64,000 bases of DNA from Pseudovirgaria hyperparasitica. Lineage: Eukaryota; Ascomycota; Dothideomycetes; Acrospermales; Acrospermaceae. The stretch lies in NCBI RefSeq assembly GCF_010093815.1, contig NW_022985551.1, forward strand, positions 68,832 to 132,831, read 5' to 3'. Under the pieces are notes generated by a model. It was not told the DNA's origin. It made no database searches and was given only the letters and a program-made list of their open reading frames with translations. Position 1 is the first letter of the stretch. The number at the start of each line of letters is the position of its first letter. A program made the position numbers and the translations under genes. Positions 1-64,000 of this stretch are shown one piece after another.

Positions 1-295
1 GGTTTTAAACCCTTTGACCCTTGGGTGGCGGTACAAGTAAGCGGGGCTTTGTAAGGAAACGGCCCAATCAGGTCAAAGTCCTGCTCTGAAGACACCGTGG
101 ACACATTGATCAGCTCGCCTCTACAAAAGCTCTACTGTTCTGTGAAGCTTCACCATTTCCTCCCCATTCATACTCCCTCCCTCCTCAATCCTCTCTCCCA
201 TATAGCCTCATCTCCTGATCGCCCTGTGACTTTGTCAGTCCGCTGCGATCACTTCCTTTATCCTCCTCTACTTCACTTCACGCGTACACACCACC
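1..295 (+). promoter_or_regulatory. Upstream region and 5' leader of the PDI gene
   Basis: No gene is seen here. A CCAAT pentamer lies at 64-68 and the last 150 bases are pyrimidine-rich, as is usual just before fungal start codons. I found no clear unfolded-protein-response element. The region may continue beyond the window edge. Confidence 0.4.
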
Positions 296-1975
296 ATGCG
301 TGGCTTGTCAAACGTCGCCTTCGGCCTGGCTGCTGCCGCCGTTGCCGCAGCTTCAGATGTTCACGACTTGAAGCAGGATACCTTCAAGACCTTTGTCGAG
401 GAGAATGATCTTGTTCTTGCAGAGTGTATGTGCCTGGTAGTTCTGGTAATTCCGAATTCAGCTAATTGGAATAGTCTTCGCTCCCTGGTGTGGGCATTGC
501 AAGGCGCTTGCCCCTGAATATGAAGATGCCGCCACACAACTCAAGGAGAAGGATATTCCACTAGTCAAGGTTGACTGCACAGAAGAGGTAGACCTCTGCA
601 AGTCATACGGCGTCGAGGGATACCCAACTCTCAAGGTCTTCCGTGGACCAGAGAGCATTACCGCCTACCAGGGCGCACGGAAGGCGGACGCGTGAGTTAT
701 TTTGCTACCACTCAAACTAAGAAATTGCTCGCTAACTCATTGACCAGCATCGTCTCCTACATGACCAAGCAAGCTCTACCTGCCGTCTCAGATATCACCA
801 AGGAAACAATCGAAGACTTCAAGATTGCCGACAAGGTTGTCCTAGTCGGGTTCTTCGCCGCCGACGACAAGGCCTCAAACGAGACATTCACATCCGTCGC
901 CGATAGTCTCCGTGATGACTATCTTTTCGGCGCATCTAGCGACGCTGCCTTGGCTGAGGCCGAGGGTGTCACACAGCCCGCCATTGTTCTTTACAAGACC
1001 TTCGACGAGGGCAAGAACACATTCACTGAAGCTTTCGAGAAGGAGGCCATCGAGGCTTTCACTAAGACATCAGCGACCCCTCTGATTGGTGAGGTCGGCC
1101 CCGAGACTTACGCAGGATACATGGCCGCTGGTCTACCCCTCGCGTACGTCTTCGCTGAGACCCCAGAGGAGCGTGAAGAACTTTCCAAGGAGCTCAAGGA
1201 GGTTGCCGAGAAGCACAAGGGTGTTGTCAACTTCGCTACCATCGACGCCAAGGCCTTCGGCCAACACGCTGGTAACCTGAACTTGGAGGTTGGCAAGTGG
1301 CCCGCCTTCGCCATCCAGAAGACAGACAAGAACGAGAAGTTCCCCTTTGACCAAGACAAGAAGATCACCAAGAAGGAGATTGGCGAGTTCGTCGATCAGT
1401 TTGTTGCTGGTAAGGTCGAGGCCAGCATTAAGTCGGAGCCAATTCCTGAATCCCAGGACGGTCCAGTTACCGTCATCGTTGCCCACAACTACAATGACAT
1501 CGTTCTCGATGACAAGAAGGATGTCCTCGTTGAATTCTACGCCCCATGGTGCGGTCACTGCAAAGCTCTTGCTCCCAAGTACGAGGAGCTTGCTGCTCTG
1601 TACTGGAACGATCACGCTGACCAGGTTGTCGTCGCTAAGGTTGACGCTACCGCCAACGATGTCCCTGATGAGATTCAAGGCTTTCCCACCATCAAGCTTT
1701 TCCCTGCTGGCAAGAAGGACTCCCCTATTGACTACTCTGGCTCCCGTACTATCGAAGACCTTGCCACCTTCATCAAGGAGAATGGTTCTCACAAGGTCGA
1801 CGCTTATGTTGCACCACCTGAGGAGGAGGTCGATGAGGATATGCCCTCGCAAGCTCCAGCCGCCACCGAGGATGAGGAGGGTGTGGCTGACAAGATCAAG
1901 AGTGCCGTCAAGGATGCCGCCGAAGCCGCTGCGTCCGTCATCAGTGACGACGAGGGTGTCCACGACGAGCTGTAA
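296..1975 (+). CDS. PDI1: Protein disulfide isomerase, ER lumen
   Basis: This is a thiol-disulfide oxidoreductase that forms and reshuffles disulfide bonds in proteins folding in the ER. Three exons (296-425, 475-691, 748-1975) give 524 residues, the normal length for fungal PDI. The first intron splits the first active site: the joined reading gives APWCGHC with CGHC at residues 49-52, and the second CGHC is at 384-387. This is the a-b-b'-a' layout. Residues 1-19 form an alanine-rich signal peptide, and the protein ends in HDEL, the ER retrieval signal, after an acidic tail. The start is the only ATG that gives a signal peptide. Introns are 49 and 56 nt with GTATGT and GTGAGT donors. Function is very secure. 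Confidence 0.97.
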
Positions 1976-2337
1976 AATATTTTCTGCACATAAAAGAAAT
2001 ATAAGGAATGGTGAACTATGATATAATCACGGCTTAGTTGCTATCGTCGGAAATTGCAGCAGTGAGGCTGTCTCATTTTCTCTGCATGGAGGTCATTATA
2101 CCTGCCTGGACTTGATTGTCATTTGGCGTAAACGGGCACCGCTTCTGAATTACATGACGAAGTTCTAGAAGTAGTTTTTACCAAATCAAAAACATTGTAT
2201 CACGTTACTTAGAAATGAATTCCTAGTTGGGTGACGGGTCGGGTTTGATAAATGCCTGAATACGCCCGTAGCCTTTACTCTACCTTAAAACAACCAACAT
2301 CAATTTCTTAACATATGTGTTGTCTACTTAGGCATTC
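1976..2337. other. Intergenic, no gene seen
   Basis: This is the 3' flank of PDI, AT-rich, with no open frame or repeat worth noting. Confidence 0.6.
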
Positions 2338-2574
2338 ATGATTAAAACGCCTGACGATAAATCTACATATCCTGTCGCACTACCACCTCGACGCGGCGTC
2401 GTACATGATCCACACGACACATCTGCTTTACGTCCCAAATCCCAGTACTCTAATGGGATTCCCATTCGCGACGAAACAAGTATTCTCCAACGCGCAGAAC
2501 TTGGCCCGGGACGGAGACGAACAGAAAACATTTCACAGGCCTTTCAGATAACACCGGCTCGACCTGGTCGATGA
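2338..2574 (+). CDS. 78-codon ORF in frame with the next gene, one TGA away
   Basis: The ORF starts with ATG and encodes a proline- and arginine-rich peptide (contains PPRRGVVHDPH and GPGRRRTENISQAF). It ends at a TGA only three codons before the ATG at 2584, in the same frame. It could be an upstream ORF, a first exon whose junction I cannot place, or an N-terminal extension of the next protein interrupted by a stop. It reads more like real protein than chance sequence, but I recognise no family. Confidence 0.35.
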   Translation: MIKTPDDKSTYPVALPPRRGVVHDPHDTSALRPKSQYSNGIPIRDETSILQRAELGPGRRRTENISQAFQITPARPGR

Positions 2575-2583
2575 TCACCTGAG

Positions 2584-3687
2584 ATGGAAGACACTGGCGC
2601 CGGAACTGGTTCGTTGACAGACACTTGCCTTAGAGCGTGCGCGCACCTTGTGGAACACATAGATTCCCACGTCCTTCGGGATCGTGTCCCTTGGCGTCTA
2701 GGAAAACAAATATGGCTGCTTGCACGTGCATATCGCAGAGAGATGACGGTTTGGAGAACGATGGCGAATGCATACGCGGACGCGTTGGACGATGATCCGG
2801 ACTGGCCTGAAGGTTCTGGGCAACGGCCGCTGAGAATTTATCCCCTCACTCTACGTGCAAAGCACCCAAGCAAGGATCACTGCGCATATGTTACATTCGA
2901 AGATCTACGACTACACGGATCTTCTACTCCGTCTCGATATGTTGTCACCGTCACGCTTCGAAACGCGCAGGTGACATTGGCAGAGCTCGTCAGTCTTGCC
3001 TTCATGCCCAACCTTGCCGCTCTCGTTCTCAGTAACGTGGAATTCAAAGAGCGAGACTTGGATCTACGAACCATACGAGCACTAGAGGAAAAAGCATTGA
3101 CGGAGAACGGATTCTCTACCTTACGGCTTCTTATTATGCAAGGATACAATGGGATCCCAGCTGATGCTCTGCGCCGTCTGGAGTCAATCGTCGCGCTCCA
3201 AGTCGTAGCTTTGGAGCCTATCTGCGAGTATGCTTATTCTAGCGACCAAGTCTATGGCCAGGAAGTCGGTTCGTCCTTCAGACTTACCAATGGCTCTCAC
3301 CCAACGCACTCATCCTTAGCAAGAGCATTTAAAGGAACGGAGAGCCTGCATCGGAATATCGCAACCATGCTGAGCACATGCCTCGAGTCGAGGCCGCTCA
3401 AGCTTAAAGATACGGAGGGTTCTATAGTCATGAATGAGCGGGCACCAATACTCAGTCTGTTGTATAGTAGCATAGGAGTCAACGATGCTCGTATGCCACC
3501 GCCGGCCTCAAAAATGAACTGGTTCATTCGGGATGATCGTCGACTGACTTCACCGTCCAATGCGGTTGATGTTTCGAAAAGACTGCAAGATGGAGAGCTC
3601 GTCTCGCAGCACGGGCAGGGAAAGAGACGGAAGGTCAGAGCGAGTAAGACTGTAAATCTAGACGACATGCTCAGCGGCATGAGCTGA
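2584..3687 (+). CDS. Conserved hypothetical protein, possibly F-box/LRR-like
   Basis: Single-exon frame of 367 residues; I do not recognise the family. The N-terminal 60 residues are helical and tryptophan-rich. Residues about 115-215 contain leucine-patterned segments (NLAALVLSNVEF, STLRLLIMQGYNG) that resemble leucine-rich repeats. The C-terminus is basic (GKRRKVRASK) followed by NLDDMLSGMS, so nuclear localisation is possible. An in-frame ORF lies directly upstream (2338-2574), so the true N-terminus may be longer. A link to F-box proteins is only a guess from the pattern of a helical N-terminus followed by leucine repeats. Confidence 0.65.
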   Translation: MEDTGAGTGSLTDTCLRACAHLVEHIDSHVLRDRVPWRLGKQIWLLARAYRREMTVWRTMANAYADALDDDPDWPEGSGQRPLRIYPLTLRAKHPSKDHCAYVTFEDLRLHGSSTPSRYVVTVTLRNAQVTLAELVSLAFMPNLAALVLSNVEFKERDLDLRTIRALEEKALTENGFSTLRLLIMQGYNGIPADALRRLESIVALQVVALEPICEYAYSSDQVYGQEVGSSFRLTNGSHPTHSSLARAFKGTESLHRNIATMLSTCLESRPLKLKDTEGSIVMNERAPILSLLYSSIGVNDARMPPPASKMNWFIRDDRRLTSPSNAVDVSKRLQDGELVSQHGQGKRRKVRASKTVNLDDMLSGMS

Positions 3688-4050
3688 TGGTTGCATGATC
3701 CCGAGTCCCCTCTATAGACCTCTGGACTACTATATGCATAGGGTATACATAGATAATAATTTCACCATGAGAATGACCTGGTTGACATTCACTTTCTTGA
3801 TATCGTGACTAACTCGTTCTGACTAGCACTGTTTAATCCCTTGGCAAAGCACGTTCCCACTAACCTGGCACGTCATCTTCATTGGTGTCGCTAATTAATA
3901 ATACCTTGCAGCAAAGCATTGACGACCAAACCACTGGCACGATTACCGAGAACGGCTCATAATACGACCGACAGTGCTTTGTCCTCATTGGGGCCGCATC
4001 TTGTCATTGGGCTCTATCAATCCGCTTGTGGGTGAAAGACACTGTTTATA
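3688..4050 (+). promoter_or_regulatory. Promoter region of the mitochondrial carrier gene
   Basis: No gene is seen. Three inverted CCAAT pentamers (ATTGG at 3881, 3987 and 4006) lie upstream of the carrier start, a plausible binding set for the CCAAT-binding (HAP) complex. Function is inferred from the motif only. Confidence 0.35.
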
Positions 4051-5234
4051 ATGGGCGCCGAAAGAGATATAGACGCGGACGACCAAGGCGTTAATCAGAC
4101 TCTGAAAGACTTGTTTGCTGGAGCAACTGGTGGGATTGCGCAGGTTCTTCTGGGTGTGTATCCGCTTCTCTCCTCCATCATTCGCCTGTTCATGAACATC
4201 TTCCCCGATTCACGTGCTATCTATTGGTCTTGCTATGAATTCGAGCTGACATGATCAGGCCAGCCGTTCGGTATGATCTCGCATCAAGTTTGTGGAAGCA
4301 CGTATATTCACATCTATAGATATCGTGAAAGTACGCCTGCAGACAACGACAACGTATAGCGGCGCACTCGATTGTGCGACAAAGATATGGTCGAACGAGG
4401 GTCCATTGGCCTTCTATAAAGGCACGCTCACACCGTTGATAGGCATAGGTGCTTGTGTAAGTGTTCTCGGTACCGGAGGAGACCTCACGAATGGATTCGC
4501 ATCATCTAAACAAGACACCAGGTATCCGTGCAATTCGGAGGTTTCCATTGGGCACGCCGTGCATTCGAGCAACGGAACGTTGCGAGCGGTAAGGACGCCC
4601 AGCTATCATACGGCCAGTACTACCTCGCAGGTGCCTTTGCAGGCATTGCCAATTCGCCATTATCTGGACCTATTGAGCACGTGCGCATTCGTTTACAGAC
4701 CCAACCCCATGGAGCTGGCAGACTGTATACCGGTCCGATCGACTGTGTCCGGAAGCTCTCCGCCCATCGCGGCATCTTCGCAGGCGTCTATCGCGGCGAG
4801 GCGGTGACGATCCTGCGTGAAGCGCAGGCATACGGAACCTGGTTTCTCACGTACGAGTATCTCATGAATGCGGACGCAAAGCGGAACGACATCAAACGGG
4901 AAGAAATCAGCACGCCAAAGATCGCCTTGTATGGCGGTCTAGCTGGGGAAATGCTCTGGTTATCTAGCTATCCATTCGATGTGGTGAAGAGCAAGATGCA
5001 GAGCGATGGCTTTGGCGAGAAGATGAGGTACCGCAGCATGAGAGACTGTTTCTCCCAGATCATGAAGACGGAAGGCCTGGGCGGGTTCTGGAAAGGCATA
5101 GGCCCGACGTTGCTGAGAGCGATGCCCGTGAGCGCTGGCACGTTTGCAGTGTAAGTGCGCTCATTCATCTCGGATTCCTGCCATCTAACAATTTCATCAG
5201 AGCGGAGTTTACTACGAGGTTGATCAACAGCTAG
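4051..5234 (+). CDS. YMC1: Mitochondrial carrier (SLC25), YMC1-like
   Basis: This is an inner-membrane solute carrier. Five exons (4051-4153, 4259-4270, 4320-4456, 4522-5150, 5201-5234) give 304 residues, the normal length for a three-repeat carrier. The three repeat signatures are visible: QPFDIVKVRLQ, PIEHVRIRLQ (the acidic PIE variant seen in Ymc1/Ymc2) and YPFDVVKSKMQ. Exon 2 is only 12 nt and supplies most of the first signature; without it the QPFD motif is lost. Substrate is uncertain: the Ymc group has been linked to amino-acid or organic-acid import and glycine metabolism, and the carnitine/acylcarnitine carrier is a close relative. Family assignment is secure, paralog assignment moderate. 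Confidence 0.9.
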
Positions 5235-6209
5235 GCGCAGTAAGCATGGTGGTAAAATTGATTAAATGCATTTGCAGCTTGCTTGTAGCATTACGATAGT
5301 ATATCATGATCTGCAGACATTAAGAAGTATCCTATCATTTCCAATGCAGGACGCAGTTCCAAAAAACTCGCGACTCCGCCTGCCGCCCTACAACAGGCCG
5401 CGCGCAACGATGGTACTATGCTTGGAGGACAGATAGATAGACTAGATAAATGATAGAGCAAGCAAATAACATGAGAGAACTTCACGGGCGCGTTTCCCTT
5501 GCAGTGGCACTGCACACAAAATCATTGAGCACGCGAAGCCAAATATAGTAAAGAAAGACACATGGCATTTTCCATATCGGTGAAATAAAAATCCCATGTG
5601 CATCGAATCCAGCAGGATGGAGAGACTGAGACATCGGATGCCTTAATTTTAAAAAAGGCGGGTCTATCGGTCTCGTGCACTGTGTAACATACTGTGTGTA
5701 AGAATAAAATACAGTTAGTGAGATTTCTTCCCGGTTTCAGTCAGGAGGTGCAGTATGTTGTGAAATATATTTTGGTTACATGCATTTTTCATGTGGAGTG
5801 CCACGATTTACAGAACTCATTTCTTGCCTTTTACCAGAAGTGACCTTGAGTCGGGCACCAAACTCCACTCCCTCAATCTTTGGAACACCCCAGGTTCGAT
5901 CCTCGACCACTACATTTTGTATTTTCTATCCAGTGCTTCTACATACATCTTACGAGCATCAGAGGCTCATCTTTAATTATATTTTTACTATACACGCTAT
6001 ACGTATATTTTCACCTACTAAATATATTCAGATCGCTCATCAATATATTATTTTCTGTTTGATAATATACTTACAACCTTGAAGTGAACGTCGTGCTTGT
6101 CTGCCCCGCCAAGGGTCATCTGAAGCTCTAAAACCTTTCCCAAGGTACCGGGACGCAAATATATTCTTTCTGTTACAACGACACACGACCTCCGCCGCCC
6201 TTTAGAAAC
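5235..6209. other. Intergenic, no gene seen
   Basis: About 975 bases of AT-rich sequence between two plus-strand genes. Short open frames at 5780-6080 are low-complexity and lack codon bias. A GGTTCGATCC string at about 5893 is not part of a tRNA fold. Confidence 0.6.
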
Positions 6210-7090
6210 ATGGCTTCTCCAGCTACGATGTAGGGCTGCTGCATCATCTGTGTTACTTGAGAATGCTAATTCGCACGGCAGAAGGGGCAAGGAAGCCCCA
6301 ACTAACGCACGCGGCATTCCGTACGCACCGTTCGTCGACAAGGTCGAAGACTACGTGACGTCGCGCGCCGAGGTCGAAGGCACGCTGAAGAGCTTCCAGG
6401 AGATGATATCGTATGTCGCGCCAATCAATACCTTCATCCTTCCCTCCCGCTCTCCTACCTGATGACACTCGATTGCTGTCTCATCACATCACATCGTCAG
6501 ACCCTAATCGGCCCACCCCCCAGTTAACCCCAAAGCCAGCAAATACCAATTCATGGAAGTAAACCAACAACGGCGCGCCTCAGGCCTCAAGGTCAAAATA
6601 CCCGACATCCAAAAGACACTCGACGTCGTGCGCTTCCTCTCCTCGCGCGCCACCAAGAACATCACCGCCCCACTAGAAACAACCTTTGAGCTCAACGACA
6701 CCCTCTTCGCAAAGGCCATCGTGCCGCCCACGGACGAGGTATATCTCTGGCTGGGCGCAAACGTCATGCTCGCGTATCCCATCCGCGAGGCGGAGGAGCT
6801 GCTGGCGGATAAGCTGCGGGTTGCAAAGGAGAGCTTGGCGAATTGTGATGAGGATCAGGATTTTCTCAGGGAGCAGATTACGGTGAGTACGCATGGGGAG
6901 ATTCGTGTGTGTGTGCCTGGGACGGGACTGGGTGAATGAATGCTGATGTGGATATACTCTGGTACTACAGACCCTTGAAGTCGCGACAGCACGAGTGTAC
7001 AACTGGGACGTCGCGCAACGGCGAAAGGAACGCAGCAGTGAGGCCGAGGGCGCCACGGGCGGCAAAGAAGGAGGAGACTCGAAGGGCTGA
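6210..7090 (+). CDS. PAC10: Prefoldin subunit 3
   Basis: This is an alpha-type subunit of the hexameric prefoldin chaperone that hands nascent actin and tubulin to the CCT chaperonin. Four exons (6210-6229, 6282-6410, 6540-6882, 6971-7090) give 203 residues. After a short N-terminus the family pattern follows: GIPYAPFVDKVEDYV, then a coiled coil, KYQFMEVNQQRR, IPDIQKTLDVVRFL, the beta-hairpin region around VYLWLGANVMLAYP, and a second coiled coil ending in ARVYNWDVAQRR. The first exon of 20 nt was chosen because its 52-nt intron has a good branch site (GCTAAT) and restores an ATG in frame. The tail is glycine- and glutamate-rich. Confidence 0.93.
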
Positions 7091-8064
7091 AGAATGAGAA
7101 CACAAAGAAAATAAGAAGAGCGAGATCTGTCTTGAGATCACCTTTTCTGTGGTTTGGGCCAAATTGCGCTCCGAGATATATTTGGATGCCGCGAGAAGAG
7201 TGCCTCCCCCCCCCCGGCAAATAGGGGAAAATGAAGCGATGTGTAGACATGTATCCATTTAGCTCGGCAGATCCTGTGGACGAGAGACCCATCAGGGGCG
7301 TTGACAAGACTGAAGACTGCGAATGCGAATGAATGCTACTGACACACGCGGTGTGCGACAAATACTTAGCCCGTTGTTGAATATGAGCATCATATGAGCT
7401 ATATCTGTTTATCGGTTATCGCGGGATTGAGAGTTGAACACAGTGATCGGTACACAAGAGTGAGAACATTACGAGTTTGATCATGTATTTCTGCTTTTAG
7501 CATGCAACTCTGCCCCCATAAGTCCGCACGTACTACGTTCAGCTATGAAACCCAGATTTCTCCAACAGTCTTATTCCTTTCGAGTACTTCTAGCATACTA
7601 ATGAAACATATGTTACGGTAAAAGTTGTTTTTTAACATTCCAGTCAGCGTCTTTTCTCGAACTTCTGGTTATTTGGTGTAGCTATATAGGATTGTAGTCT
7701 TAATTCATTCCCTCAATGAAGGCTCTACATTGTTTATCTATGAATGTTTACCACTTACTGTATATCATAGCATTCTCACTAAAGTCTTGTGGCGTTTCTA
7801 CGCAGTGTACCCAAACAACCCTGCGGAGTCTTAGTTTACAGTTCTAGTGTGTATTATACAGGTACTGAAGAAGTACCAAAAGCGCTGTATACACAACGTG
7901 CTGCTACTAGTACATATGTATAATTGACCTATAGAAGTACAATAGTTTGGGGATAAGACTGTCGTAACTCAGGTGAGTATACCTAATTTTGCTGTCTCCT
8001 GCTCTGCCTCGGAACAGGATCATCATCCATCATGTTATCACTAAGGGTCCACATTTGGCATCCT
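7091..8064. other. Intergenic between convergent genes, no gene seen
   Basis: Nearly 1 kb separating the 3' ends of the prefoldin and mitochondrial S2 genes. It holds a run of cytosines near 7206-7215 and AT-rich sequence; no gene or repeat is recognised. Confidence 0.6.
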
Positions 8065-9320
8065 TTATCCCGTTTGCTCCACGGATTTCCCCGTCAGGGG
8101 CAGTTGCAGGCCGGCCGCTGGTGCAAAGGTATACTCATTTCTCTTAGCAGCCTCGAGTCGTGCCTGCCGTCCAGATTCAGCTGCTCGGCCCAACACACCC
8201 GCAATGACTTGAACACAACGTAAACTGGAAATGGATTAGCAAGGTATGAATCAAGCTCATGAATGTCTACTGACCTGTCATCGTTTGCAGGGATCGGATA
8301 GGTGACCTTTGTAGGATCTGCATTTGTGTCGATGATTCCGATAGTTGGGATGGGCTCCATAGCGCACTCGTGGAGGAGCACTGCATTCTCTATTGGGTTG
8401 AGGCACACAACGAGATCAGGCTTCAAGACAGCCCGCTCCGACGTGAGGTCGTCGAAACCTGGTACTTCTTGATCGTGCTCATCCACAACTTTTATTTCAC
8501 AATGGCCTAGAAGCTGTTGTCCATTGGTGATACTTCCAGGTATCCATCGCTCGAAAATATGGCAGCCCCCCGCGAGTTCGGCAGCTTTGACCACGCATCG
8601 CTCTTGTCCACCTCTTGTCCCAACGAATAGAATCAGACCACCACGGCGAGCGGTCTCTTCTACAACCCTGGCTGCTCGCCTAAGATGTGCGACAATGACA
8701 TCTAACGATATTATATGTACACCTTGTCGGATTCCGAATATGTAGCGCGAATTCATGGGATTCCAATTGGACGTTGAGTGACCGATATGGGCCTCCGAGG
8801 CGAGTAGAAGCTCGAGCGTGACATCAGAAAGTCGTGGCGGATTCGAGATGAGCGTATGGGGTTGGTAGTGAGGAGCTTGGGTCGCGCCGATTTTCGAGAA
8901 TTCCTGTTCTACAACGTCTTAGCATGGTAGAAGTTCTAGGCATGATGGCCATGAAGGACTGACTTGTTCTTAAATAATTATCAAACTGTTGTCGTACTAG
9001 AGCGTGTTGAGCGTCGTTGAAAAGGGCCGCGTCGGCAGTCGATGGAGGTAACGGGCGATCCAGGTGGCTATTTGCTTCCAGCTCCAATGCCTTGACACGA
9101 GTGTGGGACTCGGTGAGAAGGCTCTGCAGCTCTTCCGTGGTATGTTGGACAGGCTCAGTAGTCTCTGCTACGATTGTACTTTGAGCTCTCCAGTTTGTTC
9201 GAGTAGACCTCGCGTCTGGCAGCGCCCTCCGACCTGCATCTCGACTGATTAGACCAATACTCTTAAATGAATGGGATTCGCAAGCATACCCGCTCGTAAC
9301 AAACATCGCCGCAGTATCAT
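8065..9320 (-). CDS. MRP4: Mitochondrial small ribosomal subunit protein uS2m
   Basis: This is a structural protein of the mitochondrial 37S ribosomal subunit. Four exons on the minus strand (9320-9290, 9233-8964, 8908-8275, 8224-8065) give 364 residues. The first exon encodes MILRRCLLRA, a basic mitochondrial presequence. Family landmarks are SEAHIGHSTSNWNP, YIFGIRQGVHII, LFVGTRGGQ, GSITNG and PIPTIGIIDTNADP, followed after the last intron by SLRCVQVIAGVL. I preferred the ATG at 9320 to the one at 9306 because splicing a 56-nt intron from it yields a targeting peptide and keeps frame. The gene is divergent from wc-1. Confidence 0.93.
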
Positions 9321-9789
9321 TGCGCTGTGTGCGTTGTGGTGCGTTTTTAGGCCGGTCAAGACGATATCTAAGAATCGATGTTATTTTCGGTGGTTAGTAA
9401 TTGTAAAAAATGTCACGGTCCAAGCCTAAGCCCAAGATCGGCAGCAACCCGAAGACATGGGATTACAGCGAATCCCCTTCCCCACTGCAAACCGGGGCCT
9501 CAGATCACCTCCATAGCTCTAAACAACCAGCAGCATTCACTGCGTATGCTCAACATCGAGTTCTGGACAATACTGCGCCTACATTCTCCTCCCCCTCTCG
9601 CCCTCCCGACGTGTCCTAATGTCATCGTTGCATGACGCAAATCGACCGGTCGACTCCTCGAGGACAGCTAGAACGAGCTCGTCTGCCCACAACGCCGCCG
9701 ATACCATTACTGTGCGAATGTACGGCCCCCTGTGCCCACGGTAACCTGATCTCCGTACACGTTCAATCGTCGCGGAGATTCGGTGGACC
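9321..9789. promoter_or_regulatory. Shared divergent region of mrps2 and wc-1, with an upstream ORF
   Basis: 469 bases between two start codons. A complete 69-codon ORF (9410-9619, starting MSRSKPKPK) lies on the wc-1 strand and ends 170 bases before the wc-1 ATG. It is rich in Ser and Pro and could be an upstream ORF in a long leader, or an unrecognised exon in another frame. Confidence 0.45.
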
Positions 9790-12700
9790 ATGGCCAACAT
9801 GAATGACTATTTCCAACGTCAGTACTCGACCGACGCAAGGGCCAACATGATGGAGATGATGGAGTCGGATGGGTCTAGCCAGCAAGGCATGGGCGTGCCG
9901 CAGAATCTGAACGATATTGTGGAGAATAATTCGAATAATATCAGGAGAAGGAGTATGCCGGTTCACTACGCCAGTAATCAAGCACGCATGAACGACCCAG
10001 CAATGAGGAGGATATCCATGATGGACTATAATACTTCTTCGCCTACCTCCCTGGAAGGCTTTCAATTCGATCCGCAGTTACCTCTAGATGAAATGATGCG
10101 CAACACTTCATTCCCTGAGACATCGACAAATCCTCAACTCCGAAGGCAGACTTCAACAAACGCCTTGGTAAATGGGCCTACGTTTTCGGGCCAGGGCTCC
10201 CCTTACACATCGATGGCCATGGGTGGATCCACGTACGCATCGCCCATACATGCAAACACAAACCTGGATATGGAAATCGCAAACACTTTTGGACCCACAA
10301 GTCTGTCGATGGCCATGGATATGACGGATCCTTCACTGAACAATCTCATGAATGGAGACGCTAATTCCATGATGTTTGGTACAGATCAGTTTGGATCTCC
10401 TGTACTAAATTCACCCATGGCTCCAGACTTTTCGTCTCTCCAAGCAAATCCCCAACAACGCCCACCACCGAGTGTTCCAACCTTGCGAAGCCAACCAAGT
10501 CAAGACGGAAAGTCACCATATCCAAAGTCGGAAGCCCAGAGCAGCGCAACGCCAGATTTCCGTGCATCACGACTCGGCAGCCAGGAACAGAGTACGCGTC
10601 ACAATTCAACCCAAGGTAGTCTCTCGGCGTCAAACCAAGGCTCTTCCAGCAATGTACCACAGGTCGCGCAATTCCGGAACGATACCTCTTCGACCCATCA
10701 GAACAATACCGCAACCAGTCAGATCATCAAGGTTCCCTGGACTGCGCCTGAAGGTATGATACATCGTGAGATTTGGATTGCATTCATGCTCATATCAGAT
10801 TAGGGGGCTATCCTTCCACAATGGGCAATGCGCGACCCCACATGGAGTCACAATATAAGAACGCATATTCCTCAACGGGATTTGACATGTTAGGTGTCTT
10901 GGTATGTTGTTGACGTCTTTCGATTCGTTGGCACAATATGTATTGACCGCCGTCTGCAGATGCGAGTTGCAACACGACCGAATCCCGAAATCAACATCGG
11001 CTCCGTCGATCTTTCCTGTGCCTTTGTGGTCTGCGATGCTGAACAAGATGACAACCCAATCGTGTACTGCTCCGATAACTTTGAGCGCTTAACGGGCTAC
11101 AATAAGCACGAAATCCTCGGACGAAATTGTCGCTTCCTGCAGTCACCTGACGGCCGAGTCGAGCCTGGGATCAAGCGAAAGTATGTTGATGACGACTCTG
11201 TCCTGTACTTGAAGAACATGATCACGACAAGGAAGGAAGCCCAAATCAGTCTCATAAACTATCGTCGAGGTGGACAGCCCTTTATGAACTTGCTGACTAT
11301 GATCCCCATCACATGGGACGGAAATAGTACGAAATTCTTCGTAGGTTTTCAGGTCGACCTTGTAGAGCAGCCTAGTTCAGTGACGAATAAGAATCCGGGT
11401 ATGCGAGCTTCGAATTTTGATTCCTCTATGAAGATAGCTGACCTGCTTAGATGGCACATACAAAATCAACTATCAGCGGGGGCTGACCATGCCGAGATAC
11501 ATCGCCCCTGACCAAAGATCACAGTTGGACTTAGGCCAAACGATCACACGCGACGAAGTCTCGAATGTTCTGAGTACCTTTGGAACGCAAGGCGATTCCG
11601 AGTTTGCTAAACGGATTTGGGATAAGATTCTTCTCGAAAATACTGATGACGTGGTACACGTGCTGTCTCTGAAAGGCCTATTTCTCTACCTGTCTCCGTC
11701 CAGTCGAAAGATTCTAGAGTACGAAGCGAATGAGCTGGTTGGGACAGCACTATCTTCTGTCTGTCATCCGAGTGACATCGTACCCGTTACCAGAGAGTTG
11801 AAAGACACCTCGAGTGGGGTCTCGGTCAATGTTGTATTCCGGATACGACGAAAACATAGCGGCTACATGTGGTTCGAAGGCCACGGATCGCTTCATACCG
11901 AACAAGGTAAAGGTCGGAAATGCATCATTCTCGTTGGACGTGAGCGGCCAGTCTATACTCTGAGCAAGAGCGATATAATGGAATCCGGAGGGATCGGCGA
12001 TAACGAGTTGTGGACGAAGATGTCAACTTCTGGAATGTTCTTGTTTGTGTCTTCAAATGTTAGACAACTCCTTGACCGCCAGCCAGAAGAGCTTGTTGGA
12101 ACGAGTATTCAGCTTCTGATGCGCGGGGATTCGAAGAAAGAGTTTGGCCGTATTCTTTCCATCGTCCGGACGGGAAAAAAGGCATCGGTCAAGCACGAAA
12201 TGATGAATAAGCGGGGACAGATTCTCCAGGCATTCACGACTGTATACCCGGGTGACGCTATTGAAGGACAGAAACCGACGTTTCTAGTAGCCCAGACTCG
12301 TATGCTCAAGTTTTCCCGGGGAAGCACGCAACGTCAATTACTATTAGCTAAAGTGGATGCGACATCCCACCATTCTGGATCCTATGCTCTTGGTACAAGC
12401 CAAGGCACAGGTAATGATACACCTGCATCGGGTGTATCTGCGAGCCAATTTATTGCCACGAACGAGTCAGCCGCGACACATGCTGGTAAGGACGGCCTCA
12501 AACTAGGACATCAAGACGCCAAATTAGCATCCGACGAGAATGTCTTTGATGAGCTGAAGACGACGCGAAGTACAAGTTGGCAGTACGAGCTCAGGCAGAT
12601 GGAGAAGCGTAACAGACTACTGGCTGAAGAAGTACAGAGCTTACTGGCAGCTAAGAAGAAGCGTAAGAGGAGAAAGGGCGCAGGGCAACTGAAGAAAGAT

Positions 12701-13108
12701 TGCGCAAACTGCCATACGAGAGTGACGCCGGAATGGCGGCGCGGACCCAGTGGCAATCGTGATTTGTGCAATAGCTGCGGTTTGCGGTGGGCAAAACAAG
12801 TGAGTTTTGATGGAAGCAGATTGTCAAAGATTGCAGCTAACGATGCCACCTTACAGAACGGTCGGGTTTCACCTCGAACTTCATCTCAACACTCTGCATC
12901 AGCCCAAAGCGACAAAGGCAGCAAAGGCAGCAAGACCAGCGCATCTCCGCGTGGCCATATCATTGGCAAGCCAGATTCGCAGACGTCGCCAAAGCAAGTG
13001 AGTGCTGACAATCACAATGCTAAGGTTGCTAGGATGGAGGTGGCAGCCTCCCAAGGCCTATCTGGCGGCGTGCCTCCGAAGATTGACGAGGGTGTCGAGC
13101 CAGAGTGA
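9790..13108 (+). CDS. wc-1: White collar-1 homolog, blue-light receptor and GATA factor
   Basis: This flavin-binding photoreceptor pairs with WC-2 to switch on light-induced and circadian genes. Five exons (9790-10753, 10804-10901, 10960-11398, 11451-12799, 12857-13108) give 1033 residues. The N-terminal third is low-complexity (Asn, Ser, Met, Gln). The LOV domain carries GRNCRFLQ with the photoactive cysteine at residue 411. Two further PAS domains follow ([18 protein letters not shown] and [17 protein letters not shown]), then a basic stretch KKKRKRRKG and one GATA zinc finger of the CX2CX18CX2C type (Cys 918, 921, 940, 943). The last intron (57 nt) is open in frame and so could be retained. 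The polyglutamine tail of the Neurospora protein is absent. Confidence 0.96.
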
Positions 13109-14102
13109 TGATAGACGGAATGACAACCATCTATGGCTATTTATTCAACATCTTCTGTAATTTGTTAGGGCTCCGGCTTGGTCGCAACGATACCCATCGT
13201 ATTCTGGATAGAGGAGTAGGTCTGGTGTGCAGAAGCTTTATTGAGTACTGACCACTCTGGTGTATTCCCGTTAATGTAAATTCAGTATTGGGCGATTTGG
13301 CGTTGCATTTGGCGTTTCTGTGGGATCGTCTAGCGCAATTTCTGGGACGTGTCTGGTTAGATTTGTACGTATGGTGGTGTGATGATAGCATCGGACGACC
13401 TCAGGTTCCGCTGAGCGGCGAAGGATTGATGAGATGAGCGACGCATATATTGTTTTGTTGTAGGTACGCGAGTACATGCGAAAGGCACACATCTGCTTGA
13501 CACAAAACATACAGAGTACACAAAGTGCACAAATGCAAAGAAGAAACAGTCGACATGGTGGAGGCGTCGTGGGTTTCTGCATAGGTAATTTTAGAGACTC
13601 GAGATATCGTAGCTCAGCTAGCGAGCACGGACCCCCATTGCGGGAATCCAACGGTGTGGCGCCAGGGGGCAGAAACCTACTGCTATCGAGCGCCAGGAGA
13701 GAGAGTGAAGCTCGCTCGGGCACTATTCTGAGCCCTGGGTCCCCAGCCGCGGCTTGGGTAGAGATTCATTGGCCAATTGTCAGTTGGGGTTCTATCAGGT
13801 TTTTTGATGCCTTCATGGGCTCGTTCAGTACTTTTACTTCGGCCTCGCTGCTCATGAGAGAATGAATGGGACTGTCCTGTTGCTTGCGCATGAAACACCA
13901 ATTCTTCCCTGCCACTTTCCACCCCTGCTTTTTATAGCATTGCCTAAATCCTTCTGAGCCTTTCCGGGTCGACACGCGGCCCCAATACGAAACAATCGCT
14001 TGCGAGTAGCAAAACACACTGACTGCTGGACGTGTCGTCTCTTGTCGCGCGACACGCTTTCCTTACAAGTCCGAGCACAAGAAGAGCGAGCACAGCTGGA
14101 GA
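13109..14102. other. Intergenic, no convincing gene
   Basis: Overlapping open frames occur on both strands (13476-13865 plus, 13271-13723 minus), but they encode low-complexity, unrelated-looking peptides and neither shows family features. Presumably this is the 3' flank of wc-1 and the promoter of the Ras-like gene. Confidence 0.5.
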
Positions 14103-15059
14103 ATGGACGAGGACAGCAGGATTTCCATAACGATATGTGGCGACGGAGGATGCGGTGCGTGAAGCAGGCATGGACCAACAATCTATGGGGCTTGAAGACT
14201 GACTTGCGCAGGCAAATCTTCAATCACACTGCGGCTGGTGAGGAGTGAATGGACACATGAGTAAGTGCATCCACTCACCAAGATCCAGTATGCCAAGCTG
14301 ACATGATTAATCGCGCAGATATGACCCTACGATCGGTATGCTCTTCGACCTTTTGCATCCATGTACAACCAGTCACGGCATTGTTTTCCAGCAACGCACA
14401 AAGCTCCAAGGGACACCTACCGAAGCTGACACTATCTAGAGGACTCATACTCGGTAACTCGAGTTATTGATGGAAAGACATATCACCTCAATATCACCGA
14501 TACTGCTGGCCAAGAAGAATACCGTGGTTTGTGGGCCACGTCGAATCTCAAGAGCGATGCATTCCTTCTCGTCTACGACATCACCAGTCCCATGTCCCTA
14601 GACGGCCTACAATACTTCACAGACATGCTTGAGATAGAAACCGAGCATCGTCTAGATACCGACGGAGTACCGCCTGTGAAGATCGTTACCGGAAACAAAT
14701 GTGATTTGCAGACGGCGAGACAGATTCGAAGTCAACAGGGTCTTGAGTGGGCCAGAGCTCGGAAATGTGGGTTCATGGAGACCAGCGCGAGGGAGATGGT
14801 CAATATTGAGGAAACCTTCGCTCGTACGTGGCTCACGCCAGGCGACCAACGTGATATCCTGAAGGAATGCTGACTTCAGAATGTAGTTCTTGTACGGCGG
14901 GTGGTTGAGTCTCGGAAAATCCATGCGATGGGAGGCGCCGCAGCATTTGCAAAGACACAGCCTATAGCGCCAACCTCGGAGAAGAAGCATCTACCAGATA
15001 TCGAGCAGGTGCATAGAGAAGCCAGACCGAGTCTTTGGAGACGTGTGAAGTGCTGGTGA
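14103..15059 (+). CDS. Ras-like small GTPase without a CaaX box
   Basis: A small GTP-binding switch protein of the Ras family. Five exons (14103-14154, 14212-14260, 14319-14335, 14440-14823, 14887-15059) give 224 residues; exon 3 is only 17 nt. Visible motifs are P-loop GDGGCGKSS (residues 13-21), effector loop YDPTIEDSY, DTAGQEEYRG with the catalytic glutamine, GNKCDL and ETSA. The fold is complete, so it should bind and hydrolyse GTP. The C-terminus is WRRVKCW: a cysteine sits second from the end instead of a four-residue CaaX box, so prenylation is in doubt. I could not match it to Ras1, Ras2, Rsr1 or Rheb with confidence. Confidence 0.88.
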
Positions 15060-15714
15060 CGGCACATTGGCGTACGGATCAACGCGAGTGCGAGAAAAAA
15101 AAGTTATAGAGCGTATGTCACACTTGGGCCTCAAGAGCGCAGAGTACCTTTGGTTTGGAATCCTATTTTGTCATTTGTATACATATAGCTAGGCAACTTT
15201 CCTTTTGCTAGGCGCTTGAGCGAGTCTGGACAGGCACATCCCATTTGTTTAAGGGCCATTTTGTCTTATTTATTCCCATCCTGTAACCTGTTGCCCGTTG
15301 TTTGGCTTCTGCATACAGCGATTTGGTTGTTCCAGATGAGTGTACGATAGGAAAAGGACACTAAAAAGCACGGTCATAGGCAATATTTCAATACTGGAAT
15401 GCGAACGAAACGTATCTTGTTATCCCTGTGTACAAATATCCATTCACTACACTAGAGGCGTGCATTGACTTACCCCTCCCGTGAGTTGTGTGGCGTTCAA
15501 ACTTCAGCCCTAAGAATGCTTACAGTATGCTTGCCCCACTCCGATCTAAATCATGCAGGTAGAGTGGGTTTCGTTGCCTACCCACAGTCTTCCTCTTCCT
15601 CACAATTATTCGAGCGTTATATCCCATCAAGCAAAGAAACATATATACGATACACCCACTATGCTCTCCCAAACGTGCGCGCTCTAGAGGCCTCGCCTCG
15701 CTGGTTCAAACACC
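15060..15714. other. Intergenic, no gene seen
   Basis: About 650 bases between two plus-strand genes. The last 100 bases are pyrimidine-rich leader sequence. A GGTTCAAAC string at about 15702 is not a tRNA. Confidence 0.55.
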
Positions 15715-16569
15715 ATGCGCGCCGCTTTGCTCTCCCCGCAGTATGCCCTTCATTCACCAAAACGCAAACGCGCTGACAGCACGAATGATTCCGATACAAA
15801 GCCCTCCACTCACTTCATCCCCCGGCTCAATATACCGGCAGTGTCCGAAGATGCAAGAACGCCTCCTGACAGCCCAAGGGACCGTGTGGCACAGGAATTG
15901 TCGGGCTTACGACTGAAGGAGATGGACGAGGGTGTCAGGATCATAGACTTTGGAGTTGGACACGCTGGATCGGGAAACATCATGGACCCGGCAAGCAAAA
16001 GAATAAAGATTGATGAGAACGTGGCCCACCCCGGCGGTTGTGGTCGATCCGAGAATGGAGATACGCAGATGCTTGAGATACCCGAGACACCGCAGACGTC
16101 GTTTGGCAGCACGGTGTCCCGCAATGCTGCAATACCAGAAACGCCTCAGATATCCGTGACTACGGAGCTCTACGAGGCTATGGGGCACCACAAAGGCTCA
16201 CCGCCGCCGAGTCATCCTCAAGATGACAGATTGAATCCAATTCCTATACCACCATCCAACACCCCACCTCCGAAGCAACGCTCACCCTCACCCGTCCCTG
16301 TCCTGAATTTCTTCTGGCGGGACTCTGAGATCACCGGCCATCTTGGTGAGGACCCGGAAGATGATGGCGTGGGGATCAACGGCGTGGGCTTCAGGCCAAC
16401 CCCACAGATCGCACAAGCAAGGACAATAAAGAGACGACAGCAAGTCAATGACTGGAAAGCCCGTGAGGCACGAGAGGCTCGGCAGCGACGAAGCGAAAGG
16501 AGGCGAGGGGAAATAACAAGGGCCAAATCCGAGACTGGCGGGCAACGGAGGGTGGTACGGTTTGCCTAG
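15715..16569 (+). CDS. Hypothetical protein, mostly disordered
   Basis: Single-exon frame of 284 residues; I do not recognise it. It opens with MRAALLSPQYALHSPKRKR, a basic, possibly nuclear signal. It carries two near-identical short repeats, EIPETPQTS and AIPETPQIS (about residues 122 and 139), a proline-rich stretch, a possible short motif VLNFFWRDSEITGH, and a very basic C-terminal helix rich in Arg, Ala and Glu. The TP and SP sites suggest kinase targets. Codon use and the long frame support a real gene, but no function can be given. Confidence 0.65.
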   Translation: MRAALLSPQYALHSPKRKRADSTNDSDTKPSTHFIPRLNIPAVSEDARTPPDSPRDRVAQELSGLRLKEMDEGVRIIDFGVGHAGSGNIMDPASKRIKIDENVAHPGGCGRSENGDTQMLEIPETPQTSFGSTVSRNAAIPETPQISVTTELYEAMGHHKGSPPPSHPQDDRLNPIPIPPSNTPPPKQRSPSPVPVLNFFWRDSEITGHLGEDPEDDGVGINGVGFRPTPQIAQARTIKRRQQVNDWKAREAREARQRRSERRRGEITRAKSETGGQRRVVRFA

Positions 16570-17066
16570 AGTGGCACCGGTTATGTCTTTGATGAATTCT
16601 ACGACTGAGTTGGCTATGGCGCACTTGGCGTTCCAGAACGGAGCGTTGGATAACTTATGGTCGACTTTCTCTTATCGGGATTATTAGGCGTTCGTTATTC
16701 TTGATTTATCACCCTGTTGTGGGTCAAACACCTCACGCTCCGAAGCGAACTAGGCATTCCTCGTGTTGCATGCATATGCTGATATCAAGCTGGCGGAATG
16801 GCACAGTTGGGACTAAACCTTTCAGCATATCGGGCTTGTGCTCAATAGATGCCAGCATTCAGCGAATTTAGAATTGCGCTTGTTATACCTACAAGCGTAA
16901 AGTGCACTCTCTTACAGCCCTTTTGTGTGGTGTCGTCGCCCCACTCAAACGTGTCACAATTCCGTTACTGTGCCAACGTCCGCATTGGGTACAACCACAA
17001 CATCTCAAACTTGGATAGACTATTGCCAACGAGTGAAGAGAATCGGTTTATTGCTATACGTACAGA
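16570..17066. other. Intergenic, no gene seen
   Basis: About 500 bases of promoter-like sequence; the open frame at 16849-17142 overlaps the next gene and lacks family features. Confidence 0.55.
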
Positions 17067-19234
17067 ATGGCACGTCTACGGAAGGTTATTGAATGCTCGA
17101 GCGATAGCGACGATTCGCTCCCAGACTTGCACACCTTGTTAGCAGTCACGCGGATAAAACCCCAGGCTAAGAACTCGCCGAGTCAGACGAGCTCAACTTC
17201 AAACACACATCAGCAACAGAAATCGCCTCAGAAGCTTTGCATTTCCTCTACTTCGTCACTTTCCGAAGATTTTTCAGCATTAAAAGTCAAGGTACCGTCA
17301 AAACTGGAGCAACGGAAGGTCAGTCCTAAGGATGGACAAGTTTCAACTGTTCATAGTCCGAGGAAACAGCGTGCGTTGAAGCCATTGAATCATGATCATA
17401 CACTGCTCAATCGATTGTCTCCCGTCGAGCTGGCCTCGAAGAAGGAAAAGGAGGTATCAACATCCAGAGGAAGCCAGGTTAGGAAAATCAGAAAGGAAGC
17501 CATTTTACAGAGCTCAGCAAAGAAACCAGAAAGCAGAGCTTGTAAAAGCGATCCCAAAGAAATCTCTGTTGTCGAAGAACCTGTGAAGGATGTAGGTTCA
17601 GACTCGGACTCGGATGCTCCAGTCAGAAGACGAGCAAGGAATAGTCCTGTCAAAGTCGGAACAAGAGAGCCGCCCAAGGAGCATGACGATACCCCGGACG
17701 ATTTTGAGTTTGAGCAAACTGAAGTAGAGGTGGAGGAAACTATTATGTGTGGGTCTGATATGGATGAAGACAGTTTCATTGTACACACAGACTCTTCAGA
17801 GGATGAATGTGAGGACCGAAAAGTCGTGGAACGACCGCTTTTCAGGCCGGCAAAGTCGAACAAAAAGTCCTTGAAAGATATTTCAATCAAGGATGAGCTG
17901 CCAGCCAGGTCATTATATCAACCGCCTGCTTCGATAAGATCCACTGTTCGACCAGGAAGCTCGTCAGACAATAATGCGGGTGCCATTCTTACATTGTAGG
18001 CCCAAGTAGATGAACGTCTCTATGTCATCGCTAATTGGCATATAGTTCTCCACCCAGGACTCGATCTCCACGTAAAGCACCACCACAAGAACCACCTACG
18101 ACTCCACCCTCTCACTCTCCTGTCCGGAGGCTTGTATCGCCCAAGAAACAGCGACCACGGATACCGACACCTCCTCACGGTAGTCCCAGCGTGGAAGGTT
18201 TCTGGGACCCTCAATTAGTCAATGAATGGCATGACAAGTACTCTCCGCAGAAGCCTCTAGTGTCTCCTCACAAGAGCCTCAAGCATCGATTTGGCACGAA
18301 CGCAACTTCCTCGTCTCCGGATCTCATTGAACCACCGTCTCCAACTTCATCCCCACGCAAAAGAAGCCCCCAGAAGAAAACCCTAGCTGACTCTCGCAAA
18401 GAATTCGAGTCCCGCAAAACCGAATTAGCAAAATCATTCGTAGAAGAACTCGACCACAAGATCACCCAAGACCGACTACGAGAGCTTACCGCCTCTGCTG
18501 GTGGCATCAAGATAATATGGTCCACCAAACTAGCCACCACCGCCGGCCGCGCAAACTGGCGCCGCGAAGTCTTCCGCATCCGCGGGCCCTCAACCACTTC
18601 CACAAACGGAACAACTACTTGCTCAACCCTAACCACCAAAACCCTACACCACGCCTCTATCGAGCTCTCCACCAAAGTCATCGACTGCAACACACGCCTG
18701 TACAACGTCCTCGCCCACGAATTCTGCCACCTTGCAAACTTCATGATCTCCCAGGTCACCGCCCGGCCGCATGGCGCAGAATTCAAGGCCTGGGCCTCCA
18801 AAGTCTCGTCAGCATTCTCACACCTCGATGTCGTCGTCACAACAAAACACACATACGAGATCGCGTACAAGTACATCTGGGCCTGCGTCGGCTGCGCAAC
18901 AGAGTACAAGCGGCACAGCAAGAGCGTGGATCCGGAGCGACATGCCTGCAGCGTGTGTAAGGGCCGTCTAGTGCAGATCCAGCCCGTGCCGAGAGCAGGG
19001 AAGGGCCCCGGTGGTGAGCGCGGCATCAGCGAGTATCAGCGGTTCGTCAAGGATCACTTTAAGACGGTGCAGGGTGAGTGTAAGGGGCTGAGCCATGGGG
19101 TGGTTATGGAGAGGCTAGGGAGGATGTATAGGGAGCAGAAGAAGAAGGAGGGGGAAGAGGATGGTCGGCGAGGGGTGGGGAGGGAGAAGGATGATGAACT
19201 GGAGAAGGTCTTGGGTGGGTTGTCGTTGGGATGA
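17067..19234 (+). CDS. SprT-domain metalloprotease, GCNA-like
   Basis: Probable nuclear protease that removes proteins crosslinked to DNA, as do GCNA and Spartan. Two exons (17067-17995, 18046-19234; 50-nt intron with GCTAAT branch) give 705 residues. The N-terminal half is disordered and acidic with many Ser-Asp-Ser-Glu clusters. The SprT-like domain starts near residue 450 and carries the zinc motif HEFCH at 534-538, the downstream GAEFKAW segment, and a C-terminal zinc ribbon with cysteine pairs (CVGCATEY and CSVCKGR). This disordered-acidic plus SprT plus zinc-ribbon order matches GCNA-type proteins more than Spartan. It is convergent with OCT1. Protease assignment is secure; the biological role is inferred from the family. 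Confidence 0.85.
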
Positions 19235-19817
19235 GATGCGGGTTTTTGGGTTGCATTTGGGTGGTGTACCTCTTTTTCTGGCTCGCTTTGGCGTGGGTAG
19301 AATTGCATTGCGAGGAGTTGTGTGAGGAAATGATGCAGGGCTGAGATAATTTCACGGATCGTATCTTCACCTGATGTGCCATGGATAGATATCTAAGCTG
19401 TGGATTAAAGCATTGCCGGGCTTTCCCTCGTGGCTCCGTTCCTCAATCCCAGGAGAATAATACATTCAGGCATCTCAATTGTGCAGTTAAAGTCACGAAA
19501 CGAATAGCTCTGTGAGCAGTAAATACGCGTGGATCGGGTGAAAAGTGAATCTATCCCAGTATGCGGCATTTATGTGATTGTATCGAGATACCGATGTGTA
19601 TGTAGGGAGATATCTATATTTCGACATGACTGACATTGAAAATGGTAGAGGTGCTATACATATACTACACATGTGTCAATAGCTACCATATCTAAATACC
19701 AGTAACATGTACTGCTGAGCGATATACACACAGACTGAATGACTGTAACGATGGGATATCTCCGAGAACAACGGCAAAGTGTGTCATGAATATACAAGAT
19801 CAAGACATTAGGTCCAC
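19235..19817. other. Intergenic between convergent genes, no gene seen
   Basis: About 580 AT-rich bases between two 3' ends; nothing recognised. Confidence 0.6.
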
Positions 19818-22211
19818 TCAGTCAACGATCCCACCACCCTCCGCCCTGACTCCCCATCTACCCACCTCCCTCATCGCATCTTCGCCTCCCTCGGCCAGCA
19901 TTGGATCCTCCAGTGCCTTGCTGATGAGCTTCCATCCATCTCGTCCCCCGCCCCAGCGCAGCACATCCTGCTTCAGTTTCTCGCCCGCCGCACGATCGAT
20001 CGCGCCGCCATCCTGGCCCGCATTAAACACAACCTTCCAGACGCGCCCCGCAATAGCACGATCAAACAGATACGAATAGTACGTCGCGCCGTAACCAAAA
20101 AGATGGCCGAAGAAGCCCTGCCAAGCGGTGCCCGCGGGCTCAGAGACGCTGCATTGGGCATAGACGTCATGGTAGGTGCGCGTGCTGTTGAAGCCCGGCA
20201 GCATGGGCAAGCTAGAGTGATAAGCCTGGTCGAGGCAGGACAGCAGGATCTGGGCCTCTGTTTCGGCGCCGCCCATGCGAGTGTCGAGACGCATGCGTTC
20301 CTCGAGGGCGGGCATGGGCAGCGGGGCGTCGGTGTCCCAGTGGCGGGCGAAGAGGCCGAGGACGGCGGGATCGGCGGCGAAATGCTCCATGAGGACGGAG
20401 GGCAGCTCGGCGAAGTCTGTGGCGCAGCGTGTGCCGGCGACGTTCTGGAGCTGGGTGCGGCCGAGCATGGAGTGGACGGCGTGGCCCATTTCGTGGAAGA
20501 GGGTTTGGACTTCGCGGAAGGTGAGCAGGGTTGGGCGGTCGCGGGTGGAGGAGTAGGTGGTGGAGCGGGCAAAGTCGCAGATGAGGGCGATTGTGGGGAG
20601 TTGGTAGAGGTCTCCGTCGTCGGGGTTAATGTTGGAGGCCATGCCGTCTGTTGCGGCATCTTTGGGCGAGGAGAAGGGATGCGGGATGCGAGAGGCATCT
20701 TCGATTTCGGACCCGGATATCTTTCGTGAGCAGCGGAGGGTGAAGTGGGCTGGATTGGGGCTTTTGCCTGGACGTGAGAACAGGTCGCAGTAGACCACGG
20801 CGATATGCCCGGCTTTCTCGTCAATCACATCGAGTCTCCGAACGTCGTCGTTCCAGGTCTCCCCGGGTCTGGTCTCGCGCGGCACAAGTCGAATTCCATA
20901 CAAGCGGTTGAATAGACGTGAGAGACCTTGCATGACTGTGCCAAGCGAAAAGTATGCGGACAAGAAGTCTGGCGACTTTATCTTGGTATGCATGGATGAA
21001 AGGAGGCGTGATGTGTAGTAGTCACGGTCCCAAGCATTGAGGTTTCCGGGGAAGTTGTTGCTATGCGCGTCCGATTTCTTGAACTCTCGAATTTCGTCAA
21101 GCTCATCCAACACCTTTGCATGATTGTCGGTCGTCAGCGCCTGCAAAAACTGATTGACAGCTTCGGGCGTTTTCGCCATCTTGTCGGAAAGTGATAGATG
21201 AGCAAAACTCTCGTAGCCAGACAACTTTGCGAGCTCAGCTCTGGCTTTCAGGAGCTGTTCCAGACGTGCTATGTTATCGGCGGACGACGTCCTGCTTGCC
21301 ATGTAGATCTCCCTGCGTACGTCTGGATCCTCGACCTGCCGCAAGGCCAGCGAAGCCTCCATACCGTTCATCTTCATGACCAGAGTCCCCCATTTTGTTA
21401 ATCGGCGGGCGACCTGCGGATCGAGTCCTTTCATTTCGCTACTCTGGAAGGTAAGAAACTCCTTCTCAGGCGCCAGGTTGTTCACAAAGTCCGTGCCAAC
21501 ATTTACGATCTCGTTGGACAAGTCAACGAAACGCTGTCGTGTCGCCTGGGGTAGATTGATTGCGGACTTTGAGAAGTCTCGGATCAGGATGTTGGCCGTG
21601 ACCTGTTCCTCCTCATTCCACGAATCCCACACTTCAGGTATGCTTGCAGCTCTTTTCAGTTGGTCATTCAAGGCGGTCGTAGTATTCAGCTCATTCATAT
21701 ACTGGAACATGAGTCCGTATGCTCTGGTCGCCGCAATCTGTGTCTTCTGGTCGGGATGTGTTGCGCGAACGAAGTCCGCCAGGTCGATGACACGACATAG
21801 TAGATCGGATAGGCGATCGAGGTCTCTTGTTATTGGTTTGAATTCTTCTATACTGTTTGCGCGCACCACTCTGTCTATGATCGGGGCGCACTTTTGCAAG
21901 GTGACCTCGACGAACTGTTGAAAGCCTTCCGGCCGAGTAAGGTACTTGTTCTGGAGGAGGCCTGCCGACTTCCCGCGCTTAGAGCTCTGGGAGAACTCCC
22001 TCCAAAATGCATGCGAGTCGAAGATCTGCCGAAGGTTACGGTCGTCGCTGTTCGTTTCGTGGGGGACATGGCTCGGGAGTGAGAAGGCTGTAGGAGGCGG
22101 TGATGTGGCGATGGCGGATGTCGCGGCGGCGCTGTTGTGCCTCTGTTGCTGACACTGGCGACGGAGACATCGAGAACAGGTCCATGATGGTCTCACGAAT
22201 CGCTTTAGCAT
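19818..22211 (-). CDS. OCT1: Mitochondrial intermediate peptidase (M3 family)
   Basis: This matrix zinc peptidase removes an N-terminal octapeptide from imported proteins after the first presequence cut. It is a single exon of 797 residues, the usual size. An arginine-rich presequence (MLKRFVRPSWTCSRCLRR) leads into the thimet-oligopeptidase fold. The catalytic zinc motif HEMGH is at residues 573-577 within TLFHEMGHAVHSM, and the M3 context is complete (SVLMEHFA, FGYGATYYSYLFDR). The 3' half is much richer in G and C than the 5' half, which is why a long antisense open frame appears there. The start at 22211 is the only one that provides the targeting peptide. Confidence 0.96.
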   Translation of the reverse strand: MLKRFVRPSWTCSRCLRRQCQQQRHNSAAATSAIATSPPPTAFSLPSHVPHETNSDDRNLRQIFDSHAFWREFSQSSKRGKSAGLLQNKYLTRPEGFQQFVEVTLQKCAPIIDRVVRANSIEEFKPITRDLDRLSDLLCRVIDLADFVRATHPDQKTQIAATRAYGLMFQYMNELNTTTALNDQLKRAASIPEVWDSWNEEEQVTANILIRDFSKSAINLPQATRQRFVDLSNEIVNVGTDFVNNLAPEKEFLTFQSSEMKGLDPQVARRLTKWGTLVMKMNGMEASLALRQVEDPDVRREIYMASRTSSADNIARLEQLLKARAELAKLSGYESFAHLSLSDKMAKTPEAVNQFLQALTTDNHAKVLDELDEIREFKKSDAHSNNFPGNLNAWDRDYYTSRLLSSMHTKIKSPDFLSAYFSLGTVMQGLSRLFNRLYGIRLVPRETRPGETWNDDVRRLDVIDEKAGHIAVVYCDLFSRPGKSPNPAHFTLRCSRKISGSEIEDASRIPHPFSSPKDAATDGMASNINPDDGDLYQLPTIALICDFARSTTYSSTRDRPTLLTFREVQTLFHEMGHAVHSMLGRTQLQNVAGTRCATDFAELPSVLMEHFAADPAVLGLFARHWDTDAPLPMPALEERMRLDTRMGGAETEAQILLSCLDQAYHSSLPMLPGFNSTRTYHDVYAQCSVSEPAGTAWQGFFGHLFGYGATYYSYLFDRAIAGRVWKVVFNAGQDGGAIDRAAGEKLKQDVLRWGGGRDGWKLISKALEDPMLAEGGEDAMREVGRWGVRAEGGGIVD

Positions 22212-22984
22212 AGCGAGTTAGGGTGGTAGTATGTACATGAACGGACAAAGCAGAAAGCAAAAGATGATGGGCGGATCCCTCGAGATGAATGGTGCAAATC
22301 AGGGTCCAAACAAACCCTGGAAGCAAATAGATGCACCCGCTTTTATTTAAAACGCCGACGAACTTCTATACTATTTGATAGTATTAAGAGGGCACATGTC
22401 TGGCTTTGAGGGAGTCCTATGTTTTCTATGTCTTATAAGGGTAATTATATATTCGTTGTAGCAGGCATTTCTGCTCAGGAGGCTGCTGGAGCGGCGGGCG
22501 GAGTAGTATAAGAATGGCCAGGAATGGATGAATGGACTATAGATGTATATATCTTCCTTCAATGTCATGATACCGCACGTACAACCAATGTTCATACTTA
22601 AACACAGCATCCCTGAGCAAACAATTCACTCTGATCAGGCTTCAACTGCCAAGCAGAAAGTCGCCCGGACGCGTTCCCGAGTGCCAAGCTAATTAATTAC
22701 AGCTCGTGCACTCTTCCCGTCGATCCATCCATCTTCTACCACGCGAGTGAATACCTATACTTGTCTCCAATTCCTTCAACATTGCCCTATATCAGCGCGA
22801 CGCTTCTGCGGGATTCTTTTCCACCTCTATACACCAAACGGTGCCCTTCTCACTTCCACCTCTCCCTTCATCCCGATGTCTTGATACGCCTGGAATCCTA
22901 CTCCCTTCGAGCACATAACCTCGAACCATACCACACCACCCTTAACGCTTGTCCGGCGCGGCATCCGCTCCTCGATCAGCAGCG
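22212..22984. promoter_or_regulatory. Divergent promoter region between OCT1 and the GH47 gene
   Basis: About 770 bases. The side near the mannosidase is pyrimidine-rich (C/T tracts at 22700-22900), typical of a fungal leader. No gene is seen. Confidence 0.45.
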
Positions 22985-25900
22985 ATGCTACGACTAAGAC
23001 GTTACCGAGTCTTCCTTTTCTTCGCCATAATCACCATCTTTGCGTTCTACAAGTTCAGCGGCTCCTCACAGTGGCAGCAGTCGTCTTTAGATCCGGCGCC
23101 TCTCCCAAACAAGCCAAAGCCCCACGTCGAAGACGTCGAAGAACAAACAGTTGAGGTTGATCAATTGCCTAAGCCTGTTCTAAATGAAGTCGTAAAAGAG
23201 ACCAAGAAGTTGGATGTGCATGTGCCCGCCGCTGAGACACCCCAAGGTCCCCTGGTAACACCACCACCTGTTGCGCCGGTTGAGAAGCCTGCGCAAACTT
23301 CTGCAGCCAAGAAGCCATTGCTACCAGACGAAGATAGGCCTGTAGAACAACCAAAAGTTCCGGATCAAGGCCCTATACCAGGCAATCTCCCTCACGCTGT
23401 CGCCGCCGGAGACGCTGAACCTGAAACAGTCCCACCGGTGTACTGGAGCAAGCAGAAGGAACACTTCCCTCTCAAGACCGAATCCATTGTTCAACTACCA
23501 ACGGCGAAGCCCATAGCTGTCCCGAAGATCCAATATGCTTTCAAGAAGGAATCAGCGGACCAGAAAACCACCCGCGAGGCCCGACTCGATGTGGTCAAAA
23601 AAGAATTCTTATGGGCCTGGAAAGGTTACAAAGAGCATGCTTGGCTTCACGATGAGTTGAAGCCTGTGACTGGCGAATCAAAGGATCCATTTGCTGGCTG
23701 GGGGGCCACCCTTGTAGACTCTCTCGATACCCTCTGGATCATGGGCTTGACAACAGAATTTGAGGATGCTTTAGAAGGCGTCAAGAAGATTGATTTCAGA
23801 ACAACGACACGGGATGACATTCCAGTTTTCGAGACAACTATCCGCTACCTCGGCGGATTGCTCGCAGCATACGACGTAAGCGAGGGGAAGTATAAGATCC
23901 TTCTAGACAAGGCTGTAGAATTGGCCGAGGTCTTGATGGGAATATTTGATACCCCAAACCGTATGCCGGTGCTATACTACCATTGGCGACCGTAAGCACC
24001 CTATCAGATTCAAATCTAAAAACAGTGCTGACATCTCCATAGCATGTTCGCGAGCCAGGCTCATCGTGCAAGCACAAACTCTGTCTTAGCAGAGATCGGC
24101 TCACTGTCGATGGAATTTACACGCCTTGCTCAGATCACAAAGGAACCGAAGTACTACGACGCGGTTGCAAGGATCACTAACGAGCTCGAGAAGTCCCAGA
24201 ACAACACCAGACTACCTGGAATGTGGCCCACGTATCTAGATGCCAGTGGCTGTAAGAAATATGATGCTCAACATGTTTCATTGGCTACAGCTGAAAAGCC
24301 CGAGACCGACAAGCTCCAGAATCAACAAGCACCGGTCGACACAACTGTCTCGTTGGCGGATAAGACTCTGACAAAAGAGGATGAAAAGATGATCCCTGAT
24401 GATCAGAAGATGGTCCCATTCAAGAGACCACCTCCTGCCGAGTCCACAGCAAAAGCAACAGATGATGATATGTCTTCTGCGCCCCAGGCAGGCAATGATG
24501 GGCGTATTCAAGGGTTCGATGGTGAGAAAGTTGATGAGACCAGCCTACAAAGGCCCAAACCCCAACAGCATCCGGGCCCCCCCAAGGACAAGAACCCAAA
24601 CACTCCTCAGGCTGGTAAAGCTAGCCAGATACTTGGCATGAACGGCGAGAAGGTGGACGAAACTAGCTTAGGGAGATTATCGAAGCCCGGAGATGTCAAG
24701 CCAAATACAATGTCTCGGGAAGATGACGTACCGGAAGCTAAACTCGAGAAGAACCCAATCGCTGCGGGGGCCGATAAGTTTGGTAAGATTCTTGGTATGG
24801 ATGGGCCTGACGAGGACGGTACCAGCCTCGGGACGCTTAAAAATGATCCACGACTTCCGGTACAAGAGAAGCCACTGCGTGTTCAAGACTGGGACGAGGA
24901 TCGGAAGAAGGACAATACATTGAAGCCGCTGTCACCTGGTCAGCCTGGCAAAGTTGCAGGTTGGAATGAGAGAGAAGAGGAAATTTCTGGTCTACGCAAG
25001 CGACAGCTTGATCTTGAAGACCAGCCGACATTCGAAGATCTGATTGATGGAGTGGATAGCTCCACATCACCTCCTCCGGTGACAGGCTCAACTCTGGAGG
25101 CAAATGACAAGGAGGCGCCCGATTGTATACCCCAGGGGCTTGTACCAACAGTCTCAAATGGTAGAAATACCTTCACCCTGGGTGGCATGTCTGATTCTAC
25201 TTACGAATATCTTCCCAAGGTACGTCGAAACATGAAGTCAGCGGGTTATGTACTGACAGACGCAGCAATATTTGTTACTTGGCGGTGTCGTAGACCAGTA
25301 CAAGAATATGTACGAGCTGGCTATGAAAGCCATTCGAAAGTATCTCATTTTTCGCCCTATGTTACCCCACGGAGTCGACGTACTCATGTCTGGCGCTTTT
25401 GGCATCTCAGGCAGGACAGGCGACGTCGATGTCGATGATGGCGAATTAGATCCGGAGGGCGCCCATCTGACATGCTTCGTCGGCGGCATGATCGGCATGG
25501 GCGCCAAAATATTCGGGATAGAACCCGATCTGAAGCTTGCTGAAAAGCTGACAGAAGGTTGCGTCTGGGCCTACAACAGCACTGCTTCAGGCATTATGCC
25601 AGAGTCATTCCGCGCAATACCGTGTGACGATCCCAAAGATTGTACGTGGAATCAGACACAGTATTATCTCGAACTCGATCCATACGCCGAATTGCGTCGG
25701 ATATCGTACCTCAAAGACGTGGAGCAATATAATATTCAAATGGCAGAAGCGACCGCCAAAGCTTCAGCTGCTGTTATCTCCAAGCAAGAGGCCGTAGCTC
25801 AACCGACACCTGCACCCGAGGTTGAAGCCGCTCCCGCACTGGCTGATCCAGCATTTCCTGCTGACCCAGTGACTCCTCCCAGTCCAAAGTCTTTGGACAC

Positions 25901-26514
25901 GCCTAATACGCTCAAGAAGCGTCAATTGGATCTTGACCGTGACGAGCCTGAGATGTCGGATGAGGCTAAGACTGAGCAAGCCAATAGCGAAGCTGATCCG
26001 TTTGCTCGGGAGTTCAAACTTCTTACGCAATACATCACGAAGCCTCAAGTTCCTTTGACTCACGAAGAGCGCGTTATGCAAATACTCGAAAAGGAAGGTA
26101 CTCCACTTGGCATGAAGACCGTCAACGGGCGATCCTATATCCTTCGGTACGTCTCATGTGATGTCTTATGATGTAGCCTGATACTGACATCTCACTAGCC
26201 CAGAGGCCATCGAATCTGTATGGTACATGTACCGCATCACGGGCAACGAGCACTGGCGCGAAGTCGGCTGGAACATGTTCGAGTCTATCATAAAGCACAC
26301 ACGATCAGATTTCGGACACAGTGCCATACACGACATTCTGCAGAATGAAACGACTCAGACAGACAGCATGGAGAGTTTCTGGCTCGCAGAGACATTGAAG
26401 TACTTCTATTTGTTGTATTCTGAAGAAAGCCTGATTAGTCTGGATGAGTGGGTGTTGAATACGGAAGCCCATCCATTCAAGAGACCGTTGCCAGAAAATG
26501 TGGCAGCTTCGTAA
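22985..26514 (+). CDS. GH47 class I alpha-1,2-mannosidase with large inserts
   Basis: Trims alpha-1,2-linked mannose from N-glycans in the ER or Golgi. Four exons (22985-23991, 24043-25219, 25266-26146, 26199-26514) give 1126 residues, about twice the usual 500-600. Residues 8-23 form a membrane anchor (type II), then a proline-rich stem. GH47 landmarks are [57 protein letters not shown] and the end motif [11 protein letters not shown]. Two disordered segments interrupt the catalytic domain: about 275 residues after DASGCKK and about 80 residues after the ISYLKDVEQ segment. The first contains related units ending in GEKVDETSL, and both contain KRQLDL. The ATG at 22985 is the first in frame. 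Confidence 0.92.
24300..25130 (+). repeat. Protein-level repeats in the GH47 insert
   Basis: The insert carries four diverged units of about 19 residues: one ending [13 protein letters not shown], one [13 protein letters not shown], one [13 protein letters not shown] and a weaker one [14 protein letters not shown]. They are spaced by 40-60 residues of Pro/Lys/Glu-rich linker. The block ends at a dibasic site, [11 protein letters not shown] second dibasic copy, [10 protein letters not shown], lies in the separate insert near 25915. Confidence 0.7.
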
Positions 26515-27340
26515 GGTTAGGGAAAGCCAAAGTGTAATGCATTTTTGGGCGTTTGGGTTGTATATCTGGGCATATGCTCTTATGGAAGCAGAAATAGGTA
26601 GATCTTGTACGCGCACATACTGTCAGACACGCGTATTCCACCTGTTCTGTTGGAAATGTTCGACATCTGATGTAGGACCTTCTGTCTCTCCTTCCTCTGT
26701 TGATCATCCATACTGCAGATGCATGAGAAATTAACAGACATTTATTCATCAACTAGTCAACATCAACCCTTACGTGAAGATAAAGCTATACAGTGTTGGG
26801 AACAAACTACCAAGACCAGGATGGATACATGGATTTCATATATCACCTCCGGAGCAAATGGGACGTATATCAAGGCTAAAGCGTCGGGCAATATGAACAG
26901 CCTATCAGCATGTGCGCGTTCAGTCCATCAGAAATGACCTCTACTGCCAGGAGATGAAGCACACTCAGGGGCTGAGAGGCCGCCAGTAATCTCCCGATAG
27001 TGATTGGGGGTATTGCTTACTACGTGCATGAGGCTCCTCACTCAACTTACATCCGTCAAAGACTATCTGGACGTCCTCTTTCTCATGCAAGATTCTGCCC
27101 CAAGCACATCAATAGTCCGATATATGAATACATTCTCAAGATCTTCACTTTCGGCCATACTGACTAGAAAGCAAGCAGTTGCACTGATGGATGAGGTGTA
27201 CGGGGGTTGAGGACATTTCATCTGACGTTCCCAGACGGTCGAGCATTCATTTTTTTTTGAAAGATGCTTTCCGTCTCGTTGCTGCGACGAACAACTACCT
27301 TCAGCTTTCATCACCGCCGGCGAATTGCGGCTTCTAAGCT
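26515..27340. other. Intergenic between convergent genes, no gene seen
   Basis: About 825 bases; small open frames on both strands have no family features. Confidence 0.55.
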
Positions 27341-28348
27341 TCAAAGTCCTCGTAGATGCCGTAGGCGCCACAGAGTCCATCCCACCCCGAAGAATAGACC
27401 ACCCAGATGCCCGGCGTGCGCTGTTCTACTAGACTCATCGTTTATGAAAAATAGATCCCAAGTCGCAAAACCTACTGCGGCCACTTGGATAGGAATGGGT
27501 ACGGCCCAGATAATCAGCTTCTCGTAAGGTGCCAGAACTGCTGCAGCACCCCCGAGTCCCATGACGAGTCCACTCGCGCCACATGTTATGATCTCTAATC
27601 CTTCATTTCGCGACTCCTTGACACTGGCCCCAATCAGAGCACCGACGCTGCTCGATAATGCCGATCCAAATGCAATCGTTGCAACGTTCCACACTTTTAG
27701 ACCAGGAGCTCTTGCGAGTATCGTCCCGAAAGCATACATGCCCATCATGTTACTAAGGATGTGAAAAGTGTCACCATGAACAAACGCGCTGGTCAGGAGC
27801 GTCCACCAACGACCCTCTTGCCAATTCTTTACGCTGAGGTACAAGTGCTTCACCTTAGCGCTCCAGACTCTTGCGGCGGTCCTCTTAGCATTCTCTGTGT
27901 CCCCCCCAACGTCAGCAGAACCACGTCTGTAGTTATCAATCGCGATAGAAAGGGGCGGCTCAAGCATATAGACAGCTACATTCAGACCGATCAAGCCGTA
28001 AGTGAGATTCCGGATCCTTTTGTAGTCCGCTTTCGGTAGTGAACGTGCTCCCCGATTCATAGCATACTTGACCTCGGCTTCTATAGCCTCCCAGTTTGTT
28101 TTGGGCAGGCCAAGTCTCGCTCGCGCAGCTTTCCTTGCTTTTGTACGGCGTTGGTGAGTGAGGGCGGCTTGAGTATCGTAGCGAAGGACAGGCATTGTGG
28201 GTCGACGTTGTGAGCGCTGTGTGTAAGTACGCGAAGGAGGCGAAGGCGTGAATTTAGCCGTCCGAAAGGGACATGAGCATAGTGTGGTAGATACTCGACT
28301 GCATTGTCGCTCTATACGTAAGAGAGCAGAGAGCCTGATGGACGCCAT
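27341..28348 (-). CDS. Rhomboid-family intramembrane serine protease
   Basis: Cleaves membrane proteins inside the bilayer. Single exon of 335 residues from the ATG at 28348; the frame opens further upstream but without an earlier ATG. The N-terminus is basic and Ser/Arg-rich, which fits a mitochondrial presequence. The rhomboid core has RWWTLLTSAFVHGD, the HILSNMMGMY segment, the nucleophile in CGASG (Ser 259) and the catalytic histidine in AHAGHLGG (His 314). At least six hydrophobic segments are visible. It could be the Pcp1/PARL-type mitochondrial rhomboid or a paralog; the presequence favours mitochondria but this is inference. Confidence 0.88.
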   Translation of the reverse strand: MASIRLSALLRIERQCSRVSTTLCSCPFRTAKFTPSPPSRTYTQRSQRRPTMPVLRYDTQAALTHQRRTKARKAARARLGLPKTNWEAIEAEVKYAMNRGARSLPKADYKRIRNLTYGLIGLNVAVYMLEPPLSIAIDNYRRGSADVGGDTENAKRTAARVWSAKVKHLYLSVKNWQEGRWWTLLTSAFVHGDTFHILSNMMGMYAFGTILARAPGLKVWNVATIAFGSALSSSVGALIGASVKESRNEGLEIITCGASGLVMGLGGAAAVLAPYEKLIIWAVPIPIQVAAVGFATWDLFFINDESSRTAHAGHLGGLFFGVGWTLWRLRHLRGL

Positions 28349-29087
28349 TGTGTGGGCTTGAGGTCGACGCAAAGGTCAACTCATCTAGATAGACACGCTG
28401 AAAGCTCGGAGGTACGGAGTACAGTCACAGAGTGTAAGGTGCATATGACGGGCTGCGAAAGTCCGACGCCAAGTCGAGTATCATTGTTGTTGTCTCTTCC
28501 ATCGCTTCTAATCAGGCAACAATTTATTTCTGCCTAAGGTTCACGGTCTCGCTCGACCTCCATCCGCAACCCCAAGTCTGCCAATGCACACAACCTGAGC
28601 TCGTGTGTTCAAACGCCTTCTCCCATAACAAGCCCTTCCCCTCTCCCAAAACATTCACACTTGCACTCACTCTTGATTACTGCCTAAGACCAAGCCGCAT
28701 ACACGCCATTGAAACCGTTGCTCCGTTGCCGCAACTCGAAACTCGAAACTCGAAACCGTTGGCGTCGAGCTATACTTCATCTCCTCTACAAAGCACATTC
28801 TTCCCTCGCACACAGTCTTACGGGACAGGACAGGACAGCTTTGTGCTACGGCTTATTCCAATCTACATAATTGCGCATAGCAATCGATCAATCTGACACG
28901 CTCTTGAACGAAAGATCTAGACATACCTTACAGACGACCTCGAGCGCACAAACACACACACACACACAGACACACCACTAACACTGAGACACTCAGAATA
29001 TCTAAAGCCATAGGGAAAAAGACTCGCAAGTCCATCAGGTGCCTCTATCAGAGGGCATAAATCACAGCTAGGAGCCCGTTCTCCACA
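28349..29087. promoter_or_regulatory. Divergent region of the rhomboid gene and DHH1
   Basis: About 740 bases with pyrimidine-rich stretches and a CA-dinucleotide microsatellite at about 28949-28976. Probably a long DHH1 5' leader; no gene is seen. Confidence 0.45.
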
Positions 29088-30772
29088 ATGACGACCGAAA
29101 TTACTAACAAGCTTGCCGCCACAACATTGGGGTACGTATTGCATTAGACTTCGACGGAGCTCTAATACTAACCTGTTCCCAGTGAGTCCTCGACAGATAC
29201 TAGTGCATCATGGAAGCAGGGTCTTAACAAACCTGCGAAGGATACACGCGTACAAACCGAGGTATGATTGTCAAAAGTCCATGTACGATGCCATCTAACA
29301 CAACGTCAGGATGTTACAGCCACCAAAGGCCTCGAATTCGAGGACTTTTATATCAAGAGAGAGCTTATGATGGGCATATTCGAAGCCGGGTTTGAGAAAC
29401 CATCACCCATTCAAGAAGAGACGATCCCGGTCGCACTGACCGGCCGTGATATCCTTGCGCGCGCAAAGAACGGCACTGGCAAGACCGCTGCTTTCGTTAT
29501 TCCAACTCTAGAGAAGATTAACCCCAAAAGTACGAAGACACAAGCTCTGATACTTGTCCCGACTCGAGAGTTGGCACTACAGACAGCTCAAGTCTGTAAG
29601 ATGCTTGGTAAACATCTTGGAATTAATGTCATGGTAACAACTGGTGGCACGGGTTTGCGAGATGATATCGTACGACTTAATGAAGCCGTCCACGTTATCA
29701 TTGCGACTCCAGGAAGAATATTGGATCTGGCCAGTAAGGGTGTGGCGGATCTATCATCGTGCCCCACATTTGTTATGGACGAGGCTGATAAACTCTTGTC
29801 TCCCGAATTCACCCCTGTCATTGAGCAATTACTCGGATTTCATCCAAAGGATCGCCAAGTCATGCTGTTCAGCGCTACCTTCCCAATCGTTGTCAAGAGC
29901 TTCAAGGTTAGTGCAATGCTGTAGCGCAGGATTGATTCCGCTAATGTGCATGTACACAGGATAAACACATGAATTCGCCATATGAAATCAATCTGATGGA
30001 GGAGCTGACTCTTCGAGGTATTACCCAATACTATGCTTTCGTGGAAGAAAAACAAAAGGTACACTGTCTCAACACCCTATTCAACAAGCTCCAGATCAAC
30101 CAGTCCATCATCTTCTGCAACTCCACGAACCGCGTTGAACTTCTTGCCAAGAAAATCACTGAGCTTGGCTACTCATGTTTCTACTCGCATGCCCGCATGG
30201 CTCAGCCTGCACGTAACCGCGTATTCCACGACTTCCGCAACGGTGTCTCGCGAAACCTGGTATGCTCCGATCTGTTAACTCGTGGTATTGACATTCAAGC
30301 TGTGAATGTCGTCATCAACTTTGATTTCCCCAAAAACGCCGAAACCTATCTTCATCGCATTGGTCGATCAGGTCGTTTTGGACATCTAGGTTTGGCCATT
30401 AATCTCATCAACTGGGATGACAGGTTCAACTTATACAAGATTGAACAAGAGCTTGGTACTGAGATTCAGCCCATCCCACAGGTGATCGAACGATCACTTT
30501 ACGTTTACGATACCCCCCAAAATATCCCTCGGCCAATTTCTGATCAGCCAGTGCAGGCGGTGCAGGATCCAAATTCGAACCAAAACGCTAGATCCGGAGA
30601 TCCAGGTGCACGAGGAAACCCGGGACAGTCCAACAGCCGGGGCAACTTCCAACAACGAGGTCGAGGAGGCGGCGGGTATCAAGGAAGACGCAACCCGAAT
30701 CCGCAGCAGAATCGACCACAGAATGGTTACAACGGACCTCGGAACAACAGGCCTCCTCCTGCTCAATCGTAG
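29088..30772 (+). CDS. DHH1: DEAD-box RNA helicase DHH1
   Basis: Cytoplasmic RNA helicase of P-bodies (DDX6/Dhh1 group) that promotes decapping and represses translation. Four exons (29088-29131, 29183-29261, 29310-29906, 29960-30772) give 510 residues. The N-terminal signature [21 protein letters not shown] is diagnostic. Helicase motifs follow: AKNGTGKT (motif I), PTRELALQ (Ia), ATPGR (Ib), DEAD (II), FSAT (III), then [12 protein letters not shown] (VI). The C-terminal tail is rich in Gln, Asn, Gly and Arg, including RGG-like units, which fits phase separation in granules. Introns are 48-53 nt. Confidence 0.97.
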
Positions 30773-31846
30773 GTTGAACTGCGAGACGGAATGGTGCGGT
30801 TTGTTTCCTCGTTTCTGTTTATTCTGTTCTGGATTTCACGCGGTACTTGTCAACTCTCTCTGTTGACATCTTGCATTCTGATACCCGCAATATCAGGGTG
30901 CGTTGTGGACCCACATTTTGTGTTTTTTCTCATATGGTGACGATTATGAGAACAGACATGACCCCGACTAGTTTCTTTTTTCTTTGACTCGACTTCCCGG
31001 ACTCAGGAGGATACCCGTCTTGGGTGACGAAAGCATTATCGACTGTATATTATACGCCTCTGGACGCTCGTTGTGTCTTATTCCCTCTCTCACGCAAGTT
31101 CCCGCTTCTGGCGAAACTCACGATGACCCCTCTCTGACGAAATCACCGTCCGAAATCGAAACTCTACAATGCATCACAATATGGCGGTGTTCCTGGCCAA
31201 AAGTTTAGCATGTGGCGCAAACATCTCGGTGGCGCCTCTACCTACCGTTCTGGAAGAGTACCTTACGCATTCATCTGGAGCATATATATGTCAGCGGAGA
31301 ACAATATCTTCCTTGGCGCACCCAACAACCTGAATTACCAATCTCCAATACGCTACACCAACCCTGGCTACCAAATCCCATGTAGCCCTGCACTAACACA
31401 ATTATCCCCATTCACCACCCTCATCCCCCTCCCTCTGCCATGATACTCTTGGCATCAATGTTACTGTTGACCACTCCTGCTCGCAAGAAACGGAGCCAGG
31501 TCAGTCTGGAAGACTTTGCGAGCTCTCGGCATCGATGGCAGAATTGGACCGAACTTGCTAGCTGGCGGTATGAAGCTCGAAGCTTAAAGTCACGCATCGT
31601 ACCTTCTGGTAGAAAGAAACTCCTCATAAAAGAATTTTCAAGAGCTGGATTGTGGAAAACTGGTTGGTAGCGCATTGCAAACTACCTGGTAGCTGTTGCT
31701 ATCACGTAACTGAAACCTCAATCGCAACAATTCTCTTGAAACGTCATTACATAAGGGTATATCCATGATGTGCGTCTAATCTTCCTGTCCAAGGTCACAT
31801 GGCAGGTCGTCCGATTCCACTAATTCCCCTTTCCAAAGAGCCTTCT
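30773..31846. other. Intergenic, no convincing gene
   Basis: About 1.07 kb. Short frames at 31210-31443 and 31440-31670 lack family features and codon bias. Confidence 0.55.
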
Positions 31847-32401
31847 TCAGAAATAACAGTAATAGCCCGAATAACACTGCATCTCATCAGAGCCATCACG
31901 ATCCTCAAACAACACCCGATGATCATCCTTCCAGCACGTATACCTCTTACCAGCCCCATCCTTCCCACCCGCCTTCCCACTGCCAGCCCACTCGCCATAC
32001 GTCCCACTCGTGACCTCCATCTGACTCTCAAAGCTAAAGACGTCCGCGGGGGTGCCTTGCCCCTCAAAACAGTCCCAATGCACCCGACTGCCCCAATCCA
32101 CCCACGTGCTATTCGACACCCGGCATTTATGCACCGGCTGTCGCTCCGTGGCGGTGATGGGCGTGGCCCGGTTCACGTGCCCGGTGTAGTATGTCATGAT
32201 GGAGTAGTGCTTAGAGGGCGCGGGCACGTCGCAGTCGGTCAGGTAGACGACTGGGCCGTGGTGAAGCTGGTTCTTGGGGTCGGTGGGGTCGGATTGGCGG
32301 GCATGGAGGTGTTGGAGGGGGTCAGAGCGGCGGAGTGAGAGGGGGTTTGAGAGGACTGTGGATGCTGCTAGGAGGAGGAGGAGGGGTGCGAGGTGATACA
32401 T
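31847..32401 (-). CDS. Small secreted protein with six cysteines
   Basis: A single-exon frame of 184 residues begins at the ATG at 32401; the frame is open further upstream but that part looks like leader. It starts with a strong signal peptide (MYHLAPLLLLLAASTVLS), followed by NPLSLRR, a possible dibasic Kex2 site. The mature part has six cysteines, enough for three disulfides, and many Tyr, Trp and His residues (MTYYTGHVN, WGSRVHWDCFEG, CYSGYYCYF). Size, signal peptide and even cysteine count fit a candidate effector or other secreted protein. I recognise no family, so the role is unknown. Confidence 0.75.
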   Translation of the reverse strand: MYHLAPLLLLLAASTVLSNPLSLRRSDPLQHLHARQSDPTDPKNQLHHGPVVYLTDCDVPAPSKHYSIMTYYTGHVNRATPITATERQPVHKCRVSNSTWVDWGSRVHWDCFEGQGTPADVFSFESQMEVTSGTYGEWAGSGKAGGKDGAGKRYTCWKDDHRVLFEDRDGSDEMQCYSGYYCYF

Positions 32402-33416
32402 AGTGGTAGGTTTGGAGAGATTGTTTTTTTTTTTTGGAAACGCTGGTTTGTTGAGAGGGCGAAGAGCGTGGGCGGATGAGTGTCCAGCCAGGTAGGTATT
32501 TGGGATATGGATACAGCCTTGTGCGTGTCTTGTTGTCGTTGTTGAACAGCCCTTTGCTGTCGCCCTTGACGTGTACACAGAAGCCAACTTAGGAGAATCC
32601 GTGGGCAGATCAGAATGTCTGCTTAGTGACAATCGAGCCTTATATATATCCCCTCCCACAACGTCCACCATCTCGACTACACTACTCAAGTGCACCACCA
32701 CCACAACCACCAGCCTCGCGCCTCTCAGCCTCGTGCACTGCACTAGCAAATACACAAGCACACACGCACATGCCCCGAGGGGCCGGATATGTCCTGCAAG
32801 GATAGCTAACGCAAGGATCTAACCACGATACACTCCCGAGCCGTCCAACACACAACTCCCCCGGGATGCATTGAGGTAGGGAGGGACCATGTAATGACTC
32901 GCTAGACGGCACGCCATATCATTAGGACGGCCAGGCTGAGGTTCAAATATAGAAACTGTTGCTGAGAAGTCGGATTTTGGGGGCTAAGTAGGTAGGTAAG
33001 TAAGTGTTCTTATGAGGCGTTTTGTAGTATGGGATTGGGGCCAATGAGAGGGGAGGGTCGATGTTAGCGTGGAGCCTTGTGTTAGGTGATGGGCTCAGCT
33101 GTGAAATGGAGTACGAGCTGCGCCTGCGAGGCTGGGGTTTCGTGGTCTGTATGGGGTTGAGACGCGTATGTTTGTGCTTTTTCAAGCCTCTGGGATTGTA
33201 TGTTGATGGGGTGGGCGCCGGGTTGTGAGATTTTGATTTAGGAAAGCTGTATAGCCTTCTTGTTATGGGCCTGACGACGAAACATAGACTTTAGTAAATG
33301 ATGACGGCTAATGATTTAGTAGAGCCGGGACTTAATTATGCATTACTATGTCGAGCAACTAATGTGCTGGGTATATAACAAACCACATAACCACACTTGA
33401 AAGCAGCCTTATCCCT
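32402..33416. other. Intergenic, no gene seen
   Basis: About 1 kb: promoter of the secreted-protein gene (a T homopolymer at about 32425-32438 and a TATATATA at about 32641) and the 3' flank of the protease gene. Confidence 0.5.
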
Positions 33417-34869
33417 TCACCTCTTCGCCCGGCCTAGCCACCGTGCTAGCATCACGCCAGCAGCGACATATCCCGCCCACCATGCAATCATCGTACTTCC
33501 TTGCGTCGTCCATACGCTCTGCGATGTCTTCGGAAACGCCCGCGCCACATCTGCGACATCGACAGATCTACTCTTCTCTGGTGTCGACAGAGGGAATGCG
33601 AAGAGCTGGTCAGGCTTCAATGGGCCTTCAAGCGCCTTTATGTACGCATCAAAGTCATGGCCCTTGGGTCCAATAGGCACGGCGAGGTTCGGCGCGCCTC
33701 CGAATGCATGAACAGCAATGGCGTAGTTGTCGCTCGTGCGAAGGACGGGCGCGCCGACAAGCCCGCCTCCAGAGTCAATGGGGGTGTATGACATTAGACC
33801 CTCGCGGGTGAGGTTGTATGAGATCTGTTTGCCGTCAACTTGCTGTATTCCAAGAATTCGAAACGTGGTTGTCTGCTCACATTACTATTCACGCTCCACA
33901 CTACACCCCCGAACTCTCTCGTCCCGGGATCCTCTCTGTCTGCAGCGTAGCCGGCGACCTCGACCTCGCCAGCTCCCGTCCCGGGCGCGTACGCATAGCG
34001 CACGCATGTCACGCCCTCAAAGGGCCGGTCGAGCTGGATGAAAGCGACATTGTCTCGTCTTATAGCGCCGCGGCTAGTGACCCAGCCTTCTGGTATGACA
34101 GTCTTCTTCCCGGAGCGAAACTGTGTATACCGCTCTGCGACAGAGGCGCTGCCGCGGTAGCCAATGTATGCCTTGATTTGTGCGGCTGGAGCCAGTGGGG
34201 AGAGCGCAAAGACGTTGTGTGCGGCGGTGGCGATGATAGAGGGCGTGATGAGGAAGCCGGTTGCAATGCGCCATGCGGTGTCGTCGGTACGGGAGAAGTT
34301 GATGTAGAGCTTAGTGTGTGCTATGGGGGATCAATGTCAGTCAGTCAACAGTTCTGAATCGTAGTTGAAATTGATTTCTTACCACGATACTGTCCGCCTG
34401 GTTGCACGTCCAGCTCGCGGGTTTCATCGAGCTGTGATGTCGAGGGAGCGGCGGTGGAGACCAGTGATGATGAATCGGTGTTCTTCTGGATGGGCGGATT
34501 GTATGAGGCGTCTTGGAGCTCCCAAGCAATCACACGCGGGTCAGACATGTTGTGCGAGATACCAATTGGGATTTTGGAGTAGGCGTATGAAACCGGCGAT
34601 GGTCTAATGACTTCGAAGAGTGACAGTGCTGTAGTGGTGATTCCTGAATCATGGATGACCAGTCCTAGCTTTGCACGAACATGCTACCTAACAAAGAACT
34701 CGTAGAACGACGAAGACGAGAGACAGGTAGTCCCGAGGGCATGGCGGAGACTTTTCAGCGAGATGGAGAAGCGGCCAACCGCAACTCGGTAAAGAAATAC
34801 GCCATGGACTGCGAGCGATGCTGTTTTGCGAATAGTTTGTGATGGAGAACATAGAGGGGTGCTCGGCAT
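33417..34869 (-). CDS. Trypsin-like serine protease with C-terminal membrane segment
   Basis: A chymotrypsin-fold protease. Secure exons are about 34683-34383, 34320-33881 and 33842-33417 (introns 62 and 38 nt). The catalytic triad is visible as ATAAHNV (His), RDNVAFIQL (Asp) and PIDSGGGLVG (Ser, in place of the usual GDSGGP). Near the C-terminus, STMIAWWAGYVAAGVMLARWLG looks like a membrane anchor followed by basic residues, which is unusual for this fold. The 5' end is unclear: a frame with ATG at 34869 meets a TAG just before the conserved part, so either an intron ends there or translation starts at the ATG at 34548 (343 residues). No signal peptide is obvious. Fold is secure, gene model moderate. 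Confidence 0.72.
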
Positions 34870-35271
34870 ATACAGCGGTTTGCCATTTTGGGAATGGATT
34901 GGACTTGGGGCATTGATATTTGCTTTTGATTTCTATGTGTAATTACTGCTATTTCTGTATCCTACGTAGTCAATTGGTGATGTGGGCATTCTTAATCAAT
35001 CATACCGTAATTAATAGTGAATGATTGATGATTGCGGCTGAATGCAAGGGGAAGCCTCATTGTTGGGGGCACGGCTCGTCCTAAAGCAGCTTAGCGTCCG
35101 CGCGTCGACAGCACCGCCACAGCGTGGCGCCACCTCCAGCTTGTTTAAAGGCACAACATACCGTTGTACAACACATCATTCACTACGCACAGCATTCCTA
35201 CATTGTGTACTTCCACCTCCTATTCAACTACCAAAAATTAATTATTCTCCGATATCACGCAGACTATCAAT
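34870..35271. promoter_or_regulatory. Divergent region of the protease and chitinase genes
   Basis: About 400 bases, AT-rich, with no gene seen. Confidence 0.45.
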
Positions 35272-36641
35272 ATGGGCGGCGGTGACGGATATCGTTCTGT
35301 TGCTTATTTTGTGAACTGGGTAAGCAAGCGTCCGCAATATTTAGGGTCCCATGGTTCAGTCTAACATGAGAAGGCTATCTATGGACGTGCCCATAATCCT
35401 CAGGACCTGCCTGCGGACAAGCTCACGCATGTACTCTATTCTTTCGCCAATGTGAAACCTGATTCAGGAGAAGTGTAAGTCATTTCAGCCCAAAGTCCAG
35501 TATAGGGAGTGTAAACAAACGTGGAAGCACGAAGAACTATCAGCACAATTATTAACCGTCTCCCAGATACCTCACAGACTCCTGGTCTGACGTCGAGAAA
35601 CACTACCCAACCGACTCCTGGAACGACTCGGGCACTAATGTCTACGGCTGCATGAAGCAACTCAACATCCTCAAACGCCGGCACAGAAACTTCAAAGTCC
35701 TCCTCTCAATCGGCGGCTGGACCTACTCGTCGAACTTCGCCCAACCGGCCTCAACCCCTGAAGGCCGCCGCAAATTCGCCGTCTCCGCCGTGCAAATCCT
35801 CAAGGACTGCGGCTTCGACGGCATCGACATCGACTGGGAATACCCCCAGAACCCCGCCGAAGCCCAAAACCTTCTCCTCCTCCTCCAGGAATGCAGACGC
35901 GAACTCGACTCCTACGCAAACCATATCGCCAGCACCCATAGTAACATCCCCCGCCCGCATTTCCTCCTCACCATCGCCGCGCCCTGCGGACCCGAAAAGT
36001 ACAAGGTCCTCCCCCTAGGCGCGATCGCGCAGACACTCGATTTCATCAATCTCATGGCCTACGACTTCGCCGGCAGCTGGGACCAGTGCGCCGGACACCA
36101 GGCCAATCTGTACCCGTCGCACTCACGCCCCAAATGCACGCCTTTCAGCATCGACCGCGCCATCCACGACTACGTAGCCGCGGGCGTGCCGCCCACCAAA
36201 CTCGTGCTCGGAATGCCGCTGTACGGCCGTGCCTTCCAGAACACCCAAGGTCCCGGCGCGCCCTTCTCGGGCGTTGGAGAGGGTAGTTGGGAGAATGGTG
36301 TATGGGACTACAAAGCGCTCCCGCGGCCCGGCTCGGATGTGCACGTGGACAAAGACGTCGGGGCGAGCTTTTGCATCGACAAGAATACGGGGCTGATGGT
36401 TAGCTACGATACCCCGGAGGTTGCTGACCAGAAAGTCAAATACATCCAGAAGATGGGTCTCGGGGGCTCCATGTGGTGGGAGAGCTCTTCGGACAAGGCG
36501 GGGCAGGACAGCTTGATCTGTAGAGTTGCAGATCAGCTAGGCGGTGGGAATGGCGGCTTGATTGAGCAGCGTGCGAATGTGATTGATTACCCGGAAAGCA
36601 AGTATGAGAATCTGAAAAAGGGGTTTGCGGGCGAGTTATAG
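35272..36641 (+). CDS. GH18 chitinase without signal peptide
   Basis: Hydrolyses chitin. Three exons (35272-35319, 35374-35474, 35567-36641) give 407 residues, all catalytic domain. The GH18 signature [10 protein letters not shown] is at about residues 134-143 with the proton donor Glu 141; SIGGWTYS, the NLMAYDF segment and GGSMWWESS complete the barrel. The layout matches fungal chitinases of the Chit42/ChiB1 type, but the protein begins [16 protein letters not shown] with no signal peptide and has no chitin-binding module, so it may act inside the cell or after lysis (autolysis), as proposed for ChiB1. The third position is GC-rich. Assignment is very secure. Confidence 0.95.
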
Positions 36642-37221
36642 GGAAGGCTCTGGTAAGAGCAACAGTCCCAAGCATGCTTGCTGGGACCCAACAGTCACAG
36701 TCATCAGGTCCTCGTAGGAGTGGCTGATATCCTAGCCATAACGAATCATGACCACCTTCAAAGTCGACCCCTCACGTGAATATATGTCTACTTATGAATT
36801 AAGATGAAGCGATATATATTCTGAATCTGTATGGTACGAGTAAATATCGTGCCTGATGAGACCAAGATATCTCTGTTGCGTGGAATTGGCTAACTAGCTT
36901 TTCACATGGCTCCACGAAGAACTGAATGGTCCAGAGGCAACAATAAATACGGGCGGATTTTCCAGGCCTGGGAACGAAGCCCATGCGTGATCTTGTTCTC
37001 GGTTCAGGATAGAGTCAATTGAACATGTATGTATAGGCGACGTCATGCATCATATGCGGAAGTGATTCTCCGTACCAGCGTCGAAACGACACTACTATAT
37101 GGTCAACCTGATTTTTTGGCTATACAACAGTCGCCAGCGCTGTGAACCTTCATGACTACACAAAGCAGCGCACCACGGGTGAGCCTGTCAACGGCACCAA
37201 GGCTACCCAAGAGCATCTCTT
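36642..37221. other. Intergenic between convergent genes, no gene seen
   Basis: About 580 bases of AT-rich sequence between the chitinase and eIF2A 3' ends. Confidence 0.55.
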
Positions 37222-39534
37222 CTACTCTCTAAAGCCCAAACCCTCCAGCTCCTTTCGGATCTGCGACTCGGTTGTGATCTTCTTCACTTGCGTATCTTCT
37301 AACTTTTCGCCTCCTGCCTGGCGCATCTTCAGGTCGTCAATGGCTCGAATCTTCTTCAGTAAGGCTCGGACTTTCTTTTCGTGGGGGCTTCCGCCGCCAG
37401 GAGAAGTTACAGTCAAGTCAGGAGGAGGAGCCGCAGCAACAGGTGGCGTAGCTCGATTCTCATCATTATTTGTGAAGATGCGCGAATGTGAAGGTTTGCC
37501 TCGTTGGTGGGCAGGATTCCTACTGTTCGAATGATTACGTCTGTTGGACTGGCTACGACGGTCAAAGTCGCTCTTTGATCTGCTGCGCTGTTGTCTGTCA
37601 CGGCGCTCAGGGCTACGATTCGGACCAGTTGGAATGTCGCCGTCGGCAGTGAGACCTTGTGATTTCTCGGCGGCCTCCTTCGCCTTCTTCGCCTCCCGCT
37701 TCTTCTTGTTCTTCAGGGCGGCCTTCGAAAGAGCCTCGTCGCCATCATGACCAGCAAGGCTGACACCTCCACCGGGTGCGGCACCAGGGGGGAGGGCTTC
37801 GGCAGACTCGGCTCCTGGCACTTCTCGGCGGCGGTTCTTGCCAAATCCATTCACACCACCACTAGTTGAGGCGATCCCGTTGTTGACAAACGCAGCACCG
37901 CCTTCATCCTCGCGCTTGAAGTGCAGAGGTGTGCTTGTACCACGGGCTCCCGGTGGACGGTAAGCTCCGGCTGGCTTCGAGGGTGTTTTTCGGGTTCCCA
38001 GGTAAGCTACAGCTGAAGCATGAGGAGTCGGGATTGGGTTCATAGGATCTCCCAGAGGCTGCTCCTGAATGGTCTGAGGCCGCCACACAACATGGTAAAG
38101 CTCGTGCATATCCTCATTATACATCAATGCGCCACTGACGTGGTACATTCTGATCCCATTGTCCACGCGTAGACGAGGGCTCGTAGTAGCAGTCAAGATA
38201 TGTTTCCCATCTGGGCTCCACTCACACACGCTAGCGTTGCTTCCCTCAATCGTCGTGATCTTGGCATAATCCTTCTCCAGGTCATATATGTCCATCTGTC
38301 CAGCCAGATTTCCGAATCCGGCCACGATGACAAATCGCCCATGAGGCGAAAACAAGATGGTATTGCGAGGTCCGAGGTTGAAATGATGCTGTGCGACCGC
38401 TCGTGAATTGAATATGGTCGTCTTCGCAGGCATGAATCCATATATAACACCAAATTCTTTCCCGTTTGGTGACCATGTTACATCATGAATGGGGCCCTCT
38501 TTGTCTGTAGCACACGATTAGCGACTTCAGCTCAGTGTGTTGGTTTCGTGAACCTACCCAGTGTAATTCGAGAGTCGAATGCCCCATTGGCACTGAGGAT
38601 GTACATGTTGCTTTCTCCGTAGTAGCTTTTGTTAGACTTGTCTACCTCAGTTTGTGCGACAACAATAAGACTTGTGCCTGGATCGTTCCACTTGAATTGG
38701 ACCTTGTCTCCCTTAAAGAATGTCTTCTGCGAGACTGGCGTAACAAATTGAGGCACGTTGAACACTTTCACGGCTGCAGGGGATCCCTTGCGCTCCGGAA
38801 CAAAAACAGCAACTGAATGGCTCTTGCCCGGGGATAGCGCAAAATCTGTGAGTCCTTCCACGCGCAGCTTATTCCAGACAGTGCCTAGATCTCCACTTTG
38901 ATAGAATTGGACCTCATTTGTGACAGTGCGAGCACATATTTTCTCGTCAGGAGTGTACTGAAGATTCCAACCGGTCTGAGATCGTTGCACAAACTTTCCC
39001 ACCGAATCTCGCTGGCCCTCGGAACCGGCATTGGGATCCACGGTTTGCCATACTGTGAGATTCTTGATTGCGTTTCCATCCTCATCTTTACCAGGTCGTT
39101 GCCAAGTTATTATGAATGTACCCTTGGGCGAGAATCCGAGCTCGAATACATTCTGCGCGGGAAGTGTAGTGACGATGTGTCCAAGCGATGCGTCAACGAC
39201 TGAAACTCTACACCGTACGAGTCAGACATGTCTTTCCAGATCTCGGGAAAATGAGGGAACATACTGTTCAGGTGACGCCCAAGCAAAGAATCTACCATCG
39301 GGGGAGTACGTGCAACATCTGAGATTGCCTTCCGGCCTACGGACAGAGTTAGGATCTACCAGGCCGTACAGGCATGTAGTGTGTGAAGATACCTCACAAA
39401 ACCCGGTAAACTTTCGTAAACTGGTGCGGCGTTGAGAACTCCGATGCCTTTAGAGGTACGATCTAAAAATCGTTGAGCAGACATTCGCGGGTTCATAAGG
39501 GAACCTTACAAGCAACCTGAGTGGGAACTGCCAT
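37222..39534 (-). CDS. Translation initiation factor eIF2A
   Basis: A WD-repeat factor that can deliver initiator tRNA to ribosomes independently of eIF2 and acts in alternative initiation. Five exons on the minus strand (39534-39510, 39462-39393, 39336-39265, 39207-38558, 38504-37222) give 699 residues. The eIF2A beta-propeller is recognised by CCTYSPDGRFFAWASPE, FSPKGTFIITWQRP, HDVTWSPNGKEFGVIYGFMPAK, FNLGPRNTILFSPHGRF and CEWSPDGKHILTATTSPRLR. After it comes a low-complexity linker with a Lys/Ala helix (KNKKKREAKKAKEAAEK), an RS-rich stretch, and the C-terminal LLKKIRAIDDLKMRQAGGEKLEDTQ helix typical of the family. The distinct factor eIF2-alpha is excluded. Confidence 0.93.
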
Positions 39535-42500
39535 GACTAGCTAAAGTCACAGTGGAGAATCCGAGGAGGTGTGTAAAGTACGCTGTAAAGGGTTGTGTTG
39601 AAGTCGTAGTCTTGGTAACTTGTGTTGTGGTAGTACAGCGGTGAGAGCGTAGCGACAGGCGATACACAGCGCGTCCGAGCTTGTTGGCTGGGATGCTGAC
39701 GGAGCAAGTTACTTTGTAGACGGAAGCGGAGGCTCTAGTGCCGGAGCGGAAGGAATTGAGAAGAGACACGCGTGGGAGCGAAGAGGACGAGTGTAAAGAA
39801 GAAGAAAAGAAAGAAACAGATCGACAACTCACACGTCGACGAGAACGTTTGTGGTTTTCGGTCGGTGAACTAGTCAGCCGCACTAAGCCGGAAGCAGAAT
39901 CATCAGCCACAGCAGCCACAGCGCCATAAAGAGTAGCCGCCGTTTACCCCAGCCACAGAAGCTGCTTGCGTCTTTCTCGACGTCTTCTAGATGATTGTTC
40001 GCCATCACTCGGTACCACAGTCCTATTACCAATTGTGCTTGCGATATTGTGTTCATACTGACTCATAGACATGGTCTCAGGTAAGGACTTCTGCATCAGT
40101 GTAGTCAGTCTTCGTTTCTACGCAGCCATCGCACCGCTCTTCGAAAAACCGTAATGAGGACAATGATTCAGTGTTTACAGGCTCTCTAACAAAAGATCGG
40201 ACTGTATGTCGATCCATGAATCATATTGGCCGTTTGTCTGGTATCAGAATGTACCAGAAAGTCAAACTTCTCTCGCCTGCAAGCCAGACGGAGCCTCATC
40301 AGATCGATATCCATTTGAGTCATGGGAACGGATATTGATCAATCTCATCCGAACCATGTGCTGATGTGATGGCACATGCTCATCGGTAGTAGCTCTCAGA
40401 TTAGACACTCCAGAAGCAATATTGAGAGCGTATATGAGGGGAACATTTTCGTTAGGTATGTGTGTGTTAGACAGGCCTCTCGAAAGAAGGCGTCTTTCGT
40501 CAACAGTCACCAAACGTAGCAACACGTAATGAGAATAATGCATACATAGCAGCCTAGGTTTGTTCCACTCGCGTAAATGGAGACTCAGGCCCAGGCCCAG
40601 GCTCTTTCCATACGAGGCTATGGAGGAAACCCTCAAGCTGCCGAGTGTCGTTTTTTCATGGTGTATCTTAGACGATTATAGTGAGTAGAGTTACGTGGAG
40701 CTAATTATACGCCTTAAGAGTAATTTTGGTGTGAGTGGACGGAGACAGCCGCTCTGTAATGAACTCTACTAACAGCTTATAGATGCTTATAAGTGCGTTC
40801 CACTGTTGTCCCACGCTATATAGTCACTGTTACATTAACTCGTGAAAACAGACGTCTACTCCGCACTGGCAGGACTAGTGCTCGTGGGAGAAGTTCTAGA
40901 CTCCATACATTCACTCGCAGCACTAATACGTAGTTACGGTAGATACCACATCTGACTAGGAGTGACAACCGACAATGAAAGAAAGGGCGCGTTACAACCT
41001 GCATCTTGGAGCAATCGGAAGGTCTTCGCAGTCACGGCAACATCCGAACATATCATTAGAAGACGTTTTTCTTGCGCCACCCGCATTGTTGAGATCATGT
41101 TTTGATTCGAGTGGCGGCCATCTGCGGTACCTCGTGGGATCTTGAGGTACGGTCTTGGTCAATGGAGAGAGCGCTTGAGGGTTTTCTGAGAAGCTACGAA
41201 GTGGAGATACCTAGCTGGAGTGTCTGGTGTCAGACAGGCTATGGCAAGCTTTACTGCTACACATGAACAGCGTCTCTAATGCATACTTACAATTAGCGAC
41301 GCACCAACGCCATGTTTACTTTGTCCTCAAGGCAGTCAGTCCGAGACGACGATTACGCAAGCAGGAATTCGCAATAACAATGCCGTGATTGGTTCCCAAT
41401 CTCCTGTTTCAGGGTTTTACATTCGCAGGAAAGTGACTATGACCACAAAACTACTGGGGAGTTCCGTCAGCTGCAGAGTACCTAAGACTCTGAGTGGTTT
41501 CGAGAGGCAGCGCCACATCCAAAACTATATGGCCTATCGATACGTCGAAGAAATAGCGGGCCGCAATCGAAGATGCAAGTCAAAGAAGCTGATGTGAAGG
41601 CGGATTGGTAAAACCCCACAAGCCTGAGAGGCGATACGCACGTGGCGTCCGACATGCGTAGATGCAGACTGCGAATCGTAATCCAAGACCGTAATCCAAG
41701 ACCATAATCGACGCTTACTTCTGAAGGCACGTCTGTCTGTACAGATGACCGCAGCACGACCGACTACTGGTAGCACAGGAATGAAAATGGACCTCCTTGA
41801 AATGCTTGGCCGTCTTACGATGGTCGATGCGACTCGTTTGTTCAGGCAGCTTGACGTCAAAGAGTGGTGGAAAAGCCATGAATGGGATTGCCATGTTCGC
41901 CCAGCGAGAATACGATGTCTGCCACCCGCACCCTGATGAGAAGCGCGGGTGGTATTCCCCAACATTGAGCATCACAGCAAGCGACGACGTCAGCCCTCGG
42001 CCTGTTTGCTGGCTTCTGACAAGAGACGCCCTGAGAGGTTCTCCAGCCTTTCATCGTCAACGCTAAACCCCGCGATTGGAAATGTCTGTTGCCCTATTTG
42101 GGCAAAGTTTCACACTCGTGGCGTAGATCTACAGCAGCGGTCCTCTTTCACCGGGGACAAAACGTATTTAGCTCGAGACTAACGGGATGGATCCCTTCGC
42201 CTCCAAAGAGCTAAGAGCAAAGTCAAGATCACGCTAAGCACTAGGAATGATGCGCCTCCAGAAGTCCCACACAGTTTAAACGTACTGTTGACATAGTATG
42301 GTACTGTACTTCCTTTTGCAGAGCCAACGGCCAGCGAATAGCAGACGATCAATAGCATGATATGCTAATCTCCCAGCACGCTAAGAACAACATCACTCGG
42401 CCAAGGACATGGGCCTGGGATCGGCTAATGCATCGTTCTTGACATTGGCCGGCGCGACTTACGGAGTCTAAAGCTCATAGAACGGCAGTGGTGTGCACCA

Positions 42501-42610
42501 GGCATCATAACAAGTATATATAGGGGCTCGCACCATGTCTGTATTCATGATCAGTGTCGATCCTTCAATATTTAATCAACACGCGACGACTCTTGCATAT
42601 CAGCATCGAT
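39535..42610. other. 3-kb gene-poor region
   Basis: No convincing gene. Open frames (40262-40636, 41534-41965 minus) have no recognisable domains. A short repeat of the type CGTAATCCAAGAC occurs near 41680-41700. CpA and TpG are present at ordinary frequency, so unlike the block at 46-57 kb this is not RIPed. A TATATATA box (42515-42522) sits about 90 bases before the peroxidase ATG. Confidence 0.5.
42515..42522 (+). promoter_or_regulatory. TATA box of the peroxidase gene
   Basis: TATATATA about 90 bases upstream of the ATG at 42611, in a C/G-flanked context. A clear TATA box suits a strongly induced secreted-enzyme gene. Motif match only. Confidence 0.5.
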
Positions 42611-43986
42611 ATGCTTTCCAAGACCTCTGCCGTCGCAGCTGTGCTGTTTGCACAGTCTGCTCTCGCCTTCCCCAGCCTTGCCCACCTTGACCAACTTCCA
42701 AAGGTTCAAGACGGAGAAACTGTTGCTCGCAGCACTCCTGCAAGTGAGCTACACGCCGCCGACATCGAGAATGCCATCAGGGCTATCCAAGGCGTCTCGG
42801 GCAACAATGTCCCTGACCCATCCCTGGCTATCGGTTTCGACGCTGCGAAGCAATACGTTAGCAATCAAGGCAAATACGCCTACGTTGCTCCAGGCCCCAG
42901 CGACGCTCGTGGACCTTGCCCCGGTTTGAACGCCATGGCAAACCACGGTTACATCCCACATAGTACGGTACTTCTTGACTTATTTTATAGAATGCGTGCT
43001 AACAACGTTTTGCAACAGATGGCGTGGCAAGCCTTCAGCAATTCATCGATGGAACCTACACCGTGTTTGGCATGGGTAAGGATCTCGGCGGTTTCCTCGC
43101 CATTCTCGGAGGTGTCCTAGATGGCCCCTTGACCAAATGGTCCATTGGAGGACTCTCCGCTGCAGCACCAGGTGGAACTGGTCTTACCGGCAGCCACAAC
43201 AAATATGAAGGCGATGCTAGCCCTACGCGACCTGATCTGTACCAGTATGGTGATAACTGGACGGTCCGTCGGGAGCAGTGGCAAGCTCTCTACGACACTC
43301 AAGCAGGTGTGTCTGACGCAGACGCCAACTACAACTTGAAAGTTCTTCAGGAGTTCCGCAGCAAGCGATTCGACGAGTCCAAGGCTCAAAACCCTTACTT
43401 CTTCAACGGTCCATTCTCTGGAGTCGCCGTGCAACCAGCGGCATATACGTTCATCTATCGCTTCATGGGCAACAAGTCTGCAGAGCACCCTGACGGTGTG
43501 TTGAACCGCGAAACTCTCAAGGCCTTTTTTGGTATGTCTCAAGACAACCAAGGCAGCTGGACCGGCGGTGCTGGCTACGAAACTATCCCAGACAACTGGT
43601 ACAAACGTGCCATCGGTGCCGAATACACCATCCCCTTCTTCATCCTAGACCTGATTCAGGAGGCCTCTGTGTACCCAAAGTTCCTTGATATCGGTGGCAA
43701 CACTGGTACACCCAACTCATTCACTGGTGTTGACATTGAAAACCTCACCGGTGGCGTCTTCAACGCCAAAACTCTGCTTCAAGGCAACAACCTCTTCTGC
43801 TTCGCCTTCCAGTTCGTGCAACAGGGCGAGCCCGACTTGCTCACCTCGCTTCTCACCACGCTGACTGGCGATGCTGGACGGGCCATTCTGTCCCTTGGCT
43901 GCCCAAGCCTATACAAGATCAATGAGGATCAACTGAAGGCTTACCCTGGCTACATCCGCAGCCAGAACGGTGAAAATGGAGTTTAG
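42611..43986 (+). CDS. Secreted heme-thiolate peroxidase (chloroperoxidase/UPO family)
   Basis: A heme enzyme that uses peroxide to halogenate or oxygenate organic substrates. Two exons (42611-42962, 43019-43986; 56-nt intron with GCTAAC branch) give 439 residues. Residues 1-19 form a signal peptide. The proximal heme ligand is Cys 103 in the PCP motif (GPCPGLNAMANHGYIP), and the distal acid-base motif EGDASPTRPD is at 181-190. The length fits the longer UPO-like group rather than classical Caldariomyces chloroperoxidase. The position between two gene-poor stretches next to a RIP block suggests an accessory gene. The ATG at 42611 was chosen over an upstream non-ATG extension because it begins the signal peptide. 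Substrate is unknown. Confidence 0.93.
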
Positions 43987-45879
43987 ACATTTTATCTTTT
44001 TGAAGTTGCAGTACCATTTGGCATGATTCATGAGGGGCGCATATACGGGCATACTGTTTAGACACGGTCTGTTTAGGCATTGGGTGGGGGCTGGCGGACT
44101 GGGAAACATTGTATGATCGTTTAGCGCTGCATGTAAACAAAACGAAGCATTTTTCTAATGAGCATTCTTAAACGCACAGTGTTGTCAAGTTTCGTCCACT
44201 CACAGGGTGAGTGTAATCTTCATCAACATCATGATTACATTCTCCTCCACCCTCCTCCACACAGCTCTGCTTTGAGTCTCCAGTCTTTCCCAGACGCAAT
44301 CGCTCTAGACGCCTCATCAAAACACTACTGTGCATAGCCTGAATAACGGCCCCTGTCTAATCGTCGATGTCCTCCACACACACCCCGTCCACAGCCCCAC
44401 CACTACCCCAGGCGTGCTTCAAAATACGCAATCCCTGAACGTACCGAGGCCGCACGCTAGTCGTCGCCACTCCATGTGAAAAAAGCACAAGATACAGTAT
44501 CACAAGCATGCATTTGTTTTAATCCTTTCGCCTAGAGAAGATCGATCTTGATCTGAAGACAACAGATAGATGTGTTCTTTGTTCGATTCGCGGCTTCCTT
44601 TTCATATATAATTATGTCGGTTTCTTGTTTGTACTACCCCCAGCTCCCTCCTCCTTCCCCTTCTGAAGTCTAATTCATTCATTCATGGGCTTGGTGGGTA
44701 TGGGCTGTATGGGAAGGGTAGGAAAGTGAAGATTGTCTTGTGCACTTGGCATCTCTTGAAAGAGATTCAATATCTACGTGCATGCATTCGGTGATTGCAT
44801 CCACATCTACATGCACGCAAAATTACCCAGCCACTATCTAGTAGGTACTTGGCATTTTGCGCAGCCATAAACACTTGGCGCGGACCCTGTGCCTTCATCC
44901 GATGATGTGGATGGGGATTAGGAGTGGTAGGTACTGGTGGTGTAGTTAGTATTGGACGTGAGATACCCAGAGACAGACGCCACACACATAGACATAGGGT
45001 ATCGCATCCGACTCCCCTACCCTGCGACCCTCCCTGCGTCATCTGTATGAGGTGTCTGTGGCTGTGGCTGTGACGCAGGAGGAGCTGGTAACTATTAGAC
45101 TTCTGTTATGGATTAGTACTAGAAGTGAGTGGGACTGCGTTCTCCACCAGCAGACAGATCTAAGCCCCCTTAGAAACCGTCCAGCTTTGTGAAAGATGAC
45201 AACGGCCTTTGACACATATGGCTAGCTGCAGGTCTGAAGATCATTTAGAGACACATGGGTGTAGCACGAGAACGAGTACAAAGTGCCCTAAGTCGTTGTC
45301 TCGTCGTGCGATGAGTTGATTTTCCTCGCCATATTTAGCTACCATACTACGATACATACGTTCGCGAGAGAAAGGGCCTGCATCCTGCCGGTCGGACCGA
45401 CATGGGAGGATAATACTGTGAAGTTTCCCCAGCTTTTCGAAAGTTTGGATGTGGAGGTGGCGCCCGCCGGGATCTGCACCGGGGACATATGATGTGGGGA
45501 TAAGAGCAGGAGCAGGGGCATGTGAAAAGGTTAGTGGTGTTGTTGAGATAATCAAGAAAATGTTTAGTTTCGTCTGCGATATGATTGGATGGGTCGTTGG
45601 GAATTACTACGTAGTACTGTACTACAATCTGTGTCAATCATAGACCTTTGCCTTGTATCGTTGGTTAGCATGTGGGTCTGGGCTTGAATGATGTTTCATA
45701 TGCGTTCATGATGGATGGGTAGGCATATGGCTTTGTACAGGTGGGCTTGATCTGGGGCATGTATATGTCAGGGTCTAGGAGGTCCCAGAGGCGGAATGGC
45801 TGTGACACTTCACTACCATTACCATTGCATCAAAGACGTCTGGTCAGTCGTGATATATTAATCGTCCTCTCAGGTCTCA
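43987..45879. other. 1.9-kb gene-poor region
   Basis: No convincing gene. C/T-rich segments occur near 44640-44680 and a GT/GGCTGT short repeat near 45055. Composition is ordinary up to about 45990, where the RIP block begins. Confidence 0.5.
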
Positions 45880-45975
45880 ATCCGTTTGTCCATAGTTACA
45901 TGGGAAAGCTTGGCGCCCGATGCACGTCTGTGCCACCAACACGCGTTTTTATATGTAATTAACATTTTACGGCAT
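45880..45975 (+). repeat. Left arm of a 96-bp inverted repeat bracketing the RIP block
   Basis: Begins ATCCGTTTGTCCATAG and ends TTTTACGGCAT. Its reverse complement lies at 57331-57426, with 95 of 96 bases identical by eye. The one mismatch is CA against TA, the change RIP makes. The arm contains normal CpA and TpG (for example ATGCACGTCTGTGCCACC), unlike the DNA just inside. Outside the arms the two flanks are unrelated, and I see no matching direct repeat next to them. Confidence 0.95.
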
Positions 45976-46229
45976 TATCGCCGCACCACACGTATATAGA
46001 GTCTATAACTATATAATATAGTATATAAGAGTTAGTATATATAATATTTAGTATTTTTAACTTACTAACGTGTGTATATATAGTACCCTAGGGCGTTATC
46101 TATCCTGATTCCGTATATAGATAAATCGACTTCCTCCTATAACACGATATACCTATTAATAAGATTATCGCTATTACTAAAGTTAGTAAGAATATAGTAT
46201 ATAGGACGAGGTTTAACCTTAAGACGTAC

Positions 46230-47200
46230 GGATAGAGAAATAAACCGTAGTTAACGCGTTATGGTCCACCTCGTTAACTAAGTAATTATATAATATAATA
46301 ACTACTTAAGAGACTACTTTGTAAGGGCTAGCTATACCTTAATAAGATAGCTAGATAGATATACGAAGAGTTTAATCTTACTATATCTAAATAGCTTCTA
46401 TCTAAAGAGTTATCCAAGCGAGGGTAGAATTATAAGCTATTAAAATATATTAGTAGTACGTGCTTAGAGATAGCGCGTACTTTATACCTTAAGGATATTA
46501 CGGAGCTACTAGTAGACTTATATATCTTCTTAGATAAGGTTATTTTTAATAAGAAAATTAGATAGAGGCGTCGAGCTAGAGTACTAAAAGGATAGACTCT
46601 AACTAAGATTAGTACTCTTAATTAAGGATCTATATATAGCGTATATAGAGCTATTACGGCTAATAGTTTTATCTACTATTAGATAAAGGAAGGTTATTTC
46701 TTAACGGATAAGTTCTATACCTAGCTATAAGTATACCTATTACCTACTCTCGAGGTAAAATACCCCGGGTATATAATAATAATTATTATAGATAATCTCG
46801 TACTTTATACGAACTAATAGATTAAGCTACTTATACTTAGCGCTAGCTATATTATATAGTATATACTACCGTACTTACCTAACTTTAATTCTATTAAGCT
46901 TATATAGGCGGTAATAAAGGTATAGATTCGTAGGTAGTATATCTAGATATATTAGTAATCTTAAACTTTTAAGGACTTTCTCTATATCGTATTTATATAT
47001 AGCTATACTAATTAGTAGGCTCTACGCTTCTTTAAATATACTATAGATAGGTACTATATTAATAAGATGCTCCGGTAGAAGGTAGTCGCTAATTTAGAGA
47101 GGTTTAGATAAGGTAGAGATAGTAGAGAGGTTACTAAAGTTAAGGAGATTAGGAGACTTTTTTATAAACTTATTAAGTAACTTACTCGTTACTAACTCGC
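46230..47200 (+). mobile_element. Relic of a Tc1/IS630-like (DDE_3) DNA transposon
   Basis: The plus strand still shows the catalytic layout of DDE_3 transposases. An aspartate segment of the IIIDN type lies at about 46785-46795, followed about 75-110 bases on by a degraded form of the family's hallmark LPPYSPDFNPIE string (46866-46905). A basic, helix-rich N-terminal part lies upstream (about 46230-46620). The frame is interrupted many times by RIP, so no protein is made. I could not find short terminal inverted repeats specific to this copy. It may be the transposase of a larger element bounded by the 96-bp inverted repeats, but that is speculation. Confidence 0.7.
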
Positions 47201-48210
47201 CGATAAGTAAGTCGCTTAGCTAGCTAGTAATAGTCTATATATATATCCGTTTTAGGTACTATTCGTCGAGTATATAGCCTTAATATATAAATATATACTC
47301 CTAAATACACTCTAAGAAATACTATACTATCCCTATCTAAATACTAGTTATACTAGTTATAGTAAACGCCTAGAGCAAGGACGCCGCCTTACTTATCTTA
47401 AGTTACTTCTTATACTTATAAAGGTATAGACGTGCGTCTAGTAGGATACTAAGTAGAATACCTACTATCTTCGCGGCTTTATAATAAGTAGTTCTAGACT
47501 AAGTTATCTCCTTAATATAGCGGTAAGTATAGTAGTTATTATCTATATATAGTCTTAATTCGTGTATTCTAGCCCTCGTCTTATCGTAAGTCTCTATCTC
47601 CTTACGCTATTTAAGAGCTAATAGTACTATATCCGCCTAGTAACGCCCTAGTTATACTAGACTACTAAAGGTTTCTATAACTCGTGTCTAAGGGGGTATT
47701 TTATAACGAGTCTTACGAGTTAGCGAATAATTTAAACTATAAGTAGATAGAGGACGAGGTTAAGGTTAAGGTTAAGGAAACGTAGGTATCTATATAGGTA
47801 TTATAGGATTAAATCTATAATACTATAATTCTATCTAACGAAGTAGTTAAGTATATACGAGCTTATCTTTATTATCTTAATAATATCTTACCGCCGCCTC
47901 CTTACGCTTAATTATTATCTATCTTATCTACTTATCTTAAAGCCTCGTATTCCGCTCCTTATAATCTAACTTAGCCTCCTTATATCGTAATCTCTTTATT
48001 TTAAGGCGCTCGAGTATAGAAGTAGTACTTCCGTTAACGGCGGTTAACGAGGTACTAGTTCTACTACTAGTTCGAGACTTCCTTAGGCACGGTCGAGCGA
48101 TAATCTTATAGAATAAGTCTATTAACGGCTTATCCTTAGTTACACCTTAAATACTATTAATAATATTATTAGCCTATAGCTCTAAGATAGTCTTATCTAC
48201 CTTATAGTAG

Positions 48211-48448
48211 TGTAAAGAGTAAAGACGTAGGATAGTAGTCTAACAGTTTATAGAGAGACATAGGAATGTATTTATAGAGTAATCTCACTCTTATACGAGG
48301 TTAATTCCTAACGAGTAGGAATTGGTTTATATAGTCCACTTATATAGTGACCTTGCTTAACTTAGCTAACTTAACCTAGCTCTGGCCACTACGTGGCTAT
48401 ATAGATTAGAATAGTCTATATAGATCTATTATGGTTCCCGTCCTAATA
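48211..48448 (-). repeat. 3' LTR of the fossil Gypsy element
   Basis: 238 bp, aligned without gaps to 56016-56253. The two copies differ at roughly twenty positions by eye, all transitions, so the divergence reflects RIP and cannot be used as a clock. The ends on the coding strand correspond to TG...CA after allowing for RIP. Confidence 0.92.
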
Positions 48449-48927
48449 ATATCCTTCTTCTTTTTATACTTCGCCCTAAAGTACTTAAGTATATATAATT
48501 CTAAGTCTCTATAATCTATCGTGTACCTATACATCTATAACTAAGTTTCTATAACGTTATAACTATCCTTAATATAGGTGAACTTAAGATTCTAGTTCAC
48601 TTTTATTAGTTTATACACGCGCTTATCCCTTACTTTATAGCTACTACCTAGGACACGTAATCGCTACTTTAGTCAAGTATATATTTAGCTTCGCTCGCCT
48701 TTAATTTTATTCTCTAGTATATCTACTTCGCTCTTAAGGTAAGTTATTAATTTATATACTATCTTCCCTAGTTTAGGTTTAGAAGGGTCTATAGTAGTCT
48801 ATTCTTATTAGAACCGGTCCTATATAACCTATTCGCGTTATTACGGTTACTGATTTAGCTTTATTAATCGCCGTTAAGGGTAGACGAATATTCCTTCCTT
48901 AGATCTCTAGCTAACGTATATATATAG

Positions 48928-49320
48928 ATGTCTAATACTAGTCCTATCTCTAAGCCTACCTCCTCCTCTTATAAGACTCGCTCTAAAGGTATCGCCTCCT
49001 CCCCGGCCACACCAGCTAAGAAGCCTACCTATTACGGTGGCACGAAGGCGCGCTCTAAGTTAGAGAAGAGAGTAGCTAGGGCTACTACTACTACTACCTC
49101 TACTACTAATATAGCCACTAGTTACTCTAATCTAGGTAATCCTAGTACTAAACTTATAGATAAAGTGGTCGTAGGTTCCCCTCTCGCTCTAAAGCGTACG
49201 CCGCCTACTCTACCTCCTCTAGAGGATAAAGAAGATCTCGTCATAGACGATAATCGCGAGCCCTTACGCTCACCCACGCCGCCGCCTCGCCGCTCTTCCT
49301 TCCGGTCTAATATAGACTAA
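48928..49320 (+). CDS. 130-codon antisense ORF inside the Gypsy element
   Basis: An ATG-started open frame on the strand opposite to gag-pol, between the chromodomain region and the 3' LTR. The peptide is basic and Ser/Thr/Pro-rich (SYKTRSKGIASSPATPAKK, TPPPRRSSFRS) and resembles a disordered N-terminus of a nuclear or DNA-binding protein. It is the only long frame left in the RIP block and keeps some CpA sites. Coding-like composition seems to continue to about 50.2 kb on this strand. No family is recognised. It is treated here as part of the fossil. Confidence 0.45.
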   Translation: MSNTSPISKPTSSSYKTRSKGIASSPATPAKKPTYYGGTKARSKLEKRVARATTTTTSTTNIATSYSNLGNPSTKLIDKVVVGSPLALKRTPPTLPPLEDKEDLVIDDNREPLRSPTPPPRRSSFRSNID

Positions 49321-52300
49321 TTTAGTCGCTCTAGGTCCTTTTAGGACCTTAATATTCGCTCTAAACCCTAGCCTACTAATAATAAGGCCTAGGTCGCCGA
49401 GGATACTAAATGTAGTCGCGGTTTACGCCATAGGAAAACGGCGAACTACGGTTCGATATACTATAAGTATATTAAGGGCTATACGGCCGGCTCTAAATAT
49501 CTCTTTCGCTCTAACTCTAGTATTAGCTACTACTCTACTAACCGCGACGGGCCTATACGCCCTATCTTTACTCTATCTACCCGCTACTACCGCTATACTA
49601 TAACTAGTAAGACTTATCTATAGGTGAGTATAATAGGCTATCTTAATCTAGTATAATCTAAAGTGGTCCGCGCTAATATATTCTTAGGTTCCTATATATA
49701 TATAAGATATATATAACGACCTTCGCGTCCGCGAGACCCTCGGGGGTCCTTATAGCCGCCTACCTACTATATAGAGGGAGTTTAGGGAGCGCTATAAGCT
49801 CTTCCTAGAGGTTATTAAAGTATAAGTTATGAGCACGTTAATTATTTTTAACATCTATTAATTTTTCTAGCCGCCGCGAGATCCCTAGCGCCTAGGCTAT
49901 CTATTCTAGGGAGTCTATTCTAGCTATAGAGGCCGTAGAGAGAATTCGCTCTATCCCCCCCCGTCCATCTCGCGCTACTAATAGATCTTATAAGAGGTCT
50001 ACTATTTCTCCCTCTAAGTCGCCTCGTAAGAGGGTATATATTCCCTTCTAGATTATTCTAGATCATGTTAGCTAACTTTAGACCTAGTCGCTACGCTCCG
50101 GCGCTTAAGGCTCTTCCCTCTAGACTCTAACGGATCGGGTTATTACTCTAGAGGCTAAGGTTATCGTCCTCCGCCGCCATGTTATATAGTTAGAGAGGAC
50201 TACGCTAGAGGTTAGGACGGATAATAAGATAGAGAAGTAGCTCTATGGTTCTAGCTCTATATGTTGGCTCTATACCTGGCTCTATATATTCTAGATCTAC
50301 TATAGGTGGTGCGCGCCGGCTCTATTTACCTAGCTTTTATCCGTTTTAGTCCTTTTTAGACCGTTTAGATACCCGTCGGCCAGTTTCTAGTAATTTAATT
50401 CTTAACTTAATGATATTATGTGTGCGCTCGCTTAGCTTATGACTATCGGTTTCTATATTCTAATTTTCCTTGAGTTACCTAAGTGTAGGCACCGCATATA
50501 AATTAGTTTATCTCTATGAATTCTATTAGAGTACCCGAACTAGTAGTCTAGTAGTTATCGGTTTAGATACTCTAACCTTTTATATTTCGTATTAAGAGTT
50601 TAATTCTATGGTAGGGTACCTTTTTTTAGGTTCTTGGTCCTATATTTTTCTCGTGTATAATAGTCCGTATTAGTCCATTCTAGACTCTTCTATATTATTC
50701 TATTATGGTATGTCGCGTCGCGTTCCTAAAATGGTTATTTACGCTTTCTTCGCGTCTAGTAACTATATAACGCTTAAATTATAGGGCTACTATATAGAGT
50801 TTTCCTAGTGCGCGTCTGGATTTCCTAGTTTGGTACTTCGTTCTCTACGGTATTCTTCTTCTTTTTATAATAACCGCGACGTCGCTATACTTATATTAAT
50901 AATACGCTATTCTATATCTTTTGCTTATACGCAGCTATTATAGAACTTAAGATATATACCGCTAGTTCCTAGGTGTCCTCGTCCTTAGTATAGTCCTTCT
51001 AACGGATTCTATATTTCTAAACACCGTCTTTATCAATCCTATATTCGATAATATGGTCCACTTCGAACACGTCTAGTCTATCTTAGGGTATAATAGAGTG
51101 TAACTACACGTTCGTGCGGCTATATATATTAGGTCGAAATCTTTCGAGTAGTAAGACGTAGAATACCTTATAGATTCTTATATCGCTTCCTAAGTTAAGC
51201 TCGTAGGCTCTTATACTAATATAACGTTTAATTCGGAAGGGACCAGCTATTTTATAATCGAGCTTCTTATTTACTCGTAATATTCGTATATTATAGACGT
51301 TAAGAAGGACCTTATCGCCCTCCTTATACGTCTAATCCTTAGTTAACCTATTATAGTACTTCGTATACGAGTCGTTTACTTATTGGATTATAGTATAATA
51401 GTTACGTGCGGTTTCGAAGATTTTAATCGCTAATTCCTAAGCGTGGACGTTCACGTCTATTATTCGATTAAATTAGACCGTCTAAGGCTTAAAACCTATC
51501 CTTAGACTATATCTAAGGTTCGCCTAGAAAGGTATAATACCTATCGTGCTATAACGACTATTATTATATACGAACTCTACTATACTTAGTAGAGAGGCCT
51601 AGTTATTCTACTCGAAATTATAGAATACGCGTAGGTAGGCCTTGAGCGTCTAGTTCTATCGCTCTATCTAGCTATCCGTCTAAGGATAAAATACTATAGA
51701 TATATTCCTATTTATACTTACTATTTTATAGAATAACGTCTAGAATTTAGACGTGAAGGTACTTCCTCGGTCTATAACGATCCTTTTTAGTATACCATAG
51801 ACCTTAATAATCTCGTTCTAGAATACCTACGCTAGTTCTTTAGATGTAATCGTCTTCCATACCGGGATGTATCTAGATATCTTTATAAGTCTATCCACGA
51901 TAATAAGAATAGAATTATAACTTATTCTAAGCATCTCGCTTAGAGATAAGTTAACTATAAAGTCTATAGTAACGTCTTCCTATATAAAGAGGAGGGCTGA
52001 AAGAGGCTGTAAATTCCTATATAGCTTATGCCTAGGGGCCTTCGTTCTTTAATAAATTAGATAAGTAGCTATCTATTCTTTAATATACTTAGATATATCT
52101 TTCTAAAAATAGTACTAACGAATTAAGCTTAGGGTACGTATATACCTAAAGTGTCCTACTAGGTTAGCGTTATAGTATTAGCTAACTATATTAAATCGCG
52201 CGTTACCTATCGGTATATAGTACTTTCTATTATAGTAAAGTAAGCTATCCACGAAGGTCTACTTATAGTCTACTTTAGTCCGTAATAACCTATCTTACTA

Positions 52301-55300
52301 TATTTTACGTAACTTTAAAACTATTAGGTCTATCTTCTATAGATCCACGATTAACTAGGCGAGGTTAATTAGATATTTATACTGGGCATTATCGCCCTTC
52401 CCGACAGCGCTAATAAACGGCCTACTAGGAACTTCGGTACCGCGTCTTTGGTTACCGGCTTCGGTCTTAGAGATTCGATTACCGGTATCGATATTAGCAT
52501 CTCGCTAATTACCTAATAACTTAAAATCCAACCTCGTCCTTAAGAGTTAGGCCTATAGCTACTCTAGGACCCTATAGCTACTATAATCCTAGGCGCCTTC
52601 TTTATAGTTAGGTCTTCTTAATATTCTATTAGCTAGGTTTATACTTCTAGGTCGATAGTAGATTATAAAGTAAAAGTTTATAAGCTACTTAGCCTATTAG
52701 ACCTATCGACGGTTTAAAACTATCGTGCTTATAAACCCCTTTAAGTTATAGTAATTAGTTAGTAACTCGACGTTATATATAGTACCTTTAAGATAATATC
52801 ACTACTATTTAAATGACTCTACTATTACTAGTAGCTCTTAGTTATAGATAGTATATCTAGTCTTAATATTAACTATTTTGCGTAAGAAGAACGTAACTAG
52901 ATACTATTAGACCTTTTTAGACTTAGTTAGTCTAGGCTAGAAGAGAATACCTAAGATTATAAATCCTAACGCGTCGGTTTTAACATGGATAGATTTAGTT
53001 AGGTCGAAGTACACTAGTAATAGGGTAGTTATAAATGCCTCTTTGATTTTCTCGAAGGAGGCCCTTTCGCCTTCTAATAATTCTATAGGCTGCGATTTAA
53101 TATTACGCTATTTCTATCTACCATGGACCGTAATAGATAAATCTATAGTAGTAGTACACGTGTTAAGCGGTGCTACTAGCCGGGAGAAATGCTTAACGAA
53201 TTTTCGGTAGTAATTAGTAAATCTAATAAAGACACGTATGTCTCGAACTAATTTTAGTTTAGGCTAGTCCACGATAGTAGCGACCCTATCCCTTTCTATA
53301 GTTATACCTTAATTAGTAATAACGAAGCTAAGGAAGTTAACGTGGTTCTAGTAGAACTTATATTTAGATAGCTTAATATATAGCTTATGTTTTTCTAGCC
53401 TATCTAGGACTACGCGTACGTACTAGATGTGTTCTTCTTCGTTATTAGAGAAGATAAGGATGTCATTAAGGTATACGATGCACATCGTATCAAGTAGGCC
53501 TACTAGCGCGTTATTAATGTACGCTTAGAAGGTTCCTAGCGCGTTAGTTAGTCTAAAAGGGACTACTATATACTCGAAGTGTCTATAACGGGTCCTAAAC
53601 GCCGTTTTCTACTTATCGCCCTTCTTAATATATAGGCGGTAGTAGGCGTTACGTAGATCGAGCTTAGTAAAGATCTTCACACACCCTAGTCTATTAATAG
53701 ACTCGGAGATAAGAGGTAGTAGGTAACAATTCTTTCACATAATATTATTTAGGCTATAGTAGTCAATACATAGACGGAGACTCCTATCCTTCTTCTTTAT
53801 AAAGAGGATTAGAGCTCCGGCTAGGGATATACTAGGCCTAATCTATTCTCGCGTAAGGTTCTTTTCGATATATTCTCGGAGGACCTATAGCTCGGGTTCT
53901 AATAGAGGGTAGATGGGTCTATATAGGGGTTATTAACCGTCTTTAAGGTTAATAGTAAGGTTAGTAGGTTAGTATTAAGGTAATTCGGACGAGTCGATTA
54001 CTAACGCGATATATTAGTATATTTTATACTAATATAGTAGGTTTTCGTCTACTTTAATACTAAGCTCTCTATTTTAAGTAAGTAAGAGAACGTAGATAGC
54101 GGAGATTATCTTTTTGTAGTCCTTCTAGAATTATTCGTCGTCGACTAGCTATACTAGGTTCTATTATAGTAGGTACATGCGCTAGCTAGCTGTTTTCTAG
54201 ATGAAGTCTAGTTTCGGGTTATATTTTTCGAGCTACGGTATACCGAGAATCATATTAAAGGGACTATCTACCACGATAAAGGTTAAGTAGTAGGGTTTCC
54301 ACTTCCCCCCGCTATCCTAGATACTATATTTAATAGTATAGATACCCTACGATTTAATAGGACCATTAATACTATAGAAGGTAGCATCTATTAGTGCTTA
54401 AATATCGACGTTAAGTTCTCGTGCTTGTTAAGTCGATATAACGTTAGTAGCTAAACCGCTATCGAGCATTACGGTCTAATATTATCTATAAGAGACCTTG
54501 ATGGGCCTAGTCTATAGTTTAATATACTAGTTAGCTAGTTATCTCTCTATTTTAGTTATACCTATAAGTCGCGAGGGTTCCTTATAGGCAGTTAGTTTTT
54601 TATATTATATACCGGGTAGTTAGGCGCGATGTATCCCGGCTACTAATACTTATAGTATATAACTAACTTAGTATCTATATTAGTATTTAGTGGTTTCCCT
54701 AAGCGGTACTTAGGTGCTATATGGCCTATCCTACTATAGGTATAGTAGGTAACTTTAGGTCGTTTATACGAGTCGTTTCTCGCGTCTTAATATATCGACT
54801 AGTAGAAAGATCCGCGGTACGGGCCTCGTCTTCTCGAGTTCGTAGAGTAGTAGCGCCCACGAGGTATTCCGCGCGATCTATTACTAAACCGGTCCTCTTT
54901 AGATGATTTTATATCGGATTAGATTAATAGGGATAGTCGTGCGCCTATACGACGTTAGTTATTCATTATACGCTAATATTATTCTACGAGATTCGCGAGT
55001 ACCTAAAGGTTAGTAGGGATAGACGTTATAAGGTTAATATATTTCTTTACGCTTAGGTTAAGGGACCTTTTAAAGTCGTCGTATTATTAAACTATATAAT
55101 CTTCCTTAGCTTCTCTCTAAAGAGGTCGGAGGTATTCGAGAAGTTATAACGGGGATTATCTCTCTCGCTATTAAGTCTTAAAGATATAGCTCTAAGCCTA
55201 TTCGCGTCGCTCGGCTCTATCGCCGAAGTATTAAAGAAGGAATTCAGTGAACGTGTCCTAGTTATACGTATCCTTAGGGTGTTTAATTCGATGTACCATC

Positions 55301-56015
55301 TAACGTTTAGATGGTGTTAGGTCTAGGTAGTTCTATATAAACCTAATCTTATTACTATCGTTCGTGAATAGGTGGAAGAATCGGCTATACTAGTAAGCCT
55401 ATTTATAAAAGCTCCTCCTAGTTTTACCGTTAAAGTAAGGTAGTTTCTTAGACTAAGGTAACTAGGATAGTAATAGACTTAGTTAGACTATTTCGGCTTA
55501 AGTTAATCCATATTAGTATAGATTAGTTACTACTAGTACTAAAGCGCGTAGTGCGGCTTTAAGTCTAGCGGTTCGTCCTCACGCTTTATTAAGTTTATAA
55601 AGTTATTACTTAAGCTAAGCCTAATACTACCTCTCCGTGTATAGCTTAGTATATACGTCGTTATAAGGCGTGGTTAACGTTAGTTAGTTCTAACGAATTA
55701 ATTTATTAACGTTAATAGGGTCTGGTCTTATAGTAAGGATGGGTCTAGTATAGTATAAACTAGACCGCGATAGAGTATAATGGACTCCTTCCTTATTATC
55801 TAGGTAATCTTCTACGGTTATATAGAATACCGTACTAGTTATTAGTATGATAGTCTATAGGGTATACTTATTAGTAGAGGTGGTCGTAGGGAGACTATTC
55901 TCTTCATTTAGATTTAGAGAGAGTCTCTCGTGTAAGGTAGTACTACGGGTATTATAGCGCGTAGTAGGAGCTATCTCTATAAGCTACTATCGTACTATAT
56001 AGAGAGGAATTAAAA

Positions 56016-56253
56016 TATAAAGAGTAAAGACGTAGGATAGTAGTCTAATAGTTTATAGAGAGATATAGGAATGTATTTATAGAGTAATCTTACTCTTATA
56101 CGAGGTTAATTCCTAACGAGTAGGAATCGGTTTATGCGGTCTACTTATATAGTAACCTCGCTTAACTTAGCTAACTCAACCTAGCTCTAGCCACTACGTG
56201 GCTACATGGATTAGAATGGTCTATATAGGTCCGTTATAGTTCCCGTCCTAATA
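56016..56253 (-). repeat. 5' LTR of the fossil Gypsy element
   Basis: 238 bp, the partner of 48211-48448. It is followed directly by the AGTAG target duplication at 56254-56258. Confidence 0.92.
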
Positions 56254-56258
56254 AGTAG

Positions 56259-57330
56259 AGTATTCTATTAGATAATATAATCTTATAGTACTAACCTTAG
56301 TAGTTTATATACGTCGCCTTACTATACTAGAGCTTACTCTAAATATTATTAATAATGACTTCTCGGTCACGGCCTCGCTATCTTCGCTTCTCCTATAATT
56401 TAAATAGCTATTTTAAGCGTCCCTTAAGGTTTGGATCTATAGATAACGATACTAGACTAGTAGAAACTATACTAGTAAGTAGTAATAGCGTAGGAGACTT
56501 CGGATTAGATACTATAGCCTTCTTACGTCCTAGTAGCTAATAAGACTTATAGATAATAGTATTCTTAAAGGTAAGGAATATAGCCTCTAGTAGATCCTTT
56601 CTTACTAGGCTATAGATCTTATTAAGGAAGGTAAGAAGCTTATTCTAGTTATCTAGACTCTAGTCTAGAAGTATTAACTATTTTCTAGTACGACTAGATA
56701 TTCCGAGCTTTATAGTAAAGCCTTAAGTCTTAAATAGCTAGTTATTAGTACTAAGAGCCTTATTAATTAACTACTAAATCTCCTCCTTATATAACTCCTT
56801 CTTAAACTTATACTAGGCTTCTATCTTTAGTAATATAGCCTTAATAATCTTTCTAAAACCATCTACTCTAAGTTACTAATTTATATAGATAGACTATATT
56901 ATCTTATTAAGAGCCGCGTTATTATCCTATAGATTCTTCTTCTCCTCCTCCTTAACTATATCTCTATAAACTAAAGTAGAGTTATTAGTATTATTAGGTA
57001 TATTACCTAGTAAGGCTAGAGGATTACTTAATAAGGGTACGTTAGAGAGTACTAGCGGTATATTTTTATGCCTTACCGCTATCTTCGTAGCCCTTAATAC
57101 CTTATCTATACTATACTAGAGCGCCTTCGACGTAGATATATATAGCTATAGTCTAGAAGGTGGTAGTAGAGGTTCTATTAAGTTATTCTATCCGAATTAA
57201 ATACCTTTACGCTACTTAGGAGATATAATAGATAGTGTAAAATAGTTAAAAAAATACTAATATATGGCTAATATCATATAATACTAATATATAATAGGTA
57301 TTTTAATAGGTATATGAGTATTCGTCGACG
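56259..57330 (-). repeat. Degraded repeat DNA right of the Gypsy element, origin unknown
   Basis: RIPed throughout. On the minus strand between about 57.05 and 56.55 kb the composition suggests a former coding region rich in Lys, Leu, Asn and Ile with a charged, helical character, interrupted often. I cannot assign it. It should be the continuation of the sequence at 48.0-48.2 kb that was split by the Gypsy insertion, as the shared AGTAG duplication implies. Confidence 0.5.
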
Positions 57331-57426
57331 ATGCCGTAAAATATTAATTACATATAAAAACGCGTGTTGGTGGCACAGACGTGCATCGGGCGCCAAGCTT
57401 TCCCATGTAACTATGGACAAACGGAT
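57331..57426 (-). repeat. Right arm of the 96-bp inverted repeat
   Basis: Reverse complement of 45880-45975 with a single mismatch. The sequence just inside (57240-57330) is RIPed and the sequence just outside is normal. See the left arm. Confidence 0.95.
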
Positions 57427-57923
57427 CGCCCATCATGACGTTGTTGGCATGTCGCAGTGCCACTCCTGCTACCCAGCACTGATTGGCTGGTCAGCATGAC
57501 CCGTGCCATCCTCACGCCCTCTCGATCCGAGAAGAGCGCTCAAGCACAAGCCGGAGATACTGCTCGTCACACCCTCGCCTAGCTATCCAGACAAGACATG
57601 TTACCATGTCTGTCGTCGGCGACAGGCAGCAGAGTGTGGACGCTTCATCTCTCGCGTGGTATACTGAGCTTCAAGAAATGGGCTTGTCTTGTACTCCACC
57701 TTGGCCCCGCGAGTGCATACGAAAAAAGTGAAAACTACCAGAGAGAAAGAGACAACATCTAGCCAGCACGCGTTGCGACCATGCCGATAGACCGTAATAC
57801 GTTGCTGCTTGCTATGCACGGACAAGATCCGCCCTGAAGTATAAGGGGTATATTATACGAGCTCTTAGAGACAACATTTTCCAACCATGTAGACATACAG
57901 GGCCCTTCTTACTTACTACAAGA
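57427..57923. other. Intergenic, no gene seen
   Basis: Ordinary-composition DNA between the inverted-repeat arm and the 3' end of the nucleoporin gene. Open frames of 60-82 codons overlap on both strands without features. Confidence 0.5.
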
Positions 57924-59991
57924 CTATGTCGCGAAGCCTACTCTGCGACCAGTCGGTGCGGTGGTGGCGCCAGAGGCCATCCCGTCAAGCATGTTGTCAA
58001 TGCCATCGAGGTTCAATTGGCCTCCCTCGAGGAGCTTCTGATCGATATCCATCTCTTCCTGTACTATTATTTCGTCATGCTCTGCCTCTCGCGCAAAGAG
58101 TATTCGTCCTCGTTCGTGAGTATTCGTGTTCTCGGTCAAAATGAGCAAGCGATGTTCCGCGACGACCAGTAAGTCCCGTGGACTTGCTGGTCTAGCCTTC
58201 GCCGCTGGAACGTCGAACTGTTGTATGCCATTGATGTATTCACCACGCGTGTCGATGCCTTCAACGCGGCTGAGCCCAGGCCCATGGAGGGAACCTGATG
58301 AGCCACTAGCACTACGAGCCCAGAATTGTGCGAGGTTGGAAATACGACATACGTATGTTCCATAACGAATGACAACCGAATCTTCAGGTACGCCACCACT
58401 GGCAGACACAAGGCTTGCCACCGAAATGCCACCTCGCGCGACAGGACCTATAGGAATAGAGTGGTCTTGGAACAGATTCTCTTCTCGTGTCCGCCGCGTA
58501 TTCGGTGTCATGGGAGCCAAAGCACGAGAACTGCGTGGCTTCTGACTACCAGCTACAACTTCTGATCCAGATACTGCCACTAAGAAGCCGCCGATGGCGA
58601 AAGTGGTGTTGTCAACTCGTTTTGTCGCGGAGGTGCGAGAAGCATTCGAGCCAGTATGATCGATATCCCAGACACCCCATTCGCCATCTGCCAGTAGGGT
58701 GATTATACTACGTCCTCCTGTTGCCCATTTTGCATCAAGTATTCGCTTTCGCTGTGCAGTAGCCGGTGCGTTAATACTGCCCGTCTTAGGTACTTCAAAT
58801 CCAGTATTAAATGAGGCAACCCATTCGCCAAGGCGGCTTATGGACTGCTCTGGCGTGAGTAATTCTTCTGCTCGTACTACGCGCTTGCTATCCAGCGGCG
58901 TTCTGAATGGATCGTAGACCTTGATGCATCCTTTGCTGTCTGCGACAAGCAGTTGCATGTGTCGTGTTGCCGGAAATGTGTTTGGACTGAAAGCAACGCA
59001 TACAGCTGGACTGGGCAGATACCTCGTTTGGCAGGGAAATATTGGAGGCGCGCTTTCTGGCAAGACGCGTTTCCCCTGGCCCGAGGCCAACGGAAGGCGA
59101 AATATCTGCAGAATGCCGGAAACGTCGGCAGAGTGCGAGGCGATGATGAGATCCCATTCCACCTTTTGTCTAGCAGACCTAGGAGCTATAGCTTCATCGA
59201 TGTCGAGCATGTCAACGTCCGACCGAGAGCCTCCAAGCAAAGAATGCCGTGGTGTCCACGTCATTGCTACACCACCAGGTATCTGTGCATGGCCATATTG
59301 GCCGTGTATCACAGCCATCTCCTCGCCCCATTTTGAGGCGGTCTTGCTTGATTTTGCGGCAGCCTTTCTCGCATTGGAGGGTGGAGAGATGGGAAGTGAA
59401 ATTACACGAATACTGCTGTCTACAGATGCCACAGTGAAGACGACCCGATCATGAAGTATCTGTGGTACTTGATCCTTGGTGACACTAGTTCCTGCGGATG
59501 GGAGCCCGGGGATGGCTATATGAAGGACCTCTGAGGGAATGGCGAGGTCCACGTGCTGTATTATGGATGGAACTGGGCTTTGGGCGTCGAGCTCCTCTTC
59601 ATCTGATTCAAATTCCGCATCTTCGAATGCCTCCAGCCGTCGAGCTTCTGCGACTCGATTGTTGTCGTCGACTATGTCATTTTCCACCGCAATAGCGTCG
59701 CCTTGTGTGCCATTGGTCTTTGCCTGCCTCTGGTTCGTCTTTGACGTCTCACTCGATTGCTTCAGCCGTCGACCACCTCTCCACAATATCCGTACACCAG
59801 AAGTATGGCCATAGATTATGATGGTCGACCCATTCGGCGCCTTCTTGGGATATATCTGAGCCGTGTGGACGCGATGTGGAAGCTCGTAGCTGGTGACAGG
59901 ATTAGCGTGCGGAGAAGATCAGCACCTCCGCTATGGGTTGGACAGACCTCAACAGTGCAGTCTTGCCTTTCTTGAAGACCGTGGGCTTCAT
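57924..59991 (-). CDS. NUP37: Nup37-like WD40 nucleoporin
   Basis: Likely component of the Y-shaped (Nup107-160 type) scaffold of the nuclear pore. Two exons on the minus strand (59991-59948, 59889-57924; 58-nt intron with CGCTAAT branch) give 669 residues. The N-terminus MKPTVFKKGKTALL runs across the intron into SYELPHRVHTAQIYP, then the segment NGSTIIIYGHTSGVRILWRGG, which I associate with fungal Nup37 proteins. WD-like blades follow (VVFTVASVDSSIRVISLP, WDLIIASHSADVSGILQIF, MQLLVADSKGCIKVYDPF, SIITLLADGEWGVWDI). The acidic insert after residue 80 and the long C-terminus fit the Pezizomycotina form. The family call rests on memory of sequence patterns, so the name is moderate; the WD40 fold is firm. 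Confidence 0.68.
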
Positions 59992-60282
59992 TGAAGAGCG
60001 GTAATATCAAGTTGAAAGTGGTGGTACAGTTACTGGGATATCAGAGCGACAGTGTTGATGATAGGTTTTTGTTGAAGCTGAAGTTACTCTACAGCGCGAC
60101 GCGTCCAAAATCGGACGTTACGATCGCGTCGCCCGGACCCCACTATAACTTCTATAACTAATTATAATTAATACAACAAAGCAATAGAACCACATTTTTC
60201 TCGGTTGCGCACTTCCAATTCGATCTGATTCTCTTCAAGGCTCGCTGATCTTTTCCATGGCTTGGACTATGCGACATATTAC
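59992..60282. promoter_or_regulatory. Divergent promoter of NUP37 and APC1
   Basis: 291 bases between the two start codons. It contains a MluI cell-cycle box, ACGCGT, at 60099-60104, and a second CG-rich inverted cluster (CGGACGTTACGATCGCGTCG) just after it. ACGCGT is bound by the MBF complex at G1/S in yeasts, so cell-cycle control is plausible but inferred. Confidence 0.5.
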
Positions 60283-63200
60283 ATGGCCTCACTTCGGTCG
60301 CTAGGAGCTCACACTCCTTCAGCTCTCCCCTACCTAGTCGGCGAATCGATCCTTAACGAAGATGCCTCGCAGAAAGACTACCAGTGGGAGACATACACCT
60401 ATCAGTCAGGGGACCACTGGGTAACCGAAGAGCTAGTATGGACAGACTATCGTGTCGTATGGTCTCAGGGAGGGGTAGTACAAAAGACCTTCGACTTTGA
60501 GATTGAGAAGCAAAAAGTCGTTCAGTCGGTCTTGACTTGGTTCGCCACTGATGATGCTGCTTTCGTGAGTAGTGAGCCATCGAATATACCAGGAAAAGAG
60601 GAGCAAGAGGAAAGACTTTCAAGGCCAGGGAGACATGCGACCCACACAAACTGTACATCCAGCACGATATACGGTAGTCATGACCAGGCAACCAACCACC
60701 ATCGAGAAACACTGCCAGAAACTCGCTCTCGTGCTCTGGTTGTTTTTTTGAAGTTTCAAGCCCATCTTTTCTTCCTCCGAGGCTCGACCCATGTCGTGAA
60801 CTTGCCGTTCGAAGTCGAAAAGGTGCATGCAACTCCTTATGGCCTCCTACTACAGAGACGCCTACCCCCCGAGAAAGGCGTTGTTACAACGCCATCTTTG
60901 CCTTTAGCGCCGAATACTACCTTTGTATCATCTCAACTGTTCAGTCAACCGACTTTCAGACTGTCGACCTCGATTGGGCAATCCTTCGTTGCCACCAAGA
61001 AAGGTCGTCGAATTAGTCGAAACGCAGCCAATGGTAGACTCCTCGAAGATATTCTGAAAAGTGCAGAAACTCCAGTGGTCGACACCGTCCCGCGATTGTT
61101 CTCATTTACCGATCCATTGTCTGAACTGGGACTCGTTGTGGGCACAAATTCGAGCGCCCATTTCAACACATCGCAGTCTTCCACCGGCAATAGACGTCTG
61201 GATCCTATCGATCGTGCAGAGGAAGTCATTTACGTATCTCAAGACGATGAACTGGCCCACACAACTACCCAACACCTTCCATTGATCCTAGTGGTCACTT
61301 CTAATATTCAGAGCAGAACCTTTACAATATGGAATGCATCTTACTCTGCCGCAACCTCCATCTCGGGGAGGAAGAAGCGAAGAACATCGTCCTTATCCGC
61401 CAAAAAGACACGGCGACGAAGCTCGTACGGTCCAGGTACTGGCACCGGGACGACAACACCCGGTGTACGAACAAGGGACGCCATACGGACAGAATCTGGT
61501 GCACAGGACCCCTCGAAGCCACTTACAAGGTCACAGAAGCATGCTATGGTACCGAGAGCAGAAATAACGAGCAAGAAGGAGGCAGAAGCAGCCTTTGCAT
61601 CTCAGTTAGATCCCGATTACAGTCTGTCACAGCAGCCGCCCAAAGACTCGCGGCGTGTCAGCTCTTTACTTTCCCGGGGGGACGTCGGGACAAGCTTCGA
61701 TCACACTCCTTTCCAAGACCTTGCGGCACATGCAAGCTTTGGTGCTGGACAGAAGCGTGGTCCCTCCTTTGGGGGCCCTGCGGATCGGATGAGCTTTGGT
61801 GCATCACAAAGGCAGCTCCGCGCATCTACTCCTGGGAGCATTGCTAGGCTCAGCATTGCAGAAACTGGCCCTGATACAGATGATGAAATCCTCGACGACT
61901 ACTGGGAGGAGGACTCCTCTGAACACCTTGAGTTGGAGCAGCCAATGAAAGGCCTTCGCAGAGAAGTCGTCTTGATGAGAGTTGCTGAAGTTCCCTTCGG
62001 CGGGACTGCGCCAATCTTCAGTAGCTCATTGTCTTCCAATGATGACAAAGTCAGTCTAAGCCTATCTCTTCTCTTGACTTCTTTTAGTAAATGGGTTTGC
62101 TGATGGTCATAGAATCTACCTAAGGTTTCGGTCTTGGTACCTCCTTGCACAAGAGCCATAAACGGTGAAGTCAGGCAAGATCTCTTCGTTTATGTCAAGA
62201 GGTCTTCTGACAACACTTATGCTGAGGTCCAGCTGGCCATACAACCTCGCAAGAGACGACATGACCCCCAGCAAGTGAAACCTGAGCGCTCGGAGAAGCC
62301 ACTATACGCTATGCAGCCTGTCAAAATAGCCGACAGGATCGTTGAGGGCCCTCTGGATTTGGTGAAGGTCGTAGATGGCCCTGTATCCCGCCTTATCAGT
62401 CTAGGAACAAGCTCGGACGGGGGGATCAGCCTTTCTCTATACCCCAGTGGGATGCGTCATCTGCCAGTGTTGCTACCCCTAAGTCATCTACGACTATTCC
62501 ATCCCTACGATATTCACGGCTCGTCACCTTCAACAAGAAAGACTGCTGGGCTCAAAAGGACGCTGAGCATACCAAATGCTATCCATGGGTTCTCTCATTC
62601 TGCGTCCGATGGTCGCTTTAATATTGTAGATGCCGAGGGAGTGCACCATAGATTAAGCGTAGAACTTACACCTCACGACCAACTGCTCAATACTATTATC
62701 GACTTGCTACGGTTTGTTCTACCCGAGCATGGAGCGGATCTCATTCTGTCGATCTGGTGGAGCGCAGCTCAGTCCGCCCGCAAGCGTAAAGCAGGCGATG
62801 TACATTGGATAGCGCTGGCTGCCGCGCTATTCAGTATACCACTGGTATTTGTCGAACATCGAGGCACAAAAAGTGGATCGGACCGCAACGATAACGATCA
62901 ACACGCAGTGCCACGTACTGGAGCCAAAGACGGAACTTCAGAGCTTTCCTGGGATACAATGATTTTTGTCGAAACAAAGTCGAACGAATCAGATCCAGTA
63001 GTCGAGGCGTGCTGGGGATGGACAGATCGTCTGTCTCCTCCACAAGATGATTCGAACAAGCAGCAAGCGTTTCGAAACTACATCCCTACGAGCATACAAA
63101 TCGCAAGAGAATTCAATGATTCTCCACTCGGTAAACAGGCTAATGAACTGTGGAGAGACATGTCAGTTGATAGAGACCGAGACATACGTAGTGTATACTT

Positions 63201-64000
63201 GCCCAGACTGTTTGTTGCTTTGCATTTGCTTTGCGAGGAGCAGAAATTGAACAAAGTTGCGGACCGTGAGTCTCATTCCGGTCCAAAGTATCTGACAGCT
63301 GTTATTGCGCAAATAGGCCATTGGCTTGGTTGGGACAGGTGGGGAGTTGATGATGATAGTTACTATGGCTTGGACGAGATCGTGCTTGCGGACTGGTATT
63401 TCGAAACTTGTGAGTCCAACGATTCCCTGTCTACACCCGCGGAGGAATCAGTGTGTGTGGTGCTAGTTTAAACTAACGACTTCAAGCAAACCTCAATTTA
63501 GTTGGCATACCATGTTCGCCTTGGGAGTCTCCTCCGTCCATATTGTCATGGATCGAGAAGGTATCCTCTATGCAGAGTTTTGTGCCGTTTCCCCTACTCG
63601 ATAAGCTTGTTGACGATATTCCGGAGGAGGATCCCTGGGAATTCACACAAACTAGTATTGCCAAAATAACGCCTCGAACTCACGCCTTGTCTGGATTCTT
63701 CCGCAACGCGCACGCAGAGCGCGCAAACGACTCTACGGAGCGGGTCGAGCTTTTGATGCGTAATGGTATCGATACTAAAATGCTTGAAACTTTGCCCGAG
63801 TGTGCAGTCGCACCTTTGAGGGAGGCGATAGTATCGTGTCAATCAGCTCCGCCAACAACGTGGTCCAACTCTCTCCTTCATTTGATCGGCAGGGATGATC
63901 TTGGAAGTATCGCCACAATCGAACGCGAATGGAAGCACAGCCAGCCACCGATTCCAGTAAGCCCTGCATCGCTGAAGATGTCGGAATACCTGCTGATCTT
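60283..64000 (+). CDS. APC1: Anaphase-promoting complex subunit 1 (BimE), 3' end outside window
   Basis: Largest scaffold subunit of the APC/C ubiquitin ligase that triggers anaphase and mitotic exit. Three exons are visible (60283-62049, 62113-63409, 63487 to the window end), giving about 1192 residues of an expected 1800-2000. The start at 60283 yields MASLRSLGAHTPSALPYL, as in the fungal BimE group. The N-terminal beta-propeller includes VWSQGGVVQKTFDFE, NLPFEVEKVHATPYGLLLQR and LGLVVGTNSSAHFN, interrupted by a basic, Ser/Thr-rich loop (residues about 365-520) likely to be the mitotic phosphorylation site cluster. Later segments such as EREWKHSQPPI near the end lead toward the proteasome/cyclosome repeats beyond the window. 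Confidence 0.9.

Follow-up and report, generated by a model that had tools for sequence, protein, structure and literature searches.

A probable RIP-inactivated Tc1/mariner-type transposon with largely spared ends and a nested Gypsy element in Pseudovirgaria hyperparasitica

The locus and its genes

The window analysed here, a stretch of 64,000 nucleotides on contig NW_022985551.1 of Pseudovirgaria hyperparasitica, contains a DNA transposon copy interrupted by an LTR element (Table 1). A sequence-only reading had described two 96-bp arms that form an inverted repeat with one mismatch, CA against TA, lose their identity sharply at the outer edge, enclose RIPed DNA and are themselves mostly unmutated. 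We confirm each of these points: aligned as reverse complements, the arms at 45880-45975 and 57331-57426 differ only at arm position 84 (C versus T, in a CA/TA context) and similarity ends abruptly outside them, while the AT-rich, RIP-like interior has a GC content of 0.29-0.44 per kb compared with about 0.5 in the surroundings. About 70 of the 96 bp are largely unmutated, and the arms become RIP-like further in.

Table 1. Positions of the transposon, its nested element and their parts within the window
Feature	Position	Strand	Remarks
DNA transposon copy with nested LTR element	45880..57426	+	11,547 bp arm to arm; ~3.5 kb minus nested element
AT, putative 2-bp target site duplication, left copy	45880..45881	.	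predicted from the empty sites of two MITE relatives
Left terminal inverted repeat	45882..45975	+	94 bp, AT excluded
DD34E transposase gene remnant	45942..47231	+	tblastn span of a relative's read-through, 63% identity, E 1.8e-149; span, not true gene ends
ORF2, downstream part	47325..48209	-	convergent to transposase
AGTAG, LTR-element target duplication, left copy	48206..48210	.	single AGTAG at that point in C6
Nested Gypsy-type LTR element, RIPed	48211..56253	-	8,043 bp
LTR, left in window	48211..48448	-	direct repeats about 92% identical
Chromodomain remnant	50918..51067	-	E 0.0012, below Pfam cut-off in window copy
Integrase zinc-binding remnant	52037..52198	-	domain match
RNase H remnant	52679..53068	-	domain match
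Reverse transcriptase remnant	53321..53800	-	domain match
LTR, right in window	56016..56253	-	direct repeats about 92% identical
AGTAG, LTR-element target duplication, right copy	56254..56258	.	single AGTAG in C6
ORF2, upstream part	56255..56962	-	LTR element lies between it and the rest of ORF2
Right terminal inverted repeat	57331..57424	-	arm comparison
AT, putative target site duplication, right copy	57425..57426	.	predicted from MITE empty sites

The transposon carries two convergent genes, one for a DD34E transposase and the other, ORF2, for a protein that belongs to no known family. Pfam DDE_3 (PF13358) was found in the relative C38 (E 4.2e-55), in which 34 residues separate the second D from the E and whose protein is 63% identical to the window core, and also in the relatives C36 and C59; the assignment of the core itself to DDE_3 is thus a putative one, reached through an 80-83% identical relative. 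In C6, the core copy scanned, six read-through frames returned no Pfam match, DUF3435 included, RIP having hidden the transposase there too. ORF2 sequence is present in all ten full-length copies described below, and its frames had no Pfam match. A large protein collection held no relative of either the transposase or ORF2 at E<=0.001. Separately, a solved-structure search yielded antibody matches only, which we judged spurious.

The nested element has the domain order reverse transcriptase, RNase H, integrase and putative chromodomain, and in its C13 relative the chromodomain rises above the Pfam cut-off (E 3.3e-8). Pfam scans of the plus strand of the Gypsy element and of the minus strand of the C13 relative gave no match.

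A transposon family mutated copy by copy

A search of the genome with the 96-bp arm, as the sequence-only reading had proposed, found ten inverted arm pairs, 3.6 to 54 kb apart, with a RIP-like interior in all seven that were read. The copies have a common core, established by reading through these seven and by core and ORF2 matches for C4, C5 and C25, whose interiors lie outside the seven; the same ten full-length copies were recovered with the core alone as query, among the best 40 of 159 candidates scored. The genome also contains MITEs of about 490 bp bounded by ends related to the arm, with about 30 end bases in common with the full-length element, and five of them at different loci are 97-100% identical to each other. 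Because of the ten inverted pairs and the MITEs with related ends, we conclude that the arms are the terminal inverted repeats of a transposon, one of the two origins initially considered, and not a local inverted duplication. The other origin, host DNA duplicated and inverted at insertion, or alternatively an assembly misjoin, would fit the absence of a duplication outside the arms; it is refuted by the arm pairs, by the MITEs elsewhere and by the common 3.5-kb core, and we give it practically no credence.

The element had further been pictured as a large composite into which a Gypsy element later jumped. The later jump is supported by the AGTAG duplication, whereas the large composite is not borne out: C6 is an uninterrupted 3.66-kb form, and the window copy is an element of about 3.5 kb with an 8-kb LTR element nested within it. 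A giant cargo-carrying transposon of 11-54 kb with 96-bp ends would account for the spread of arm spacings. However, the extra DNA sits at differing core positions among the copies read and includes LTR elements abundant elsewhere, and for the window copy this reading is refuted by the short form C6 together with the inserted DNA's own 5-bp duplication, so that we regard it as very improbable.

The ten loci are graded in size, C6 being a single small insertion of 3.7 kb and the largest being islands of tens of kb. Some other copies contain X, a 7.4-kb element with 208-bp terminal direct repeats, on which we named it an LTR element; the strand scanned showed no retroelement domain. We dropped the idea that X targets this transposon, X being abundant genome-wide (best 40 of 271 candidates scored). 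The flanks of nine earlier X copies, assessed for GC only, ranged from 0.21 to 0.41, 19 of 20 further copies had a readable start and these lay in AT-rich, RIP-like flanks, and all 20 Gypsy copies sampled lay in RIPed flanks.

No flanking target duplication had been visible at the locus. This holds outside the arms, where a match of at least 3 bp occurred in none of 26 insertions, a 2-bp match in five, and TA on both sides in one, a MITE, and in none of the ten full-length copies; the 26 comprise these ten and 16 MITE copies, a subset of those existing, at least two of the MITEs having a damaged end. A duplication is nevertheless probably present, hidden as the outermost AT of the arms, since a single AT is left at each of the nine paralogous empty sites that correspond to two insertions of related MITEs. 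If such a duplication holds at the window locus, the empty allele would be expected to read CAGGTCTCA-AT-CGCCCATC.

Among six copies, 382 of 388 variable columns are C/T or G/A, a comparison that rests on four copies in the middle region and six in the others and leaves out C12 as more diverged; with C12 added, columns that are neither make up 22 of the 180 variable ones in the left region and, in the right, 16 of 111. The changes follow RIP: in the repeats, both strands show C-to-T at CpA. Four-gamete counts among the compared copies are near shuffled values, and one of three regions falls 2.5 sd below the shuffles, hinting that some mutations there have a common ancestry. Because these changes are scattered almost independently, the six compared copies were each RIPed after insertion, nearly independently of one another.

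The margin at repeat edges

Of 20 full-length ends, 19 have an unmutated fraction of at least 0.67 over the outer 70 bp, and all 24 MITE ends examined lie at 0.50-0.87 there, compared with 0.00-0.12 at 121-200 bp inward in all 44. The exception is the C25 end at 49265 (0.38), which adjoins RIPed flanking DNA; a first arm-end profile omitted it and the 20-end profile includes it. The left end of C10 is weaker (0.67), and these two have the most RIP-like flanks among the 20 ends (0.29 and 0.49). Pooled MITE ends are 0.22 unmutated over the first 10 bp, a figure due in part to a MITE subfamily in which another base change has left TA in place of the arm's TG.

It had been suggested that the arms were too short to be RIPed. 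This is not borne out, as position at the repeat edge, and not shortness, seems to be the main factor: the first 66 bp of LTRs are less mutated at repeat edges than internally. Clean X or Gypsy edges against unique DNA were not found among the copies sampled, whose flanks are RIP-like for both elements, so the reference for an LTR edge had to be the same LTR at an internal position. UnRIPed sites numbered 20 of 165 in 66-mers at repeat edges versus 3 of 172 in the same 66-mers internally (Fisher 1.4e-4, two unclassifiable LTRs left out and counts transferred by hand). For the window Gypsy LTR the contrast is 4 versus 1 at one end, and 5 versus 4 at the other, which shows nothing. The paired comparison of edge and internal 66-mers suggests that the margin is a general edge effect.

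Inverted repeats, mostly 0.7-0.87 unmutated per end, have a far stronger margin than LTR edges, where the values are 0.12-0.26, and an arm-specific factor may add to it. The same difference would be expected if a bound protein, transposase or host factor, shielded the arms from RIP in place of any edge rule. We consider this possible but doubtful, given that the LTR control reveals position dependence where no terminal inverted repeat is present and that the limit of about 70 bp is common to MITEs and full-length elements. Selection could also have kept the arms clean, if only intact-ended copies were able to move after RIP, and the five near-identical MITEs, those profiled having RIPed interiors, may have spread after RIP. 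This we find unlikely: RIP struck the six compared full-length copies almost independently of one another, a clearly RIPed arm occurs only in C25 among the ten (drawn from the best 40 of 159 candidates scored), with one of 20 arms partly RIPed, and a margin is seen too at LTR edges, where selection of this kind is not required. According to passages of a Z. tritici study, the ends of LTR elements carry an increased, not a reduced, number of RIP mutations, and class II elements do not vary in this way along their length (PMC10294615). In our material, the arms probably look fresh on account of RIP tending to stop about 70 bases before the repeat edge.

Proposed history and comparison with known systems

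We hold with considerable confidence an account in which a cut-and-paste transposon of 3.5 kb, with terminal inverted repeats of about 94 bp, a DD34E IS630/Tc1-type transposase and the convergent ORF2, would have inserted into gene-rich DNA, duplicating AT as seen at two MITE relatives and as we infer for the window copy. The window element would belong to a set of about ten copies, no fewer than six of which were near-identical, and RIP would then have mutated each copy nearly independently, as observed for those six. RIP would mostly halt about 70 bp from the repeat edge, so that the terminal repeats survive and the genes die; the pattern is seen directly and the halting is its presumed cause. 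A Gypsy element with a putative chromodomain entered the transposon, as the AGTAG duplication and the uninterrupted copy elsewhere demonstrate, and was RIPed in turn; it may have arrived after RIP of the core, attracted by heterochromatin on the RIPed DNA.

LTR-element DNA is present in at least eight of the ten full-length copies, a finding that suggests RIPed transposons as the seeds of AT-rich islands. We see an even chance that a spared margin of about 70 bp facing unique DNA keeps RIP-dead elements and MITEs movable in trans, and that RIPed transposons in gene-rich DNA serve as landing pads on which chromodomain retroelements build AT-rich islands. Such a margin, if true, would set limits on the way in which homology is recognised by RIP and explain the survival of inverted repeats and MITE ends in RIPed fungal genomes.

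Compared with RIP in Neurospora crassa, the mutations are alike in being C-to-T on both strands with CpA first and in affecting repeats while sparing unique flanks, and unlike in that the outer 70 bp or so of the repeats are largely spared here. Like chromodomain Gypsy elements (chromoviruses), the nested element has LTRs, a 5-bp duplication and the order reverse transcriptase, RNase H, integrase, SH3 and putative chromodomain, and its sampled copies lie in RIPed DNA, as with chromoviruses; the window copy is heavily RIPed with a weak chromodomain match, and there is otherwise no established difference. Starship giant elements have a DUF3435 tyrosine recombinase at one end, for which C6, its transposase also hidden by RIP, gave no match. 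Fot/pogo elements have a DDE_1 domain, whereas our relative carries DDE_3, and the duplication at the MITE relatives is AT, not TAA, TAAA or TA. TA is given as the classical Tc1/mariner duplication and TAA and TAAA as those of Fot and Fot-like pogo elements (PMC7386202), and TA as the duplication of fungal families (PMC4188875, PMC2836289). The transposon is a variant of Tc1/mariner, since that group duplicates TA and the predicted duplication of the window element is AT. With IS630-Tc1-mariner elements it shares a DDE_3 transposase of DD34E spacing, inverted repeats at its ends, a predicted duplication of 2 bp and the existence of MITE derivatives, and it differs in the AT of its MITE relatives, repeats of about 94 bp, a second convergent gene and a length of 3.5 kb; TA is the defining duplication of the group, and AT alongside a Tc1-type transposase is a departure from it.

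Terminal repeats, genes and target site

The 96-bp inverted repeat described by the sequence-only reading was borne out: the two arms (see table) are reverse complements with a single C/T mismatch, and the DNA between them is AT-rich and RIP-like. The reading had also suggested searching with one arm alone, and in the genome that holds the window (35 Mb in 59 contigs) this search revealed several inverted paired copies. Scoring 40 of the 60 candidates gave 40 matches, of which 20 group into ten inverted pairs with spacings of 3.6 to 54 kb, on contigs C3 (window), C4, C5, C6, C7, C10, C12, C13, C20 and C25. These are the full-length copies of a ~3.5-kb DNA transposon; the remaining 20 matches include six pairs ~490 bp apart, which are MITEs with related ends. 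Allowing at most 3 mismatches, a pattern of the arm's first 30 bases matched 59 ends (30 forward, 29 reverse), and its reversed control had no matches in the genome.

Features of the window copy (window coordinates)
Feature	Position	Strand	Remark
Left arm	45880-45975		96 bp
Transposase remnant	45942-47231		read-through of C38 relative aligns, 63% identity
Gypsy-type LTR element	48211-56253	minus	nested; LTRs ~92% identical
ORF	48928-49320	plus	130 aa
Right arm	57331-57426		96 bp

A Pfam scan of the core, the interior shared by full-length copies, found no match in the C6 copy, which is too RIPed. A relative on C38, 80-83% identical, encodes a DDE_3 transposase (Pfam, E 4.2e-55) with 34 residues lying between the second D and the E. 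Contig C38 also carries two adjoining tandem DDE_3-type transposase remnants, 68% identical to each other (L058, 7400-9650). A second gene, its sequence taken from a C59 relative, occupies the other half of the transposon on the strand opposite to the transposase; it matches all ten full copies, is cut in two in the window by the LTR element, and has no family found by Pfam or protein searches.

Of 26 insertions examined, none shares 3 bp or more between its flanks and five share 2 bp. When the joined flanks of these 26 were searched against the genome, empty paralogues were found for two, both C38 MITEs in repeated DNA (three for one, six for the other). Because all nine retain exactly one AT between the flanks, the arms' terminal AT is a 2-bp target duplication, at least for the MITE relatives; TA as the duplication is incompatible with the empty paralogues of these two MITEs. 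Passages of one report give TA as classical for the Tc1-mariner group and, for Fot elements and those resembling them, TAA or TAAA (PMC7386202), in contrast to the AT seen here in MITE relatives. A full-text literature search for 'AT target site duplication' with Tc1-mariner gave no match, and the phrase 'AT dinucleotide' was absent among the matches listed by a looser search on Tc1-mariner duplications.

Nested elements and proposed growth of RIPed islands

The shortest copy, C6, measures 3,656 bp including a 155-bp LTR-like piece, and the window copy corresponds to C6 minus this piece (~94% identity) plus the 8,043-bp Gypsy element. AGTAG flanks the window's insert on both sides and occurs once at the equivalent site in C6. 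The insert's minus strand carries reverse transcriptase, RNase H, integrase zinc-binding and SH3 domains and a weak chromodomain match (Pfam); in the C13 relative the chromodomain exceeds the Pfam cut-off. The sole ORF above 100 aa within the block lies opposite the element's reading strand.

Copies C7, C10, C12, C13 and C20 contain a different element, X, which is 7.4 kb long with terminal direct repeats, and its insertion point in the core differs each time. LTR-element DNA lies inside at least eight of the ten copies; the other two are C25, which holds ~30 kb of extra DNA, and C6, where the extra DNA is limited to the 155-bp LTR-like piece. By eye this piece seems unRIPed, though the surrounding core is fully RIPed. 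Its ~154-bp repeat (L011:1266-1419) occurs in many genomic places, paired ~450 bp apart among the matches listed, a spacing similar to that of a TRIM (miniature LTR element).

Measured as the unmutated share of target dinucleotides (CA+TG against TA), flanks are not RIP-like (at least 0.69) at 18 of 20 transposon ends, the exceptions being C10 left and C25 at 49265, and range from 0.56 to 0.89 at MITEs. Flanks are RIP-like at 20/20 sampled Gypsy copies and 19/19 X copies with a readable start, a biased sample of the best-scoring copies. A chromodomain integrase directed to heterochromatin on RIPed DNA would bring LTR elements into RIPed transposons, and such targeting may account both for their location there and for their RIP-like flanks.

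RIP history and the margin at the ends

Nearly all variable columns among copies are C/T or G/A (left 132/133 and right 75/75, six copies; middle 175/180, four copies), and the copies were therefore nearly identical at the onset of RIP. Four-gamete incompatibilities in three regions (1734/2926, 534/946 and 1217/1891) are near the shuffled values of 1768.7 (sd 28.6), 566.0 (sd 12.8) and 1254.3 (sd 23.4), so each copy was RIPed almost independently, with shared history slight at most. Five ~490-bp MITEs (L028, L029, L031, L032, L033) are 97-100% identical at unrelated loci, and the interiors of the four profiled (all but L032) are RIPed, which suggests that these spread after RIP; other MITEs diverge more.

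Pooled over the 20 full-length ends, the unmutated share is 0.70-0.77 in the 400 bp outside, with no outward leakage of RIP seen, and 0.77-1.00 in the first 70 bp inside, except for 0.51 at 10-20 bp, where the arm's common sequence itself contains TA. It then falls to 0.06-0.60 at 70-120 bp and 0.02-0.06 at 120-360 bp (0.17 over the final 40 bp profiled). The 24 pooled MITE ends likewise drop at 70 bp, with 0.22 in the first 10 bp and 0.54 in the following 10. Taken singly, 19/20 full-length ends are at least 0.67 unmutated over their first 70 bp and the 24 MITE ends 0.50-0.87, and positions 121-200 fall to 0.00-0.12 in all 44. The exception, the C25 end at 49265 (L022; arm 0.38, flank 0.29), is the sole clearly RIPed full-length arm, and the C10 left end (arm 0.67) has the second most RIP-like flank (0.49). 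On these two ends, the margin is weaker where the outside DNA is also RIPed, which fits an edge rule.

A paired control on LTRs also suggests an effect of position at an edge: across the same 66 bases of X LTRs (5 left, 6 right), 20/165 sites are unRIPed at the repeat edge versus 3/172 internally (Fisher 1.4e-4), and at 20 Gypsy-element edges the counts are 84/320 at 1-66 bp versus 33/297 at 67-141 bp. The smaller size of the effect at LTRs and a report on Z. tritici speak against a simple edge rule. Judged mostly by titles and abstract starts, no earlier report of such a margin was recognised among the papers listed by literature searches. In Z. tritici, passages of that report (PMC10294615) describe the ends of LTR elements as carrying more mutations, and class II elements as showing no variation along their length.
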